A stretch of 64,000 bases of DNA from Bacteroidetes bacterium 37-13 (GTDB taxonomy: Bacteria; Bacteroidota; Bacteroidia; Chitinophagales; LD1): the NCBI GenBank assembly GCA_001897535.1, contig MKTC01000006.1, positions 62,001 to 126,000 of the forward strand. Direction: 5' to 3'. A program made the translations under genes and the position numbers. The notes under the pieces are model-generated. The model saw only the letters and a list, made by a program, of their open reading frames with translations, was not told where the DNA came from and made no database searches. This document shows positions 1-64,000 of the stretch, in pieces; positions within the stretch are counted from its first letter, which is position 1, and each line of letters starts with the position of its first letter.

Positions 1-1605
1 GAAGAACAATCTCAAAATTCAACTGCTGCACCACGCGGAAGCAGTACCGATACTTCGCCTTACAACGGGCAATGGACAAAAAAGGAAATTGCGCACTTAC
101 TGCGAAGAACCATGTATGGCGCAGCTTATAGCGACATTACTTACTTTGCAAACAAAACACTTGCGCAAACTGTTGATGAATTGCTCACCACAGGAACAGC
201 GCCTTCTCCCCCACTCAATTATTACGGCACAGATTCCGGAGCCGCACTCGGGCAAACTTGGGTAAATGCCTCTTTAGATGTGAATGCCAATATAAACCGT
301 GGACTTTCGCTATTGGCATGGGAGGCAGGAAATATGGTAAACCAAAGCAAAAGCCTTGAAGAAAAAATGGTGATATTTTGGCTCAACCATTTTGGAACTA
401 ACATACAAGAATATGCTGATGCGCGATATGGCTATAAACACATTTCTACTATCAGGCAGCACTGCTTGGGCAACTTTAAAGATTTGGTACGTGCCATTAC
501 CATTGACCCTGCAATGCTTCATTTCTTAAACGGCTACAAAAATACCAAAGCAAAGCCCGATGAAAATTACGGCAGAGAGCTAATGGAGCTTTTCACCGTG
601 GGCAAAGATGGAGGACAAAAATATAGCGAAGATGACGTAAAAGAAGCTGCGCGTGTACTCACAGGATATAGAATTGTTACGAGCAACGCAACTTATGTTT
701 TCGATTCGAGCAAACACGATACCGGTACTAAAACATTTTCAGCATTTTATAGCAACACCACGATTAGCGGCAAAAGCGGAGCAGCAGGAGAGCAAGAATT
801 AGACGAATTGCTCAATATGATTTTTGCCACACAAGAAGTTGCACTTTTTATTTGCAGAAGACTATACCGCTATTTTGTGTATTACGAAATTGATTCTGCT
901 GTTGAAACGAATGTGATTGCACCAATGGCAGCAGCTTTTAGAAGTTCAGGATACGATATAAAAGAACCATTGAGATTACTCTTTAATAGTGAACATTTTT
1001 TTGACAGCTACAATGTTGGCGCCATTATAAAACCTCCATTAGATTTAATTGTGGGTGTTACACGCGAAACAAAAGTGCTTTATCCTGATAATACAGATTT
1101 AGAAGCGCAATATTTTATGTGGCTTCAAATTGCATTGGTGAGCGGACAAGGTTTGCAGCAGCTAATTTTCGGACCGCCAAATGTGGCAGGTTGGGCTGCT
1201 TATCACCAAGAACCAAATTATCACGAGCTTTGGATAAGCACTGTTACACTTCCGCTTCGAAACCAAATTACAGATTTGCTTATTTATATTGGTTTAAAAA
1301 AGAATGGAAAAAAAGCTGTGATAGATACTGCCGATTGGCTCAGCCAATATCCTGATGCAGATAATGTAGATTTGGTAATTCAACAACTAAACGAACATTT
1401 ACTCACGCATCCACTTTCTGCAAATAACCAAGCTTTATTAAGAACTGTAATGCTTGGCGGCCAAACAACTTCATATTATTGGACACAAATTTGGCTCGAC
1501 TACAAAAACAATCCCACCGATACCGCCAAGAAAAAATTAGTAACCGATAAACTGCAATCTGTACTTAAATACATCACCAGTTTAGAAGAATTTCAACTCA
1601 GTTAA
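1..1605 (+). CDS. DUF1800 family protein (5' end outside the window)
   Basis: The reading frame is open from base 1, so the N-terminus is missing; the first ATG at 112 is internal, because the residues before it (KKEIAHLLRRTMYGA) form the typical start of a DUF1800 domain. Other family marks are NYGRELMELFTVG near the middle and FGPPNVAGWAAY toward the C-terminus. The biochemical function of DUF1800 is unknown. Its genes commonly sit beside DUF1501 genes, as here: the next gene starts 16 nt downstream and is DUF1501 with a T9SS tail. I infer that the two products are exported and act together, probably at the cell surface. The family call is firm, the role is not. Confidence 0.9.
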   Translation, partial: EEQSQNSTAAPRGSSTDTSPYNGQWTKKEIAHLLRRTMYGAAYSDITYFANKTLAQTVDELLTTGTAPSPPLNYYGTDSGAALGQTWVNASLDVNANINRGLSLLAWEAGNMVNQSKSLEEKMVIFWLNHFGTNIQEYADARYGYKHISTIRQHCLGNFKDLVRAITIDPAMLHFLNGYKNTKAKPDENYGRELMELFTVGKDGGQKYSEDDVKEAARVLTGYRIVTSNATYVFDSSKHDTGTKTFSAFYSNTTISGKSGAAGEQELDELLNMIFATQEVALFICRRLYRYFVYYEIDSAVETNVIAPMAAAFRSSGYDIKEPLRLLFNSEHFFDSYNVGAIIKPPLDLIVGVTRETKVLYPDNTDLEAQYFMWLQIALVSGQGLQQLIFGPPNVAGWAAYHQEPNYHELWISTVTLPLRNQITDLLIYIGLKKNGKKAVIDTADWLSQYPDADNVDLVIQQLNEHLLTHPLSANNQALLRTVMLGGQTTSYYWTQIWLDYKNNPTDTAKKKLVTDKLQSVLKYITSLEEFQLS

Positions 1606-1621
1606 TTTTTAAAATTAAGAC

Positions 1622-3217
1622 ATGAAAAGAAGAGAATTTATACGCAGAGCAGTTCCGGCAGTTACCGTGCCGATGATGCTAAACGGACTAAATATAAAAG
1701 CATTTGGAGAAAGCGCGCAATTGGAATCGCTCACCGGAGCAAGAGGAAACAACGACCATGTTTTAGTACTAATAGAACTGAGTGGCGGAAATGATGGATT
1801 AAATACAGTGATTCCGATTGACCAATACAGCGGCATTGCAGCGGTGCGTTCCAATGTAATGATTGACCAAAGCAAAGTACTTGCACTGAACGGAACTTCA
1901 AGTGTTGGTTTGCATCCTTCTATGAGTGGCGTACAACAAATGTATAACAATGGTAAAGTAAAAATTGTGCAATCGGTTGGCTACCCAAATCCAAATTTTT
2001 CGCACTTCCGCTCTACCGATATTTGGACTTCGGCTTCAGATTCAAACACCTATTTAACTTCAGGCTGGATGGGGCGTTATTTGAATTTTGAATATCCAAA
2101 TTATCCTACCGATTATCCCAACACAACTATGCCCGATCCACTTGCCATTCAAATTGGCGGAGTTTCGGATCCTGTATTTATGGGTCCCGTAATGAATATG
2201 GCTTATTCCTTACTTTTAGATTCCAATAACGAAGTGCAGAGCTATACTTTTTTAGGCAACATTCAAGATCCATATTCAGTTCAAAACCCATACAAAAAGG
2301 AATTGGATTATTTGCGAGCAGTAAAGAAAAACACCAACGGATTTGGCACAGCAGTAAAGAACGCTTACGATGCCACCGCCACACAATCTGCTTACCCGAA
2401 TACTGATTTAGCCAAGCAATTAAAGATAGTTGCAAAGCTTATTTCCGGTGGATTAAAAACAAAAGTGTATTGGGTAAGTATTGGTGGATTTGATACACAT
2501 GCTTCGCAAGTGGAAACCGATACCACCAAAGGAAAACATGCAGATTTGTTACAAACACTTTCTGATGCGGTAAAAGCATTTCATGACGATTTGCAGCAAT
2601 TAGGACTTGGTGATAGAGTAATTAGCATGACCTATTCCGAATTTGGAAGAAGAATAATTTCAAATTTCAGCTCCGGAACCGACCACGGTGCAGCAGCGCC
2701 ATTGTTGCTTTTCGGCAATAAAGTTGTTTCCGGAATTTTAGGCAGCAATCCTATTGTTTCATCAAGTGCAACCGTGAACGATAACTTGCCAATGCAGTAC
2801 GATTTCCGTTCGGTGTATGCTTCGGTGTTGCAAGATTGGCTTTGCGTTTCGCAGCAAGATGTAGAATCTACCATATTGCTTCAAAATTTCCAATCGTTGC
2901 CTTTGGTTCAAAACAGCGATTGTATTGCTTCGGGCATTCGCGAGCAAAATCAGGCTGCCGGACTTAACTTAATTCGCGCTTATCCAAATCCATTCACCAC
3001 CAGAACCACCATAGAATTTACTACTGCCGGCTCGCATACTTTGGTTGAAATTTTCAATCCGTTTGGGCAGCAAATAAAAACTTTGGTTGATGCAGATTTT
3101 GCACAGGGAACTTACCAAGTAGATTTTGAAAACGAAGGCTACGCAGCAGGAATGTATTATGTACGTTTCCAAAATGGAGCCGTGCAGCAAGTGAAACCAC
3201 TTGTAATAGCGCAATAA
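1622..3217 (+). CDS. DUF1501 family secreted protein with T9SS sorting domain
   Basis: 531 aa. The N-terminus MKRREFIRRAVPAV has a twin-arginine-like start followed by a short hydrophobic stretch, as in many DUF1501 proteins. The body carries LIELSGGNDGLNTVIP and IGGFDTHASQ, typical of this sulfatase-like family. From about residue 453 there is a C-terminal sorting domain (AYPNPFTTRTTIEF ... GMYYVRF), which targets proteins through the type IX secretion system. It is co-directional with the DUF1800 gene 16 nt upstream, and the pair is presumably one operon. Substrate and reaction are unknown. The 3' end almost touches the convergent gene at 3219, leaving no room for a separate terminator. Confidence 0.92.
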   Translation: MKRREFIRRAVPAVTVPMMLNGLNIKAFGESAQLESLTGARGNNDHVLVLIELSGGNDGLNTVIPIDQYSGIAAVRSNVMIDQSKVLALNGTSSVGLHPSMSGVQQMYNNGKVKIVQSVGYPNPNFSHFRSTDIWTSASDSNTYLTSGWMGRYLNFEYPNYPTDYPNTTMPDPLAIQIGGVSDPVFMGPVMNMAYSLLLDSNNEVQSYTFLGNIQDPYSVQNPYKKELDYLRAVKKNTNGFGTAVKNAYDATATQSAYPNTDLAKQLKIVAKLISGGLKTKVYWVSIGGFDTHASQVETDTTKGKHADLLQTLSDAVKAFHDDLQQLGLGDRVISMTYSEFGRRIISNFSSGTDHGAAAPLLLFGNKVVSGILGSNPIVSSSATVNDNLPMQYDFRSVYASVLQDWLCVSQQDVESTILLQNFQSLPLVQNSDCIASGIREQNQAAGLNLIRAYPNPFTTRTTIEFTTAGSHTLVEIFNPFGQQIKTLVDADFAQGTYQVDFENEGYAAGMYYVRFQNGAVQQVKPLVIAQ

Positions 3218-3218
3218 T

Positions 3219-4325
3219 CTATCGAAGTTTTATAGTGGCTATTGCAGGAAAATGGTCGCTCAATTGCTTTGAAGAAGAATGGTATTGAACTACTTGCAGT
3301 TGTTGAGTAGCGAGTATGTAATCAATTCTAAAATAAGAATACAAACTCACAAAAGTTCTGCCGATTCCCCAACCTTGCTCAATAAAAGCATCTTGTAAAT
3401 TATTTGAACCTGAAATAGTATTGTAAGTATAGCTTACAGGCACATCGTTTAAATCGCCACACACAATTTGCTTGCCCGAATATTTGCGCACAATTTTCGC
3501 CACTTGTTCTGCTTGCGAAGCTCTGGTTTTATAGCTAAAACGCATCTTTCTAATTATCCTTTTCATCGGCAACCATTCAGGCAGTTTATTGGTTTCCATT
3601 TTTTGTATAGAAACATAATCTTTATCATCTAAATGAATAGATTGCAAGTGCATATTAAAAACTCGAACTGTATCATCTTTAACTTTCACATCGGCATAAA
3701 TACAATCGTTACTTCGTGAATTTTTAAAATCTACATGCTTCACATTCACAATAGGAAATTTTGAAAAGGTTGCTTCGCCCCACTGCTGTTCAATTTTCCC
3801 GCGCTTGTATTTTCGTGTTATTTCCACAGTAGGTTTAAAATAGTAATAAGTAAAACCTAAAGTATCTTGCAAGTATCTTACATTGTTCATCAGCATACCT
3901 TGGTCGGTGTAGAACTCTTGTAAACAAAGTATATCAGGCGATTCAGCTTTTATTAACTCCAGCATTTCTGCTCGTGTTTCAACATTTCCTGTCCAATTAT
4001 ACAAGTCAAAATTTTTTACATTCCAACTCATAACTTTTATGGAGTTTTCAGTTTTAAAATCTTCAGGAAGGTTTAATGCAAAAGTTACTTTTAGCTGTGG
4101 GTAACAAAGTAGCAACGCAGCTATCGAAAGCAGTGAAAACAATGGCCTGTGAAAAAGCCACCACAAAACAAAAATTAAGTTCACCAATACCAAAACAGGA
4201 AAAAGCAAACCTGCAAAAGAAAATAACCAAATACTATTTGGATTGATGTAGGCAGAATAAGCCGATAGCAGCAGCACACCAATTGCAATAAAATTTAAAA
4301 ACGCCAAAAGTCCGCTAAACATCAA
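3219..4325 (-). CDS. Endonuclease/exonuclease/phosphatase family membrane protein
   Basis: 368 aa. About three hydrophobic segments fill residues 1-90. The rest is an EEP-fold domain: IKVMSWNVKNFDLYNW (metal-binding Asn), DILCLQEFYTD (catalytic Glu), VCGDLNDVP (Asp/Asn pair), RIDYILAT and the terminal SDHFPAIATIKL (Asp-His). All the expected metal and catalytic residues look present. Membrane-anchored proteins of this layout are common in Bacteroidota; the substrate could be a nucleic acid, a phospholipid or a phosphoinositide-like molecule and cannot be told from sequence. It is transcribed alone and converges on the DUF1501 gene. Confidence 0.88.
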   Translation of the reverse strand: MMFSGLLAFLNFIAIGVLLLSAYSAYINPNSIWLFSFAGLLFPVLVLVNLIFVLWWLFHRPLFSLLSIAALLLCYPQLKVTFALNLPEDFKTENSIKVMSWNVKNFDLYNWTGNVETRAEMLELIKAESPDILCLQEFYTDQGMLMNNVRYLQDTLGFTYYYFKPTVEITRKYKRGKIEQQWGEATFSKFPIVNVKHVDFKNSRSNDCIYADVKVKDDTVRVFNMHLQSIHLDDKDYVSIQKMETNKLPEWLPMKRIIRKMRFSYKTRASQAEQVAKIVRKYSGKQIVCGDLNDVPVSYTYNTISGSNNLQDAFIEQGWGIGRTFVSLYSYFRIDYILATQQLQVVQYHSSSKQLSDHFPAIATIKLR

Positions 4326-4415
4326 TGTAAAAATATAAAATTGATGTGATTGAAATCTGAAATAAACAACATTTTCAAATTCATTCAGTAAAAGCGTTTT
4401 CTTTGCGCTCCTAAA

Positions 4416-5231
4416 ATGAGAATTACTTATCTGCTTGCTGCCATAGCTTTAGTTAGCCTTACACGCTGTAAAAAGATGCCGAACGATGGCTATCCTTTTT
4501 ATTTACGCATAAACGAAGTGCAGCTAAACACCCAATCTGTTACACAAGGTGCAAACACAAACGGCATCACCGATGTGTGGATTGAAGCCAACAGCACCAA
4601 TTTGGGCGGAAACCAATTTCCGATAGAAATGCCGATTTTAGAAGAGGGAACAGTGCGCTTGGTAATTCAAGCAGGAATAAAGGCAAACGGCTTTGCCGAA
4701 GCCCGAATTATGTATCCATTTTACGCTGCCGATACCGCAACATTAACTAATGTGAAACGGTTAGATAAAATTATTCACAAACCAATTTTTACTTACAAAC
4801 CATTAACCAAGTTTCGCTTCTTAGAAGATTTTGAATTTGGAAACCAATTTTCTTACACCATGGACAAGGTAAATAATGGCGATGTAGCTTACGGAAACTG
4901 GTGCGGAAAACTTTCTATAAACAGCACGCAAACCGAAAAGGAAACACAAAGCACCACAGCAATGGTTCTTCCGGGCGGCACAGAATCTTGGATAGAATTT
5001 GATTACAAAGCAGATGCTTCTTTTGAAGTTGGAATTTATGCCGGACCAAATCGCTTGAGCAAACTTTTTCTTTTTCCGAAACAGAATTGGACAAAATTTT
5101 ACTTGAACGTGGGCAACGAAATTGGCAGCTACAAAGGTGAACAATTTAACATATTTTTTAAAGTTAAAATGCCAGAAGGCGCAAGCAGTGCCAATGTGTG
5201 GATTGACAATGTAAAACTTTTAACCTTTTAA
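4416..5231 (+). CDS. Hypothetical lipoprotein
   Basis: 271 aa. A short signal peptide ends in LTRC, so Cys18 is the probable lipidated residue. About 60 residues later the sequence turns into a beta-rich region ending in a carbohydrate-binding-like stretch (WIEFDYKADASFEVGIY ... ANVWIDNVKLLTF) that resembles a jelly-roll module. I do not recognise the family. The stop codon lies 3 nt before the TTG start of a polyisoprenyl-phosphate sugar transferase, so it is probably co-transcribed with surface-polysaccharide genes. A role in the cell envelope is inference from this position and the lipobox. Confidence 0.8.
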   Translation: MRITYLLAAIALVSLTRCKKMPNDGYPFYLRINEVQLNTQSVTQGANTNGITDVWIEANSTNLGGNQFPIEMPILEEGTVRLVIQAGIKANGFAEARIMYPFYAADTATLTNVKRLDKIIHKPIFTYKPLTKFRFLEDFEFGNQFSYTMDKVNNGDVAYGNWCGKLSINSTQTEKETQSTTAMVLPGGTESWIEFDYKADASFEVGIYAGPNRLSKLFLFPKQNWTKFYLNVGNEIGSYKGEQFNIFFKVKMPEGASSANVWIDNVKLLTF

Positions 5232-5234
5232 GAT

Positions 5235-6650
5235 TTGAAGAAGCTTTCTAAGCTAATTTGGGCTTATGTGATATTCGACTACTTCGCTGCAATGGCTGCG
5301 TGGTTCATGCTCTTTGTGTTTCGCAAAATATATATTGAAACTGAACCATACGAAATAAAACTACTGCCGCAAGACATCAATTTTGTGCTCGGTCTTTTTT
5401 TACTGCCTATCGGTTGGATTTTCTTACACTACATTTCCGGAACTTACACCGATGTTTATCGCAAGTCGCGTTTAAACGAAATGGCAAAAACCTTTTTCAT
5501 TTCACTGCTTGGCGTTACCATCGTTTTTTTCTTGTTTTTATTAGACGATTTAGTACAGCGCTATTCCGATTATTACTTCACATTTTTAGTATTGCTCTTT
5601 GCCCAATTTCTATTCACTTTTTTTGGAAGATTGATAATTTTAAACTTTGCTAAGGAAAATATTAAAAGTAAAAAATTCGGTTTCAACACTTTAATAATTG
5701 GCAGCAACCAGCAAGCAGAAGAAGTATATAACGAACTAAATTCAAAGTCATTTTCTTTTGGCTATCGCTTTAAAGGTTACATTGAATTAAACGGCTGCAA
5801 ACCTAACCGACTAACCAAAGAATTGCCGCGTTTGGGCAGTTTAAACGAACTTGAAAAAGTAATTAAAAGCGAAGAAATTGAAGAAGTAATTATCGCTATA
5901 GAAAGCAGCGAACATCAGCAAATAAATTATATCATCAATACTATTTCGGGCAAACAGATTTATATAAAAATTATACCGGATTTATACGATATACTTTCAG
6001 GCACTGCAAAAATAAATCACATCGTAGGAACCGCTTTTATTGAAATTCCACCAACCGTTTTAAGCGAATGGGAAGTAATTACAAAACGCTGGTTCGATGT
6101 ACTTTCTTCCTTAGCAGCATTAGTAATTCTATTTCTTCCAATGCTCATTGTTGCTATTATTATTAAACTCACTTCCAAAGGCGATGTTTTTTACAAGCAA
6201 GAAAGATTGGGGCAATTTGGCAAGCCGTTTGACATTTTAAAATTCAGAAGTATGTACACCGATGCCGAAAAAAGCGGGCCGCAACTTACTTCTGATAACG
6301 ACAAACGCATCACGCCAATCGGGCATTTTATGCGCAAATATCGCATTGATGAATTGCCGCAATTTATAAATGTAATTAAGGGAGAAATGAGCATAGTTGG
6401 TCCGCGAGCAGAACGGCAATATTTTGCAGACCAACTTATGGAGCAAGCGCCATACTACAAACAAATCTGGAAAGTAAAACCTGGTATCACTTCTTTAGGA
6501 ATGGTAAAATATGGCTATGCAGGCAATGTTTCCGAAATGCTAAAACGCTTGAAGTACGATATTATTTACATTGAAAATATGGGCATTTTGTTAGATGCAA
6601 AAGTGCTTATCTACACCGTTTTAACCGTAATAACCGGAAAAGGAAAGTAA
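5235..6650 (+). CDS. Exopolysaccharide polyprenyl glycosylphosphotransferase
   Basis: 471 aa. The N-terminal third has four to five membrane segments, followed by a nucleotide-binding-like region (FNTLIIGSNQQAEEVYNEL). The C-terminal ~200 residues are the bacterial sugar transferase domain: KRWFDVLSSLAAL, then VFYKQERLGQFGKPFDILKFRSM, EMSIVGPRAE and KPGITSLGMVKYG. Enzymes of this WcaJ/WbaP type move a sugar-1-phosphate from a nucleotide sugar to undecaprenyl phosphate, the first membrane step of polysaccharide repeat-unit assembly. The start is TTG, 3 nt after the lipoprotein stop, with no better ATG nearby. The nucleotide sugar cannot be predicted. Confidence 0.93.
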   Translation: MKKLSKLIWAYVIFDYFAAMAAWFMLFVFRKIYIETEPYEIKLLPQDINFVLGLFLLPIGWIFLHYISGTYTDVYRKSRLNEMAKTFFISLLGVTIVFFLFLLDDLVQRYSDYYFTFLVLLFAQFLFTFFGRLIILNFAKENIKSKKFGFNTLIIGSNQQAEEVYNELNSKSFSFGYRFKGYIELNGCKPNRLTKELPRLGSLNELEKVIKSEEIEEVIIAIESSEHQQINYIINTISGKQIYIKIIPDLYDILSGTAKINHIVGTAFIEIPPTVLSEWEVITKRWFDVLSSLAALVILFLPMLIVAIIIKLTSKGDVFYKQERLGQFGKPFDILKFRSMYTDAEKSGPQLTSDNDKRITPIGHFMRKYRIDELPQFINVIKGEMSIVGPRAERQYFADQLMEQAPYYKQIWKVKPGITSLGMVKYGYAGNVSEMLKRLKYDIIYIENMGILLDAKVLIYTVLTVITGKGK

Positions 6651-6657
6651 AATTGCA

Positions 6658-7272
6658 ATGATGAAAAAATGGGGAATTGCCTTTTGCGTTTTGCTCTTTT
6701 TATCTTTCACACTTTTTGTTTTTAGAGCGCCAATTCTTAGAAGTTTTACTTGCTTGCTTATTACACAAGATACTTTAGAAAAAGCAGATGCCATCATCGT
6801 ACTTTCTGGCGGAAGCTATGATAGAGGAAACAAAGCCGCAGAAATTTTCAAGCAAGGTTTTGCGCCTTTAATTATTTGTCCTGGCAGTAATCCTGCTTAT
6901 GAATTTAAAATACTAAACATCAACATCACCGAATCGGAGCAAGCCAAAATGAATTTACTGCGACTTGGCATTCCGGATTCTGCCATAGTTGTAATAAACA
7001 AAGGCACTTCCACTTACGAAGAAGCGCAAGCAATTGGTGAATACCTAAAAACTAAACCTTACAAAAAAATTATTCTACTCACTTCACTTTATCACACCAA
7101 AAGAGCAAAACAAGTTTTTGAAAAATTTATTCCGCATAACATAAAGCTAATAGTTTGCGGTGCAAAAAGTAGCCGCTTCGATGAATATAATTGGTGGCGA
7201 AGCGAAGATGGACTTATCTCTATGAACAATGAATTGATAAAGAAAGTGTACTATATTTTAAAAGGAAAATAG
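6658..7272 (+). CDS. YdcF/ElyC/SanA family protein (DUF218)
   Basis: 204 aa. An N-terminal membrane anchor (residues 6-26) precedes a DUF218 domain with DAIIVLSGGSYDRGNKAAEIF, the Glu-rich GTSTYEEAQAIGEYL and LLTSLYHTKRAKQVFEKF. Family members act in cell-envelope processes (ElyC and SanA in E. coli), but the chemistry is not settled. It starts 7 nt after the sugar transferase stop and closes the three-gene operon lipoprotein - sugar transferase - YdcF, which supports a role in surface-polymer biosynthesis. The first two codons are both ATG; either could start the protein. Confidence 0.88.
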   Translation: MMKKWGIAFCVLLFLSFTLFVFRAPILRSFTCLLITQDTLEKADAIIVLSGGSYDRGNKAAEIFKQGFAPLIICPGSNPAYEFKILNINITESEQAKMNLLRLGIPDSAIVVINKGTSTYEEAQAIGEYLKTKPYKKIILLTSLYHTKRAKQVFEKFIPHNIKLIVCGAKSSRFDEYNWWRSEDGLISMNNELIKKVYYILKGK

Positions 7273-7287
7273 CACAAAAATCAATTA

Positions 7288-7442
7288 TCCCAGATTCCGC
7301 AATAGAAATTTAAGCGAGATGAAATAATACAAAACAGCTGCAAAAATGCGATAAAAGCATAATGAATTATGGTTTTTGAGCAGTTGAAGCAGATGTAAAG
7401 TAGTATTTTATCGTAGCAAAGAATCTATTGCGGAATCTGGGA
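7288..7442. mobile_element. MITE-like hairpin element with 18-bp terminal inverted repeats
   Basis: The ends are perfect 18-bp inverted repeats (TCCCAGATTCCGCAATAG at 7288-7305 and its complement at 7425-7442). The centre is CATAAT-GA-ATTATG at 7358-7371, exactly at the midpoint, and shorter complementary patches lie between, so the 155 bp form one imperfect palindrome. A direct TTA is present on both sides (7285-7287 and 7443-7445), as expected for a 3-bp target duplication. There is no coding capacity. This fits a non-autonomous miniature transposable element; the family is unknown and no second copy was seen in this window. An alternative is a large bidirectional hairpin between the two convergent genes. 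Confidence 0.5.
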
Positions 7443-8723
7443 TTATACGAAGTCTAAACTCTGTTCAATAATTTCAAAAATATAATTCAAATCTTTTTCT
7501 GAAATACAGTAAGGCGGAAGCGTATAAACAGTGTTGCCAAGTGGGCGAAGCAGCACGCCATTTTCAATATAAAACGGAACTACTTTTTCCTTAATCGGGC
7601 TAAGATAATCGCCCTTGTCAGAATTTATTTCCAACGCCATTATTGTTCCTTTAAATCTTGCATTTTTCACTTTAGGGTGTTTTGAAATTTTCTCCACAAA
7701 GTTTTTATTCAGCAGCTCTATTTGCTTAATTTTTTCGAGTGTATTTTCCTTTTCCCAAATATTAAGCGAAGCCACAGCAGCTGCACACGCCAATGGGTTT
7801 CCCGTATAGCTGTGCCCATGAAAAAGCATTTTATATTTATCGCTACTGTAAAACGCATCGTAAATTTCTTTAGTGGTAGTGGTAGCGCCCAGCGGCAAAA
7901 ATCCACCGGTAATTCCTTTTGAAAGGCAAATAATATCCGGTTCAATATTTAAGTATTCTGAAGCAAAAAACTTTCCGGTTCTACCAAAACCTGTCATTAC
8001 CTCATCGGCAATACAAAATATTTGATGCTGTTTTGCCAAACTCATAAGTTGGTTTAATACTTCTGCCCCATACATCAACATTCCTCCCGATCCTAAAACC
8101 AAAGGTTCAAAAATAAATGCACAAATTTCATCTTTAAATTCATCTACCGCTTTTTGAAATTGTGCCACAACTTTGTTGGCATTACTTGCTGTTGGCGTAT
8201 CAATAAACACAACATCAAAAAGTAAAGGTCTAAACGGTTTAGTGAACACATCGCGAGCACTCACACTCATGCTGCCAAAAGTATCGCCATGATACGATTC
8301 CTTAAATGCAATAATTTTAGTTTTCTGCATTCCTTGATTTGCAAAAAACTGAATGCACATTTTTAATGCAGCTTCTACTGCGGTGGAGCCATTATCACTA
8401 AGAAAAATCTTTTTTTGATTTTTAGGAAGCAAAGGCAACAATCGCTCGGCAAGTTCCACTGCAGGTTGGTGTGTAAAGCCTGCAAAAATTACTTGCTCTA
8501 ATTTATGAGCTTGTTCGCTTATGGCATTGGCGATTTCAGGATGTGCATGTCCGTGCATATTCACCCACCAACTCGAAATGGCATCAATATATTTTTTGCC
8601 ATTTTCATCAAATAAATATGCTCCCTCTGCTTTTTCTATTGCAATAGAAAGTGGCGCAATTTTCATTTGTGTGTATGGATGCCAAAGCACATCGGCATCT
8701 CTTTCAGAAATACTTTTAATCAT
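7443..8723 (-). CDS. bioA: Adenosylmethionine-8-amino-7-oxononanoate aminotransferase
   Basis: 426 aa, a class III PLP aminotransferase. The N-terminal DADVLWHPYTQM is diagnostic of BioA within the class; DNGSTAVEAALKM binds the cofactor phosphate, FCIADEVMTGFGRTG holds the PLP-ring Asp, and CLSKGITGGFLPLGA holds the Schiff-base Lys. It makes 7,8-diaminopelargonate in biotin synthesis using S-adenosylmethionine as amino donor. No other bio gene is in the window. Oddity: its TAA stop (7443-7445) coincides with the right copy of the apparent target duplication of the adjacent hairpin element, so an insertion took place exactly at the end of the gene without harming it. Confidence 0.95.
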   Translation of the reverse strand: MIKSISERDADVLWHPYTQMKIAPLSIAIEKAEGAYLFDENGKKYIDAISSWWVNMHGHAHPEIANAISEQAHKLEQVIFAGFTHQPAVELAERLLPLLPKNQKKIFLSDNGSTAVEAALKMCIQFFANQGMQKTKIIAFKESYHGDTFGSMSVSARDVFTKPFRPLLFDVVFIDTPTASNANKVVAQFQKAVDEFKDEICAFIFEPLVLGSGGMLMYGAEVLNQLMSLAKQHQIFCIADEVMTGFGRTGKFFASEYLNIEPDIICLSKGITGGFLPLGATTTTKEIYDAFYSSDKYKMLFHGHSYTGNPLACAAAVASLNIWEKENTLEKIKQIELLNKNFVEKISKHPKVKNARFKGTIMALEINSDKGDYLSPIKEKVVPFYIENGVLLRPLGNTVYTLPPYCISEKDLNYIFEIIEQSLDFV

Positions 8724-8810
8724 TATTTCGGTTGCAACTTCAATTTAGAAATACAATTGCAATGTTATACCAAAATAAATTGTTTGCACTAAAGAACTCT
8801 GTGTATGTAA

Positions 8811-8849
8811 AAACAAAAAAGGGTTTCGGTATAAACCAAAACCCTTTTT
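8811..8849 (-). terminator. Rho-independent terminator of tRNA-Val
   Basis: A 15-bp stem with one C/A mismatch (8816-8830 pairing with 8835-8849) and an ATAA loop sits just 3' of tRNA-Val when read on the minus strand. It is followed in that direction by a T-rich tail (TTTTTGTTTTT). Stem and tail together make a strong intrinsic terminator. Confidence 0.85.
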
Positions 8850-8854
8850 GTTTG

Positions 8855-8929
8855 TGGGCGCACACGGGTTCGAACCGCGGACCCCCTGCTTGTAAGGCAG
8901 GTGCTCTGAACCAGCTGAGCTATGCGCCC
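8855..8929 (-). tRNA. tRNA-Val (anticodon TAC)
   Basis: 75 nt read on the minus strand. The acceptor strands GGGCGCA (8923-8929) and TGCGCCC (8856-8862) pair perfectly. The anticodon arm is CCTGC-CTTACAA-GGCAGG with anticodon TAC, so the tRNA reads GTA and related Val codons. The T arm is CGCGG-TTCGAAC-CCGTG. The discriminator base is A, and CCA is not encoded, as is usual in Bacteroidota. It is flanked by its own promoter at 8945-8975 and a terminator, so it is a single-gene unit. Confidence 0.96.
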
Positions 8930-8944
8930 TTTTGATTGGGAGCG

Positions 8945-8975
8945 CAAATGTATATTCTTTTCAGATTTATGCAAA
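8945..8975 (-). promoter_or_regulatory. Bacteroidota-type promoter of tRNA-Val
   Basis: On the minus strand, TTTG (8972-8975), exactly 19 nt, then TACATTTG (8945-8952) matches the Bacteroidota sigma-70 consensus TTTG-N19-TAnnTTTG. The -7 box ends 16 nt before the tRNA 5' end, so transcription would begin about ten bases upstream of mature tRNA-Val. The rest of the gap, 8976-9161, is A/T-rich and shows no gene. Confidence 0.8.
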
Positions 8976-9161
8976 TCTCTTTCAAAAAAAAAGTTTTTGT
9001 TTTTTTTCTCTGCGTTCAAAAACATAATATTCATGCAAAATTCAGCAGAAAAATAAAATTTTACCCACCTAAATAAAAGAGTACAAACTCGAAAAAATAA
9101 ATTTCGACATTGGTATTCGTGCGAAATCATAAATTCGCCACGGTTCAAAAAAAATATCGTT

Positions 9162-11093
9162 TTGCAATTAGTTGAAAAAATAAAGTTTCAGATACAACAA
9201 TTAGAAGGCCCGATTTTAGTGATTGGAGCAGGTGGTTTTATTGGTGCAAACCTTTTTAAAAAGATACTCGAATTGCGCAATGATGTGTATGCCACTACCA
9301 GCAAACCATTTATTCCATGGCGCTTAGATGATGTTCCGGCAAAGCAAATTTTGCATTGCAACATCATTAAAAAAATTGAAGTTGAAAAAGTATTCAAAGA
9401 TTTTCAATTCAAAACAATTTTTGACCTTGCTGCTTACGGTGCATACAGCAAGCAAAGTGATGCAGAACTAATTCACGAAACCAACTACATGGGTTTGCTG
9501 AATTTATTGGAAACGGCTTCGCGCTATTCGGTGAAAGCATTTGTACATGCGGGCAGCAGCAGCGAATATGGCTTAAACTGCCTTGCACCAAAAGAAACCG
9601 ATGAACTTTTGCCCAATAGCCACTACGCTGTAACAAAAGCCGGAGCAGCTCACATGATTAAGTTTTATGGCACTATTAAAGAAATGCCGGTGCTTAACTT
9701 GCGCTACTATTCTATTTATGGTGCTTACGAAGAGCCGGATAGGCTTATTCCTACGCTCATAAAAAGAGCATTGCAAAAGGAATTTCCTCCTTTGGTGCAG
9801 CCGGAAATTTCGCGCGATTTTGTATATATTGACGATGCTGTTTTAGCTACGTTAATGGCTGCAAATTCTAACTTTGATAAAACAGCAGGAAAGTCAATCA
9901 ATATTGCTTCAGGAAAGAAAACTACCATTCGCGATATTGCTACTGTTGCAAAATTACTTTTTGAAATTCCTACTGAACCGCATTGGGGCGATTTCCCAAA
10001 CAGGAAATGGGATTTAAAAGATTGGTATGGCGATGCTTCGCTTGCTAAAGAACTTTTAAATTGGCAAAGTGAAACCACTTTAGAACAAGGTTTAAAAGCT
10101 ACTTCAGAATGGCTGAAAAACTATTCAAAACCGCTTTACGAAAAGAAGCTCGTTCAAGATAAAATTCAACATAAGATTACGGCCATCATTGCTTGTTACA
10201 AAGATGCTCAGGCAATACCAATTATGTATGAAAGACTCACTGCTACTTTCAAAAAAATGATGGTGGACTACGAAATTATTTTCGTGAACGATTGTAGTCC
10301 GGATAATACCGCAGATGTGCTTTCCGGAATTGTAAATAGCGATGACCATGTGATAGCTGTTGAACATTCGCGCAACTTTGGTTCACAGAGTGCATTCCTT
10401 TCGGGCATGGAAATTTCTACCGGAGATGCAGTGGTTTTATTAGATGGCGATTTGCAAGATCCACCAGAAATGATTGAGCAATTTTATGCCGAATATGTGA
10501 AAGGTTTTGATGTAGTTTTTGGAAGAAGAGTAGCACGCGAAGGCAGCCAACAATTAGCATTATTCTACAAACTTTTTTACAGAGTTTTTCGCAGCGTAAG
10601 TTATGTACCAATGCCGGTTGATGCGGGCGACTTTAGCATGATGGATAGAAAAGTAGTGAACGAACTAATTAAAATGCCGGAAACCGACCAATTTTTACGC
10701 GGTTTACGTGCTTGGGTTGGCTTTAAACAAACAGGGGTAAACTATGTTCGCCCCGAAAGAATGTTTGGTGTAACCACCAACAACTGGCGCAAAAATTTGT
10801 GGTGGGCGCGTAAAGCAATTTTTAGTTTTAGTTTTGTGCCGTTGGAGCTCCTCACCTATTTTGGATGGGCACTCACAGGCATTTCGTTTATAGCCATTTT
10901 AATTCAAATTGCACTTTACTTTATCGTGCCAGAAACTCCACACGGAATCACTACAATTATTGTATTGATTTTATTTTTTGGCGGTTTGAATATGCTTGCT
11001 ATTTCAATAATTGGTGAATACCAAGCAAAAATTATTGAAGAAGTGAAAAGGCGACCAAAATTTATTCGCAAACAGGTTTATAGAAATAGATAA
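9162..11093 (+). CDS. Fused NAD-dependent epimerase/dehydratase - GT2 glycosyltransferase
   Basis: 643 aa with two enzymes in one chain. Residues 1-320 are an extended SDR epimerase: VIGAGGFIGANLF binds NAD, SSSEYG follows, and Tyr155/Lys159 in NSHYAVTKA form the catalytic pair. Residues 337-643 are a GtrB/DPM1-like GT2 transferase with IIACYKD, the metal-binding DGDLQDPPE (428-436) and two C-terminal membrane helices (about 560-588 and 596-618). It probably makes a nucleotide sugar and then loads that sugar, or a related one, onto a polyprenyl phosphate at the membrane. The TTG start at 9162 is chosen because it precedes the NAD motif by the usual distance and no ATG is available. Donor and product are unknown. 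Confidence 0.9.
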   Translation: MQLVEKIKFQIQQLEGPILVIGAGGFIGANLFKKILELRNDVYATTSKPFIPWRLDDVPAKQILHCNIIKKIEVEKVFKDFQFKTIFDLAAYGAYSKQSDAELIHETNYMGLLNLLETASRYSVKAFVHAGSSSEYGLNCLAPKETDELLPNSHYAVTKAGAAHMIKFYGTIKEMPVLNLRYYSIYGAYEEPDRLIPTLIKRALQKEFPPLVQPEISRDFVYIDDAVLATLMAANSNFDKTAGKSINIASGKKTTIRDIATVAKLLFEIPTEPHWGDFPNRKWDLKDWYGDASLAKELLNWQSETTLEQGLKATSEWLKNYSKPLYEKKLVQDKIQHKITAIIACYKDAQAIPIMYERLTATFKKMMVDYEIIFVNDCSPDNTADVLSGIVNSDDHVIAVEHSRNFGSQSAFLSGMEISTGDAVVLLDGDLQDPPEMIEQFYAEYVKGFDVVFGRRVAREGSQQLALFYKLFYRVFRSVSYVPMPVDAGDFSMMDRKVVNELIKMPETDQFLRGLRAWVGFKQTGVNYVRPERMFGVTTNNWRKNLWWARKAIFSFSFVPLELLTYFGWALTGISFIAILIQIALYFIVPETPHGITTIIVLILFFGGLNMLAISIIGEYQAKIIEEVKRRPKFIRKQVYRNR

Positions 11094-11149
11094 AAACCAC
11101 TTTATAGTGTTTCAAAATCTATAACTTCATTGCCTAATTTTACCCTTGC

Positions 11150-13450
11150 GTGAAGAAGAAAAAAATATGGATTTCAGTAGCTGTGTGTTTATCCATGCCG
11201 CTAATTTTTCTATTGCTCAATTATATTTTTCCACTTCATTACACGCCAAATTATTCCACACTTATTTACGATAGCAAAGGCAAAGTAATTCATGCTTTTC
11301 TTTCGCCAGACGACAAGTGGCGGTTTAAAACAGAACAGCACGAAATTTCAACCAACTTAAAAAAGGTATTTTTAAACAAAGAAGACAAGTGGTTTTACTA
11401 CCATTTCGGTGTAAACCCGTTCTCGATTTTTCGCGCTACATTCAACAACTTGGTTTACAGAAAAAGAACTTCCGGTGCTTCAACCATCACCATGCAAATA
11501 GCGCGAATGTTGCAACCAAAGCAACGAACATATTCCAACAAATTGGTTGAAATATTTAGAGCCATTCAGTTAGAAATGAAATTTACCAAAGATGAACTTT
11601 TTGAAATTTACATCAACAAAGTTCCTTATGGCGGAAACATTGAGGGCGTGAAAGCGGCATCACTTATTTTCTTCAATAAATCGCCTGAGCATTTAAGTTT
11701 GGGTGAATTAACCGCGCTGAGCTTAATTCCAAATCGCCCGTCATCACTAAGGTTAGGCATAAATAATATTGAAATTGAAGCCGTGCGCAATAAATGGCTC
11801 AACCGTTTTGAGAAAGAAAAACTATTTCTAAAACCTTCAATTGACGATGCAAAATTAGAAAGTATAAAAGCTGAAAGGCGTGATTTACCACGCTTTGCAC
11901 CACATTTTTCCAACCGATTTAGAAATACTGTTTCTTACAATATTCACACCACCATCAATTTAGAACAACAGAGAAAATGCGAAAGTTTAGTTAAAGACTA
12001 TATCAATACTTTGCGCTACAAAGGCATACAAAATGCTGCGGCAATGGTAATTGAAAACAGTACAGGAAAAGTGATTGCATATATCGGTTCGGCAGATTTT
12101 AATAATAATGCAGATGCCGGACAAGTAGATGGAATTCGCGCGGTACGCCAGCCGGGAAGCACACTTAAACCTTTGCTTTACGGCTTATGTTTTGATGAAG
12201 GCATTTTTACACCAAAAACAATTATTGCCGATGTGTCGAGCAATTTTGATGGTTATGTACCGGAAAATTACGACAGTAAATTTCACGGAAATGTTTCCGT
12301 AGAATATGCGCTGGAAAATTCTTTAAATATTCCCGCAGTAAAAGCTTTAAACATTCTTGGAAAAGAAAAAATGATTCTTGCTTTAAAGCAATGTGGCTTT
12401 AGCAGCATTACAAAAAATGAAAAGCGACTTGGACTTTCTCTAATTCTTGGTGGCTGTGGCGTTACTTTAGAAGAAATTAGCAATCTATTTAGAACCATTG
12501 CCAACAAAGGCGTTTACACACCAATTCACTATATTGAAAACACAAAAACCACCGCTCAAAAAGATACTATTTTAACCGCTTCTGCCACTTTTATGCTCAG
12601 TGAAATTCTTTCAAAAATTGCTCGCCCCGATTTGCCTGTGAATTGGGAGAGCAGCAAAAAACTTCCGCGCATTGCCTGGAAAACCGGCACCAGCTATGGC
12701 AGAAAAGACGCTTGGAGTATCGGCTTCAACAAAAATTACACTATAGGAGTTTGGGTGGGTAATTTCAGCAATGTTGGTGCTCCAGATTTGAATGGTGCTG
12801 CCATTGCCACGCCTTTGCTTTTTCAGCTATTCAATACGGTAGATTACAATTCGCCCAACCAATGGTTCAACATGCCGCGCGAATGTGGCATTAGAAGTGT
12901 TTGCAGCAATTCGGGTTCACCTCCGGCTTTTTTCTGCAAAAATTTAGTTACCGATTATTTTATTCCGCTGGTTTCAAGCCAAAAAACTTGCACACATTTA
13001 ATTGAAATGAAAGTTGATGCCAAAGAACAAATTTCGTTTTGTAACGAATGTTTGCCGAAGGTTGGCTATAAAAAAGTGCTCTACGAAAATTATTCACCCG
13101 AAATTATTCGCTGGATGGAAGAAAACCACATTGGCTATAAAAAAATTCCACCACACAACCCTGATTGCAGCAAAATTTTTAAAAGCAATGAACCGAAAAT
13201 AATTTCACCCATAAACGGCAACGAATATTATTTAGAAGAAAATAATCCGCAACCAATTTTGCTCAACTGCGAAGCTGCTGCAGATGTGGAATATGTATTT
13301 TGGTGGGTGAATAATAAATTAGTGAAAAAGGCTAAAGCAAACGAAAATGTATTTTTCGATTTGCCCGAAGGCAGTGTGAAAATTTCTTGTGCTGACGACA
13401 AAGGCAGAAACAGCAACATTTGGGTAACGGTAAAGAAGGTTAATCTTTAA
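11150..13450 (+). CDS. pbpC: Penicillin-binding protein 1C, bifunctional peptidoglycan synthase
   Basis: 766 aa. A membrane anchor (residues 7-28) leads to a GT51 transglycosylase domain with Glu78 in NKEDKWFYYHFG and TSGASTITMQIARM. The transpeptidase domain follows, with SxxK at Ser337-Lys340 (RQPGSTLKPL), SLN at 391-393 and KTG at 511-513. The final ~80 residues form the biPBP_C domain that separates the PBP1C type from PBP1A/B. It polymerises and may cross-link peptidoglycan in the periplasm. The start is GTG, placed directly before a Lys-rich stretch and the anchor. The alpha-2-macroglobulin gene often found beside pbpC in other bacteria is not adjacent here. Confidence 0.95.
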   Translation: MKKKKIWISVAVCLSMPLIFLLLNYIFPLHYTPNYSTLIYDSKGKVIHAFLSPDDKWRFKTEQHEISTNLKKVFLNKEDKWFYYHFGVNPFSIFRATFNNLVYRKRTSGASTITMQIARMLQPKQRTYSNKLVEIFRAIQLEMKFTKDELFEIYINKVPYGGNIEGVKAASLIFFNKSPEHLSLGELTALSLIPNRPSSLRLGINNIEIEAVRNKWLNRFEKEKLFLKPSIDDAKLESIKAERRDLPRFAPHFSNRFRNTVSYNIHTTINLEQQRKCESLVKDYINTLRYKGIQNAAAMVIENSTGKVIAYIGSADFNNNADAGQVDGIRAVRQPGSTLKPLLYGLCFDEGIFTPKTIIADVSSNFDGYVPENYDSKFHGNVSVEYALENSLNIPAVKALNILGKEKMILALKQCGFSSITKNEKRLGLSLILGGCGVTLEEISNLFRTIANKGVYTPIHYIENTKTTAQKDTILTASATFMLSEILSKIARPDLPVNWESSKKLPRIAWKTGTSYGRKDAWSIGFNKNYTIGVWVGNFSNVGAPDLNGAAIATPLLFQLFNTVDYNSPNQWFNMPRECGIRSVCSNSGSPPAFFCKNLVTDYFIPLVSSQKTCTHLIEMKVDAKEQISFCNECLPKVGYKKVLYENYSPEIIRWMEENHIGYKKIPPHNPDCSKIFKSNEPKIISPINGNEYYLEENNPQPILLNCEAAADVEYVFWWVNNKLVKKAKANENVFFDLPEGSVKISCADDKGRNSNIWVTVKKVNL

Positions 13451-13476
13451 GTTTTAACTTTTCTTTCCACCAAGTG

Positions 13477-13507
13477 TTTCATTAAGCATAATTTCGGGTT
13501 AAATTTG
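13477..13507 (+). promoter_or_regulatory. Promoter of the SufT-like gene
   Basis: TTTC (13477-13480), 19 nt, TAAATTTG (13500-13507): one mismatch from TTTG-N19-TAnnTTTG. The box overlaps the upstream in-frame TTG at 13505 and therefore argues for the ATG at 13532 as the real start of the next gene. Confidence 0.6.
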
Positions 13508-13531
13508 CAAGCAATTAGTTATTTAGCAAGC

Positions 13532-13852
13532 ATGGAAGCTATAAATGAAGAGCAATTAAGAGAAGCCATCATTGATGTGCTGAAAACAATATACGACCCT
13601 GAAATTCCGGTGAATATTTACGACTTAGGCTTAATTTACGAAGTGAATGTGTACCCGAATTTTGAAGCTGAAATTATTATGACACTTACCTCGCCAAACT
13701 GCCCTGTGGCAGGCACTTTGCCGGGTGAAGTGGAAGAAAAAAGCAAATCGGTAAACGGCATAAAAGATGTAGCCGTTGAATTGGTTTTCGATCCCGCATG
13801 GAATCAAGATATGATGAGCGAAGAGGCAAAATTGGAATTAGGATTTATTTAA
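13532..13852 (+). CDS. SufT-like/MIP18 family Fe-S assembly protein (DUF59)
   Basis: 106 aa from ATG 13532. The DUF59 domain spans almost the whole protein: IYDPEIPVNIYDLGLIYEV and MTLTSPNCPVAGTLPGEV, where the Cys is the conserved reactive residue, and the ending DMMSEEAKLELGFI is typical of the SUF-associated subgroup. Such proteins help mature Fe-S proteins. An in-frame TTG at 13505 would add nine residues but falls inside the promoter -7 box. It is followed by a bacilliredoxin and a PaaE-type 2Fe-2S reductase. PaaD of the phenylacetate pathway also contains DUF59, but its Cys-rich C-terminal tail is missing here, so SufT is the better call. Confidence 0.9.
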   Translation: MEAINEEQLREAIIDVLKTIYDPEIPVNIYDLGLIYEVNVYPNFEAEIIMTLTSPNCPVAGTLPGEVEEKSKSVNGIKDVAVELVFDPAWNQDMMSEEAKLELGFI

Positions 13853-13885
13853 AACAATCAATAATAAAAATCAAAATACAAAAGT

Positions 13886-14302
13886 ATGTATCCAGCAGAA
13901 TTAGTAGCACCAATGAAAACTGACTTAACCGAAGTAGGTTTTAAAGAACTAACTACACCAGCCGAAGTTGATGCTGTTTTAAAAGAACAAAACGGCACTA
14001 CCTTTTTAGTAATCAATTCTGTTTGCGGTTGCGCAGCAGGCTCTGCCCGCCCGGGAATTCGCGAAGCAGTAACTACAGGCGGCAAATTACCAAGCAATTT
14101 AGTAACTGCATTCGCAGGTGTAGATTCTGAAGCTGTGGCTCGTGCAAGAGAATATACCACACCTTATCCGGCATCTTCACCTTCAATGGCATTATTTAAA
14201 GATGGTAAATTGGTTCACTTTATAGAAAGACACCAAATTGAAGGCAACAACGCCCCTGCAATTGCCACGCACTTGAAAAAAGTGTTTGAACATTTTTGCT
14301 AA
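13886..14302 (+). CDS. BrxA/BrxB family bacilliredoxin
   Basis: 138 aa, full length for the YphP/YqiW family. The active-site motif is Cys47-Gly48-Cys49 in NSVCGCAAGSARPG. Bacilliredoxins remove bacillithiol from, or exchange disulfides with, oxidised cytosolic proteins; whether this organism makes bacillithiol cannot be seen here. The gene lies 33 nt after the SufT-like gene and ends in a terminator hairpin at 14326, so the two may form a small Fe-S/thiol operon. Confidence 0.93.
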   Translation: MYPAELVAPMKTDLTEVGFKELTTPAEVDAVLKEQNGTTFLVINSVCGCAAGSARPGIREAVTTGGKLPSNLVTAFAGVDSEAVARAREYTTPYPASSPSMALFKDGKLVHFIERHQIEGNNAPAIATHLKKVFEHFC

Positions 14303-14325
14303 TTATTTTATTCTTCAAATAAAGG

Positions 14326-14370
14326 TTACCTGCTCTTTTTATTAGAAAATTGGGCAGGTAATTTACTTTT
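14326..14370 (+). terminator. Terminator after bacilliredoxin gene
   Basis: An 8-bp stem TTACCTGC (14326-14333) / GCAGGTAA (14354-14361) with a 20-nt loop is followed by a T-rich tract (TTTACTTTT). The loop is long and the tail imperfect, so termination may be partial. Confidence 0.6.
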
Positions 14371-14447
14371 ACAACCTTTCATTTAAGATAAAGTAGAAGC
14401 AATATTTTATTTTCACCGCCCAAAGAATATTTTACAAACTAAAAGCA

Positions 14448-15533
14448 ATGAGCAAATTTAATAAGCTGAAAGTGGCTTCGGTAAATAGAGAAACAGTGGA
14501 TAGCGTAAGCGTTTCATTTGAAATACCGGAGCATTTAAAAAATCAGTATCAATATATTCCCGGTCAATATCTTACCCTAAAATTATTTGTGAATGGCGAG
14601 CAACTTAACCGCAGCTATAGCTTTTGCAGTTCACCTTTTGCAAACGAGATGATGACCATTGCCGTGAAAGAAGTGAGCGGTGGCAAAGGCTCTACATACA
14701 TCAATAGAAATATAAAAGTTGGCGATGAAATTGAAGTAATGGAGCCAATGGGAAATTTTCATTCTCCGCTTTCAGCAGAAAATGAAAAGCACTATTTATT
14801 GTTTGGTGGCGGCTCAGGAATTACACCACTTTTTAGTATTTTAAAAAGTGTATTGCTTCATGAACCTAAAAGTCGTGTTACTTTATTCTACGGCAATCGC
14901 GATGAAGAAAGCATTATTTTTAAAGAGCAATTACAAGCACTTCAAGCAGAAAATAGCGATAAAGTTAAGTTGATTCACATTCTTAATTTGCCTTCTGCAT
15001 TTACACCATACAGCGGTTTTTTACTCAAAGATGTTGCACTGAAACTGCTCCGCGAAAACACAGATATGAACTTTGCACAAGCCGAGTTTTTTATTTGCGG
15101 TCCGGTGCCAATGATGAAAGAGGTTGAAAGTGCCTTAACAGAGCTTTCAATTCCAAAAGCCAAAACACACATCGAATATTTTACCGAAAAAGCTGATGCC
15201 GATAAAAATGCCGCAAGTGTTGGTGCTACTAACACCGAAACTGAACCATTTAACGGAAAAGCACACGTAAAATTAATCTACGATGGCAACGAAGTAGAAT
15301 TTGACATGACCGAAGATCAACTTGTACTACACGCAGCTTTAGATGCAGGTTACGACCCTCCATATTCTTGCATGGTTGCAGCTTGCTGCACTTGCCGCGC
15401 TAAACTTTTAGAAGGCAGCGTGGTGATGGACGACCGCGAGAGCCTTACTGATAGCGAGATTGCAAAAGGCTATGTACTTACTTGCCAAAGCCATCCAAAA
15501 ACAAGCAACATCGTTTTGAATTACGATGTGTAG
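14448..15533 (+). CDS. PaaE-type oxidoreductase (FAD/NAD/2Fe-2S)
   Basis: 361 aa in the order FAD-binding barrel (RSYSFCSSP, residues 55-63), NAD-binding domain (LLFGGGSGITPLFSIL, FICGPVPMM) and C-terminal plant-type ferredoxin with ligands Cys308, Cys313, Cys316 and Cys346. This is the build of PaaE, the reductase that feeds electrons from NAD(P)H to the phenylacetyl-CoA epoxidase PaaABC. paaABC lies 25 kb away in this window, so this enzyme is a candidate partner but is not in its operon. Similar reductases serve other oxygenases, so the substrate pathway is inference. A GSCFA gene follows 38 nt downstream. Confidence 0.87.
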   Translation: MSKFNKLKVASVNRETVDSVSVSFEIPEHLKNQYQYIPGQYLTLKLFVNGEQLNRSYSFCSSPFANEMMTIAVKEVSGGKGSTYINRNIKVGDEIEVMEPMGNFHSPLSAENEKHYLLFGGGSGITPLFSILKSVLLHEPKSRVTLFYGNRDEESIIFKEQLQALQAENSDKVKLIHILNLPSAFTPYSGFLLKDVALKLLRENTDMNFAQAEFFICGPVPMMKEVESALTELSIPKAKTHIEYFTEKADADKNAASVGATNTETEPFNGKAHVKLIYDGNEVEFDMTEDQLVLHAALDAGYDPPYSCMVAACCTCRAKLLEGSVVMDDRESLTDSEIAKGYVLTCQSHPKTSNIVLNYDV

Positions 15534-15571
15534 TATTTTGTTTAAATTTTATTAGCACAAAATATTGGCAC

Positions 15572-16510
15572 ATGAAGTTTAGAACCGAGATTGAAATTGA
15601 AAAATTTCCTTTTCAAATCAGCCATAAAAATCGCTTGGTCTTTATTGGTTCTTGCTTTGCCGATGAAATTGGAATGCGTTTTAAAAATTCAGGTTTTCAT
15701 TCGTTGGTAAATCCTTTTGGTGTAATCTTTAATCCTATTTCCATTGCAGGAATTTTAAATGATGCAGCAAATACTTCAACCGAAATTCAGCATCATATAA
15801 TTGAACACAACAGTCGCTTTTATTCACTCAAACATCACGGAAGTTTTGCATCTAATTCAAAAGCTAATTTGGAGCAACAAATTGCCGAGCAAAACAACTT
15901 GCTACATAACAATTTAAAGCAAGCTGATTTTCTATTTATCACACTTGGCACAGCCGTTACTTACAAGCATATTCAGGAAAATAAAGTAGTTGCCAATTGC
16001 CATAAATTACCCAACAATTTGTTTAATAATAATTTACTAAACATTGCTGAAGTGGTTGAAAATTTAGGCACCTCAGTAGAAAAGCTCAGACAAATAAATC
16101 CGGCCTTAAAAGTAATTTTCACGGTTAGTCCGGTGCGTTATTTTAATTTCGGTATGCACAAAAACCAACTCTCTAAAGCTACACTTTTATTAGCTGTTGA
16201 AGCCTTAACACAGCGTTTAAATAATTGCTATTATTTTCCTGCTTATGAATTGGTGATTGACGATTTGCGCGACTACCGATTTATGAAAGAAGATTTAATT
16301 CACCCAAATAAACAAGCAGTTGATTATATCTGGGGAAAAATTGAGCAAGCTTTTTTGAATGAAAACACGCTTTCACTTTGCAAAAGAGTGCAATCTTTCA
16401 ACGCTATGAATAACCATAGAATGCGAGAGGAAAGCAATGAATTTAAAGAGAAAATAAAAAGTGAATACGAAGCACTAAAACAGCTTTTACCTCATTTGGC
16501 AACTGCTTAA
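15572..16510 (+). CDS. GSCFA domain-containing protein
   Basis: 312 aa from ATG 15572; an upstream in-frame start at 15482 lies inside the reductase gene and is rejected. The N-terminus has [15 protein letters not shown], the signature that names the family, followed by [11 protein letters not shown] and, near the end, [25 protein letters not shown], which resembles the Asp-x-x-His end of SGNH hydrolases. The function of GSCFA proteins is not established; a hydrolase or esterase activity is plausible from the fold. The gene overlaps the convergent panB by 4 nt. Confidence 0.9.
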
Positions 16511-17322
16511 TACTGTTCATTTTCGTTAGGAAAATCGCGGCTTTTCACATCTTGAACATATTGCCCTACTGCATTTTTTATATCATCAAACAAGTTCAAA
16601 TATCTGCGTAAAAAACGCGGCCTAAATTCTTGAGTAATTCCAAGTAAATCATGACTTACCAAAACTTGTCCATCGGTGCCGCCACCGGCTCCAATTCCAA
16701 TGGTTGGAATTGTAATACTTTTAGAAACTTTTTCAGCCAAAGCAGCCGGAATTTTTTCTAATACCAAAGCAAAACAACCGATTTTATCTAACAAATAAGC
16801 ATCTTCCAAAAGCTTCTGTGCTTCGGCTTCTTCCTTTGCGCGAACAGTATAAGTGCCGAATTTGTAAATGCTTTGTGGCGTTAAACCCAAATGCCCCATC
16901 ACTGGAATTCCGGCAGTTAAAATGCGCTCTATACTTTCGCGAATTTCAGCACCGCCTTCCAATTTCACAGCATGTGCTCCTGCTTCTTTCATAATGCGAA
17001 TGGCGCTTTCCAAGGCCAAGCGCGAATTTCCTTGGTAATAACCAAAAGGCAAATCAACCACAACCAAAGCGCGTTTCACTCCGCGCACCACACTCGATGC
17101 ATGGTAAATCATTTGCTCTAAAGTAATAGGCAAAGTAGTTTCGTGCCCTGCCATCACGTTACTTGCAGAATCGCCCACCAAAATCACGTCCATTCCCGCA
17201 GCATCAATAATTCGTGCCATGCTGTAGTCGTAAGCCGTGAGCATAGAAATTTTTTCACCTTCGTGCTTAAACTCCATTAGTGTGTTTGTGGTAATTCGTT
17301 TTATTTCTTTATGAACGCTCAT
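16507..17322 (-). CDS. panB: 3-methyl-2-oxobutanoate hydroxymethyltransferase
   Basis: 271 aa, the usual length. Family motifs in order: [60 protein letters not shown] and [15 protein letters not shown]. It transfers a hydroxymethyl group from methylene-tetrahydrofolate to 2-oxoisovalerate, the first step of pantothenate synthesis. The product feeds coenzyme A; coaD, the penultimate step of CoA synthesis, is elsewhere in the window (35557). It is transcribed alone and its 3' end overlaps GSCFA on the other strand by 4 nt. Confidence 0.96.
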
Positions 17323-17504
17323 GGTGAATTTTTTTGTGCAATATTAGATATTTTGAAAGGGAAATGCTTTAGAATTGAGTACTATTTTTCGCAAGTTTTT
17401 CTAAAGCGTAACAAATTGAGTGTACAAACTTTTAAAATTCCGAAAGTGCTGTTTGCAACTTGCTTTACTATTTGTTATTTACGCCCTTTCAAACAAAAAA
17501 ATAG

Positions 17505-19619
17505 TTGAACACAGGAATTTACTTTGAAACTGCTTGGTATTGGTTGCCTTTGTGTTTGTTGCTGGGTGCGGCTTACGCACTTCTGCTCTATTTTAAAGAA
17601 AAGAAAATAGCCGCTGCTGCCGCCAAGAGCAAATACTTTGTTTATGCAATGGCTGCATTTCGATTTTTGGCAGTAAGCATTATTGCAATTTTATTGATGA
17701 GTCCGTTTTTGAAAATGCGATTCACTAAAACTCAAAAACCCGTAGTCGTTATTTTAAATGACAATTCGGAATCAATAAAGAATAGTTTTGGCAAGCAAGA
17801 TTCAGCTTTGCTACATCAAAAACTAAATAGCGTAAAAGAGAATTTAGCTTCAAAGTTTGATGTGGTTTCTTACAACTTTAGCGACAAAATAAGTGATGCA
17901 AAAGATTTTGCTTACAATGGAAAAGCTACCAATATTTCAGGTGCGCTAAACGATATTAACGAGCGTTTTCAAAATAGAAATCTTGGTGCTGTACTTTTAA
18001 TAAGCGATGGAATTTACAACCAAGGCGAAAATCCAATTTATGCTAACCAGAATTTTGCAGCTAATATTTTCGCTGTTGCCTTGGGCGATACCGCTATTCA
18101 GCGCGATTTAAAATTTGCAAGTGTTCTCCACAATAAAACGGCAAATATTTCAGAACAAATTCCTTTGAAAATTGAAATTGAGGCTTCGAATTTACAAGGT
18201 AAAGTTGCAGATTTAAAAGTGGAAGAAATACAAGATTCTGCCACTTCAGTTTTATGCTATACCAAAATTGTAAATATTGGTTCGCAACAAAATTTCCAAA
18301 AATTTGATGTGATGCTTCCGGCTGCAAAAGCAGGTGTGGTGCATTATAGAGTTTCACTTTCGCAGTTGGCTGGCGAGGTAACTTACAAAAACAATGTGCG
18401 CGATGTTTTTATTGAAGTGCTTGAAAACAAGGAGCAAATTTTAATTGTTTTCAATTCACCACATCCTGATGTTGCCGCATTAAAAACAGCTATTGAAACC
18501 AACAATGCTTTTGCTGTAAAAACTATTTCAATTGATGATTTTAATGAACCTTTAAATGGTTTTAGTTTAATAATTGCACACCAATTGCCTTCGCAAAAAA
18601 ACAAAGCACTTAATTTATTTTCTAAAGCAAAAGAGCTTCACAAACCAACGCTTTTTGTGCTGGGTAGCCAAACAGATTATGCAGCGCTAAAGCAATGGCA
18701 GCGCGTGGTTGACGTTTCACCTTCCAGCAGTATGCAGAATGAAGTTACGGCAGTTTTTAATCCTAACTTTTCACTGTTTACGGTAAGCAATTCTACCATT
18801 GAAGCTATCACAAAATTTCCTCCACTTTCGGTTGCATTTGGGAACTTTAAAACTGAAGCAGGCTCGAGTGCTTTTCTATTGCAGAGAATAAATAGCGTAA
18901 AAACAGATTTTCCACTCATTGCATTTTTCGAAGTTGGCGAAGATAAACAGGCTTGCATTTTAGGTGAAGGAATTTGGCGCTGGCGTTTATACGATTTTAT
19001 GCAAAACAAATCGCAAGATGCCACAAACGAAATTATCACTAAAACGGTTCAACTACTAAGTGCAAAAACCGATAAGCGACCATTTAGAGTTGCGCTCCCA
19101 AAGAATATTTTTAATGAAAACGAACAAGTAACTTTTGATGCACAACTTTTTAATGCCAACTACGAAGCGGTGAACGAACCCGAAGTTCATATGACAATAA
19201 AAAGTAGCGATGGAACAGTTTTTAATTTTCCATTTGCTCGCACTGCTAACGGCTACAATTTGAATACTGGAAGTTTACCCGTAGGGAATTATTCTTATAC
19301 TGCAAAAACAAATTTGGGAGGAAAAACACTTTCCGCAACAGGTAAGTTTAGTGTGAGTCCACTACAATTAGAAACTACGCGCACACGTGCCGATTATGAA
19401 TTGATGCTGCAATTGGCAGCAAAACACAATGGCAAAACTTATGCACTACAGAATCTTGAAAAAAGCGCTGAAGATATACTCGCTTTAGATTCTTTAAAAC
19501 CTGTAATTTTTGATAATTACATTACCGAAAATGCCATTAACTTAAAATGGATTTTTGCTTTGCTAATAGCGCTTTTCAGTTTAGAATGGTTTGCTCGAAA
19601 ATATCTCGGAGCATATTAA
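17505..19619 (+). CDS. VWA-like membrane protein of unknown function
   Basis: 704 aa. Two membrane segments at the N-terminus (about 12-29 and 47-64) and one at the very C-terminus enclose a large extracytoplasmic part. After the second helix, [16 protein letters not shown] and [17 protein letters not shown] look like a von Willebrand A fold with an altered MIDAS motif (DNSES instead of DxSxS). Later segments are beta-rich and Ig-like. Similar proteins with BatA-like topology are common in Bacteroidota, but I know of no assigned function. The start is TTG at 17505. It converges on folD with a 4-nt overlap. Confidence 0.8.
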
Positions 19620-20494
19620 TTTCCTCTATTTTGTGCAGCCTGTAAAGTGTTCAGCAATAACGAAACAACCGTCATTGGCCCCACTCCGCCCGGCACTGGA
19701 GTAATGTAACTGCACTTTGGTGCAACTTCATCAAATTTCACATCGCCTTTTAAACTAAAACCAGATTTTTTTGAAGTATCTGCAACGCGCGTAGTTCCTA
19801 CATCAATCACTACAGCACCTTCTTTCACCATTTCACCGGTAAGAAATTCGGGCTTGCCTAATGCTGCAATAATAATATCGGCACGCAAGGTTTGTTCTTT
19901 TAAATTTTGTGTTTTGCTATGGCAAACAGTAACTGTTGCATTGCCTGTTTTACTTTGGTTGCTGAGCAAAATACTTGCAGGGCGGCCAACAATATTACTT
20001 CTGCCAATTACTACTACATTTTTACCTGAAGTTTCAATATTGTAATGCTCTAAAAGTTTGGTAATACCAAGCGGTGTAGCACTTACAAAAGTTGGCAAAC
20101 CCAAAGTGAGTTTTCCAACATTCACAGGGTGAAAACCATCTACATCTTTTTCCGGTTTCACAGCAAGCAAAACTTTATCGGCATTGATGTGTTTAGGCAA
20201 AGGAAGCTGAACAATAAAACCATCAATCTCATTGTTGTTATTCAGATTTTCAACTTCGTTCAAAAGAAACTCTTCGGTAATATTATCGTCAAAATGGAGC
20301 AAGGTTGATTTAAAACCTACTTGCTCGCATGCTTTTACTTTGTGCCCAACGTAAGTTAAACTTCCACCATCATTTCCAACTAAAATTGCTGCTAGGTGAG
20401 GCGCACGATTTCCTCTTGCCGTGAATTGATTTACTGAATCTGTAATTTGATTTTTTATTGCTTCTGATACTGCCTTTCCGTCAATTAATTTCAT
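19616..20494 (-). CDS. folD: Methylenetetrahydrofolate dehydrogenase/cyclohydrolase
   Basis: 292 aa from the ATG at 20494; the seven upstream residues in frame are not conserved-looking. Motifs: [19 protein letters not shown] with the catalytic Tyr and Lys, [36 protein letters not shown] for NADP and [16 protein letters not shown] at the end. It interconverts 5,10-methylene-, methenyl- and 10-formyl-tetrahydrofolate. It lies upstream of no other folate gene here; folC is at 45137. About 80 nt separate it from the minus-strand alkyltransferase-like gene. Confidence 0.96.
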
Positions 20495-20573
20495 GGTGCG
20501 AATATAGAAATTCAAATTAGGGAGAAACTTTATTGTAAATAAAATTCAATCTCTTATCCACTACAAACCGTTT

Positions 20574-20924
20574 TCACAGCAACTCGTCAGCCGGATTCCA
20601 AAAAACTTTTTCAAAATTTTGCACGGTATCTTTTTCGATTTTCACACCTTCTTTTTCCAGTAGTTCTTGCATAAGTGTTGGCGTTGTGAAATGAAATTTT
20701 CCGGTGAGCAATCCATTTCTATTTACTACGCGCTGTGCCGGCACATGTGGAATTGCTGCATGTGAAGCATTCATGGCCCAGCCAACCATTCGGGAGCTTT
20801 TGCCTGTTCCTAAATATTTTGCGATAGCGCCATAAGTAGAAACTCTGCCTTTGGGAATTAAACGCACAACGGCAAAAACATCTTCAAAAAAAGAATGTCT
20901 ATCGAAACTGTTTTTGGCTTTCAC
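20574..20924 (-). CDS. Alkyltransferase-like protein (MGMT family, no active Cys)
   Basis: 116 aa, consisting only of the DNA-binding domain of O6-alkylguanine-DNA alkyltransferases: IPKGRVSTYGAIAKYLG, SSRMVGWAMNAS and VPAQRVVNRNGLLTG. The usual active-site PCHR is PAQR (residues 62-65), with Ala63 replacing the acceptor Cys and Gln64 the His, so it cannot accept alkyl groups itself. Known alkyltransferase-like proteins bind O6-alkylguanine and direct nucleotide-excision repair to it. It overlaps the upstream SCP2 gene by 4 nt, so they are translationally coupled. Confidence 0.92.
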   Translation of the reverse strand: MKAKNSFDRHSFFEDVFAVVRLIPKGRVSTYGAIAKYLGTGKSSRMVGWAMNASHAAIPHVPAQRVVNRNGLLTGKFHFTTPTLMQELLEKEGVKIEKDTVQNFEKVFWNPADELL

Positions 20925-21241
20925 AGCTTTTTAAAATGGCTTTTAAATTTAAGCAATTCGCTTACATCGCTCACTTTTATTTTTCCTGTAATGAAAGCCC
21001 ATTGCGGACTTAAATCGCCATTTTCCAATGCTTCGTAATCTTTGGCTTTTGCTTTTATTTCGCAATCGGCATCGCCCTTTAAACCTTCGGTAACTTTCAC
21101 CTTTTTGTTTTTAAGTAAAACCGTGAAGTCTCCTCCCCCATCGCCACTTAATATAAAATGAAAAACTTTTTCCTCATTCTCATCAATTTCATCTGTAGCT
21201 ATGCGTTTCTCAAAGCTTTTAATCATTTCAGATGCTCTCAT
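20921..21241 (-). CDS. SCP2 sterol-binding domain protein
   Basis: 106 aa, a stand-alone SCP2 domain: VFHFILSGDGGGDFTVLLKNKKVKV, DADCEIKAKAKDYEALENGDLSPQWAFITGKIKVSD and the terminal LLKFKSHF. The fold binds fatty acyl-CoA or other lipids in a hydrophobic tunnel; the bacterial role is undefined. The gene starts 4 nt downstream of the hisS stop and overlaps the alkyltransferase-like gene, so hisS - SCP2 - ATL looks like one minus-strand unit. Confidence 0.9.
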   Translation of the reverse strand: MRASEMIKSFEKRIATDEIDENEEKVFHFILSGDGGGDFTVLLKNKKVKVTEGLKGDADCEIKAKAKDYEALENGDLSPQWAFITGKIKVSDVSELLKFKSHFKKL

Positions 21242-21245
21242 TGGC

Positions 21246-22628
21246 TTAGTTATATTTATTTTTGAAATATTGCAAAAGAACGTTTGCTGAAACTTTTTCT
21301 TGTGTTCCTTCTTTTAAATTTTTTACTGTAAGCATTTGTGTTTCAACTTCTTCGCTTCCCACAATTACAGCAAACTGAATTTGCTTTTTATTGGCATAAT
21401 CTAACTGCTTTCCAAGCTTGCTAACTGTTGGATAAATTTCAGCAGAAACGTTGCCACTTCTTAATTTTTGAAGTTCTTTGAAAGCGAAATTTTGAGTTAC
21501 TTCATCAAAGTGGCAAAACAAAACTTGCGTTCCTGATTTTAAATTTTCAGGAAATAAATTCAGTTCTTCCATGATATCGAAAATTCTTTCTACTCCAAAG
21601 CTAATGCCAACTCCCGTAAGATTTTTTCCACCAAAAATTTCGGTTAAATTATCGTAGCGCCCACCGCTGCCAATGCTGCTTCGCAAGCTGCCTGAATTAT
21701 TTTTTGCTTCGATAATAAATCCGGTATAATAATCTAAGCCGCGCGCAAGCGATAAATCAATTTTAATTGGTGCATTTGGAGCAACAGAAAGAGCTGTGTT
21801 TATTACGGTTTCCAACTCTTCAATGCCAAGTTCTCCGATTGAAATCCCTATAAAAAATTGCTTGAGTTGTTGCAAGATACTTTCGTTTGTTCCATTCAAG
21901 TTTAAGTATGTTGCCAACACATCAATTTGCTGTTGCGAAAAGCCTTCTTGCAAGAGTGTTTCAAATACTTTTTCTTTCTCAACCTTATCTAATTTATCAA
22001 TGGCAACTGCAAGCACTGAAAACTGCGCGGCACAATTCATTTTTTCTGCTAACGCTGCTAATATTTTTCGGTTAGAAATTTTCAACTCTACTTCATGTAA
22101 ACCAAGCTTAGCAAATGCTTCAGTAAAAATTAAAATTAACTCCACTTCGTTTAGCAAACCTGCACTGCCAATTATATCTGCATCGCACTGATAAAATTCT
22201 TGATAGCGACCTTTCTGTGGTCTATCAGCACGCCACACTTGCCCAATATGAAACCTACGAAAAGGGAAAGCTAATTTATCTTGATGCTGAACCACATATC
22301 GCGCCAAAGGCACAGTGAGGTCGTAGCGCAAACCTTTTTCAGCAATATGTTTTAGTGCTGCTGAAGATTTTACTTCTGCTAAAATTTCTGATGGAACATT
22401 CTTTAAAAAATCTCCACTGTTTAATATTTTAAAAAGTAGCTTATCGCCCTCATCGCCATACTTTCCGGTAAGTGTTTCCAAACGTTCTATTGCCGGAGTT
22501 TCTATTTGCTGAAATCCATATTTTGAAAAAACTTTTGTAATTGCTTCAAACAAAAAATTCCGTTTCGCAACCTCTTCGGGTAAAAAATCGCGTGTGCCTT
22601 TGCTAAGCGTAGGTTTTATCTTCTCCAT
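21246..22628 (-). CDS. hisS: Histidyl-tRNA synthetase
   Basis: 460 aa, class II synthetase. Motif 2 is seen in FRRFHIGQVWRADRPQKGRYQEF, the His-specific motif in ARGLDYYTGFIIE, motif 3 in GGRYDNL ... TGVGISFGVERIF, and the anticodon-binding domain at the C-terminus. The N-terminal PTLSKGTRDFLPEE is typical. It charges tRNA-His in the cytosol. The carboxylesterase gene upstream ends 30 nt before the start, so hisS may have its own promoter. Confidence 0.97.
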   Translation of the reverse strand: MEKIKPTLSKGTRDFLPEEVAKRNFLFEAITKVFSKYGFQQIETPAIERLETLTGKYGDEGDKLLFKILNSGDFLKNVPSEILAEVKSSAALKHIAEKGLRYDLTVPLARYVVQHQDKLAFPFRRFHIGQVWRADRPQKGRYQEFYQCDADIIGSAGLLNEVELILIFTEAFAKLGLHEVELKISNRKILAALAEKMNCAAQFSVLAVAIDKLDKVEKEKVFETLLQEGFSQQQIDVLATYLNLNGTNESILQQLKQFFIGISIGELGIEELETVINTALSVAPNAPIKIDLSLARGLDYYTGFIIEAKNNSGSLRSSIGSGGRYDNLTEIFGGKNLTGVGISFGVERIFDIMEELNLFPENLKSGTQVLFCHFDEVTQNFAFKELQKLRSGNVSAEIYPTVSKLGKQLDYANKKQIQFAVIVGSEEVETQMLTVKNLKEGTQEKVSANVLLQYFKNKYN

Positions 22629-22658
22629 GTGGCGAAAATATACAGGTTTTACAAATGC

Positions 22659-24506
22659 TTAGTTTTTAATTAGCAGATGCTTGTAGTTATTGGTTTTACA
22701 CTTCACATTCAGCAAATAAATTCCAGAATCGGTTGATGAAATATCTACCATTTTCTCACTGCCGTTTGTAATTATTTTACCGCTTAAATCTTGTACCGTC
22801 CAGCCTTCAAATTCATCATTTTTAATTTCAAAATGCCAAATTCCGAAAGATGGATTTGGGTAAACAGAAAAGTTTAAATCGCTATTTAATTTTGTAATTC
22901 CAAGCGGAGGTGCACAAGCAGTAAAACCCATAATTTCGTCCCACAAGTCCAGCTTAGTTTTGAGCAGCTTGCATTGACTTCCGTTTGGCGTAGCTTTCAA
23001 TTCCATATAGCAATCGCTTGCTGCTTCGTACTGAACCCAATTGGGAAAATTGCTGCCATTAGGATTTCCCGTTTTAGCAAAATTCGTCCAATAATTTCTC
23101 ATCAAGGTTTGCATAGAATCATCAGATGGCTTCAACAAATTTCCTTGTCCAAAAGTTGCGTTTTCAAGGTTATTAAAAACATACAGCAATTCAATGCCGT
23201 GATAAGAGCCATAAGGCGCTAATTGTGGCAATGTGTTGGCGTAAGTAAAATAGTAGCGCCAAACCGGCTGCTGTTGATTCATGCTCACACATCGCGCAGT
23301 TCTGCGAACAGAAGTAGTAAACTGCGCATCAGACAAAATATTTACATAAGATTTTCGCGCATCAGTATTATTGTTTCCAGGAGGATAAAGTGCTAAAATT
23401 TGCGTGCGATATGCTGCTGGCACATAAAGATTTACTAAAGCAGTAACCATTGTTGGCGTAACTACCGGAGGCACCGAAAGACTCATTTCGTCTTTGTTTG
23501 AACCAATAAGCAGTGTGGCATTATTAAAGTTTCCACTTGTAAAATATGGTGTAGGCATTTGAGTAAAAACTACGCCATCTAATGTAGGTTGAAAATTTTG
23601 TTGCACTACGCCACCTTGTAGCGGAGAAGGTCCGTTGCGAACCACAATTGAATCTGCCGGAAGTGAACGTAAATAGGCAACTTTTTGCGCATCAGTTCCA
23701 GAAATATTAGCAAAGCTATTCACAAAAGAATTGCCTTTGTTTTTTGCATCAGCATAGGTAGTTAAATTTGGGACTGCGCTTTGTATTCCTATTTTATGAA
23801 ACAGTCCACTTGCCATGTGTGTAATCATTAAATTACCTGCATTAATGCCTCCTGCGCTTTCACCAAACACCATTACGTTAGCTGCGTCTCCTCCAAATTT
23901 TTCTATGTTATTTTTCACCCATTTCAATGCTAAAATTTGATCTAAAACTGCATAGTTTCCGCTTTTGCCATACTGGTTTTCTACATCTAAACCCTGATAT
24001 ACCAAATAGCCCAAAGCGCCTAATCTATATTGAATGGTAACTACAACCACATCGCTACGCTCTGCCATATTTTTCCCAAAGAAAACAGGTGTGTTTCCTG
24101 CCGAATCGCAAGCGCTGCCTTGTTGGTTTCCGCCACCATGAATAAACACCATCACAGCGCGTTTACTACTGTCTAACTTTGGTGTCCACACATTCAAATA
24201 CAAACAGTCTTCGCTTCCTTTTAACTTGCCGGCAGTGTCTAGTTGCGTGCGTTCAATTTGTACACAAGCTGGTTTAAAAGAAGTAGTTCGCAAAACACCT
24301 TGCCACACATCAGGATTTTGCGGGGCGCGCCATCGCAAACTATCTACTGGAGGTTTAGCAAATGGTATTCCTAAAAACTGAAATACATTTCCATTTTTAG
24401 AACCTTCAACGACTCCAAATTGAGTAGTTACTTGATTTTGTGCAAAGATATAATGTACATTTACTGTAAGAAATACAACAAAGAGAATTTGATATAAATT
24501 TTTCAT
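22659..24506 (-). CDS. Secreted type-B carboxylesterase with T9SS sorting domain
   Basis: 615 aa from ATG 24506, chosen because a signal peptide (MKNLYQILFVVFLTVNVHYIFAQ, cleavage near residue 22) begins there. The alpha/beta-hydrolase body has GSEDCLYLNVWTP, FIHGGG (oxyanion hole) and the nucleophile Ser217 in FGESAGG, with GSYHGIELLYVF probably supplying the His. The last ~70 residues (VYPNPSFGIWHFEI ... GIYLLNVKCKTNNYKHLLIKN) form a type-A T9SS sorting domain. It should be an exported esterase acting on esters of sugars, lipids or xenobiotics; the substrate is open. Confidence 0.92.
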   Translation of the reverse strand: MKNLYQILFVVFLTVNVHYIFAQNQVTTQFGVVEGSKNGNVFQFLGIPFAKPPVDSLRWRAPQNPDVWQGVLRTTSFKPACVQIERTQLDTAGKLKGSEDCLYLNVWTPKLDSSKRAVMVFIHGGGNQQGSACDSAGNTPVFFGKNMAERSDVVVVTIQYRLGALGYLVYQGLDVENQYGKSGNYAVLDQILALKWVKNNIEKFGGDAANVMVFGESAGGINAGNLMITHMASGLFHKIGIQSAVPNLTTYADAKNKGNSFVNSFANISGTDAQKVAYLRSLPADSIVVRNGPSPLQGGVVQQNFQPTLDGVVFTQMPTPYFTSGNFNNATLLIGSNKDEMSLSVPPVVTPTMVTALVNLYVPAAYRTQILALYPPGNNNTDARKSYVNILSDAQFTTSVRRTARCVSMNQQQPVWRYYFTYANTLPQLAPYGSYHGIELLYVFNNLENATFGQGNLLKPSDDSMQTLMRNYWTNFAKTGNPNGSNFPNWVQYEAASDCYMELKATPNGSQCKLLKTKLDLWDEIMGFTACAPPLGITKLNSDLNFSVYPNPSFGIWHFEIKNDEFEGWTVQDLSGKIITNGSEKMVDISSTDSGIYLLNVKCKTNNYKHLLIKN

Positions 24507-24576
24507 ACAATTATTTTGTAGCACTATAAAAATAGCCGCTTTATTTTTATCTAAACTACAAACAAGAGAAGAAATT

Positions 24577-25638
24577 CTACTGCACTTCTTTCTTACTTAA
24601 ATCTTGCCAGTACCTGCGCCACTTATCAAGCACGGTTTTAAAATCGGGAGGGAGTTCTTTTTCAAAAAACATTTCTTTTCCTGTAACCGGATGCTTAAAT
24701 CCAAGTTCGGCTGCGTGTAAGGCTTGGCGCGGCAATATTTCAAAACAATTATCTATAAACTGTTTGTATTTGGTATGAATAGTTCCTTTTAAGATTTTAT
24801 TTCCTTCGTAGCGCACATCACCAAAAAGTGTATGCCCGATGTGTTTCATGTGCACGCGGATTTGGTGTGTGCGTCCTGTTTCAAGTTTACATTCAACTAA
24901 TGAAACATAATTTAGTCGCTCCAAAACTTTATAGTGCGTAATAGCATGTTTCCCAAAAGAGCCATCGGGAAAAACTTCCATCTGCATTCTCTGGCGTGTG
25001 TGCCTTCCTATATTTGCTTCCACAGTTCCTTCTGTTTCTTCAAAATCGCCCCACGCTAAAGCCACATATTTGCGCTGTGTAGTTCGGTCGAAAAATTGCT
25101 TTGCCAAATGTGCTAATGCTTGTTCAGTTTTGGCAATCACCATTACTCCGGTAGTATCTTTATCCAAGCGGTGAACCAATCCGGGTCGGTAAGGTTCATT
25201 CGATGGCGGTAATTGCTCAAAGTGATACATGGCAGCATTGATAAGTGTGCCACGCGGATTTCCTAATCCTGGGTGAACCACCAAATTTGCCTGTTTGTTT
25301 ATCACCATCAGGCTTTCATCTTCATAAAGTATTTCTAACGGAATATTTTCCGGTGTAAGGTCAAAACTTTCGCTGCTTTTAGGAAAAATAAGCAGTATGC
25401 TATCGTTTGGGCGAATTTTGTAATTGCTTTTTACCGCTTTGCCATTCACCAAAATATTTCCCGCTTCGGCAGCGTATTGAATTTTAGTACGGCTGATGTT
25501 ACTCGTGAGTCGGCTGGCTAAGAATTTGTCAATTCTTTCGGTTTGTTGTCCTCCATCAATTTTTATAGTAACTTCTTGCAGCAAATCATCACCTGCTGCA
25601 TTGTTTTCTTCAATTTCTAATTCTTCGGTTTCGCTCAT
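24577..25638 (-). CDS. rluD: RluA-family 23S rRNA pseudouridine synthase
   Basis: 353 aa. An N-terminal S4 RNA-binding domain (RIDKFLASRLTSNISRTKIQYAAEAGNILVNGK) precedes the synthase domain with the catalytic Asp in GLVHRLDKDTTGVMV and the LETGRTHQIRVHMKHIGH motif. The S4 domain and length fit RluD, which modifies helix 69 of 23S rRNA, although other RluA subfamily targets cannot be excluded. It lies 1 nt downstream of the heptose kinase gene and is clearly co-transcribed with it. Confidence 0.88.
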   Translation of the reverse strand: MSETEELEIEENNAAGDDLLQEVTIKIDGGQQTERIDKFLASRLTSNISRTKIQYAAEAGNILVNGKAVKSNYKIRPNDSILLIFPKSSESFDLTPENIPLEILYEDESLMVINKQANLVVHPGLGNPRGTLINAAMYHFEQLPPSNEPYRPGLVHRLDKDTTGVMVIAKTEQALAHLAKQFFDRTTQRKYVALAWGDFEETEGTVEANIGRHTRQRMQMEVFPDGSFGKHAITHYKVLERLNYVSLVECKLETGRTHQIRVHMKHIGHTLFGDVRYEGNKILKGTIHTKYKQFIDNCFEILPRQALHAAELGFKHPVTGKEMFFEKELPPDFKTVLDKWRRYWQDLSKKEVQ

Positions 25639-25639
25639 T

Positions 25640-26602
25640 TTATTTGAAGCCTTTTAAATCATCTTTGGTTACAGCGCTCACTCCTACTCTTTTGCAAACT
25701 TTAGATGCTACATGGTTTGTAAAGCGGCAAATATTGTACAAATCCATTTTATGAACCATTGCTAAAGCTGCTGCTGCAATTACGGTATCGCCCGCGCCAC
25801 TCACATCGGCAGCATTTATTGGTTTGGCTGAAACCAACTCGCTTTCTCCGGCTTCATTGCTGTAAAAAGCACCGTATTGCGAAAGTGTAAGCAATAGATT
25901 TCTAAACCTATTTTTGCGTTTCAATTCTTCCGCAGCTTCGTTGAGTGATGTAGAATCTTTTGGATTTATTTTCATTTGCAGAGCAGTAGAAAGTTCCTTT
26001 AGATTTGGTTTAAAAAGCGATACATTTTGGTATTCAAAAAAGTTCTTTTCTTTTGGATCTACCGCTACTAAAATATTGAGTTTGGTTGCTAAAAGCAAGG
26101 TTTGCTTTATCACTTTTTTGGTGAGTACACCTTTGTTGTAATCTTGCAGAATAATAATGTCTATTTTCTCTTTACGAAGAATTTCGTTGAGCTTGGTTAG
26201 CAGCAGTTCTTCTTCCGGTTTTGAAATATCGTCTGTAATTTCTTCATCGTAGCGCATCACCTGTTTATCTTCATCAAAAATTCTGGTTTTCACGGTTGTT
26301 GGGCGTTCTTCACTAAAAATAAAGTGGTTGTTTTTTAAACCATTTTCGCGCAAAATTTTTAATAATTCTTTGGCATAATTATCATCGCCAACCACTGTGA
26401 GCAAATGCGGTTTCGCTCCCAAGCCTTTCACATTAAGTGCCACATTTGCCGCCCCGCCTGCTTTCATTTCTTTGGAGTCAATTTCTACAACCGGAACCGG
26501 TGCTTCTGGTGAAATTCTATTTATTTCACCAAACAGGTAATTATCTACCATTACATCGCCTACTATTAAAACCTGAGTTTTTGAAAAGTTTGGAAGTTTC
26601 AA
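25640..26602 (-). CDS. rfaE1: PfkB-family heptose-7-phosphate kinase (RfaE domain I)
   Basis: 320 aa. VLIVGDVMVDNYLFGEINRISPEAPVPVVE is the typical start of the HldE/RfaE kinase domain; GGAANVALNVKGLG binds sugar and DVSGAGDTVIAAAALA carries the catalytic Asp. It phosphorylates D-glycero-D-manno-heptose 7-phosphate at C1 on the way to ADP-heptose for lipopolysaccharide. The cytidylyltransferase half found in E. coli HldE is absent, so a separate adenylyltransferase is needed and is not in this window. First gene of the rfaE1-rluD operon. Another PfkB sugar kinase activity is possible but less likely. Confidence 0.87.
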   Translation of the reverse strand: MKLPNFSKTQVLIVGDVMVDNYLFGEINRISPEAPVPVVEIDSKEMKAGGAANVALNVKGLGAKPHLLTVVGDDNYAKELLKILRENGLKNNHFIFSEERPTTVKTRIFDEDKQVMRYDEEITDDISKPEEELLLTKLNEILRKEKIDIIILQDYNKGVLTKKVIKQTLLLATKLNILVAVDPKEKNFFEYQNVSLFKPNLKELSTALQMKINPKDSTSLNEAAEELKRKNRFRNLLLTLSQYGAFYSNEAGESELVSAKPINAADVSGAGDTVIAAAALAMVHKMDLYNICRFTNHVASKVCKRVGVSAVTKDDLKGFK

Positions 26603-26710
26603 TGCTGCCGAAGTGTTTTTTGTTGTTTTAAAATTTTCGGCTGCGAAAGAACAATTTTAGTTTGAAGATTTGAACCAAAATTTTGCAATGTGATTAACTT
26701 CGCTCCATAA

Positions 26711-26785
26711 AAAATAAAAAGCCCCGATGCTTATCACATCGGGGCGGTTACCATATTTTGAATTATGGCAACAAAAATCAACAGC
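26711..26785 (-). ncRNA. Candidate small RNA or leader with two hairpins
   Basis: The gap 26603-26976 has no convincing gene. Within it, on the minus strand, a 9-bp hairpin (arms 26764-26772 and 26747-26755, one G-U pair) is followed after one base by a perfect GC-rich 9-bp hairpin GCCCCGATG/CATCGGGGC (26721-26745) and a U-rich tract (TTTTTATTTTTTA). The second hairpin is a strong intrinsic terminator. A TACATTTG -7 box lies upstream (26790-26797), but no TTTG is found 19 nt before it. Nothing on the minus strand upstream needs termination, so this is either a free sRNA of roughly 70 nt or an attenuator ahead of rfaE1, whose start is about 110 nt further on. Confidence 0.4.
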
Positions 26786-26908
26786 GCTGCAAATGTAGCA
26801 AGTTCGCTCAACCTTACTTTACATTTAACACATAATCTTTTTTTTATCTTTTAAACTATTGATATTCAAACATTTAAAATCATAATTTTTTATTCTGCGT
26901 GCATTAAC

Positions 26909-26930
26909 AACTGTTAAATATTTAACAGTT
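26909..26930. promoter_or_regulatory. Perfect 22-bp palindrome upstream of the DUF898 gene
   Basis: Two abutting 11-bp arms (AACTGTTAAAT and its exact complement) form an uninterrupted palindrome 47 nt before the ATG of the next gene. A TATTTTTG -7-like box lies between it and the start (26960-26967). The position suits an operator for a dimeric regulator. No regulator gene is adjacent. Confidence 0.45.
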
Positions 26931-26976
26931 CTAATCTTACTTAATTAAAATAAAAGAATAATATATTTTTGCTTTT

Positions 26977-27927
26977 ATGGAACAAAATAAGCCTTTGAGG
27001 TTTCGTTTTCACGGCTCGGGCAGCACACTTTTGGTTATCTATTTTTTGAACTTAATTTTCATCATACTCACACTTGGGTTTTATTATCCGTGGGCGCGGG
27101 CAAAGCTTATTCGCTATATGTATGGCGAAGTTGAGTTTGAGGAAAACCGTCTTCAGTTTCATGGCACTGGCAACGAAATGTTTTTAGGTTTTTTAAAAGC
27201 CGTTTCGCTTGTGGCACTTCTTTATGCGCTGTTGCTTGCTACACAATTAACCAACTTCGATTGGATTCGTTTAGCAGGAATTTTCTTTTTTCTTTTAGCA
27301 TTTGCCATCATGATTCCATTTGCTATTCATGGAGCATTGCGCTATCGCTTGAGTCGATCTTCATATCGAGGCATACATTTTGGCTATCGCGGTGAATTAA
27401 AACCGTTGGCTATGATTTTTATTAAAGGTATTTTTCTCTCAATAGTTACACTTGGCATTTACTTGTCTTGGTTTGAAGTAGAATATAGAAAATATACTCT
27501 CGGCAAAATTCGTTTAGGCAATGCAACTTTAGCTTACAACGGCAATGGCGCAGAACTTTTTCTCATAAATTTGAATGGTGTTGTATTTACTATTTTAACC
27601 TTAGGAATAGGTTTGTTTTGGTTCTTAAAGCAACGAAACCATTACTACATCAATAATATAGAAGTTCTTCAAAACAGTAATATCTACAACCTTAAAACTC
27701 AAATAACAGTTACCGATATTTTTACTGCAACCATTTTCACCTATGCAACCATTCTCACTTTAGGTTTAGCTTTGCCTTGGGCAGTTATCTTTAGCTACAA
27801 AATTTATATCAACAATATTTCTATTGAAAATGGTTTCAATCCAAATACTTTGGAGCAAACCGAAGAAGAATACAACGATGCCACAGGCGATGATTTAACC
27901 GATATGCTGGATATTGGAGTGATGTAA
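26977..27927 (+). CDS. DUF898 (YjgN) family membrane protein
   Basis: 316 aa with about eight hydrophobic segments. The family pattern FRFHGSGSTLLVIYFLNLIFIILTLG ... FYYPWARAKLIRYMYGEVEFEENRLQFHGTGNEMF is clear and is repeated in divergent form near residues 180-230 (RLGNATLAYNGNGAELFLINL) as in YjgN. The function is unknown. It is monocistronic, between the palindrome at 26909 and the acyl-CoA dehydrogenase promoter. Confidence 0.9.
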   Translation: MEQNKPLRFRFHGSGSTLLVIYFLNLIFIILTLGFYYPWARAKLIRYMYGEVEFEENRLQFHGTGNEMFLGFLKAVSLVALLYALLLATQLTNFDWIRLAGIFFFLLAFAIMIPFAIHGALRYRLSRSSYRGIHFGYRGELKPLAMIFIKGIFLSIVTLGIYLSWFEVEYRKYTLGKIRLGNATLAYNGNGAELFLINLNGVVFTILTLGIGLFWFLKQRNHYYINNIEVLQNSNIYNLKTQITVTDIFTATIFTYATILTLGLALPWAVIFSYKIYINNISIENGFNPNTLEQTEEEYNDATGDDLTDMLDIGVM

Positions 27928-27981
27928 CTATTAGCTTTATACTTTTTTTAAGAAAAATTCAGGTTTTAAACATTATTTTTC

Positions 27982-28023
27982 CCAAACAACCGTTTGGTAA
28001 AAACAAAACTTTACCTACTTTTG
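27982..28023 (+). promoter_or_regulatory. Promoter and overlapping TetR-type operator of the acyl-CoA dehydrogenase
   Basis: TTTG (27993-27996), 19 nt, TACTTTTG (28016-28023) is an exact match to the Bacteroidota promoter consensus. The inverted repeat CCAAAC-AACC-GTTTGG (27982-27997) covers the TTTG box, so a bound repressor would block the promoter. The repeat has the same 6-4-6 layout and similar half-sites as the palindrome at the tetR-paaABC promoter (39473-39488). Confidence 0.65.
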
Positions 28024-28095
28024 ATACTTCATAACATTTATTTAAAATCTTATTCTTTTTCAAAATATAAAATATAAAACATAACAAATAGCAAA

Positions 28096-29892
28096 ATGGA
28101 AACAGCTAATCCAACAAAAACAGTTTTAAAAGGCGGAGAATTTCTAATTAAAGAAGTTCCTGCACAAAGCATCACCATTAAAGATGAAATTACAGAAGAG
28201 CAAAAAATGTTTGGTCAAACTACCGAAGATTTCATCACTAATCGAGTTCATCCAAATGTTCAAAAAATAGATAAAGGCGACCACCAATTGGTGATTCAAC
28301 TTTTAAATGAATCTGCGGAGCTTGGTTTGTTAGGCGCTTCTGTGCCTGAGCAATATGGCGGAATGGGAACAGACTTAGTTACCGATACCGTAATTAACGA
28401 AGAAATTGGAAAAGGGCATTCGTTTGCAGCAGCTTTTGCAGCTCATACAGGAATTGGAACTTTGCCGATTTTATATTTCGGAACGCAAGAGCAAAAAGAC
28501 AAATATTTACCAGGCTTGGTAAGTGGTGAATTAAAAGCTGCTTATTGCTTAACAGAACCTGGCTCAGGTAGCGATGCTTTAGGCGCACGCTCAAAAGCAG
28601 TACTTTCCGAAGATGGAAAATACTACACTTTAAACGGGCAAAAAATGTGGATTACCAACGGTGGATTTGCTGATATTTTTACCGTGTTTGCAAAAATTGA
28701 TGGAGAAAAATTTACAGGCTTTATTGTAGATGCAAAAAGCGAAGGAATTTCTTTAGGCAGCGAAGAAGACAAACTGGGAATTAAAGGCTCATCAACTCGT
28801 CAAGTATTTTTTAATAACGTGAAAGTGCCTGCTGAAAATGTTTTGGGCGAAATTGGAAAGGGACATAAAATTGCATTTAATGTTTTAAATATCGGTCGCT
28901 ACAAACTTTGTGTTTTAGCATTGGGCGGATCTAAAAAAACAACTTCAGTTGCCGTAAACTATGCTAACGAACGCATTCAATTTGGTGTGCCAATTTCTTC
29001 TTTCGGAGCAATTAAACACAAGTTGGCAGAAATGGCAATTAAGGCTTACGTATGCGAATCTGCAACTTACCGTACTGCCGGAGATATTGACCAAATGATT
29101 GAAGCACTTGCCGCAAAAGGCACAGATCGCGTACAAGCAAAATTGATGGCTGCTGAAGAATATTCAATTGAATGTGCCATTTTAAAAGTATTTGGCTCAG
29201 AAGTTTTAGATTATGTGGTTGATGAAGCTGTTCAAGTATTTGGTGGCACAGGTTTTAGCGAAGAATATCCAGTAGCACGCGCTTACCGCGATTCCCGTAT
29301 CAATAGAATTTTTGAAGGCACGAATGAAATCAACCGTTTGTTAAGCGTTGGTCAGTTAGTGAAGAAAGCGCTAAAAGGCGAATTAGATTTAATGACTCCT
29401 GCACTTGCCGTACAAAAAGAATTGATGAGCGTGCCAGACTTTGGTAGCGATGGCAACGAAAGCTATTTTGCCGCAGAATGGAAAGCAATTAAAAATGCCA
29501 AAAAAGCTATTTTGATGACTGCCGGAGCTGCCGTACAAAAGTTCATGCAGAAGTTAGAAAAAGAGCAAGAGGTAATTATGAATATTGCCGATATGCTTAT
29601 TGAACTTTACGCTTGCGAATCTGCACTGTTACGCGTTGAGAAATTGGTAAATACAAAAGGCGCTGAAGCTTGCAGTTTGCAAATTGACATTGTAAAAACT
29701 TACCTAAGCGATGCAATGGAAAGAATTAACCTTTCGGGCAAACACGCGGTAACAGCTTTCAATGATGGCGATGTGTTGCGCATTATGCTTATGGGATTAA
29801 AGCGCTATACTAAATACGAATCGTTCAATACTATTGCCGCTCGCAGAAGAATTGCAGACAAAATGATTGAAGAAAATAGCTACTGTTTCTAA
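28096..29892 (+). CDS. Acyl-CoA dehydrogenase
   Basis: 598 aa, the long type with a C-terminal extension of about 180 residues seen in bacterial fatty-acid degradation enzymes. Motifs: AAYCLTEPGSGSDALGARSKA and MWITNGGFADIFTVFAKI for FAD, VQVFGGTGFSEEYPVARAYRDSR and RIFEGTNEINRLL, whose Glu is the likely catalytic base. It introduces the trans-2 double bond into acyl-CoA and passes electrons to ETF. It is monocistronic, with a strong terminator behind it and an operator-bearing promoter in front that resembles the one at tetR-paaABC, so it may belong to the same regulon. Chain-length preference is unknown. Confidence 0.93.
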   Translation: METANPTKTVLKGGEFLIKEVPAQSITIKDEITEEQKMFGQTTEDFITNRVHPNVQKIDKGDHQLVIQLLNESAELGLLGASVPEQYGGMGTDLVTDTVINEEIGKGHSFAAAFAAHTGIGTLPILYFGTQEQKDKYLPGLVSGELKAAYCLTEPGSGSDALGARSKAVLSEDGKYYTLNGQKMWITNGGFADIFTVFAKIDGEKFTGFIVDAKSEGISLGSEEDKLGIKGSSTRQVFFNNVKVPAENVLGEIGKGHKIAFNVLNIGRYKLCVLALGGSKKTTSVAVNYANERIQFGVPISSFGAIKHKLAEMAIKAYVCESATYRTAGDIDQMIEALAAKGTDRVQAKLMAAEEYSIECAILKVFGSEVLDYVVDEAVQVFGGTGFSEEYPVARAYRDSRINRIFEGTNEINRLLSVGQLVKKALKGELDLMTPALAVQKELMSVPDFGSDGNESYFAAEWKAIKNAKKAILMTAGAAVQKFMQKLEKEQEVIMNIADMLIELYACESALLRVEKLVNTKGAEACSLQIDIVKTYLSDAMERINLSGKHAVTAFNDGDVLRIMLMGLKRYTKYESFNTIAARRRIADKMIEENSYCF

Positions 29893-29912
29893 AAAAATAG
29901 AAATAAATTATT

Positions 29913-29958
29913 AGCCCTGTATTGTGGTATCAAAACACAATTCAGGGCTTTTTATTTT
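29913..29958 (+). terminator. Terminator of the acyl-CoA dehydrogenase gene
   Basis: A 14-bp stem with a single T/T mismatch (29913-29926 with 29936-29949) and a 9-nt loop is followed by TTTTATTTT. It lies 20 nt after the stop codon. Confidence 0.88.
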
Positions 29959-30067
29959 AACCAAAATCAATTGCTTAAAGCGTTGCTTGCCAAGTTGTTT
30001 TCCCCACCTTATTACGGCTAAACTTCCGCAAGACCAACAACGCTTTTTTTAGATTTTTCATAAAACA

Positions 30068-30105
30068 AAAAAAGTTTAGTGAAACGTGTTTCACTAAACT
30101 TTTTT
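30068..30105. terminator. 17-bp perfect hairpin, probably a bidirectional terminator
   Basis: Arms 30068-30084 and 30089-30105 are perfectly complementary around a CGTG loop, and the outer part is A6/T6, so it reads as a terminator on both strands. It stands in the 386-nt gene-free stretch 29893-30278, between the acyl-CoA dehydrogenase (plus) and guaB (minus), and may back up both. No ORF or RNA gene is evident in 30106-30210. Confidence 0.6.
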
Positions 30106-30210
30106 CAAACCATTGCCTGTATTCGTTTTTAGCCGATTTTACCAACTATTTTTCAGTAATATGCCATTATTTTTAGAACCTAATCTATCAACTATAAAAT
30201 TATTGCTATT

Positions 30211-30273
30211 GTAAGTACGCCAACTTGCTTTCAGGTTTCTCTCTAAAAACCTTTAAGTCGACTTAATACTTAC
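30211..30273. other. Compact three-helix inverted-repeat structure 3' of guaB
   Basis: Three nested or adjacent inverted repeats fit together without gaps: outer GTAAGTA (30211-30217) / TACTTAC (30267-30273); inner AGGTTT (30233-30238) / AAACCT (30247-30252); and the palindrome TTAAGTCGACTTAA (30253-30266), which can fold as TTAAG-TCGA-CTTAA. Single-stranded RNA of either strand could form a three-way junction. It begins 5 nt after the guaB stop codon. There is no U-run, so it is not a classical terminator; a 3'-UTR stability element or small RNA is possible. Confidence 0.35.
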
Positions 30274-30278
30274 TCCAC

Positions 30279-31757
30279 CTACTTCCTGCTATAATTCGGA
30301 GCTTCTTTGGTAATGCTTATATCATGCGGATGCGATTCGGCAAAACCCGCAGCAGTAATGCGCACAAACTGTGCTTTTTGCAATGCCGCAATATTTTTTG
30401 CTCCGCAATAACCCATTCCGGCACGTAAACCTCCAATATATTGATACATCACTTCGCTCACGCTTCCTTTATATGGTACTCTGCCCACAATTCCTTCGGG
30501 AACTAATTTCTTTATATCATCTTCCACATCTTGGAAATAGCGATCTTTTGAACCTTCTTTCATTGCTTCTACGCTGCCCATGCCGCGATAGCTTTTAAAT
30601 TTTCTTCCTTCGTAAATTATCGTTTCGCCCGGGCTTTCATCTGTGCCGGCAAAAATACTTCCTGCCATTATGGTATCGGCTCCTGCGGCAATAGCTTTCA
30701 CAATATCTCCGGTGTAGCGAATTCCGCCATCGGCAATAATTGGCACTCCGGCTTTTTTAGCAGTTTTGCTCGCTTCGTAAATAGCTGAAAGCTGAGGCAC
30801 TCCTACTCCGGCAACAATTCTGGTAGTGCAGATAGAACCAGGTCCCACTCCTACTTTCACACCATCAACTCCAGCTTCAATCAGTGCTTTTGCACCTTCG
30901 GCAGTAGCCACATTTCCACCAATAATTTCTAAGTTCTTAAAAACTTGTTTAGCTTTTTTAATTGTGGTTAGCACACCTTTTGAATGTCCGTGAGCCGTAT
31001 CAATACAAATTACATCAACGCCCACATTTACCAAAGCTTCCATACGTTCCAGCATATCGGCAGTAACGCCAACAGCCGCGCCACAAAGCAATCTTCCCAA
31101 GCTATCTTTTGCAGCAGATGGATTATTTCTAACCTTCAAAATATCTTTGTATGTAATTAAGCCTACCAGTTTCCCTGATTTATCGGTAACAGGTAGTTTT
31201 TCAATTTTATATTGCTCTAAAATTTCTTCTGCTTTTTTCATACTTGTTCCTTTTGGAGCAGTATGCAAATCCTCTTTAGTCATTATTTCAATCACCTTGC
31301 GCTTCTCATTTTTTTCAAATCGAAGGTCGCGATTGGTGAGAATACCAATAAGTTTTCCAGCTTTATCTACTATTGGAATACCGCCAATTTTATTTTCACT
31401 CATCAGCCTTAGCGCATCAGCAACTACAGCATCTTCGCCAAGCGTGAGCGGGTCAATTATCATTCCGCTATCGGCACGTTTCACTTTGCGCACCATTTCG
31501 GCTTGAGCTTCTTTCTTCATATTTTTATGAATCATACCAATGCCGCCAACGCGTGCAATAGCTATTGCCATTGCGGTTTCTGTTACCGTATCCATTGCAG
31601 CAGAAACTAATGGAATATTGATGCTAAGATTACGAGTTAGTTTGGTTGAAATATTTACTTCGCGCGGAAGAATTTCAGAAAATGCGGGAACTAAAAGTAC
31701 ATCATCAAATGTTATTCCCTCGTAGCTGAACTTATTGTCAGGAATTTTACTTGCCAT
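30279..31757 (-). CDS. guaB: Inosine-5'-monophosphate dehydrogenase
   Basis: 492 aa from ATG 31757; the in-frame TTG two codons upstream is less likely. The catalytic barrel carries [16 protein letters not shown] at the start, [15 protein letters not shown] with the active-site Cys, and [10 protein letters not shown] near the end. Two CBS domains are inserted at about residues 95-205. It oxidises IMP to XMP with NAD in guanine nucleotide synthesis. A TAGGTTTG -7-like box (31761-31768 on the minus strand) stops only 3 nt before the ATG, which would give an almost leaderless mRNA; no clear TTTG lies 19 nt upstream of it. Confidence 0.97.
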
Positions 31758-31918
31758 GCGCAAACCTACATTTTTTTTTGAACCATAAAACAGGGATTTG
31801 CATTTCTACAAAAAATTAAAAACACTTAACGAACAAAATATTATTGAATTGGTTTTCTAATTGGTATGAAAAAAAATACTTCATTTGCCGCTCTTTATAC
31901 AAAATCTAAATAAGACAA

Positions 31919-33766
31919 GTGAAACATTTCTTTTTAATCTTCTTATCAATATGTGGTTTATGGAGCAATACCTTTGCCAATAACGAGCATGTAAGAAGCA
32001 TGGTTCACACCTTAGATTATTTAGCTCGCGACTACCACCGCGCAGTTGAAAATGGCAAAATAATAGACCAAGCCGAGTACGAAGAAATGCAAGATTTTAG
32101 TGCTTCGCTCGCTAAACAAGTTGCAGAATTACATCTCGCAGCACAAGATTCTACCGCAATAGAAATAAACAATATTAAATTGCTAATTGAAGCAAAAGCA
32201 GCAACTGTGGTAGTTGCCGAAAAAGCAAATGCACTGCGTAAAAAGCTAATTGCAACTTACAAAGTAACTACCGCGCCAACAGTTTATCCTAACATTAAAA
32301 ATGGTAAATTACTTTACCAAGCAGAATGCGCAAGTTGCCATGGTGAAAATGGCTTTGGCGATGGCATTGCCGGCAAAGGATTAGTTCCCGAACCGCGCAA
32401 TTTCCACGAAGTTGAAGCAATGCGCTTATTGAGTCCATTTTCGGTTTTTAACACCATAAGAGTAGGAATTGAAGGAACTGGAATGGTTGCAAATACCAAA
32501 CTCACAGACGATGAAGTTTGGGATTTGGCTTTCTACACTCTATCCATGCGACACAAAAATGTTGAGAATAATAAAATTCCTCAACTCAACCTAAGCGAAA
32601 TTGCCATTTTACCCGATGAAGAACTAGAAGAAGAAGGCTGGAGTGTAGCACAAATTGCAGCATTGCGCAACCGCTTACCCGAAAACGCCAACAACATGTT
32701 TTTATCGCGTGCCGAAGAACTTTTAAAAGAAGCTTTAGCAGCATACAAAAACGCTGATGTAAAAACTGCTGAGCGCTTAGCTATTGCAGCATACTTAGAA
32801 GGTGTGGAACCTGTAGAAATTCACCTAAAAAAAGTAAATGAAGATGCGGCAGAAGATGTAGAAGAAAATGTAACGAAAGTACGCCTGCTCATTGGCAAAA
32901 AAGCTCCCTTAAAAGAAGTTGAAGATGCCACAGCAACAGCACTTTTGTCCATTAAAACTGCAACAACTGCCTTAGAAGAAAGTGGCGTTTCGTTTTGGAT
33001 GGCATTTTCGCTTACCTTAATTATCCTTTTGCGTGAAGGTTTAGAAGCGTTTCTAATTATTATGGTTTTATTGGTTATTTTAAGCAAGGCAGGCTTAAAC
33101 GACCGAAAAAAATATGTGCATTTAGGTTGGATTGCGGCAATTGTTCTCGGCACTGTTTTGTGGTTACTAAGCGGCAAACTCATACAATCCAGCATGTCGC
33201 ATGTGGAACTTATGGAAGGCATTATTGGCTTAACAGCAGTATTTGTGCTTGTATATGTCGGGTTTTGGCTTCACCGAAAAAGCAAAGCAGATGAGTGGCG
33301 CAAATACGTTTCCGATTTAGTCGCCAAAGCCAATGGAGGCGGTAGCATTTGGGGCTTGGCTTCACTTTCTTTTATTGTTGCCTTCCGCGAAGTGTTTGAA
33401 AGCCTGCTATTTCTTTCAGCACTACAAGTACAAAGCAAAGGCACACAATCGCTTGCACTTGGTAGTGGCATAGCCGTGGCGGCAGTTATTATTCTTGTGC
33501 TTGCCTTTCTATCTTTAAAATATTCAGCCAAGCTACCGATACAGAATTTATTTAAAATTTCAGCCTTCACTATTAGCTTATTGGCATTTGTTTTAGCTGG
33601 AAAAAGCATTCACTCTTTTCAAGAAGCAGGTTTAGTTTCTATCCACAAATTACCAATTCCAGCCTTTGACATACTAGGTATTTTTAATACTTGGGAAACC
33701 ATTGGCGCACAAGTTTTAGTGCTTGTTGTTATTTATATTTTACAACAGATAATAACAAAAAAGTGA
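31919..33766 (+). CDS. Cytochrome c - FTR1 family iron permease fusion
   Basis: 615 aa. A signal peptide (residues 1-20) is followed by a periplasmic part with one c-type heme site, Cys137-Ala-Ser-Cys140-His141, and a possible Met ligand further on. The C-terminal half (from about residue 355) has seven membrane helices of the FTR1 permease with the two iron motifs REGLE (372-376) and REVFE (490-494). I infer that the heme domain transfers electrons to or from iron before transport, replacing the separate oxidase or peroxidase partners of other FTR1 systems. The start is GTG. No Fur-like site was recognised upstream. Monocistronic. Confidence 0.92.
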   Translation: MKHFFLIFLSICGLWSNTFANNEHVRSMVHTLDYLARDYHRAVENGKIIDQAEYEEMQDFSASLAKQVAELHLAAQDSTAIEINNIKLLIEAKAATVVVAEKANALRKKLIATYKVTTAPTVYPNIKNGKLLYQAECASCHGENGFGDGIAGKGLVPEPRNFHEVEAMRLLSPFSVFNTIRVGIEGTGMVANTKLTDDEVWDLAFYTLSMRHKNVENNKIPQLNLSEIAILPDEELEEEGWSVAQIAALRNRLPENANNMFLSRAEELLKEALAAYKNADVKTAERLAIAAYLEGVEPVEIHLKKVNEDAAEDVEENVTKVRLLIGKKAPLKEVEDATATALLSIKTATTALEESGVSFWMAFSLTLIILLREGLEAFLIIMVLLVILSKAGLNDRKKYVHLGWIAAIVLGTVLWLLSGKLIQSSMSHVELMEGIIGLTAVFVLVYVGFWLHRKSKADEWRKYVSDLVAKANGGGSIWGLASLSFIVAFREVFESLLFLSALQVQSKGTQSLALGSGIAVAAVIILVLAFLSLKYSAKLPIQNLFKISAFTISLLAFVLAGKSIHSFQEAGLVSIHKLPIPAFDILGIFNTWETIGAQVLVLVVIYILQQIITKK

Positions 33767-33771
33767 TAAGG

Positions 33772-33803
33772 TTTTGAATTTTAAATAATAAAGTTTACAT
33801 TCG
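33772..33803 (+). promoter_or_regulatory. Promoter of rpsU
   Basis: TTTTG (33772-33776), 19 nt, TACATTCG (33796-33803): a single mismatch from the Bacteroidota consensus. The -7 box ends 30 nt before the rpsU ATG. Confidence 0.7.
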
Positions 33804-33833
33804 CACCTCCAAAAAATTAAATTCAAAAGAAAT

Positions 33834-34028
33834 ATGCTAATAGTAGATGCAAGAGAATCTGAAAGCATTGACAGAGCTTTAAAAAAGTACAAAAAGAAAT
33901 TTGAAAAAGCAGGTATTTTGCGTGAATTGCGCAACCGCCAAACTTTTAAAAAGAAAAGTGTAGAGCGCAGAAACGAAGTTTTGCGTGCTGCTTACCACGA
34001 AAAATTAAAAAGAGAACAATTAGGTTAA
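33834..34028 (+). CDS. rpsU: 30S ribosomal protein S21
   Basis: 64 aa, full length: MLIVDARESESIDRALKKYK followed by the basic FKKKSVERRNEVLRAAYHEK tail typical of Bacteroidota S21. S21 sits near the 3' end of 16S rRNA; in this phylum it has been linked to keeping the anti-Shine-Dalgarno sequence unavailable, which fits the absence of Shine-Dalgarno sites in this window. Own promoter at 33772 and terminator at 34085, so monocistronic. Confidence 0.97.
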   Translation: MLIVDARESESIDRALKKYKKKFEKAGILRELRNRQTFKKKSVERRNEVLRAAYHEKLKREQLG

Positions 34029-34084
34029 TTCCCATTCAGTTCCTTTTTCAATTAAGAAATTTCAGGTTAATAACAAATAGGCTG

Positions 34085-34118
34085 AAACCCATTGCAGGAA
34101 ACTGCAAAGGGTTTTTTT
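34085..34118 (+). terminator. Terminator of rpsU
   Basis: Outer AAACCC (34085-34090) / GGGTTT (34109-34114) and inner TTGCAG-GAAA-CTGCAA with a GNRA tetraloop form one long stem with an A/A mismatch, followed by a run of T. Confidence 0.9.
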
Positions 34119-34207
34119 GTTTTACCAATGTAGCTTATTCATTAACTTTATCCTCATCAATGTTTTTCTTACAAGTATTATTTGCCAACAAAACTTTTCG
34201 TTATTAA

Positions 34208-35521
34208 ATGAAAACAAAAGCAATACATAAAGATAAAGTTTCAATAATCACTTTAGGTTGTTCCAAAAACTTAGTGGATAGCGAAGAAATGATGGCGCAG
34301 CTTCAGCACGGAGGCTACGATGTGCGGCACGATAAATGGACACGCGGCAGAAATATTGTAATCATTAATACTTGCGGCTTTATTGATAAAGCTAAGGAAG
34401 AAAGCATCAACACCATTTTAGAATATGCCGAAGCCAAAACAGCAGGAAAAATTGAAAAACTCTATGTGAGCGGCTGCCTTAGCGCTCGCTACAGAGATTC
34501 TTTAGAAGAAGAAATTCCCGAAGTTGATGCCTACTTCGGCACAGGCGAATTGCCGCGATTACTCAAAACACTCAAAGTAGATTACAAGCGCGAACTCGTA
34601 GGCGAGCGCAGCATTACCACTCCCTCGCACTTTGCTTATTTAAAAATTAGCGAAGGCTGCAACCGAACTTGTTCATTTTGCGCCATACCACTTATGCGCG
34701 GCAAACACCAATCTAAAACCATTGAAGACGTAGTAACCGAAGCCCAAAAATTAGCCGAAAAAGGAGTAAAAGAAATTATGCTCATTGCGCAAGAACTTAC
34801 TTTCTACGGTTTAGATATTTACAAAAAAAGAATGTTACCGGAATTGCTTCACCAACTTAACAAAGTTGAAGGCATAGAATGGATTAGGCTGCATTACGCC
34901 TACCCTGCTCAGTTTCCTTTAGAAATTATTGATGCTATGGCTGAATGCAATAAAGTGTGCAAATACTTAGATATGCCGCTACAACACGCTTCGGATAATG
35001 TACTAAAAGCCATGCGCAGAAATATTTCTTTAGAAGAAACAAAAAATTTAATAACAACTATTCGCGAAAAAATACCAGGTATTGCCATTAGAACAACCAT
35101 GCTTGTTGGCTTCCCGGGCGAAACAGAACACGATTTTGAATTGCTGAAAGAATTTATTCGAGAAATGCAGTTTGAACGCTTGGGGGTTTTCACTTACTCG
35201 CACGAAGAAAGCACGCGTGCTCATAAATTGGAAGACGATGTGCCGCAAGAAGTAAAAGAAAACCGCGCTGCCGAACTTATGGAAGTGCAAGAAGAAGTTT
35301 CTGCCATACTAAATCAGAAAAAAATTGGCAAAACCTTTAAGACTTTAATTGATAGAAAAGAAGGCGGGTTTTACATTGGCAGAACTGAATTTGACAGCCC
35401 TGAAGTGGATAACGAAGTACTGATAAAAGTTGATGGCATAAAATTAAGCATTGGTAGTTTTGTAGAGGCAAAAGTGTTTGATGCCGATGCTTTCGATTTA
35501 CACGCTACGGTAGCAAACTAA
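34208..35521 (+). CDS. rimO: Ribosomal protein S12 methylthiotransferase
   Basis: 437 aa. The N-terminal UPF0004 domain supplies cluster ligands Cys18, Cys56 and Cys90; the radical-SAM domain has Cys151, Cys155 and Cys158 in CNRTCSFC; a TRAM domain closes the protein. RAxQxS-type differences from MiaB and the start SIITLGCSKNLVDSEEMM identify RimO, which adds a methylthio group to an Asp of S12. It is followed 35 nt later by coaD; the two may share a transcript. Confidence 0.95.
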   Translation: MKTKAIHKDKVSIITLGCSKNLVDSEEMMAQLQHGGYDVRHDKWTRGRNIVIINTCGFIDKAKEESINTILEYAEAKTAGKIEKLYVSGCLSARYRDSLEEEIPEVDAYFGTGELPRLLKTLKVDYKRELVGERSITTPSHFAYLKISEGCNRTCSFCAIPLMRGKHQSKTIEDVVTEAQKLAEKGVKEIMLIAQELTFYGLDIYKKRMLPELLHQLNKVEGIEWIRLHYAYPAQFPLEIIDAMAECNKVCKYLDMPLQHASDNVLKAMRRNISLEETKNLITTIREKIPGIAIRTTMLVGFPGETEHDFELLKEFIREMQFERLGVFTYSHEESTRAHKLEDDVPQEVKENRAAELMEVQEEVSAILNQKKIGKTFKTLIDRKEGGFYIGRTEFDSPEVDNEVLIKVDGIKLSIGSFVEAKVFDADAFDLHATVAN

Positions 35522-35556
35522 TCTCTATTTTAGCACTACTCAATTTACATTTCCAA

Positions 35557-36027
35557 ATGAAAAAAATAGCCATGTTTCCGGGTTCTTTCGACCCAATTAC
35601 TTTAGGACACGAAGATATTTTGCTGCGCGCTTTACCTTTGTTTGACGAAGTGTATGTTGCCATTGGCGAAAACTCACAAAAAAATTCACTTTTTCCGTTG
35701 GAAACTCGCTTGCGTTGGATAAAAGAAATATTCAAAAATGAAGCTAAAATTCATGTAGAATCTTTTAGTGGATTAACCATAAATTTCTGTAAAGAAAAAG
35801 GTGCCAACTATATTTTACGCGGCATTCGATCCGCTTCCGATTTTGATTACGAAAAAACGATTGCACATCTTAACAAAGCAATGCTTCCCGAAGTTGAAAC
35901 CATTTTAATTCTTTCTAAACCGGAACTTTCCTCCATTTCCTCAACTATTGTGCGCGAAATAATTAGAGGAAAAGGAAATGTAGAAAAATTTGTACCCGCA
36001 GCAATAGCAAATGAAATGACAATATGA
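35557..36027 (+). CDS. coaD: Phosphopantetheine adenylyltransferase
   Basis: 156 aa. The nucleotidyltransferase motif is FPGSFDPITLGHEDI, with the conserved Gly-His, and the C-terminal LSSISSTIVREIIRGKGNVEKFVP completes the family pattern. It transfers AMP to 4'-phosphopantetheine, making dephospho-CoA. The stop codon overlaps the ATG of the next gene by 4 nt, so the two are translationally coupled. Confidence 0.96.
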   Translation: MKKIAMFPGSFDPITLGHEDILLRALPLFDEVYVAIGENSQKNSLFPLETRLRWIKEIFKNEAKIHVESFSGLTINFCKEKGANYILRGIRSASDFDYEKTIAHLNKAMLPEVETILILSKPELSSISSTIVREIIRGKGNVEKFVPAAIANEMTI

Positions 36028-36680
36028 TAAAGCAATTTTTAATTCTTTTCTCCTTATTTGTTTCTATTGGCGCTACTGCCCAACTTGATTCGTTACCAAG
36101 CGATAAAGATTTAGGAAGGCAACACATCAATGAACTTAGAAACGGTGGCGCATTGGTGGTGCGCTTAAAAGCCAGAACAAAAACGATTTCTGCTTATCTT
36201 TCTTCAGGCAATAAAAGTGTGGCAGATAGAATTCACGAAGAAGACACGAAACTCAATAAAAAAATTGTAGAAGCATTTGTAAATGAATTTAGATTCTGTC
36301 CTGTTTATTTTATTTACGCCAATGCTTCGCGCCAACTTATCAATGATGGCAAAGCTGAGTTTCTTAACAGCCAACTGCAAGTAGATACAAGCATTCACTT
36401 AAAAACTGAAAATTTTCTATTGTTAGATTATGGTACTTCAATGCTAAATGAAAGCACCAACAGCTACAACTACACTTACGGACACACTACCGAAGGCAGC
36501 ACGCCTGGCAACAGCCAAGCGTTCACCATTTTAGATAAACAATACAGCCAGCTTCATTCTCCATTTCCATATATTGTTTACTTAAACCCTTTGGAACATA
36601 ATGCTTTTTCAAAAGCAGTAACGCGCTTAAATACTAAGCTGTTTACTTACTACGCACAAACCAATAAAAAGAAGAATTAA
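36024..36680 (+). CDS. Hypothetical exported protein
   Basis: 218 aa. A clear signal peptide (MIKQFLILFSLFVSIGATAQ, cleavage after Gln20 or nearby) precedes a mixed alpha/beta protein without cysteines in obvious motifs; RNGGALVVRLKARTKTISAYL and the end FPYIVYLNPLEHNAFSKAVTRLN are the most regular parts. I do not recognise the family beyond similar-looking Bacteroidota proteins. It overlaps coaD by 4 nt and is 30 nt from rlmI, so it is a middle gene of the operon rimO-coaD-this-rlmI. Its role is unknown. Confidence 0.82.
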   Translation: MIKQFLILFSLFVSIGATAQLDSLPSDKDLGRQHINELRNGGALVVRLKARTKTISAYLSSGNKSVADRIHEEDTKLNKKIVEAFVNEFRFCPVYFIYANASRQLINDGKAEFLNSQLQVDTSIHLKTENFLLLDYGTSMLNESTNSYNYTYGHTTEGSTPGNSQAFTILDKQYSQLHSPFPYIVYLNPLEHNAFSKAVTRLNTKLFTYYAQTNKKKN

Positions 36681-36710
36681 ACAATCATTTTTAGCACCAA
36701 ATATTTTGAA

Positions 36711-37886
36711 ATGAGTTTCGTAAAAATAACACTACACGCTAACAAAACTGAGGCTGTGCGCAGATTTCACCCTTGGGTGTTTTCTGGTGCCATAAAGAAT
36801 ATTTCGGGCGAACCCAACGAAGGTGATGTAGTAGAAGTAACTGATGAAAAAGGAAATTTTCTTGGCTTAGGGCACTACGCTAAAGGAAGTATTGCTGTAC
36901 GCATTTTTTCTTTCGCAAACGAAAAAAATGTAGAGCAAATTTTCATTCAAAAAATTGAAGCAGCCATTGCGCTGCGTAAGCAAATTGGTTTGTGGCAAAA
37001 TAATATCACCAATGCTTTTAGACTCATTCACGGAGAAGGCGATGACTTACCTGGATTGATTGTAGATGTTTACGGCAACACCGCAGTGCTGCAAGCGCAC
37101 AGTAAAGGAATGTTTCAGCAGCGCGAATTGATTGCCCAAGCCATAAAAAAAGCATCAGCCGGAGTAATAGAAAATGTTTACTCTAAAAGCGATTCAGCAT
37201 TAAAACATAAAGAAAAAACTGATGGTTTACTTTTAGGAAATTCAGTTTGTGAAGAAATTTCGGAGTACAAACTTTTATTTAAAGTAGATATTCCAACAGG
37301 GCAAAAAACAGGTTTTTTTATTGACCAACGCGAAAACAGAAGATTGCTGGCGCGCTATGCTGAAAACAAAAAAGTATTAAACACATTTTGCTATACAGGC
37401 GGCTTTTCAGTTTATGCAGCTAAAACCGGAGCGGCATTGATTCATTCTGTTGATAGCTCCGCCAAAGCAACGCAGCTTACCAACGAAAACATGGTACTAA
37501 ACGAATGTGCCAATTACGAAACTTTCACTGCCGATGTTTTTGATTTTATGAACAAGCAAGCGGCAAATAATTTCTACGATATAATTGTGCTCGACCCACC
37601 TGCGTTTGCTAAAAATCACAATGCGCGACACCAAGCAATACAAGCCTACAAGCGCTTAAACATGGTTGCGCTGCAAAAGATTGCCAAAGGCGGTTTAATC
37701 TTCACTTTTTCTTGTTCGCAGGCGGTGAGTCAAGAAATGTTTGAAGGCGCGGTAACTGCTGCCTCAATAGAAACAGGGCGCAAATCAAAAATTATTCACC
37801 GACTGATGCAGCCGCCCGATCACCCAGTAAATATTTTCCATCCAGAAGGTGAATATTTAAAAGGATTGGTTTTAACTGTACAATAA
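36711..37886 (+). CDS. rlmI: RlmI-like 23S rRNA cytosine-C5 methyltransferase
   Basis: 391 aa. An N-terminal PUA-like domain (RRFHPWVFSGAIKNISGEP) is followed by the SAM-dependent methyltransferase: TGFFIDQRENRRLLARYA, LNTFCYTGGFSVYAA for SAM, VLDPPAFAKNH as the catalytic motif and FTFSCSQAV with the conserved Cys. RlmI methylates C1962 of 23S rRNA in E. coli; the exact target here is assumed. No terminator was found between it and the infA promoter 45 nt downstream. Confidence 0.9.
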   Translation: MSFVKITLHANKTEAVRRFHPWVFSGAIKNISGEPNEGDVVEVTDEKGNFLGLGHYAKGSIAVRIFSFANEKNVEQIFIQKIEAAIALRKQIGLWQNNITNAFRLIHGEGDDLPGLIVDVYGNTAVLQAHSKGMFQQRELIAQAIKKASAGVIENVYSKSDSALKHKEKTDGLLLGNSVCEEISEYKLLFKVDIPTGQKTGFFIDQRENRRLLARYAENKKVLNTFCYTGGFSVYAAKTGAALIHSVDSSAKATQLTNENMVLNECANYETFTADVFDFMNKQAANNFYDIIVLDPPAFAKNHNARHQAIQAYKRLNMVALQKIAKGGLIFTFSCSQAVSQEMFEGAVTAASIETGRKSKIIHRLMQPPDHPVNIFHPEGEYLKGLVLTVQ

Positions 37887-37930
37887 ATTGACACTTATCC
37901 AATGTATAAACATTTTTTTTTGAATAATTA

Positions 37931-37961
37931 TTTCACTCTTTAAATGAAAATGCTACATTTG
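37931..37961 (+). promoter_or_regulatory. Promoter of the infA-rpmJ-rpsM-rpsK operon
   Basis: TTTC (37931-37934), 19 nt, TACATTTG (37954-37961): one mismatch in the -33 box, perfect -7 box. Transcription would start near 37966, just ahead of the leader stem-loop. Confidence 0.72.
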
Positions 37962-37975
37962 CGACCCGTTTTAAA

Positions 37976-38018
37976 ATGCAGTAGGTATTTCCTATTGCTA
38001 TAGACGGAAAAACTGCAT
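37976..38018 (+). promoter_or_regulatory. Leader stem-loop that sequesters the infA start codon
   Basis: ATGCAGT (37976-37982) pairs perfectly with ACTGCAT (38012-38018), which contains the first two bases of the infA ATG. Inside, TTTCC (37988-37992) pairs with GGAAA (38006-38010), and TAT-TGCT-ATA may close the apex. The whole 5' UTR after the promoter is thus one stem with an internal loop. It resembles autoregulatory ribosomal-protein leaders in design, but the ligand is unknown. Confidence 0.5.
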
Positions 38019-38235
38019 GGCAAAACAAGATTTAATTGTTCAAGACGGAATCATAATCGAAGCACTTAGCAATGCTATGTTTCGAGTAAAATTAGAGAAT
38101 GGACATGAATTGATTGCCCATATTTCAGGAAAAATGAGAATGCACTACATTAAAATTCTTCCTGGAGATAAAGTGCAATTAGAAATGAGTCCGTATGACT
38201 TAAACAAAGGAAGAATAACATTCCGCTATAAATAG
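38017..38235 (+). CDS. infA: Translation initiation factor IF-1
   Basis: 72 aa, the standard length, all one OB fold: [31 protein letters not shown] and [26 protein letters not shown]. It assists IF-2/IF-3 in start-site selection on the 30S subunit. First gene of a short ribosomal operon; its ATG lies in a leader stem (37976-38018). In most Bacteroidota infA follows secY/map, but here the upstream gene is rlmI. Confidence 0.98.
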
Positions 38236-38256
38236 TGAAAATTAAAAACTGAAAAA

Positions 38257-38373
38257 ATGAAGGTAAGAGCATCAGTTAAAAAACGCAGCGCAGACTGCAA
38301 AATTGTAAGACGCAAAGGCGTTTTATTTATCATCAATAAAAAAAATCCGAAATTTAAACAACGTCAAGGATAA
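38257..38373 (+). CDS. rpmJ: 50S ribosomal protein L36
   Basis: A 38-aa protein, read directly from the sequence: [20 protein letters not shown], then [18 protein letters not shown]. It has only one Cys (Cys14) and no His, so the zinc ribbon of the C+ form is lost; this is the zinc-independent C- type of L36. It lies 21 nt after infA and 7 nt before rpsM, the conserved order. Confidence 0.97.
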
Positions 38374-38380
38374 TTAAATT

Positions 38381-38758
38381 ATGGCTCGTATATCAGGTAT
38401 TGACCTCCCAAACAACAAACGTGGCGAAATTGCTTTAACTTATGTTTATGGCATCGGCTACACTACTGCAAAGAAAATTATTGAATTTGCAAAAATTGAA
38501 CCTAACACCAAAGTTAAAGATTGGACTGACGAACAGATAAACGGTATCCTTACCTATATTGCCGATCATTTAAAAGTGGAAGGCGAATTGCGTGGGGAAG
38601 TGCAGTCTAATATTAAACGTTTACAAGATATTGGTAGCTACCGTGGTATTCGCCACAGAAAAGGCTTACCACTTCGTGGACAAAGCACTAAAAACAACTC
38701 ACGTACCAGAAAAGGTAAACGTAAAACAGTTGCTAACAAGAAGAAAGTAACTAAATAA
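38381..38758 (+). CDS. rpsM: 30S ribosomal protein S13
   Basis: 125 aa, full length. [26 protein letters not shown] and the C-terminal [29 protein letters not shown] are characteristic. S13 is in the 30S head and contacts the 50S subunit and P-site tRNA. Third gene of infA-rpmJ-rpsM-rpsK, 26 nt before rpsK. Confidence 0.98.
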
Positions 38759-38784
38759 TAGATAATTTAAAGTAACTAAGAATA

Positions 38785-39195
38785 ATGGCTAAACAACAAT
38801 CTGCTGCAGCAGTAGCTAAAGCTAAAGCAAAGAAAAGAGTAGTAAAAGTTGATGCTGAAGGAAAAGTATTCATCAACGCCACTTTTAATAATATCATTAT
38901 CACTTTCGCCAATTTAAACGGCCAAGCAATTAGCTGGAGCAGCGCTGGTAAAGTTGGTTTCCGTGGGTCAAAGAAAAACACACCTTACGCAGCTCAATTA
39001 GCTGCTCAAGATGCTGCAAAAGTAGCTTTTGATGCAGGTTTGCGCAAAGTTGAGGTATTTGTAAAAGGTCCTGGAGCAGGTCGTGAAAGTGCTATCCGTT
39101 CTATCTATTCAAGCGGGATTGAAGTAACTATCATCAATGATATTACACCAATTCCTCACAACGGATGCCGCCCTCCAAAACAAAGAAGAGTGTAA
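38785..39195 (+). CDS. rpsK: 30S ribosomal protein S11
   Basis: 136 aa: [35 protein letters not shown] and the terminal [17 protein letters not shown]11 lies on the 30S platform near the mRNA exit. It is the last gene of the operon: a strong terminator begins 24 nt after the stop, whereas rpsD, rpoA and rplQ normally follow in this phylum. They are absent from the window. Confidence 0.98.
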
Positions 39196-39218
39196 CACTC
39201 CACATATTATATTTATAC

Positions 39219-39250
39219 AAAAAGGAAACTCTTACGGGTTTCCTTTTTTT
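39219..39250 (+). terminator. Terminator after rpsK
   Basis: Stem AAAAAGGAAAC (39219-39229) with GTTTCCTTTTT (39238-39248), an 8-nt loop, then more T. It ends the ribosomal operon directly after rpsK. Confidence 0.9.
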
Positions 39251-39368
39251 GTTTGACCTACCGCCTTGCTGTTTACTCAAATAACGGCACTTTACTCCTT
39301 TCATTAACTACATAATACCGAAAGGATATCCGTAATAGACCAATAAAATTGTTCTAAACGGCTATCAT

Positions 39369-39384
39369 CCCGATAGTTATCGGG
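39369..39384. repeat. CCCGATA-GT-TATCGGG palindrome
   Basis: An isolated 16-bp inverted repeat in the 314-nt gap between rpsK and tetR. Palindromes of this kind (CCCGATAnnTATCGGG) are familiar from Bacteroidota intergenic regions, so it may be a dispersed repeat. It lacks a T tail. Nothing else is evident in 39251-39461. Confidence 0.5.
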
Positions 39385-39461
39385 AGTATTATACGGCAAA
39401 ATTTCCATCTATTTTAAAAATCATTTTCGTATAAGATAAAACTATAGTTGTAGAAAAAATA

Positions 39462-39492
39462 TTTGCAAATCAACTAACGTTTGTTAGTTTTG
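39462..39492 (+). promoter_or_regulatory. tetR-paaABC promoter with embedded operator
   Basis: TTTG (39462-39465), 19 nt, TAGTTTTG (39485-39492) matches the Bacteroidota promoter exactly. The palindrome ACTAAC-GTTT-GTTAGT (39473-39488) fills the spacer and runs into the -7 box, so a bound repressor would exclude RNA polymerase. The -7 box ends 17 nt before the tetR ATG. Its inner 14 bp differ by one base from the consensus CNAACGNNCGTTNG that I recall for Thermus PaaR. Confidence 0.75.
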
Positions 39493-39509
39493 TTGGCAGT
39501 AACTAGTTT

Positions 39510-40073
39510 ATGATTTCGGCTTCGCGCAAAGCACACATTAGGAATTCTGCTCAAAAACTTTTTCAAGAAAAGGGCTATGCCGCAACCTCCATGCGCGACT
39601 TAGCAAAAGAGGTTGGGGTTGAAGCGCCCAGCCTCTACAATCATTTCAGCTCTAAAAATGAATTACTAAAAGAAATCTGTTTTGACATTGCATCACAATT
39701 TTTTACCTCATTTAAAACTGCAACTGAAAATCAAAATACCTACTCTGAAAAACTTTCAGCAGCAATAAAAGCACATCTCTTAATCGTGTATGGCAACATT
39801 GATGCTTCTACTGTTTTTTTTGAAGAATGGAGTTTTTTAGAAGGTGCAGATTTAGCTAAATTCAAAAAGTTAAGAATATTCTATCAACAACAATTTAAGA
39901 CTTTAGTTGAAAAAGGAATTGAAGCAAAAGAATTTAAAAATATAGATGTAAATTTAACCGCCTTCACAATCCTATCTACACTAAATGCTACCCGCGAATT
40001 ATTTAAAAAAAACAGCTTTGAAAAAGTAACAGAGCACTGCATAAAAATATTACTAAACGGAATAAAACATTAA
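39510..40073 (+). CDS. TetR/AcrR family repressor, probably PaaR-like
   Basis: 187 aa. The N-terminal helix-turn-helix is AQKLFQEKGYAATSMRDLAKEVGVEAPSLYNHFSSKNELL; the C-terminal ligand domain is helical and not diagnostic. The gene lies 7 nt before paaA and behind a promoter overlapped by a TetR-type palindrome, so it most likely represses itself and paaABC and is released by an aromatic acyl-CoA such as phenylacetyl-CoA. The ligand is inference from context. A similar operator at 27982 suggests that it also controls the acyl-CoA dehydrogenase. Confidence 0.9.
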   Translation: MISASRKAHIRNSAQKLFQEKGYAATSMRDLAKEVGVEAPSLYNHFSSKNELLKEICFDIASQFFTSFKTATENQNTYSEKLSAAIKAHLLIVYGNIDASTVFFEEWSFLEGADLAKFKKLRIFYQQQFKTLVEKGIEAKEFKNIDVNLTAFTILSTLNATRELFKKNSFEKVTEHCIKILLNGIKH

Positions 40074-40080
40074 ATAAATT

Positions 40081-41067
40081 ATGTACGGAAACGCATACAT
40101 TAGCCCCGAAGAGGCAAAGCAAATGCAAAGCCAGCAAGACGACCCAAAACAACTTGCATTATTTGAAGCACGAGTTGCCAAAGGCGAAAAAGTAGAACCA
40201 GGAGATTGGATGCCAACAGACTATCGCAAGCAGTTGATAAGAATGATTGAACAGCATGCGCACAGCGAAATTGTGGGCGCACTTCCTGAAGGAACTTGGA
40301 TAACTCGCGCACCAAATTTTAGGCGCAAACTTGCTCTAATTGCAAAAGTACAAGATGAAATCGGGCACGGACAATTGTTGTATAGCGCTGCTGAAACTTT
40401 AGGCAAAACTCGCGAGCAAATGCTGGCAGATTTACTAAGTGGAAAATCTAAGTACAGTAACGTTTTCAACTACCCTGCAAAAACTTGGGCAGATATTGCA
40501 GTAATCGGCTTTTTAGTTGATGGAGCAGCAATTGTGAACCAAGTAATCAATTCAAAAGGTTCGTATGGCCCATATTGCAGAGCTTTAGAAAGAATTTGCT
40601 ACGAAGAAAGTTTTCACCTAAAGCAAGGACACGATAATTTTGTGTATCTCGCTACCGGCACGCCACAGCAGCGCAATATGTTGCAAGAAGCACTTAACCG
40701 TTGGTATCGTCCATTGCTTCATTTTTTCGGCCCAAGTGATAAAGCTTCGCAGCACTCTGAAAAACTAATGAAATGGCGTGTAAAACTCGCATCAAACGAT
40801 GATATGCGCAACCAATTTTTAGACCAATATGTTCCTAAAATTTTAGAATTAGACCTCACACTTCCTGATCCAAATTTAAAGAAAAACGATGCCGGCATTT
40901 GGGAATTTAGCGACCCGGACTGGGACGAATTTAAACGCGTAATAAATGGCGATGGTCCTTGCAATGCAGAGCGCTTGGCAGTTCGCAGATATGCCGAAGA
41001 AGCAGGGAGATGGGTGCGCAATGCGCTGATGAGAAAAGAAGAAAAATATGTTGTGCCTTTAGCATGA
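40081..41067 (+). CDS. paaA: 1,2-phenylacetyl-CoA epoxidase, catalytic subunit A
   Basis: 328 aa, a ferritin-like di-iron protein. Iron ligands are visible in [20 protein letters not shown] and [33 protein letters not shown] carries a further Glu. PaaA with PaaC forms the epoxidase that makes the ring-1,2-epoxide of phenylacetyl-CoA. It is the second gene of tetR-paaA-paaB-paaC. Downstream pathway genes (paaG, paaJ, paaZ) and the ligase paaK are not in the window. Confidence 0.96.
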
Positions 41068-41113
41068 TTATTTCAAAGAAAATCTTTTTAGAAATTCAAT
41101 AGATAAATAAAAA

Positions 41114-41491
41114 ATGGAAACAAATAAATCATTAGACCCACGAGTTCAACGCTTAAATATTGGTGCACAAAATGGCGAAGCCAATATAGAAACCCACTTA
41201 GTAACTTGGGAAGTCTTTCATCAAGAAAAAAAAGGAAAGCAAGCAGTTCACGTTGGAATTGTGCATGCTTCATCACCTGAATTAGCATTGGTTTATGCGA
41301 AGGAAGTTTATGGCAGAAGAGGAAAAACCACCAACCTTTGGGTAGTAAAAACAAGCGACATTTTCACCTTCACACCCGAAGATGAAGATGTGTTTAATAC
41401 TGCACCGGAAAAACTGTATCGCGAAGCAGGATACTACAAAGTGCGCGACAGAATTGAAGCTTTTCAAAAAAGGAATAAAGAAACCGCTTAA
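41114..41491 (+). CDS. paaB: 1,2-phenylacetyl-CoA epoxidase subunit B
   Basis: 125 aa, somewhat longer than many PaaB proteins because of an N-terminal extension. The core is THLVTWEVFHQEKKGKQAVHVGIVHASSPELAL and YAKEVYGRRGKTTNLWVVKTSDI. PaaB bridges PaaAC dimers in the epoxidase complex and has no catalytic metal. It lies 46 nt after paaA and 40 nt before paaC. Confidence 0.95.
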   Translation: METNKSLDPRVQRLNIGAQNGEANIETHLVTWEVFHQEKKGKQAVHVGIVHASSPELALVYAKEVYGRRGKTTNLWVVKTSDIFTFTPEDEDVFNTAPEKLYREAGYYKVRDRIEAFQKRNKETA

Positions 41492-41531
41492 TCCTCTCTC
41501 CTATTTTCTAAAATAATTAATTGCAAAAAAA

Positions 41532-42287
41532 ATGAATACCGCAACAAAAGATTTACTCTATAAAATGGCTGATGATGCGTTCATTATCGGACACAGAAAT
41601 AGCGAATGGACAGGTATCGGCCCAATGCTTGAAGAAGACCTTGCTTTTTCAAGTATGGCGCAAGATAAAATTGGACACGCTTGGGCACTCTATAAAATTT
41701 TAAACGAACAGTTTGGCGAAGCTGATGCTGATGTACTTGGATTTCAGCGCAAAGCAAACGATTTTAAGTGCTGCCAGTTTGTTGAATTACCCATTGGCGA
41801 ATACGACTTTAGTTTAGTGCGCCATTTTCTTTTCGACCATGCAGAATATCTGCGCTACGAAGCGCTTTCAGAATCAAGTTTTGAACCATTAGCTCTACTT
41901 GCAAAAAAAATAAAAAGTGAAATTAAATACCACACCATGCATGCCGATACGCTTTTAAGACAGTTGGCAAATGGCAGCGAAGAAGCCAAAGCACGCATAC
42001 AAAATGCACTTAATTATTCTTGGCATTTCGCACTTGGAATATTTGAAGAAAGCAGTGCAGAAAATGAACTTATTTCAAACAAAGTTTTTATTGGTGAAGA
42101 TGCCCTAAAAAGCCAATGGATAGAAAAAGTTTCATCAATAATTGATGCAGCAGGATTAAAAGTTCCCGTAACAGAAAATACTAAAATTATATTAGGAGGA
42201 AGAAAAGGTACCCACAGCGAATACTTGCAACCGCTACTCACTGAAATGACAGAAGTTTTAGCCAGCGATCCTAATGCTGAATGGTAA
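41532..42287 (+). CDS. paaC: 1,2-phenylacetyl-CoA epoxidase, structural subunit C
   Basis: 251 aa, a ferritin-like partner of PaaA. MADDAFIIGHRNSEWTGIGPMLEEDLAFSSMAQDKIGHAW is the family start; KIKSEIKYHTMHADTLLRQL and GRKGTHSEYLQPLLTEM follow. It stabilises PaaA in the epoxidase. It is the last paa gene: neither paaD (Fe-S maturation) nor paaE (reductase) follows, and kynU begins 88 nt downstream. Confidence 0.95.
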   Translation: MNTATKDLLYKMADDAFIIGHRNSEWTGIGPMLEEDLAFSSMAQDKIGHAWALYKILNEQFGEADADVLGFQRKANDFKCCQFVELPIGEYDFSLVRHFLFDHAEYLRYEALSESSFEPLALLAKKIKSEIKYHTMHADTLLRQLANGSEEAKARIQNALNYSWHFALGIFEESSAENELISNKVFIGEDALKSQWIEKVSSIIDAAGLKVPVTENTKIILGGRKGTHSEYLQPLLTEMTEVLASDPNAEW

Positions 42288-42375
42288 TTCTGCCTAATCA
42301 ACACTTTTTTAAAATTCAGTTATACAAATAGAAATTTCAAATTCATATTTGTGTTTATTCTGAATATTAAAATAA

Positions 42376-43626
42376 ATGCAAGCTACTTTACAATACGCGC
42401 AAACGTGCGACCAAAGCGACACACTCAAACATTTTAGAGAACGATTTTTTATTCCTAAAGTAAACGGCAGTGAGGTTGTTTATTTATGCGGAAACTCTTT
42501 GGGATTACAGCCTAAAACCGTTAGTTCATTTATTCAAGAAGAACTTGATAAATGGCAAAACTTAGCGGTATTGGCACATCACGAAGGCAAAAATCCTTGG
42601 ATGTATTACCACAAACTTTTCACTGTACCACTCGCAAAACTTACAGGAGCAAAAGAAAGCGAAGTGGTTTGCATGAATCAACTTTCGGTGAATTTGAATT
42701 TGATGTTGGTTTCCTTTTATCGCCCAACAGCTAAGCGTTTTAAAGTGTTGATGCAAAGCACAGAATTTCCAAGCGATTATTATGCAGTTCAGCAGCAAGT
42801 AAAATTTCATGGTTACAATCCCGAAGAAGCAATTATTGAAATTGCACCGCGCAGTGGTGAAAACGCTATTAGAACTGAAGATATTAAAAAAACAATAGAG
42901 CAGTATAAAGACGAATTAGCATTAGTTCTTTTTAGTGGTGTAAATTATTACAGTGGTCAGTTTTTTGATATTGAAGCCATTTCTAAAAAATGCTGTGAAC
43001 ACGAAATAATTTTTGGTTTAGATTTGGCACATACCATAGGCAATTTACCACTTAAACTCCATGAATGGAATGTAGATTTTGCCACTTGGTGTTCTTACAA
43101 ATATCTAAACAGCGGACCTGGAGGCGTGAGTGGAATTTTTGTACATGAATATCACCACAATAAAGAACTGCCGCGCTTTGCAGGCTGGTGGGGAAATAAA
43201 GAAAGCGTGCGCTTTTTAATGCAAAAAGAATTTATTCCCATGCAAGGTGCAGAAGGTTGGCAACAAAGCAATGCGCCAATTTTTAGTATGGCAGCGCACT
43301 TAGCTTCACTCCAAATTTTTGAGGAGGCTGGCATGGAAAACTTGAGAAACAAAAGCATTGAGCTTACTAATTTCACTGAATATATTTTAAATGAAAAACT
43401 CAAAAATTCAATTGAAATAATTACCCCAAAAAATACTGCGGAAAGAGGCTGTCAGCTTTCTATTCGCGTAAATGGAAACGGAAAAGAAATGTTTAATAAA
43501 TTGATGGAGCAAAACTTTATTTGCGATTGGCGCGAACCGGATATTATTCGTATTGCTCCGGTGCCGCTGTACAATACATTCACTGATGTTTGGAAATTTA
43601 CTGAAGCTCTTGAACAAATTCTTTAG
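42376..43626 (+). CDS. kynU: Kynureninase
   Basis: 416 aa, a PLP fold-type I enzyme. VVYLCGNSLGLQPK is the family start, LDLAHTIGNLPL holds the PLP-binding Asp, and Lys242 in WCSYKYLNSGPGG is the Schiff-base residue. It cleaves kynurenine or 3-hydroxykynurenine to (3-hydroxy)anthranilate and alanine. With 3-hydroxyanthranilate dioxygenase at 46493 it makes quinolinate precursors for NAD, or degrades tryptophan. The two genes are 2.9 kb apart with unrelated genes between them. Confidence 0.96.
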   Translation: MQATLQYAQTCDQSDTLKHFRERFFIPKVNGSEVVYLCGNSLGLQPKTVSSFIQEELDKWQNLAVLAHHEGKNPWMYYHKLFTVPLAKLTGAKESEVVCMNQLSVNLNLMLVSFYRPTAKRFKVLMQSTEFPSDYYAVQQQVKFHGYNPEEAIIEIAPRSGENAIRTEDIKKTIEQYKDELALVLFSGVNYYSGQFFDIEAISKKCCEHEIIFGLDLAHTIGNLPLKLHEWNVDFATWCSYKYLNSGPGGVSGIFVHEYHHNKELPRFAGWWGNKESVRFLMQKEFIPMQGAEGWQQSNAPIFSMAAHLASLQIFEEAGMENLRNKSIELTNFTEYILNEKLKNSIEIITPKNTAERGCQLSIRVNGNGKEMFNKLMEQNFICDWREPDIIRIAPVPLYNTFTDVWKFTEALEQIL

Positions 43627-43646
43627 CATTGCATTTTTAAAATAAA

Positions 43647-43904
43647 ATGGAAAGAATTTTAATTGCCCTTACCGGCTGGATTGGCGCTATATTGGTTTTG
43701 TATGCCTATTTTATGATTTCAACTAAAAGACTGCAAGGCAATTCCGTACATTACCAAACTGCCAATATTTTAGGTGCTATTTGCTTAATGATAAACACCT
43801 ATTTTAACCATGCATATCCATCAGCAGCAGTAAATTTAATTTGGATAGGAATTGGTTTTTATTCCTTGCTATCAAAACAAAAAGAAGTGCAAACAAACTT
43901 GTAA
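43647..43904 (+). CDS. CBU_0592 family small membrane protein
   Basis: 85 aa with three hydrophobic helices: ILIALTGWIGAILVLYAYFMIST, YQTANILGAICLMINTYFN and AAVNLIWIGIGFYSLLS. The GWIGA start and N-x-x-G-A middle are the pattern of this uncharacterised family, related in topology to half-transporters. It begins 20 nt after kynU and ends 44 nt before the yebC-like gene, so it is probably co-transcribed with kynU. Function unknown. Confidence 0.82.
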   Translation: MERILIALTGWIGAILVLYAYFMISTKRLQGNSVHYQTANILGAICLMINTYFNHAYPSAAVNLIWIGIGFYSLLSKQKEVQTNL

Positions 43905-43948
43905 AAAACAATCGTAAACTTAATTTCACACACTTAAAATAAAAGAAT

Positions 43949-44659
43949 ATGGGTCGCGCATTTGAGTATAGAAAAGAACGAAAATTTAAGCGTTGGGGAG
44001 CAATGGCAAAAGCTTTTACACGAATTGGAAAAGAGATTGCCATAGCAGTAAAAGAGGGCGGACCACACGCTGAAACCAATGCACGTTTAAGGCAAGCAAT
44101 ACAAAATGCTAAAGGTGCAAATATGCCTAAAGACAGAGTGGAAAACGCCATTAAGAAAGCATCTTCGAAAGACACTTCAAACTACGAAGAGGTTTCGTAC
44201 GAAGGCTATGCACCACATGGTGTTGCGGTGGTAATTGATACCCAAACCGATAACCCAACCAGAACCGTTGCTAACATTCGCTCCTACTTTAATAAACTAA
44301 ATGGTTCTTTAGGAAACCAAGGTGCGGTGAGCTATATGTTTAAAAAATATGCACTTTTTAAATTTGCCTTAGGAAATAAAAATACTGAAGATTTAGAATT
44401 AGAACTTATTGATGCCGGGCTTACTGATTTGCAGGTGGATGAAGATACTGTTTTAGCGTATGCCGATTTCACAGACTTCGGAACAATGGCAAAAAAATTA
44501 GAAGATTTACAGATTGAAGTAATTGAAGCCACCTACGAAAAAACTCCAGATTTTTACAAAGAAGGTTTAAGCGATGAAGAAGTAGAAGAAGTAATTAAGC
44601 TCATTGAAAAATTAGAAGAAGATGATGATGTTAGCTTAGTATTTCATAACATGAAATAG
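43949..44659 (+). CDS. YebC/PmpR family protein
   Basis: 236 aa, full length. MGRAFEYRKERKFKRWGAMAKAFTRIGKEI, NMPKDRVENAIKKAS, YEGYAPHGVAVVID and NLGNQGAVSYMFKK-like segments are all present. YebC proteins bind DNA as regulators in some bacteria, and recent work on the family links them to translation of proline-rich stretches; which applies here is open. It precedes mscL by 43 nt. Confidence 0.94.
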   Translation: MGRAFEYRKERKFKRWGAMAKAFTRIGKEIAIAVKEGGPHAETNARLRQAIQNAKGANMPKDRVENAIKKASSKDTSNYEEVSYEGYAPHGVAVVIDTQTDNPTRTVANIRSYFNKLNGSLGNQGAVSYMFKKYALFKFALGNKNTEDLELELIDAGLTDLQVDEDTVLAYADFTDFGTMAKKLEDLQIEVIEATYEKTPDFYKEGLSDEEVEEVIKLIEKLEEDDDVSLVFHNMK

Positions 44660-44702
44660 ATTTTCTTTATTTGGAATTATTAAATCATAAAAAAATAAAC
44701 AC

Positions 44703-45095
44703 ATGGGCTTTTCAAAAGAACTAAATGAATTTAAAGAATTTGCCATGCGCGGCAACGTGGTTGATATGGCAATTGGGGTTATTATTGGTGGAGCTTTTGG
44801 TAAAATTGTAAGCTCACTTATAGATAATGTAATTACTCCATTATTGCTAAAACCGGCATTAGATGCTGCCAATTTAAGCAAATTAGAAGAGCTTAAACTA
44901 TTCGGTACCGTGCAGTATGGTATGTTTATTTCAGCCGTCATTAACTTTATTATTATAGCTTTTGTGCTATTCTTAATAATAAAAGGAATTAATGCCACTA
45001 AGAAAAAAGAAGAAGCTGCACCTGCCGCTCCTGCTGCGCCTCCACGTAATGAAGTGCTTTTAGAAGAAATTAGAGATTTACTTAAAAACAAATAA
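44703..45095 (+). CDS. mscL: Large-conductance mechanosensitive channel
   Basis: 130 aa. [47 protein letters not shown] is the cytosolic amphipathic helix plus the pore-lining TM1, and a second helix follows ([22 protein letters not shown]). An Ala/Pro linker leads to the C-terminal bundle helix [13 protein letters not shown]. It opens under high membrane tension to release solutes. A bidirectional terminator follows, shared with the convergent folC. Confidence 0.96.
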
Positions 45096-45109
45096 TAGCA
45101 ATAACATAA

Positions 45110-45138
45110 AAAGTCCCGCAGCCAGAGCGGGATTTTTT
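45110..45138. terminator. Bidirectional terminator between mscL and folC
   Basis: TCCCGC (45114-45119) / GCGGGA (45127-45132) with a 7-nt loop, flanked by A-rich and T6 tracts that extend the stem. It overlaps the folC stop codon (45137-45139) by two bases. Confidence 0.85.
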
Positions 45139-46444
45139 ATACCTGTACTTTACCATTTACAGCAAACTGAGATACCACATCAGCCACTAAAAAAATACTG
45201 CCTGCCAAGAGAATTAAATCATTTTTAGCGGCATTACTTTTGGCTTCACTCAATGCAATTTCAGCGCTATCAAACACATTCCCTTTTATATTAAATTTTG
45301 CGGCTTCAGTTTGTAACTCCAAAGCATTTTTGCCGCGTGGCACACTTGGTTTGCAGAAATAGTATATCGCATCTTTAGGTAGAAGGCTCAATACTTTTGC
45401 AATATCTTTATCTGCAACCGTACCATACACAAAATGTAACTTTTCAAATTCAAAACGTTCAATTTGTGCTAATAAATTTCTTATTCCGGCTTCGTTGTGT
45501 GCGCTATCAAAAATCACTAAAGGAGTTTTTTCTATCACCATTAAGCGGCCAATAAAGTAAGTGGTTTCTTTAATTTTCTTTATTCCTTTTTCAATTTCAG
45601 GTAATGAAATTTCAGGAATCACTTTTTGTAAACATAGCAACGATGCCAAAGCTGTTTGCAAGTTTTTTTCTTGGTTAAATCCACTTAAATCTGTAGTAAA
45701 AACATAGTTCTTTCGTTCGGGGAAAAGTGTTAAGTTCAAGTTGAAATTTTCCAATGAATTTACCTTTACAATTTCATCAGAAAAGAAAATTAGCGATTGC
45801 TCTTTAGTTGCCTTTTCAATAAAAGCAGCTTGAATTTCTTTTTGTCTTTCACCAATTACCACAGGCGTTTTAGGCTTAATAATTCCAGCCTTTTCTGCTG
45901 CAATTTCAGGCAATGTGTTGCCCAAAAATTGCTGATGGTCGTAGCTAATATTTGTAATGATAGAAAGCAGTGGATTTATAATATTAGTAGAATCTAAGCG
46001 CCCGCCTAAGCCGGTTTCTATTACACAGAAATCTACTTTTTCTTGCTTAAAATATTCAAACATCATTGCTGTGGTAATTTCAAAAAATGAAGCATCAATG
46101 GTTTTAAATACTTCAATATTTTTTGAAACAAATTCGGCTACAAATGTCTCAGAAATGAGTTGATTGCCGATTTTTATTCTTTCTAAAAAGGTTAAATAAT
46201 GAGGTGAAGTGTAAATGCCAACTTTAAAACCTGCACTAATTAACACAGAGGAAATAATATGCGTAACCGAGCCTTTGCCGTTTGTTCCTGCAATGTGAAT
46301 ACACTTTAAATGTTGCTGCGGATTACCCAAAGCAGCACACAGTTTGGTAATATTACTCAAATCAGCTTTATATGCCGCAGCTCCATTTCGCTGAAACATA
46401 GGTAAATGGTTCAAAAGATAATCGAGTGCTTCTTCGTAATTCAT
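45137..46444 (-). CDS. folC: Folylpolyglutamate/dihydrofolate synthase
   Basis: 435 aa, Mur-ligase superfamily. The P-loop is HIAGTNGKGSVTHIISSVL, followed by GIYTSPHYLTFLERIKI, EITTAMMFEYF, ETGLGGRLDSTN and the C-terminal VIFDSAHNEAGI. It adds glutamate to dihydropteroate and/or tetrahydrofolate. The gene is divergent from the dioxygenase gene with only 48 nt between the starts, so their promoters must lie very close together or overlap. Confidence 0.95.
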   Translation of the reverse strand: MNYEEALDYLLNHLPMFQRNGAAAYKADLSNITKLCAALGNPQQHLKCIHIAGTNGKGSVTHIISSVLISAGFKVGIYTSPHYLTFLERIKIGNQLISETFVAEFVSKNIEVFKTIDASFFEITTAMMFEYFKQEKVDFCVIETGLGGRLDSTNIINPLLSIITNISYDHQQFLGNTLPEIAAEKAGIIKPKTPVVIGERQKEIQAAFIEKATKEQSLIFFSDEIVKVNSLENFNLNLTLFPERKNYVFTTDLSGFNQEKNLQTALASLLCLQKVIPEISLPEIEKGIKKIKETTYFIGRLMVIEKTPLVIFDSAHNEAGIRNLLAQIERFEFEKLHFVYGTVADKDIAKVLSLLPKDAIYYFCKPSVPRGKNALELQTEAAKFNIKGNVFDSAEIALSEAKSNAAKNDLILLAGSIFLVADVVSQFAVNGKVQV

Positions 46445-46492
46445 TGATGCAATATTGCAGCGTATTTTTTAGTATTGCTTAAAATTTAAGTT

Positions 46493-47005
46493 ATGGTACA
46501 GCGACCTTTTAATTTTAAAAAGTGGATTGATGAACACCGACATTTGCTAAAACCGCCTGTGATGAACCAAGTTGTTTACAAAGACAACGAAAATTTTATT
46601 GTAATGGTAGTTGGCGGACCCAACAAGCGAAAGGATTTTCACTACAACGAAACTGAAGAATTTTTCTACCAATTAGAAGGCGATATTGTTGTGCGTATTG
46701 TAGAAGATAGAAAGATTGTAGAAATTCCTATTAAAGAAGGCGAAATTTTCTTGCTTCCTCCACGTGTGCCACATTCGCCAAAACGCCCTGCAAACAGCAT
46801 TGGCTTAGTGATGGAATTAAAGCGTCCGGCAACAATGTTTGATGCGTTCCAATGGTATTGCGAAAATTGCAGCAATCTTTTGTACGAAGAAAAATTACCC
46901 GTTAGCGATATAGTGAAAGACTTACCGATAGTAATGGAAAAATTCTATGATTCAAGAGATTTATGTACCTGTAAAAAGTGCGGTACGGTAATGGAGAAAC
47001 CTTAG
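46493..47005 (+). CDS. nbaC: 3-hydroxyanthranilate 3,4-dioxygenase
   Basis: 170 aa, a single cupin. Iron ligands are His and Glu in KDFHYNETEEFFYQLEGD and His in PPRVPHSPKRP. The C-terminal rubredoxin-like site CENC ... CTCKKCG binds a second metal, as in the bacterial form of the enzyme. It opens the ring of 3-hydroxyanthranilate to 2-amino-3-carboxymuconate semialdehyde, which cyclises to quinolinate for NAD synthesis. Works downstream of kynU. The symbol haaO is also used. Confidence 0.95.
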   Translation: MVQRPFNFKKWIDEHRHLLKPPVMNQVVYKDNENFIVMVVGGPNKRKDFHYNETEEFFYQLEGDIVVRIVEDRKIVEIPIKEGEIFLLPPRVPHSPKRPANSIGLVMELKRPATMFDAFQWYCENCSNLLYEEKLPVSDIVKDLPIVMEKFYDSRDLCTCKKCGTVMEKP

Positions 47006-47054
47006 TATAATTTTTTGTATATACTTTTCATTTAAACAAAAAAGAAGTACTTAT

Positions 47055-48413
47055 TTAAGCAATTATTGAAGATTTTCCTCTAAGGTTTTCTAAAAATTCG
47101 CGCACTGCAGAAACACTCACAACTTTATTACTGAAAAAAGTTTTTGCTTCTGCTTCTTCTTGCTCATTTGCTTGAAACTGCGCTAAGATATTTGTAAGGT
47201 GCATTTTCATGTGTCCAGCTTGAATACCGGTAGTAACCAAAGAGCGAATAGCACCAAAATTTTGAGCCAAACCAACGGTGGCAATTATTTCCATCAACTG
47301 CTTTGCGTTAGGATTTCCCATAAGCTCCAGTGAGCGCTTTGCCAACGGATGCAGAGAAGTTAAACCGCCAACTGTACCAATAGCAATAGGCACTTCAATC
47401 CAAAATTTAAAAATACCATTTTCAACTTTTGCATTAGAAAGGCTGGTATATTTCCCACTGCGGCAAGCATAAGTATGTACACAACTTTCCACCGCTCTAA
47501 AATCGTTTCCGGTAGCTATCACCACCGAATCAATGCCATTCATTATTCCTTTATTATGCGTAGTAGCACGGTATGAATCAATACAAGCAATACGCACTGC
47601 GCGTTCAAATTTCCATGCAAATTCTTCTGCCGAAATAGTGTTGTTGGCAAACGAACCTAATTCTGAAACCTTGCAAAACACTTCGCTTCTAACCAAACAT
47701 TCTGGTGTATAATTTGAAAGAATACACATAATAATTTCAACGCTCTTTTCTGAATCGTTGAACACCACACTTTGCTGAATCTTTTCACGGAGCAACTTGC
47801 CAAACTCTTCTAAGCAAGAGTTAATAAAATTAGCTCCCATCGAATCTACCGTTTCAAAATAGGCGCGAATTTGGTAGTAATTTGGCTCTTCTGGAAAAGC
47901 AATCAATTCCATATCAAGCACACCGCCACCGCGCTTTTCCATGTTTTGGGTAATTTTTTTTACACCATCTTTTAACTCATCTTTTATAGAATTAAAAAAC
48001 CGGAACAACTTTTCAGGGTCGCCAGGATATTGAAAATGTACTTGTCCAACTTTTGTGGTTGAAATTACTTTACTGTGAAATCCGCCTCTATCCAACCAAA
48101 ATTTTGCGGCATTAGAAGCCGCAGCAACCACACTGCTTTCTTCTGTAACCATTGGAATAGCATATATTTTCCCGTTTATTAAAAAATTGGGTGCCAAACC
48201 AAACGGCACAGGAAAATTTGTAAGTGTATTCTCCGAAAAGCCATCTAAAAGTTTCTGTGCTTCAATGTTATCGTGCCAGTATTCTGCAAATTCTTTGAAA
48301 ACATCTACAGGATTAGCGTATAAAAAATTCTTGGCAAGCCAATATATTTTATCGCGTTTATTGAGTTTTGAAAACCCCGCTACCTGCTTATTTTCATTAG
48401 CCTCTTGTTCCAT
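47055..48413 (-). CDS. mvaA: Class II hydroxymethylglutaryl-CoA reductase
   Basis: 452 aa. GFSKLNKRDKIYWLAKN, MVTEESSVVAAASNAAKFW (catalytic Glu), KGIMNGIDSVVIATGNDFRAVE (Lys and Asp), PIAIGTVGGLTSLHPLAK and GIQAGHMKMHL (catalytic His) are the class II pattern. It interconverts HMG-CoA and mevalonate; class II enzymes are called degradative but serve mevalonate synthesis in some bacteria. Its presence suggests a mevalonate isoprenoid route here; no other pathway gene is in the window to confirm that. A TAAATTTG -7-like box lies 7 nt before the ATG. Confidence 0.94.
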   Translation of the reverse strand: MEQEANENKQVAGFSKLNKRDKIYWLAKNFLYANPVDVFKEFAEYWHDNIEAQKLLDGFSENTLTNFPVPFGLAPNFLINGKIYAIPMVTEESSVVAAASNAAKFWLDRGGFHSKVISTTKVGQVHFQYPGDPEKLFRFFNSIKDELKDGVKKITQNMEKRGGGVLDMELIAFPEEPNYYQIRAYFETVDSMGANFINSCLEEFGKLLREKIQQSVVFNDSEKSVEIIMCILSNYTPECLVRSEVFCKVSELGSFANNTISAEEFAWKFERAVRIACIDSYRATTHNKGIMNGIDSVVIATGNDFRAVESCVHTYACRSGKYTSLSNAKVENGIFKFWIEVPIAIGTVGGLTSLHPLAKRSLELMGNPNAKQLMEIIATVGLAQNFGAIRSLVTTGIQAGHMKMHLTNILAQFQANEQEEAEAKTFFSNKVVSVSAVREFLENLRGKSSIIA

Positions 48414-48499
48414 TGCAAAGCAAATTTAGCGAATAAAATAATTAGAGAATGAGTTATTTTAAACCTTCAAAACTTTATTATTGCGTTAAATAATTCCGG

Positions 48500-49633
48500 G
48501 TGAAAAAAAAGATTGCCGTAAATACCAGATTGCTGCTAAAAGATAAGTTGGAAGGCATTGGCTATTTCACGCACGAAACCTTAAAATATATTGTTCGAGC
48601 TAATCCAGATATTGATTTCTACTTTTTATTTGATAGAAAACATCACAGCGAATTTATTTATGCTCCCAATGTGCATCCGGTTGAATTGTTTCCGCAAGCC
48701 CGCCACCCATTTTTGTATATCTGGTGGTTTGAATGGAGTGTTGCAAATTGGCTAAACACTAATAAACCCGATTTATTTCTTTCTCCAGACGGTTATTGTT
48801 CGCTAAGAGCAAATGTGCCGCAACTTGCTGTGATGCACGATATTGCTTACGAGCATTTCCCAAAGCATAATAAGTTTTTGCAACAGAAATATTACGAATT
48901 TTTCATGCCCCGATTTGCGCATAAAGCTACGCGCATCGCCACAGTTTCTCATTACTCAAAAAGTGATATTGAGAAGTATTATGAAATTTTACCCGAAAAA
49001 ATTGATGTAGTTTTTAGTGCTGTAAAAGAGAATTTTTCACCATTAACCGAAGCAGAAAAAGTTTCAGTGAAAGAAAAATACACTTCAAGTAAAAACTATT
49101 TTGTGTATGCCGGCTCGGTGAACCCGCGAAAAAATGTAGCCAATATGTTGCTGGCGTTTGACCGATTTAAACAAGAATCTGCAAGTGATTTAAAGTTTGT
49201 GATTGCAGGGGCAAAAGGCTGGCAAACCGGAGAAATTTTCGACACTTGGAACAGCCTGCAATTTAAGCATGATGTAATTTTTACCGGAAGGCTCTCTTTA
49301 GAAGAAATGAAACAAGTAATTGGCGCTGCACAAGTTTCGCTTTATGTAAGTTTATTTGAAGGCTTTGGAGTGCCACCGTTGGAAGCAATGGCTTGTGGCG
49401 TTCCTGCTATCACTTCAACAAGTTCTTCTATGCCCGAAATTTGCGGTAAAGCTGCACTTTTTGCCAATCCCAATAGTGTGGAAGATATAAGCACTAAAAT
49501 GAAAATGCTTATTGAAAATGAAACGCTTCGCAATTCATTAATAGAATTGGGTTTTGAACAATATCACAAATATTCTTGGGAAGCAACGGCAAAATTACTT
49601 TGGGAAAGCTGCAAAAAAGCTATGACAACTTAA
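48500..49633 (+). CDS. GT4 family glycosyltransferase
   Basis: 377 aa, GT-B fold. The C-terminal half has FVYAGSVNPRKNVANMLLAF, FVIAGAKGWQ, VIFTGRLSLEEMKQVIGAAQVSLYVSLFEGFGVPPLEAMACGVPAI, with the EGFG...E motif that binds the donor nucleotide. The N-terminal half has AVMHDIAYEHFPKHN. It transfers a sugar with retention, probably onto a surface polysaccharide or lipid precursor; the substrate is unknown. The start is GTG at 48500. Its 3' end overlaps the convergent histidine kinase gene by 4 nt. Confidence 0.9.
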   Translation: MKKKIAVNTRLLLKDKLEGIGYFTHETLKYIVRANPDIDFYFLFDRKHHSEFIYAPNVHPVELFPQARHPFLYIWWFEWSVANWLNTNKPDLFLSPDGYCSLRANVPQLAVMHDIAYEHFPKHNKFLQQKYYEFFMPRFAHKATRIATVSHYSKSDIEKYYEILPEKIDVVFSAVKENFSPLTEAEKVSVKEKYTSSKNYFVYAGSVNPRKNVANMLLAFDRFKQESASDLKFVIAGAKGWQTGEIFDTWNSLQFKHDVIFTGRLSLEEMKQVIGAAQVSLYVSLFEGFGVPPLEAMACGVPAITSTSSSMPEICGKAALFANPNSVEDISTKMKMLIENETLRNSLIELGFEQYHKYSWEATAKLLWESCKKAMTT

Positions 49634-51408
49634 ACCGATTTTTTAGGAATAGAAACGCAGAAAGTACTTCCTCTATATTCGTTTTCTTCTACCCAAATTT
49701 CACCTTTCAAGTTATCTACAATTTTTTTGCAGATAGCTAAGCCAATTCCCGTTCCAGGAAACAAGTGTCGCGCATTCAAGCGTTGGAAAATCACAAACAC
49801 TTTATCAGCATATTCTTTAGCAATGCCGATGCCGTTATCTATTACCTTAAATTTATGTACTTTGTCTGTATCGCTATATTCAACACGCACAATCTTTTTT
49901 GAACTTAAATTGAACTTAGCAGCATTGCAGATTAAGTTTTCAAATAAGCGATAGATGTGTTTTTTATCTGCTTGCAGCATTGGTAAGTTATCAATTGTAA
50001 AATCAACTCCTACCAAGTTTTCGGCAAATTTATTTCGTATTTCTACTACTATATCGTTTAAGTTCACTTGCTCCACTTGCACAGCTTGGTTTAGCTTCGA
50101 AAACTCTAATAAACTATTGATGAGTTCATACATTCGTTTGGAGCCTTCATAAATAAACTCCATGTATTCTTTTGTGCTTTCGTTAGTAATTGGCTCTATT
50201 TCTTTTTCAAGCAAATTGATGTAATTACTAATCATGCGAAGCGGCTCTTTTAAATCGTGCGAAGCCACGTAAGCAAACTGTTTTAGCTCATTGTTTGAAA
50301 TTTCTAATTGATGCGCATAGCTTTCAATTTCATTATTTTTTTGGCGCAGCAATTCTGCTTCTTTCTTTTTCTCTTCTAATTCAAACCGCGACTTGGCATC
50401 CATAATGGCAACTGCTTTATCGAAGTTGAACATTTCATCTTTTGTGCGGTCGTATAAGATGTGATATTCATAAGCTTTCTCAAAATTTTTGGTTGAAGCA
50501 AAAACTTCGGAGAGATACTGATACACAATATTCAAATCGCTTTTACTATCTAATTCAAATAGCATTTTTTCAGCTTCTTGAAAATATTTTATTGCCTCGC
50601 TTGAATTATTTGCCAGCTTATGTGCCATTCCTAAATGGATATATGAATTGGCTATAGAGCTTTGGTTGCCAAATTTCAATTTAGCTTTTAATGATTTATG
50701 GAGCAACTCAAAACCTTTTTCAAGTTCACCTAATTCGCAGTATGTATAGCCTACATTGTTTTGAACAACTGCTGCGTAATATTCTTCATTTAATTCTTCA
50801 AAAAGTTTTAATGCCTTTAAGTGATAATCTAAAGATTTTTCAGGCTTTTGCTCTTCATTAAAAATATTTGCCAGCATATTGTAACAGCGCGCCAATCCTG
50901 GCTTGTGTTCAATGCGCTTAAAAATATCAATAGATTTATATAAACATTCTAACGGATAATCTTTGGTTTCGGAACTTTTGTATAGAACAGAAATATAGTA
51001 AAACAAAAAGCCTAACTCTTCTTCTAAATTATAGTTGAGTGTATTGTGTGCTTCAATAAGTTGAACTGCATCTTGGTAAAGTTGCTGTGCGCTATTCCAC
51101 GCGCCAAGGTAATGCTCGTTCATACCCATTAAACGCAGAATGCGCACGCGCAATAAAATATCTTGCTTGGTGAGTTCGAGCGCTTGTTCGCACAGTTCAA
51201 GGCTTACTTTAAATTGCGATAGAACTTTGGAATTATACGAAGCTAAATAATACAAAGCTTCGGCTTGCCACTCAACATTTTCTTGCTGCTTAGCAATTAC
51301 CAAAGCCTCTTGTGCCAACTGTTCAGCCTGCGTGTTCTGCGACTTAATGAGTTGCTCAGCTTTCTCTATTAAATGGGTAAATTGCGATTGCAATGCTGCC
51401 TTATTCAT
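49630..51408 (-). CDS. Cytosolic TPR-containing sensor histidine kinase (copy 2)
   Basis: 592 aa, no signal peptide or membrane helix. Residues 1-320 are tetratricopeptide-like repeats (for example ARCYNMLANIFNEEQKPEKSLDYHLKALKLF), then a short coiled coil (about 340-375). The HisKA domain has His384 in YVASHDLKEPLRMIS; the ATPase has the N box ENLICNAAKFN, G1 DNGIGIA (524-530) and G2 GTGIGLAI (552-559). It probably senses a cytosolic protein or peptide through the TPR array. It lies 13 nt downstream of a paralogue of the same layout; no response regulator is adjacent. Confidence 0.93.
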   Translation of the reverse strand: MNKAALQSQFTHLIEKAEQLIKSQNTQAEQLAQEALVIAKQQENVEWQAEALYYLASYNSKVLSQFKVSLELCEQALELTKQDILLRVRILRLMGMNEHYLGAWNSAQQLYQDAVQLIEAHNTLNYNLEEELGFLFYYISVLYKSSETKDYPLECLYKSIDIFKRIEHKPGLARCYNMLANIFNEEQKPEKSLDYHLKALKLFEELNEEYYAAVVQNNVGYTYCELGELEKGFELLHKSLKAKLKFGNQSSIANSYIHLGMAHKLANNSSEAIKYFQEAEKMLFELDSKSDLNIVYQYLSEVFASTKNFEKAYEYHILYDRTKDEMFNFDKAVAIMDAKSRFELEEKKKEAELLRQKNNEIESYAHQLEISNNELKQFAYVASHDLKEPLRMISNYINLLEKEIEPITNESTKEYMEFIYEGSKRMYELINSLLEFSKLNQAVQVEQVNLNDIVVEIRNKFAENLVGVDFTIDNLPMLQADKKHIYRLFENLICNAAKFNLSSKKIVRVEYSDTDKVHKFKVIDNGIGIAKEYADKVFVIFQRLNARHLFPGTGIGLAICKKIVDNLKGEIWVEENEYRGSTFCVSIPKKSV

Positions 51409-51421
51409 TCCTAATTCTCTT

Positions 51422-53275
51422 CTACGTATTTTTAAGGCTAAAGTTTAGTTCAGTTTCAACAGGTATGGAAAACTTAATGCAAGCGCCACCTAAACGACTA
51501 TCGGCTGCCCAAATTTTCCCATTTAGCAATTCCACAGCTTTTTTGCAAACAGCTAAGCCAATTCCCGTGCCGCTCACTTCTTCTTGATGCAACCTGCTGA
51601 ATATAAAAAATATTTTTTCCCGTTTCTCTTCAGGAATTCCAATGCCATTATCATGCACTTCGAACCAATGTTTATTGTTGTGTTTGAAATAAACAATTTC
51701 AACCGTTGGGCGATTGGAATTGTTATATTTAATTGCATTTACTATAAGATTTTGAAGTATTTGGGAGAGTAGTGTTCTATTGCTTTTAATTACCGGCAAT
51801 TTACCATACAATACTTCTGCATTATTATGTGCAATAATAATGGCAAGCATAGATTTTACTTCAGCAAGTAAGTTATTTAAATCTACTGGCTGCAACGTAA
51901 CTTGCGCATCTGCTTTGCTTAGCGCAATCATGTGTTGAATCATTTCAACCATGCGCTGAGTGCTTTCTTGGATTACTGTTGTGTATTCCTGCACCTTGTT
52001 ATTTTCCGGTTCAGTATATTGCTTGGCTAAAAGTTTGGTATAGCTGCTAATCATGCGCAATGGCTCACGCAAATCGTGCGATGCCACATAGGCAATTTGC
52101 TTTAGCTCTTCGTTTAGTAGTTTTAGTTTATGTACGGTTTCGCCTACTTGTTCTCGCTTTTGTTGCTGAAAATCTGCTTCAATTTCTTGCCTTTTTATCG
52201 CAAACTCCATTGTGGCATTGTGAATAGCTGTGGCTTTATCAAAGTTCATCCACTCATCTTTCACTTTTGAATATTTTAAACGATAACCGTAAGCCGATTT
52301 GTAATCTCCTGCTTCGGCAAGTGTGCCTGCCATTTCAAAATATAAATCGTGTAATTCAACATCTCTATTTGCAGTCAGCAATAGTTCTTCAACTAAAATA
52401 TAATGTTCAAGCGCTTTTTCGTAATCTTTTAAATATCGATAAGCACGAGCAAAATAATTGTGTGCCGCTGCGGCATAACCGGAAACTCCTGTAGCTTCCA
52501 TTTCTTTCAATCCTTGGTTCAGCAAACTGAAACCAAATTCAGCATCGCCCAATTCGCAATACACTAAACCTAAAGGGCAAATGCACGAAAGTTCGCCAAT
52601 TTTATTTCCCGTTTCTTTAAAAAGCGCCAAGGCTTTTTCAAACAATTCTTTCCTTCGCTGTGGCAAATTTTTTACCTCACTGTGATAATCTGCATATAAG
52701 CTAAAACACTTTGCCAATCCATCTTTAAAATCTGCTTTTCCATAAAACTCAATTGCCTTTTGCAGATGGTGAAACTTTTCTTCATCGAAGGCTAAATGCT
52801 GATAAATAAGAATGATATTATAGTGCAAGCTACCAGCGAGAAGCAACTCTTCTTTTGAGCTTAATTCTACACCTTCTAAAACAGTTATTGCTTGAAAATA
52901 ATTTGAGATGGCATTTGTAAAATTCCCTCTCCAATGGTAGCAAATCCCAATAAACTTAAACAGGTTTGCTTTAAGAAAAGATTGCTCTTCGCTACCTAAG
53001 AGCGCCAATGCTTCCAAAGCATGATGCAATGCGGCTTCAAAGTCTTTTAAAGCATTCAAATAATAATTAGCAATTTCAAATTTGGCTTCTGCGGCTTGAA
53101 AAACAAGATTGTTTTCCATTGCCAAATTCACTGCTTTTTCAGCGTATTCAATACACTTTATGTCTTTATTTTTCCGTGCTTCTTTAGCATTTGAAATATA
53201 AGAAACCACCTGTGAAAATATATCAACAGCGCTATTTGCCTGTAAGTTTTCTATTTCAGAGGGCTTGCTTAACAT
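51422..53275 (-). CDS. Cytosolic TPR-containing sensor histidine kinase (copy 1)
   Basis: 617 aa, same architecture as the next gene: TPR-like repeats to about residue 340 (AAHNYFARAYRYLKDYEKALEHYILVEELL), coiled coil, HisKA with His400 in YVASHDLREPLRMIS, and ATPase with LQNLIVNAIKYN, HDNGIGIPEEKRE and GTGIGLAVCKKAV. The kinase halves of the two proteins are close while the TPR halves have diverged, which suggests duplication followed by a change of input. It is the first gene of the pair. The 246-nt gap upstream (53276-53521) holds no gene and no clear promoter that I can defend. Confidence 0.93.
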   Translation of the reverse strand: MLSKPSEIENLQANSAVDIFSQVVSYISNAKEARKNKDIKCIEYAEKAVNLAMENNLVFQAAEAKFEIANYYLNALKDFEAALHHALEALALLGSEEQSFLKANLFKFIGICYHWRGNFTNAISNYFQAITVLEGVELSSKEELLLAGSLHYNIILIYQHLAFDEEKFHHLQKAIEFYGKADFKDGLAKCFSLYADYHSEVKNLPQRRKELFEKALALFKETGNKIGELSCICPLGLVYCELGDAEFGFSLLNQGLKEMEATGVSGYAAAAHNYFARAYRYLKDYEKALEHYILVEELLLTANRDVELHDLYFEMAGTLAEAGDYKSAYGYRLKYSKVKDEWMNFDKATAIHNATMEFAIKRQEIEADFQQQKREQVGETVHKLKLLNEELKQIAYVASHDLREPLRMISSYTKLLAKQYTEPENNKVQEYTTVIQESTQRMVEMIQHMIALSKADAQVTLQPVDLNNLLAEVKSMLAIIIAHNNAEVLYGKLPVIKSNRTLLSQILQNLIVNAIKYNNSNRPTVEIVYFKHNNKHWFEVHDNGIGIPEEKREKIFFIFSRLHQEEVSGTGIGLAVCKKAVELLNGKIWAADSRLGGACIKFSIPVETELNFSLKNT

Positions 53276-53521
53276 ATCCGTTTTAAAAAAAATAGCTCAA
53301 GCTACGAGTTACAAAAAAGCTAAAAATTTAATTTACAATACGTACTAAACGAAAATTTGTTTCGGAAATTGCGATTTATATTCTATTGAATTTCAACACA
53401 ATAAAATAAGAAAATCAATGTTACAAAAGCACTAAAACATCTGTAAGCTATGAGTGGCGCAACTCTTATTCTAAGACAAAACTAACTTTAACATAAATGG
53501 CATTTAGTTCAAAGTATAGTA

Positions 53522-54325
53522 TCAAATACTAAAATCTATCACTTCCTTCATTTCGCTTTTATCGCGCACACGCACTTCATTTTTTTGATAAGCAAAGCTA
53601 AACGGTGGAACACTTTCTGTTAAAAATACATTCCCTCCGATAATTGAATCGTGTCCCACAACTGTGTTTCCGCCCAAAATGCAACTTCCTGCATAAATTA
53701 TCACATTGTCCTCAATAGTTGGATGGCGTTTTACTCCGGCTTGGCTTTTTAAAACCGCCAAAGCACCTAAAGTTACCCCCTGGTACATGCGTACATTTTT
53801 GCCAATTACAGTTGTTTGCCCAATCACAATTCCTGTGCCGTGGTCAATAAAAAATGGTGCAGCAATATTTGCTCCCGGGTGAATATCAATTCCTGTTTTG
53901 CTGTGTGCATATTCGGTAATTAAGCGTGGCAGAATCGGCACTTTCAGCTTATATAAAATATTAGCAACTCTATAAGCCACAATGGCAATAAAACCTGGAT
54001 AAGTGATAATTACTTCTTCTAAAGATTCTGCTGCCGGGTCGCTTTCCAAAAAGAAAAGAGCATCTTTTTGCAGTGTTTCCCGAACCGAATAAAGTTTTTC
54101 AAAAAACAATTCAATTATTTCATCAATCGGTATTTCAAGTTTTTCAGTAAGTGGAATAAGTAACTCCAACAATTGCTTTTTTAAAACAGAAGCCCGCTCT
54201 TCGTTCCATGCCTCATTTGCAAAAACTTCATTTTCAACCGGAAAAAGGAAATCTTGTATCACATCTGTAAACCGATGTGTTTTTAAGCGCGATGGCATAG
54301 TTTGAAAGGTGATAGTATCGTTCAT
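53522..54325 (-). CDS. cysE: Serine O-acetyltransferase (EpsC type)
   Basis: 267 aa from ATG 54325; the upstream in-frame residues fall in the terminator of the leader and are rejected. An N-terminal helical domain is followed by the left-handed beta helix: GIDIHPGANIAAPFFIDHGTGIVIGQTTVIGKNVRMYQGVTLGA carries the catalytic His-Asp pair, then RHPTIEDNVIIYAGSCILGGNTVVG. It acetylates L-serine to O-acetylserine, the first committed step to cysteine. The preceding 145 nt contain a Cys-rich leader ORF and a terminator, indicating control by cysteine supply. No O-acetylserine sulfhydrylase gene is in the window. Confidence 0.95.
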   Translation of the reverse strand: MNDTITFQTMPSRLKTHRFTDVIQDFLFPVENEVFANEAWNEERASVLKKQLLELLIPLTEKLEIPIDEIIELFFEKLYSVRETLQKDALFFLESDPAAESLEEVIITYPGFIAIVAYRVANILYKLKVPILPRLITEYAHSKTGIDIHPGANIAAPFFIDHGTGIVIGQTTVIGKNVRMYQGVTLGALAVLKSQAGVKRHPTIEDNVIIYAGSCILGGNTVVGHDSIIGGNVFLTESVPPFSFAYQKNEVRVRDKSEMKEVIDFSI

Positions 54326-54344
54326 ATTTCTTATTTTCAGTTTA

Positions 54345-54379
54345 ATAAAAAAGCCCTGTGCTTTTAACAAACACAGGGC
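54345..54379 (-). terminator. Attenuator terminator in the cysE leader
   Basis: Read on the minus strand: GCCCTGTG (54372-54379), an 11-nt loop, CACAGGGC (54353-54360), then TTTTTT (54347-54352) and ATT. It ends 21 nt before the cysE start codon and has no upstream gene other than the 20-codon leader ORF, so it can only regulate cysE. Its 5' arm overlaps by two bases the segment 54378-54384 that can pair with the leader ORF 3' end. Confidence 0.85.
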
Positions 54380-54406
54380 GCAATTTCTTTTGTTTATGTA
54401 ATTAAA

Positions 54407-54469
54407 TTATTGCACACTGCATTTGCAGTATATAATACACCAACGGCAACAATGAATAATTAAATACAT
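54407..54469 (-). CDS. Cys-rich leader peptide of cysE (candidate cysteine attenuator)
   Basis: A 20-codon ORF, MYLIIHCCRWCIIYCKCSVQ, stops 27 nt before the terminator ahead of cysE. Five of 20 codons are Cys (TGT, TGC, TGT, TGC, TGC at codons 7, 8, 11, 15, 17). Segment 1 (54425-54431, ATACTGC) pairs with segment 2 (54414-54420, GCAGTGT). The 3' part of segment 2 (54409-54415, GTGCAAT) can instead pair with segment 3 (54378-54384, ATTGCGC), which overlaps the terminator 5' arm. A ribosome stalled at the Cys codons through codon 15 would leave segment 2 free and favour read-through; one at the stop codon would cover it and allow termination. The promoter is uncertain: a TATTGTTTG stretch lies upstream (near 54505) without a clear TTTG partner. 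Confidence 0.75.
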   Translation of the reverse strand: MYLIIHCCRWCIIYCKCSVQ

Positions 54470-54591
54470 GGCGTGAAGATAATAAGTTGCTCGTAACAAA
54501 CAATATTGGATTGTTATATTGGGCACTCTGTTTCTCTTTTACAAGAAAACACACATAAGTAATTTATTAAAAAAAATAGCTTCATTTAAAA

Positions 54592-55731
54592 ATGATAATC
54601 CCCGAAGAAGTATTAAACCAATACAATAAAGTTAGGCATAAAACTGACACTTCAGTTGTGTGCCATGCGCCATTCGTAAGTATGAATTTTGAACAAAATG
54701 GAAATGTGCGTGCATGTTGCTACAATACACAACATATTTTAGGTAAATGGCCAGAACAAACAATTCGTGAAATTTGGGAAAGTAAAGATGCCGAAACATT
54801 AAGAAAATATATTTCAAAAAATGATTTAGGAGGCGGCTGTAGCATGTGTGCTCATGCACTTATGGCAAAAAACTTTGCAGGAAGCAGAGCCATTTTTTAC
54901 GATGCACAAGTTGCCGGAAAAATTCCATCGAGCATTAGTTTTATTAAACATAAACTTGGGTTAAAGCACCGCTACCCCAAAGTAATGGAATTTGAAATTA
55001 GCAATCAATGTAATTTAGAATGTGTGATGTGTAATGGGCATTTTTCTTCCAGTATTAGAAAAAATAGAGAGAAACTACCGCCACTACATTCACCTTACAA
55101 TGATAAGTTTGTTGAAGAATTAGAAGAGTTTTTGCCACATCTAACTGATGCTAAATTTTTGGGTGGCGAGCCTTTTATGATTGATATCTACTACAAAATT
55201 TGGGATCGCATAAAAGCAGTAAATCCTAAAATGAAGGTACATATCACCACAAATGGCACCATGCTAAATCAAAGAATTAAAGATTTGGTTGAGTCATTTA
55301 GAACCATCATTATCATCTCATTAGATTCTTTAAATAAAGAGACTTACGAACGCATTAGAGTGCGCAGTAATTTTGATAATGTGATGGCGAATATTGATTA
55401 TTATCATGAGTATTCTTTAAAAAGTAAAAACATTTTTTCTATTGCTGTTTGCCCTATGATTTACAATTGGAAAGAATTGCCGGAACTTCAAAAATTTTGT
55501 ATCGAAAAAAATGCAACCATGCATTTCAATACAGTTGAATACCCCAAACATCTATCACTAAGAATATTACCACCTGAAGAATTAGAAAATATTATTCAAT
55601 ATTTAGGAAAAAGCTCACTTGAAGAATTACCAGGAGGCGAAAATGATATTAGAAATACAAGTGTGAGAACTTACAACAATTTTATTCATCTTTTAAAAGA
55701 TTGGAAAAATCAGGCGGGAAAAGGATATTGA
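54592..55731 (+). CDS. Radical SAM protein with N-terminal twitch/SPASM-like domain
   Basis: 379 aa. The radical-SAM cluster is Cys140, Cys144, Cys147 (NQCNLECVMCNGH), followed by AKFLGGEPFMIDIYYKIW and HITTNGTMLNQ. The first 90 residues hold an auxiliary cluster-type region with Cys24, Cys42, Cys43, Cys83 and Cys86 (APFVSMNFEQNGNVRACC ... GGGCSMC), a pattern normally found C-terminal in SPASM/twitch proteins. This matches the N-terminal-twitch radical SAM group. The substrate is unknown. It is divergent from the cysE leader and converges on the GT / AsnB / UbiA operon with 3 nt between, and no precursor-peptide gene was recognised. Confidence 0.88.
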   Translation: MIIPEEVLNQYNKVRHKTDTSVVCHAPFVSMNFEQNGNVRACCYNTQHILGKWPEQTIREIWESKDAETLRKYISKNDLGGGCSMCAHALMAKNFAGSRAIFYDAQVAGKIPSSISFIKHKLGLKHRYPKVMEFEISNQCNLECVMCNGHFSSSIRKNREKLPPLHSPYNDKFVEELEEFLPHLTDAKFLGGEPFMIDIYYKIWDRIKAVNPKMKVHITTNGTMLNQRIKDLVESFRTIIIISLDSLNKETYERIRVRSNFDNVMANIDYYHEYSLKSKNIFSIAVCPMIYNWKELPELQKFCIEKNATMHFNTVEYPKHLSLRILPPEELENIIQYLGKSSLEELPGGENDIRNTSVRTYNNFIHLLKDWKNQAGKGY

Positions 55732-55734
55732 TTA

Positions 55735-56919
55735 TTAACCATCAACCAAAGTTTCCACATCTCTCCAAACTTGCCATTCCTTATCGCCCCAATTATGATA
55801 GATATGTATAAATTCAGGTTTTATAGTTCTTTGCTGCTTCAACAAATTAAAACTCAAATTGTTTTCATAAATTATTGCAACATTATTATAGTCTGCTAAG
55901 AAATTGTATTCAATTGGTAACAACGGATGCTCTTGCAAGTTAAACTCCCAAACTGTGGCTGCAAGCGTTCCTTGGTCTCTTGTTTTCCATTCTTTATCTT
56001 GAAAAACAAGCATAGTTTTTTCGTGCCAAGCATTTAAAAAATCGGCTGAAGAATCATCAAAGAGAAAAACTCCACCATTCCAATGTTGCCAATTTCTACC
56101 GCTTATCTTAACTGCAAATTTTTTTTCAATATATGTCAATAGATGTTCACAACTTAAAACAGAAAGAGAATTACCCTCTCTATCAAACCACTCATGTTTC
56201 TTAAAATCATAAGTAAAGCCTATTAAATCTTCAATTTTAGATACAACTTCAGCTGAGTTTGGGAAAGTGAGTCGTTGCCCTTTATTAGTGTACCAGGATT
56301 GCTCTTTTTTATGGAATTTATATTTACTATTCAAATAGTAATATTTTAAAGGTAGAGCATATTGTAATTTGTGAAATAAATAAACAAACTTATTGGACTT
56401 ACTTTTTAAAACAGTACTATCTATATCTTTTAAAACACTCCTACCGTTTAAATTAATCTTGTAAAACTTCTCATAAATAGAATCTAATTCTGCCTTCCCT
56501 TTATCATAGTTTTCTTTACATCCGCAATTAACTGCACTTGGGCTAAACACATCTATTTTACAATGATCTGATGTAAAAGAAATTGGAGCAATATAAAAGG
56601 AGAAAATATCATCTACTCTACTACTTAATGCAACCACATCTGTATCTAAATAGCAATAAAGATTTCCCTGTGGCAAAAATTTATTTATACCTGTTTTTAA
56701 ATAAATGCTCGCTTGGTGATGATTAAAATGCTCAGGTGTTTTTATATCAATTACATTATCGTGCGCAATAGGAATTTCGTTGCGCATAGAATCTGTAAGA
56801 ACAATAATTTTATTCTTGGAAAATTTCTTTAATGCTTTTAGCGAAAAGTGCAATGTATCAATATGTTCTTTGCTGCCACAAACAACAAACACAAAAATAT
56901 TATTCTTATCTATTACCAT
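55735..56919 (-). CDS. Putative GT8-like glycosyltransferase
   Basis: 394 aa. YCYLDTDVVALSSRVDDIF carries a DxD motif (Asp92, Asp94), and WNGGVFLFDDSSADFLNAWHEK, TRDQGTLAATVWEF and FIHIYHNWGDKEW match the later elements of GT-A transferases of the GT8/glycogenin type. The middle third (about 130-250) is a long insertion rich in Lys and Tyr that I do not recognise. It follows asnB without any gap and is the last gene of ubiA - asnB - this. The sugar and acceptor are unknown, and the family call is by motif only. Confidence 0.72.
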   Translation of the reverse strand: MVIDKNNIFVFVVCGSKEHIDTLHFSLKALKKFSKNKIIVLTDSMRNEIPIAHDNVIDIKTPEHFNHHQASIYLKTGINKFLPQGNLYCYLDTDVVALSSRVDDIFSFYIAPISFTSDHCKIDVFSPSAVNCGCKENYDKGKAELDSIYEKFYKINLNGRSVLKDIDSTVLKSKSNKFVYLFHKLQYALPLKYYYLNSKYKFHKKEQSWYTNKGQRLTFPNSAEVVSKIEDLIGFTYDFKKHEWFDREGNSLSVLSCEHLLTYIEKKFAVKISGRNWQHWNGGVFLFDDSSADFLNAWHEKTMLVFQDKEWKTRDQGTLAATVWEFNLQEHPLLPIEYNFLADYNNVAIIYENNLSFNLLKQQRTIKPEFIHIYHNWGDKEWQVWRDVETLVDG

Positions 56920-58674
56920 TTATGTCATCCATTTTTTATACCATTTTTCCATAACCATAATTTTCCACAAACCCCAATCGTAATCTTTTTGTAATAAATT
57001 ATTCACATAATCTCTACTTACTAATCCATCTTTCACCAATTTACTTTCAGCCAACTCAGTACGATACCAATCAATATTCATATAGTATTTATCGGGGCCA
57101 ACAAAGCCTTGTTTTTTTCGATCTAAAATTTCTTGAGGAAGTGCATTTTTAATTTGTTCATAAAGTAAAGATTTTATTTGGGAAGGATTATGGTAAAGAT
57201 TTTCCTTTAAACTAAATATTTTCTCAAATAATTTATGATGAAGAAATGGCACACGGACTTCTAAACTATTTGCCATACTTGCCCTATCAATTTTTGTTAG
57301 CACTAATTCACCCATAAAGCATTTAATATCCATTTGCTGAATAGACTTTAGCGGTGAAAGCTTGTTATTAAAATTAGATGCATAAAAGTAATCACTGTTT
57401 TTACTTAAATGTTTATGTAATTCTGGTGAAAGTAGCTTGCTTTGCTCTTCATAATTAAACCTGCCCATTGCCATTGCGTTAGCATAGTAATTCACAATAT
57501 GCGAATTAGAGGTTTGCGTTAAACGCTGCCAAAAAGTTTTGGGTTTAAACTCGCGCTGCCAATTGTAGCCCACAAAAATCTCATCGCTCCCCTCTCCGCT
57601 CATCACAGCTTTTACATGTTTGGCGGCAATATTGCTCACCATGTAAGTTGGCAAAGTTGAAATATCTGCCAATGGCTCATCATAAACCCAAGCTAAATGG
57701 TCAAGTGTTTCTAAGTGAACATTATCTACAATAAATGAGGTATGTTTAGAATTGAACTTTTCAGCAACAAGCTCTGCAAAATGATGTTCGCTATTTTGCC
57801 ACTCTTTAAACCCAATTGAAAAAGTTTGAAGCGGATACTTCATTTTGTGTAAATAATATACAATGGCAGAACTATCGTAACCTCCACTCAAGAAAGCCCC
57901 AACTGGCACATCGCTTACGGCATGTAATTTCACAGAATTAAAAAGAATATCATTGATTTCCTCAACTAATTGCTTATGACTTACACTTAAACTTTGGCTT
58001 TCTAATTTCCAATATTCAGTAACGGCAATTTTGCCATTTTTCCAAACTAAATAATGTGCAGGCGGCAACTTTTGCACTTCGTTCCAAATAGTATTGGGAG
58101 AAGGAATGTAACGATAATTAAAATAATCGGCAAACGCAGTAAAATTGAGTGTTCGTTTAAAATCCTGCAATGCTGCAATAGCTTTAATTTCTGAAGCAAA
58201 AACAAATTTGCCATTTTGTGAACCGTAATAAAACGGTTTAATTCCAAACCTATCTCGGGCAGCAAAAAGGATTTGCTCCTTTTCATTCCAAATGGCAAAA
58301 GCCCACATGCCAACCAATTTATCCAGCATTTTTTCGCCCCATGCTTCATAAGCATGTACCAATACTTCTGTATCGGTATTCGATTTGAATTTATGCCCGA
58401 GCTGTTGCAGTTCCTCTTTTAATAAACGATAGTTGTATATTTCTCCGTTAAATGTAATCAAGAGCGTTCCGTCTTCATTTGATAGCGGTTGTTTACCATT
58501 TTCAGATAAATCTAAAAACGACAATCGTCTGTGTCCTAATCCTACATTAGATTCAGGGCTTATCCAAACGCCTTCATCATCAGGTCCTCGATGCCTGATT
58601 GCATTGGTCATATCTAAAATATGCGCTGGATTAACACTATTTTTTAAATCAATTATCCCTGCAATGCCGCACAT
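56920..58674 (-). CDS. asnB: Asparagine synthase family amidotransferase
   Basis: 584 aa. Cys2 is the glutaminase nucleophile (MCGIAGIIDL), with RHRGPDDEGVW and FNGEIYNYRLLKEEL. The synthetase domain has the PP-loop GAFLSGGYDSSAIVYYL (Tyr for the usual Leu) and VMSGEGSDEIFVGY. True asparagine synthase, or an AsnB-like amidating enzyme acting on a sugar or peptide: the position between a UbiA prenyltransferase (1 nt upstream) and a glycosyltransferase (adjacent) favours a specialised role. The symbol is by family only. Confidence 0.88.
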   Translation of the reverse strand: MCGIAGIIDLKNSVNPAHILDMTNAIRHRGPDDEGVWISPESNVGLGHRRLSFLDLSENGKQPLSNEDGTLLITFNGEIYNYRLLKEELQQLGHKFKSNTDTEVLVHAYEAWGEKMLDKLVGMWAFAIWNEKEQILFAARDRFGIKPFYYGSQNGKFVFASEIKAIAALQDFKRTLNFTAFADYFNYRYIPSPNTIWNEVQKLPPAHYLVWKNGKIAVTEYWKLESQSLSVSHKQLVEEINDILFNSVKLHAVSDVPVGAFLSGGYDSSAIVYYLHKMKYPLQTFSIGFKEWQNSEHHFAELVAEKFNSKHTSFIVDNVHLETLDHLAWVYDEPLADISTLPTYMVSNIAAKHVKAVMSGEGSDEIFVGYNWQREFKPKTFWQRLTQTSNSHIVNYYANAMAMGRFNYEEQSKLLSPELHKHLSKNSDYFYASNFNNKLSPLKSIQQMDIKCFMGELVLTKIDRASMANSLEVRVPFLHHKLFEKIFSLKENLYHNPSQIKSLLYEQIKNALPQEILDRKKQGFVGPDKYYMNIDWYRTELAESKLVKDGLVSRDYVNNLLQKDYDWGLWKIMVMEKWYKKWMT

Positions 58675-58675
58675 T

Positions 58676-59842
58676 TCACTTTCTGAATTTTCGTTTTATA
58701 TAGCCAACCAAAGAAGTATTTTCCTTAACTAAATCTACTCCTAAAATTCGCATAAAATAATAAATTAAATAGTTGACGTACTTACTTAAAACTTGATATA
58801 TTTTCCAATACAAACTTAAAACTAACCGCCTAATAATGGTATAAATTGAAAGAATAGAATTTTTAATGGCTTGCCAGTAATTTCTCGGAAAGAAAAAAAG
58901 CAAATGAATTGGTATAAAAATTAAATATATCGGCTTTTGAAATCCTAAAACAACTAACCAACAAATTGGCAATACATATTGGTTTACGCCATCAGTAATA
59001 TGACGCACAGATTCTATAGCAAAATAATTGGAAGCAAAGTGTAATCTCAATCTCCATATAAGCAAGCATAGTGAAAGAATATACATCACCAAAACAAAAA
59101 AGTGCATTGGCGTTGCAATACTAATATACCATAGCGCAGCTACTATGAATACAACTTCTTGAACCAACAATCCCTTCATTAAAAACGTTACGCGCTCCAC
59201 TCCTATAACCATTGGAAGCGTGCGTACTCCTGCCCTTTTATCATTAAACAAATCATCTACTTGATGAATAAGTATATTCCTAAAACCAACTAAAAAAACT
59301 GCAATAGAAAAAAGCGGAAGCCAAGCTGCCCAAATTGAATTTGCATACAATGCATAAGTATGATGCGAAAGCAAAAGCGGAATCCAATAAGCATATCCTG
59401 CATCAATAAAATTTGAAGCAAACGGTACATCTTTTAATCTCGGAAATGGAAGCGAATACAGTAAATAAAATAAAAACTGTGCACCAATTAGAAACCATGT
59501 TACGTTATCGTGCGGCAGCCAAAGCCAAGGCAATAGTGCCATTGAAACTGAAAACAAAAACAACCCAAGTTTTACTTTGTTAGAAACATAAGCCAAGCGA
59601 TTTACTTTGCCTGCCTTAGTATCACTTGCTATGTCAAAATGCTCATTTATTAAATAGCCCAAAGCAGCAAAGCCAATTGTTGTTACTAATGAAAACAATA
59701 TCAATAAACTGCTTTCAAAATTTAAGTCTATCTTAAACCAACTAAGCCACAAATAAACGCAGCCCATAATAAACGGAACAAAACTCAAGCGCCAATCTTG
59801 AGAACGGGTTAAATCAGAAAGTCGGATTAAAAATGGTTTCAC
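58676..59842 (-). CDS. UbiA family prenyltransferase
   Basis: 388 aa with eight to nine membrane helices. The first Asp-rich motif is NEHFDIASD in YLINEHFDIASDTKAGKVNRL; the second is VDDLFNDKRAG followed by VRTLPMVIG. These bind the Mg-diphosphate of a polyprenyl donor. About 80 residues after the last core helix form a Tyr- and Lys-rich C-terminal tail not usual for the family. It could make a prenylated quinone, heme or decaprenyl-phosphoribose-like lipid; the neighbouring asnB and glycosyltransferase genes suggest a lipid-linked or natural product. First gene of the three-gene operon. Confidence 0.87.
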   Translation of the reverse strand: MKPFLIRLSDLTRSQDWRLSFVPFIMGCVYLWLSWFKIDLNFESSLLILFSLVTTIGFAALGYLINEHFDIASDTKAGKVNRLAYVSNKVKLGLFLFSVSMALLPWLWLPHDNVTWFLIGAQFLFYLLYSLPFPRLKDVPFASNFIDAGYAYWIPLLLSHHTYALYANSIWAAWLPLFSIAVFLVGFRNILIHQVDDLFNDKRAGVRTLPMVIGVERVTFLMKGLLVQEVVFIVAALWYISIATPMHFFVLVMYILSLCLLIWRLRLHFASNYFAIESVRHITDGVNQYVLPICWLVVLGFQKPIYLIFIPIHLLFFFPRNYWQAIKNSILSIYTIIRRLVLSLYWKIYQVLSKYVNYLIYYFMRILGVDLVKENTSLVGYIKRKFRK

Positions 59843-60028
59843 AATTGAGTAGCGAATATAGGTTTATGTTTAACTTCATTATCCACGTATCAATAAGCTT
59901 AACTTAATAAGTTTAATCCATTATTCATATTATTGTTTTATATATCTATTATATTTTCTTTATTTTGCCAACTTTTCATGCCTTAAAAAAAATATTTTGA
60001 ATTTATTTTTACTTTTTGAGGCAAAAAA

Positions 60029-60036
60029 TACTTTTG
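60029..60036 (+). promoter_or_regulatory. Probable -7 box of glnN
   Basis: TACTTTTG matches TAnnTTTG; the -33 position 19 nt upstream is TTTT (60006-60009) instead of TTTG. It lies 23 nt before the ATG at 60060 and excludes the in-frame upstream start at 59997. Confidence 0.5.
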
Positions 60037-60059
60037 TAGCATCAAAAAAAACAATTTTC

Positions 60060-62252
60060 ATGCTAACAGGAAGAAAAAAAGCAATAGAAACAGTAATTAA
60101 TCGTGAAGCGGTAAAACCACAATTAGTAGGCAACAGAGTTCCTGAATACTATGGAACAAATGTGTTTACCGAGAAAGTAATGCGCGAATATTTAAGCGAA
60201 GGCGCATTTAAAGCCATAAAAGAGGCAACAAGAGTTGGACACAAAATAAACCGTGAAATTGCCGATGAAATTGCTGCAAGCATGAAAGCCTGGGCACTAA
60301 AAAAAGGTGCTAATTCATACACACACTGGTTTCAACCACTAAACGGATTAACTGCTGAAAAGCATGATATGTTTTTTACCCTAAAAGGAGATGAACCTAT
60401 TGAGGCTTTTGGTGCAGATGCTTTAGTGCAGCAAGAACCAGATGCATCATCTTTTCCAAGTGGAGGTATTCGCGCCACTTTTGAAGCGCGTGGTTACACA
60501 GCTTGGGATCCAGCTTCGCCTGCTTTTATTATGGAAATTGGTGAAGGTAAAACACTTTGTATTCCTACTATATTTGTTTCTTACACTGGTGAAGCTTTAG
60601 ATTACAAAGCTCCGCTTCTAAAAAGTATTTCATTTTTAGAAAAAGCTGCGCTTCCGGTTGTTCATTTATTCGATAAAGATGCTACTAAAATATCGGTTAC
60701 ATTAGGCTGGGAACAAGAATACTTTTTAATTGACGAAGCATTATTTTATGCTCGTCCTGATTTGATGGCAACCGGCAGAACTTTGCTTGGCGCTTCCTCT
60801 TCAAAAGGGCAACAATTAGAAGACCATTACTTTGGCACTATTCCTGAAAGAATTTACGCTTTCATGCTCGACTTAGAAACTGAATGTCATAAATTAGGAA
60901 TTCCGGTTCGCACAAGACACAATGAAGTTGCGCCTTCGCAGTTTGAATGTGCGCCAATGTTTGAAGAAGCAAATGTTGCCGTAGATCACAATCAGTTATT
61001 GATGGATTTAATGGAGCGTGTTTCAAGAAGACATAAGCTAAGAGTTTTAATTCACGAAAAACCTTTTGCAGGAATAAACGGCAGTGGAAAGCACAATAAC
61101 TGGAGCTTGAGCACCGATACCGGAAAAAACTTATTAAGCCCAGGTAAAACACCAAAAACGAACTTACTTTTCCTTACCTTTTTCGTAAACGTTTTAAAAG
61201 CAGTTAGCGAATATGGCGATTTAATTCGCGCCTCAATTGCCTCTGCAAACAACGACCACCGCTTAGGAGCAAACGAAGCGCCACCAGCAATTATCTCTGC
61301 TTTTATTGGTTCGTACATGACAAACATTTTAGATGAAGTAGAAAAGCGTGTAGCCAAAGGCAAATACGATGAGTTAGCAAATGCTTCATTAAAGTTGGAT
61401 ATTCTAAATAAAGTTCCTGATTTGCTGCTTGATACAACAGACAGAAACAGAACCTCGCCATTTGCATTCACCGGAAACAAATTTGAAATACGCGCAGTAG
61501 GTTCTTCTGCCAATTGTGCTTCGATAATGACAGTAATGAATGCCATTATGGGGCAGCAACTTTTAAATTTTAAAGCAGAGGTTGATAAGCTAATAAAAGA
61601 AGGCGAAAGCAAAGAAGGCGCTATCATGCGTAGAATTAGACAATACATAACCGATAGTAGAAAAATTTGTTTTGAAGGCGATGGTTACAGTGCAGCTTGG
61701 GAAAAAGAAGCTAAGAAACGCGGGTTGAGCAACGTAAAAACTACGCCTTACGCACTTGACTTTTTAATTCAACAAAAATTTATAGATGTATTTACCCAAA
61801 ACGGCATTTTAAGCGAACGCGAATCCTTTGCGCGCTACGAAGTTGAAAACCATAAATATGTTCTAAAAATTGATATTGAAGCAAATACTTTAACCGATAT
61901 TGCCATCAGCCAAATTATTCCGGCAGCTTTGGAATATTCTAACAAGTTGGTTTCTAATATTCAAGGGCTAAAAGCTGTTGGTATTTCTGCAAGTGCTACT
62001 AAGGCACAAAAAGAATTGTTAGAAGAAATTTCTACAACCGTGAATGCCATAAAAACAAATGTAGATAAGCTAAACAAATCGTTAGAAGATGCGCATAAAC
62101 AAAAATCTACTGCTGATGAAGCGAAATTCTACTGCGACAAAGTGAAGCCAATTATGGATGTACTTAGAGTAGAATTAGATGCTCTAGAATCTTTAGTTGA
62201 TGATACCATTTGGCCTCTACCAAAATACAGAGAAATGCTTTTCATTAAATAA
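60060..62252 (+). CDS. glnN: Glutamine synthetase type III
   Basis: 730 aa from ATG 60060, the usual size of GSIII and much longer than GSI. The type III start RVPEYYGTNVFTEKVMREYL, the FPSGGIRATFEARGYTAWDPASPAFI region, GWEQEYFLID, RHNEVAPSQFECAPMFEEANVAVDHNQLLMD and GINGSGKHNNWSLSTDTGKNLL are all present. It condenses glutamate and ammonium to glutamine with ATP. GSIII is the common glutamine synthetase of Bacteroidota. Monocistronic with its own terminator. The glutamine-using AsnB-like gene lies on the other strand nearby, but this does not imply a link. Confidence 0.96.
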   Translation: MLTGRKKAIETVINREAVKPQLVGNRVPEYYGTNVFTEKVMREYLSEGAFKAIKEATRVGHKINREIADEIAASMKAWALKKGANSYTHWFQPLNGLTAEKHDMFFTLKGDEPIEAFGADALVQQEPDASSFPSGGIRATFEARGYTAWDPASPAFIMEIGEGKTLCIPTIFVSYTGEALDYKAPLLKSISFLEKAALPVVHLFDKDATKISVTLGWEQEYFLIDEALFYARPDLMATGRTLLGASSSKGQQLEDHYFGTIPERIYAFMLDLETECHKLGIPVRTRHNEVAPSQFECAPMFEEANVAVDHNQLLMDLMERVSRRHKLRVLIHEKPFAGINGSGKHNNWSLSTDTGKNLLSPGKTPKTNLLFLTFFVNVLKAVSEYGDLIRASIASANNDHRLGANEAPPAIISAFIGSYMTNILDEVEKRVAKGKYDELANASLKLDILNKVPDLLLDTTDRNRTSPFAFTGNKFEIRAVGSSANCASIMTVMNAIMGQQLLNFKAEVDKLIKEGESKEGAIMRRIRQYITDSRKICFEGDGYSAAWEKEAKKRGLSNVKTTPYALDFLIQQKFIDVFTQNGILSERESFARYEVENHKYVLKIDIEANTLTDIAISQIIPAALEYSNKLVSNIQGLKAVGISASATKAQKELLEEISTTVNAIKTNVDKLNKSLEDAHKQKSTADEAKFYCDKVKPIMDVLRVELDALESLVDDTIWPLPKYREMLFIK

Positions 62253-62271
62253 GCGCATTTAGAAAAAAAAC

Positions 62272-62328
62272 AAAGCCGATAAGTTCAACTTTAGAAACTG
62301 AATTTATCGGCTTTTTTGTTTCAACTCA
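62272..62328 (+). terminator. Terminator of glnN
   Basis: AAAGCCGATAA (62272-62282) pairs with TTATCGGCTTT (62314-62324), with a long loop and a T6 tail. It ends next to the stop of the convergent gene and may serve both strands. Confidence 0.85.
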
Positions 62329-62331
62329 ATT

Positions 62332-64000
62332 CTAAAACCTCAACCGCATTTGTACTTTTATTTCGCTCTTTTTATTGCCGTTTATTTGGTCTAAGCCGCT
62401 GCCAATAACTTGCGTATCACTACGAAAAGTTTGCGACCAACGTACCCAAAAATCGAGCCAGCGTGTGGCGCTGTAACGCAGTGTGAGATAATATCTAATG
62501 CCATTTCCATAAAGTGCCGGAATTGAAAATGAATAGAGCACATCATTTTCATAAGTGTAAATTCTACTGTTGTAACTTGGTGTTCTAAATATCGCAAAGC
62601 GCGCATTTCCCGAAAGCGGGAACCCTAATTTTTTATACGCAATATCTTGATAAATCACAAAGCCAACTTCTGTTTTATTTCCTTGCAAACTGTAAAAACT
62701 CGTTTCCACTCTGTTAGAAATAGTTAGCTCATTTGTAACATTAAAACGATGCTGATAGCGCAATCCTTGCCGTGTTTCATTTACTACATAATCTAAAGGT
62801 AAATCATTTAAAGGCGAGTTTCGCTTCTTTGTTTCAAATCTGTAACGCAAATAGATTTCAGACTTTTTGTTAGGTTTCACAGTAGCTTGAAAATAATTCT
62901 CATTTCCCCACGAAGGTGCATCGGTTAAATATTTCAGCCAAGGGTGCATATACAAATCGAAGAACGCATCTAACTGCAACATTTTTACCGGGCGCACACT
63001 TAAACTTAAATACAAACCATGCTCGTTTTGCGGATGGCTTCTTTCGCCAAAAGAACCGCCATAAATAGTTTGGAAATTCTTAGAATAATATCTGTGTACA
63101 ATTCCCATATCAACCTTTTTATCTAAGCTGATAATTGCACCGTTTAACAAGCCAAAACCACCGTTGCTGCTTACTCCGTTTTCGCCAAAAAGATGGATAT
63201 TTCTAAATATTACATGATAATCTACACTTGCGTTTACCAACTGTTGTGCCGAAAAATCGTACAGTGCATAAGGAGATAAATCTTTATTATATGGTTTAAA
63301 ATAACGTGTGTAAACAGCATTTGCGCCAATGTGCCAATTTCGTTTATTGTACGAAACATTTCCACCTGTGGTAAGCTGCCCAACCATTTCGCGTTTGGCA
63401 ATTTCGCTTTGTGTGCGGTGATAACCGGTTGAAAGCAAGGCAGAGAAATATTCTTCTTCGTTTATGCTTGTATCACTAAGTGTTTGCGAAACCACATTAG
63501 CATCTAAAAGTTTGTATGAAGCAAAAGCTGTAACTTCCCAATCTTTAAAACCTAAAGTAAAAGCTCCACCGCGCAAAAACCGAAACTCATTTACAGAAGT
63601 ATAAGGTCTTAGTTTTGGGCCATTGCGTTTTATCATCATCACAGCGGGGCTTTTTCTATAGCCAAACCCCGTCCACATTATCAATCCTTGTCCCAAACGA
63701 ACTTCGTAATCGCCTAATGCCAATGCTTTAAGTTGCTTTCTATTTCTAAGAAAAAAGTGTGCAGAGTAAAAATCAAAACCGCGTTTATTGCTTCTTTTAA
63801 AAAATTCTTCTCCGGCATCTTTATCGGCTGTAATCCCGTAACTCATTTGAGTTCCATAAGTATATCGAAAGCGCATAAACAATCGAAAAGGTGAACCTTG
63901 GTAGTATTGCTTATTGGTGTCTGTCGGAATTAAATAGCCATTAGTTTTTTCAATTTGTTGTTGGTAGCGTGTTACAAATTGAGTATTCCCTTTCGTAAAT
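62332..64000 (-). CDS. Outer-membrane beta-barrel protein (5' end outside the window)
   Basis: The frame is open to base 64000, so the N-terminus is cut off; Met codons at 63876 and beyond are internal. The visible 556 residues consist of alternating strands rich in aromatic residues with short turns, for example MRFRYTYGTQMSYGI, YEVRLGQGLIMWTGFGYRKSPAVM and the terminal IKVQMRLRF ending in Phe, as in outer-membrane barrels. Bacteroidota proteins of this kind often carry a helix-hairpin-helix domain at the missing N-terminus; that cannot be checked here. No transport substrate can be proposed. Confidence 0.75.
   Translation of the reverse strand, partial: FTKGNTQFVTRYQQQIEKTNGYLIPTDTNKQYYQGSPFRLFMRFRYTYGTQMSYGITADKDAGEEFFKRSNKRGFDFYSAHFFLRNRKQLKALALGDYEVRLGQGLIMWTGFGYRKSPAVMMIKRNGPKLRPYTSVNEFRFLRGGAFTLGFKDWEVTAFASYKLLDANVVSQTLSDTSINEEEYFSALLSTGYHRTQSEIAKREMVGQLTTGGNVSYNKRNWHIGANAVYTRYFKPYNKDLSPYALYDFSAQQLVNASVDYHVIFRNIHLFGENGVSSNGGFGLLNGAIISLDKKVDMGIVHRYYSKNFQTIYGGSFGERSHPQNEHGLYLSLSVRPVKMLQLDAFFDLYMHPWLKYLTDAPSWGNENYFQATVKPNKKSEIYLRYRFETKKRNSPLNDLPLDYVVNETRQGLRYQHRFNVTNELTISNRVETSFYSLQGNKTEVGFVIYQDIAYKKLGFPLSGNARFAIFRTPSYNSRIYTYENDVLYSFSIPALYGNGIRYYLTLRYSATRWLDFWVRWSQTFRSDTQVIGSGLDQINGNKKSEIKVQMRLRF

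Follow-up and report, generated by a model that had tools for sequence, protein, structure and literature searches.

The window examined here, a 64,000-nucleotide stretch of contig MKTC01000006.1 from Bacteroidetes bacterium 37-13, very likely contains a ribosome-mediated transcription attenuator that controls cysE in response to cysteine and is keyed to Cys-tRNA. This assignment rests on sequence evidence only, without expression data. The region upstream of cysE has a short ORF with several Cys codons, an intrinsic terminator, and an antiterminator strand complementary to the terminator arm; these elements are conserved and co-vary in relatives, and a promoter is placed directly before the ORF.

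The cysE leader and its predicted competing RNA structures

The features of the locus are listed below in 5′ to 3′ order along the minus strand.

54501–54503, minus strand: TTG, a −33-type element 19 nt upstream of the −7 box
54474–54481, minus strand: −7 box TATCTTCA, a weak match to the Bacteroidota TAnnTTTG, with the predicted +1 at 54469
54469 (ATG) to 54407 (TAA), minus strand: leader peptide ORF encoding MYLIIHCCRWCIIYCKCSVQ, 20 codons of which 5 are Cys codons
54425–54431, minus strand: segment 1 (ATACTGC), a possible protector strand that pairs with 54420–54414
54410–54424, minus strand: segment 2, the antiterminator 5′ strand (AAAUGCAGUGUGCAA / AAATGCAGTGTGCAA), ending at the leader stop codon
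54369–54383, minus strand: segment 3, the antiterminator 3′ strand (UUGCGCCCUGUGUUU / TTGCGCCCTGTGTTT), which includes the terminator 5′ arm
54347–54379, minus strand: intrinsic terminator with an 11-bp stem (54379–54353) and a U-tract (54352–54347)
53522–54325, minus strand: cysE/epsC-type serine O-acetyltransferase of 267 aa (profile search), the presumed controlled gene

The Cys codons occupy positions 7, 8, 11, 15, and 17 of the leader. The leader stop codon is separated from the terminator by 27 nt, and the end of the terminator lies 21 nt from the cysE start codon (ATG 54325). The description of the ORF, its Cys codons, and both spacings given in the initial annotation of this region held in full. 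A GTG or TTG start further upstream was considered for the leader ORF and dropped, ATG 54469 being favored by the promoter position and by the relatives. The cysE protein scored 150.5 bits against NCBIfam NF041874 EpsC (cut-off 150) and 159.7 bits against TIGR01172 cysE, which is under the cut-off of 210.65. On the other side of the leader lies a divergent radical SAM gene (start 54592), and the terminator therefore belongs to transcripts running toward cysE and cannot end an upstream transcript on the same strand. Downstream of cysE, the minus strand encodes two adjacent proteins (49630–51408 and 51422–53275) that look similar by eye; each seems, again by eye, to have repeats at the N terminus and a C terminus resembling a histidine kinase.

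The whole leader folds more stably than 200 of 200 shuffled sequences (z = −3.7). When this 260-nt region was shuffled, 12% of the shuffles had an upstream ATG ORF containing a Cys-Cys pair; the pair alone is thus not beyond chance, and the case rests on the relatives.

The terminator, GCCCUGUGUUU(GUUAA)AAGCACAGGGC followed by U6, has a predicted energy of −19.7 kcal/mol, compared with −13.0 kcal/mol for the antiterminator helix formed by 54424–54410 and 54383–54369. This helix comprises 15 paired positions in the fold (14 in the duplex calculation) and covers nearly the whole 5′ arm of the terminator; its duplex energy was matched by only 0.5% of shuffles (p = 0.005). The initial annotation had proposed a 7-bp helix overlapping the terminator arm by two bases and had counted this as a weak point. 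That part needed correction: the 15-bp helix removes the concern about a two-base overlap and largely removes the doubt about a short helix. The additional helix it had proposed between segments 1 and 2 (ATACTGC/GCAGTGT) did hold, being predicted in the window copy at −7.6 kcal/mol, and its conservation has been shown for no other locus. Rfam searches of the window element and of 15 related loci gave no match at the gathering score. A weak, sub-threshold match to the trpB motif RF04312 (27.4 bits versus 59) was taken as terminator-like chance.

In the mechanism we propose, RNA polymerase would start on the leader AUG or shortly ahead of it, and because of this the leader ORF would be translated almost on emergence. 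With ample Cys-tRNA, the ribosome would clear the Cys codons, reach the stop codon, and cover the antiterminator strand (54424–54410), upon which the terminator would form and transcription would end at about 54347. With scarce Cys-tRNA, the ribosome would wait upstream on a Cys codon, leaving the antiterminator strand free to pair with the terminator 5′ arm, and the polymerase would continue into cysE (cysE–cysK in most relatives). Where transcription starts, that the ORF is translated, that ribosomes stall, and that cysteine supply has an effect are all inferred.

Conservation and covariation among relatives

The family sample comprised 24 genomes with this cysE; one (G019) was left out because of a contig end, leaving 23 with readable upstream DNA. 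A Cys-run leader precedes cysE in 22 of these 23, with runs of two to six consecutive Cys codons that were mostly absent from 300 shuffles. The terminator is found at the same place across the family, with a hairpin and U-tract in every leader but one (L099), where Ns hide it. Lack of conservation of the Cys codons or the terminator in close relatives would have refuted the cysteine-keyed attenuator put forward in the initial annotation, and this reading survived. The only family genome whose cysE has no Cys-run leader is G003 (L092/L303). As a separate observation, other genes lie between cysE and cysK in this genome (L303).

Leaders from the window's own genus include MHFIITAYCCIISPQKRSV and MNANIKYTTWCCCIEIMRGIAFV, and further family peptides are MKFIQIICCCCCSPCKGE, MKNIPTCCCCCCGATGGGILFLLA, and MNRNHPFAVCCCAESAPLKGFAM. 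The Cys run is the best-kept part of the peptide; length, flanks, and C terminus vary between genera. An automatic criterion, requiring an ORF with Cys-Cys plus a terminator, was met by 21 of 23 family loci, 4 of 68 loci elsewhere in the order, and 11 of 74 additional non-family relatives (shuffles, 0). Chitinophagaceae bacterium DXS (L017), for which the genome is complete, has the leader MRGKFCCCCGVR. Matches outside the family include records labelled Ignavibacteriae and Chloroflexi (labels as recorded, unchecked). Three loci labelled as Anaerolineae/Thermoflexus/Chloroflexi MAGs (L047, L058, and L061) share a leader, MLAVHVCC[IV]CCSDGTC..., and a terminator before cysE. The attenuator may be present outside Bacteroidota, or the labels may be wrong; either is possible.

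Across the loci, the antiterminator strand is located in the stretch from the Cys run to shortly past the stop codon and pairs with the terminator 5′ arm. Duplex energies of a locus's own antiterminator strand and terminator arm were better than those of exchanged pairs (permutation p = 0.0037 for the family), and in the same test on 24 non-redundant loci none of 20,000 permutations was as good as the own pairs. The compensatory changes that the initial annotation had suggested looking for were seen at arm positions 4, 6, and 7, where a change in one strand is accompanied by changes in the other two. Antiterminators of genus g2 are often just 5 to 6 bp long and individually not significant.

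The effect of ribosome position was modelled by simple equilibrium folding of the RNA exposed before the terminator 3′ arm appears, with the ribosome placed at set positions. A ribosome waiting on the Cys run gave a mean modelled arm sequestration of 0.77, and one whose A site held the stop codon gave 0.15. Since shorter free RNA yields part of this contrast, shuffled inter-regions were used as a control, for which the observed mean was 0.80 versus 0.52 for the shuffled sequences (the maximum of 100 shuffled means being 0.65). In the window copy, the modelled contrast is weak (1.00 when stalled versus 0.55 when the A site holds the stop codon). Without a ribosome, the model often predicts antitermination, with a mean of 0.65, in many loci.

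Predicted transcript start and other cysteine genes

The promoter had been considered unclear, a doubt that is now largely removed: TTG at 54503–54501 is followed after 19 nt by TATCTTCA at 54481–54474 and, after another 4 nt, by the leader ATG. The window −7 box departs from the consensus. Of 20 family loci, 18 have a TAnnTTnG box that ends 4 to 9 nt before the leader ATG; the probability of meeting one within 12 nt by chance is 3.5% per locus. The gap is exactly 4 nt in nine of these 18, as in the window, and 5 to 9 nt in the other nine; a TTG lies 17 to 20 nt from the box in 13 of the 18. The −7 box has been mapped at −12 to −5 in Flavobacterium psychrophilum (PMC9723704). Taking the box at this position, +1 would be the A of the AUG for a gap of 4 nt and would lie 1 to 5 nt upstream for larger gaps. 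The window transcript is inferred from sequence alone, with no start site mapped, to begin at the leader AUG or within about 5 nt of it and would thus be nearly leaderless. Leaderless mRNAs make up 5.5% in F. psychrophilum (PMC9723704), and 5′ UTRs shorter than 10 nt account for about 3.7% in Bacteroides thetaiotaomicron (PMC7366714). In Chitinophagaceae-like loci the box lies farther upstream of the leader, and the predicted near-leaderless start is therefore a family trait rather than general to such leaders.

In Chitinophagaceae-like genomes, a near-palindrome, TTAGTCYACTAA, overlaps the −7 box preceding cysE, whether or not a leader is present. It occurs approximately 150 to 170 nt upstream of cysE in L017, L023, L027, L039, L056, L110, and L112, also in L164, and in reversed orientation in L108, L113, L114, and L133. 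Conceivably, it is the operator of some unidentified regulator.

The cysK gene lies directly downstream of cysE in most family genomes. In the window's genome (G000) and in G002, cysK is located away from cysE, and no leader was found upstream of it. A search for poly-Cys codon patterns across the family and order was dominated by repeats and gave one useful lead, beside a cysK-like gene in G004. A cysK/M-like gene with its own Cys leader and terminator was found in eight family genomes, some of them without a cysE match (L295–L302, in G004, G013, G020, G009, G027, G025, G023, and G007). The leader peptides include MKFNCLHTLMCCCCCCKAQLTGYWWA and MINRYTYLRHCCCCCCAEPPGYGWR, and the terminator reads AGCTCCAC...GTGGGGCTT. 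GGUGG or UGUGG at the stop codon can pair with the CUCCAC arm, a pairing that is not significant in single loci. The peptide C termini keep a Trp codon (YWWA, YWWT, YRWT, HLWT, and YGWR), as expected if GGTGG/TGTGG serves as the antiterminator strand. The start codon of the g4 cysK/M-like leader is apparently GTG.

In two genomes, cysH has poly-Cys leaders, MNASCKACCVCCCCC and MMMNLTAAAAKCCCICCCCC (L205 and L207), which end in CCCCC directly before the stop codon and are located approximately 220 to 280 nt upstream of a PF01507 (cysH) match. They share a conserved downstream stretch, CAAAGCCGCAGC ... TTTTCCGGCTTT, in which no clear T-run terminator was seen; these leaders might use another mode of control. 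Among PF01507 matches of about 300 to 320 aa in the family, none had a poly-Cys leader close upstream.

It is slightly more likely than not, in our view, that these genes (cysE–cysK, the cysK/M-like gene, and cysH) form a cysteine-attenuation regulon in Bacteroidota, with separate leaders translated from starts at or beside the AUG, which are rare in the phylum, coupled to intrinsic termination and with an evolutionary origin separate from that of the mycobacterial leaderless poly-Cys ORFs. Bacteroidota do not rely on Shine-Dalgarno initiation. If the proposal is right, attenuation of the classical coupled kind, in which ribosomes must follow the polymerase closely, would work in Bacteroidota, the leaders would be a control point for cysteine synthesis in this phylum, and they would parallel the leaderless poly-Cys leaders of mycobacteria as an independent case.

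Alternative explanations and known systems

One alternative is control at the level of translation or by Rho: stalling at Cys codons would alter how ribosomes reach cysE or how Rho loads, and the hairpin would be there only incidentally. In its favor, actinobacterial cys leader peptides lack terminators and Rho has been proposed to act there (PMC1262725), the Mycobacterium smegmatis case has been described as translation attenuation (PMC13236596), and neither of the cysH leaders has a clear T-run terminator. Against it, the hairpin and U-tract accompany all family cysE leaders except the one disturbed by Ns, and the terminator arm co-varies with the antiterminator strand. We consider this explanation very improbable.

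Even less probable is the view that the ORF gives rise to a functional small peptide whose Cys residues bind metal or thiols and that the terminator merely ends the transcript of this ORF. The Cys run is indeed the most conserved part of the peptide, but length, flanks, and C terminus differ between genera, unrelated peptides occur in the same arrangement before cysK/M-like genes and cysH, and the 3′ codons are tied to terminator pairing. A metabolite-binding riboswitch or protein-bound leader with an ORF present by chance would fit a structured leader with a terminator, but it is made very unlikely by the lack of an Rfam family at gathering score in the loci searched and by the conserved element being the Cys run, with no conserved aptamer-like block seen between promoter and terminator.

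Cysteine-keyed attenuation, the preferred reading, is thus supported by the sequence, and the regulation itself remains inferred. No description of a cysteine attenuator for cysE or in Bacteroidota was found in the open-access literature searched, and to that extent the initial claim of novelty held. Cysteine leader peptides as such are known from Actinobacteria (PMC1262725), mycobacteria (Canestrari 2020), and Rhodobacterales cysS (PMC8632094). Clues to leader-peptide attenuation in F. psychrophilum (PMC9723704) share the phylum and concern amino-acid biosynthesis operons, but the main text names no cysteine or cysE case.

With the trp/his-type attenuators of Proteobacteria and Actinobacteria, the window element shares regulatory codons in a leader ORF, an antiterminator and an intrinsic terminator that exclude each other, and a biosynthetic gene downstream. 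It differs in the amino acid (cysteine), the phylum, the predicted start at or next to the AUG, and the position of the antiterminator strand at the leader stop codon. The trp-type features of a leader ORF rich in codons for the product amino acid and of an intrinsic terminator between this ORF and the structural gene are both met. An antiterminator that excludes the terminator, and that by its position would be freed or masked by the ribosome, is likewise present, although weak in genus g2 and in the stop-codon state of the window copy. A possible protector hairpin, the element that in the trp type gives termination when there is no translation, is seen in the window, yet the antitermination that the model favors in many loci without a ribosome is unlike the classical trp design.

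By analogy, the closest systems in mechanism are the leaderless poly-Cys ORFs of mycobacteria and a motif upstream of cysS in Rhodobacterales. The former (Canestrari 2020, PMC8764745, details via citing papers; PMC1262725) are short ORFs that likewise have a Cys run and precede cysteine genes, and they are leaderless, as the window leader nearly is by prediction. Mycobacterial cys leaders have no conserved terminator hairpin (PMC1262725), whereas an intrinsic terminator and a competing antiterminator are present here; because of this terminator the window leader is not a member of the mycobacterial type. The latter, uORFC-8-2 (PMC8632094), resembles the window element in its tandem Cys codons within a uORF, its intrinsic terminator, and its predicted ribosome-mediated attenuation. 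It lies upstream of the cysteinyl-tRNA synthetase gene in Alphaproteobacteria, with the Cys codons usually at positions 14 to 15 inside a conserved stem, whereas the gene downstream is cysE in the present case and the relatives of the genome are recorded as Bacteroidota.
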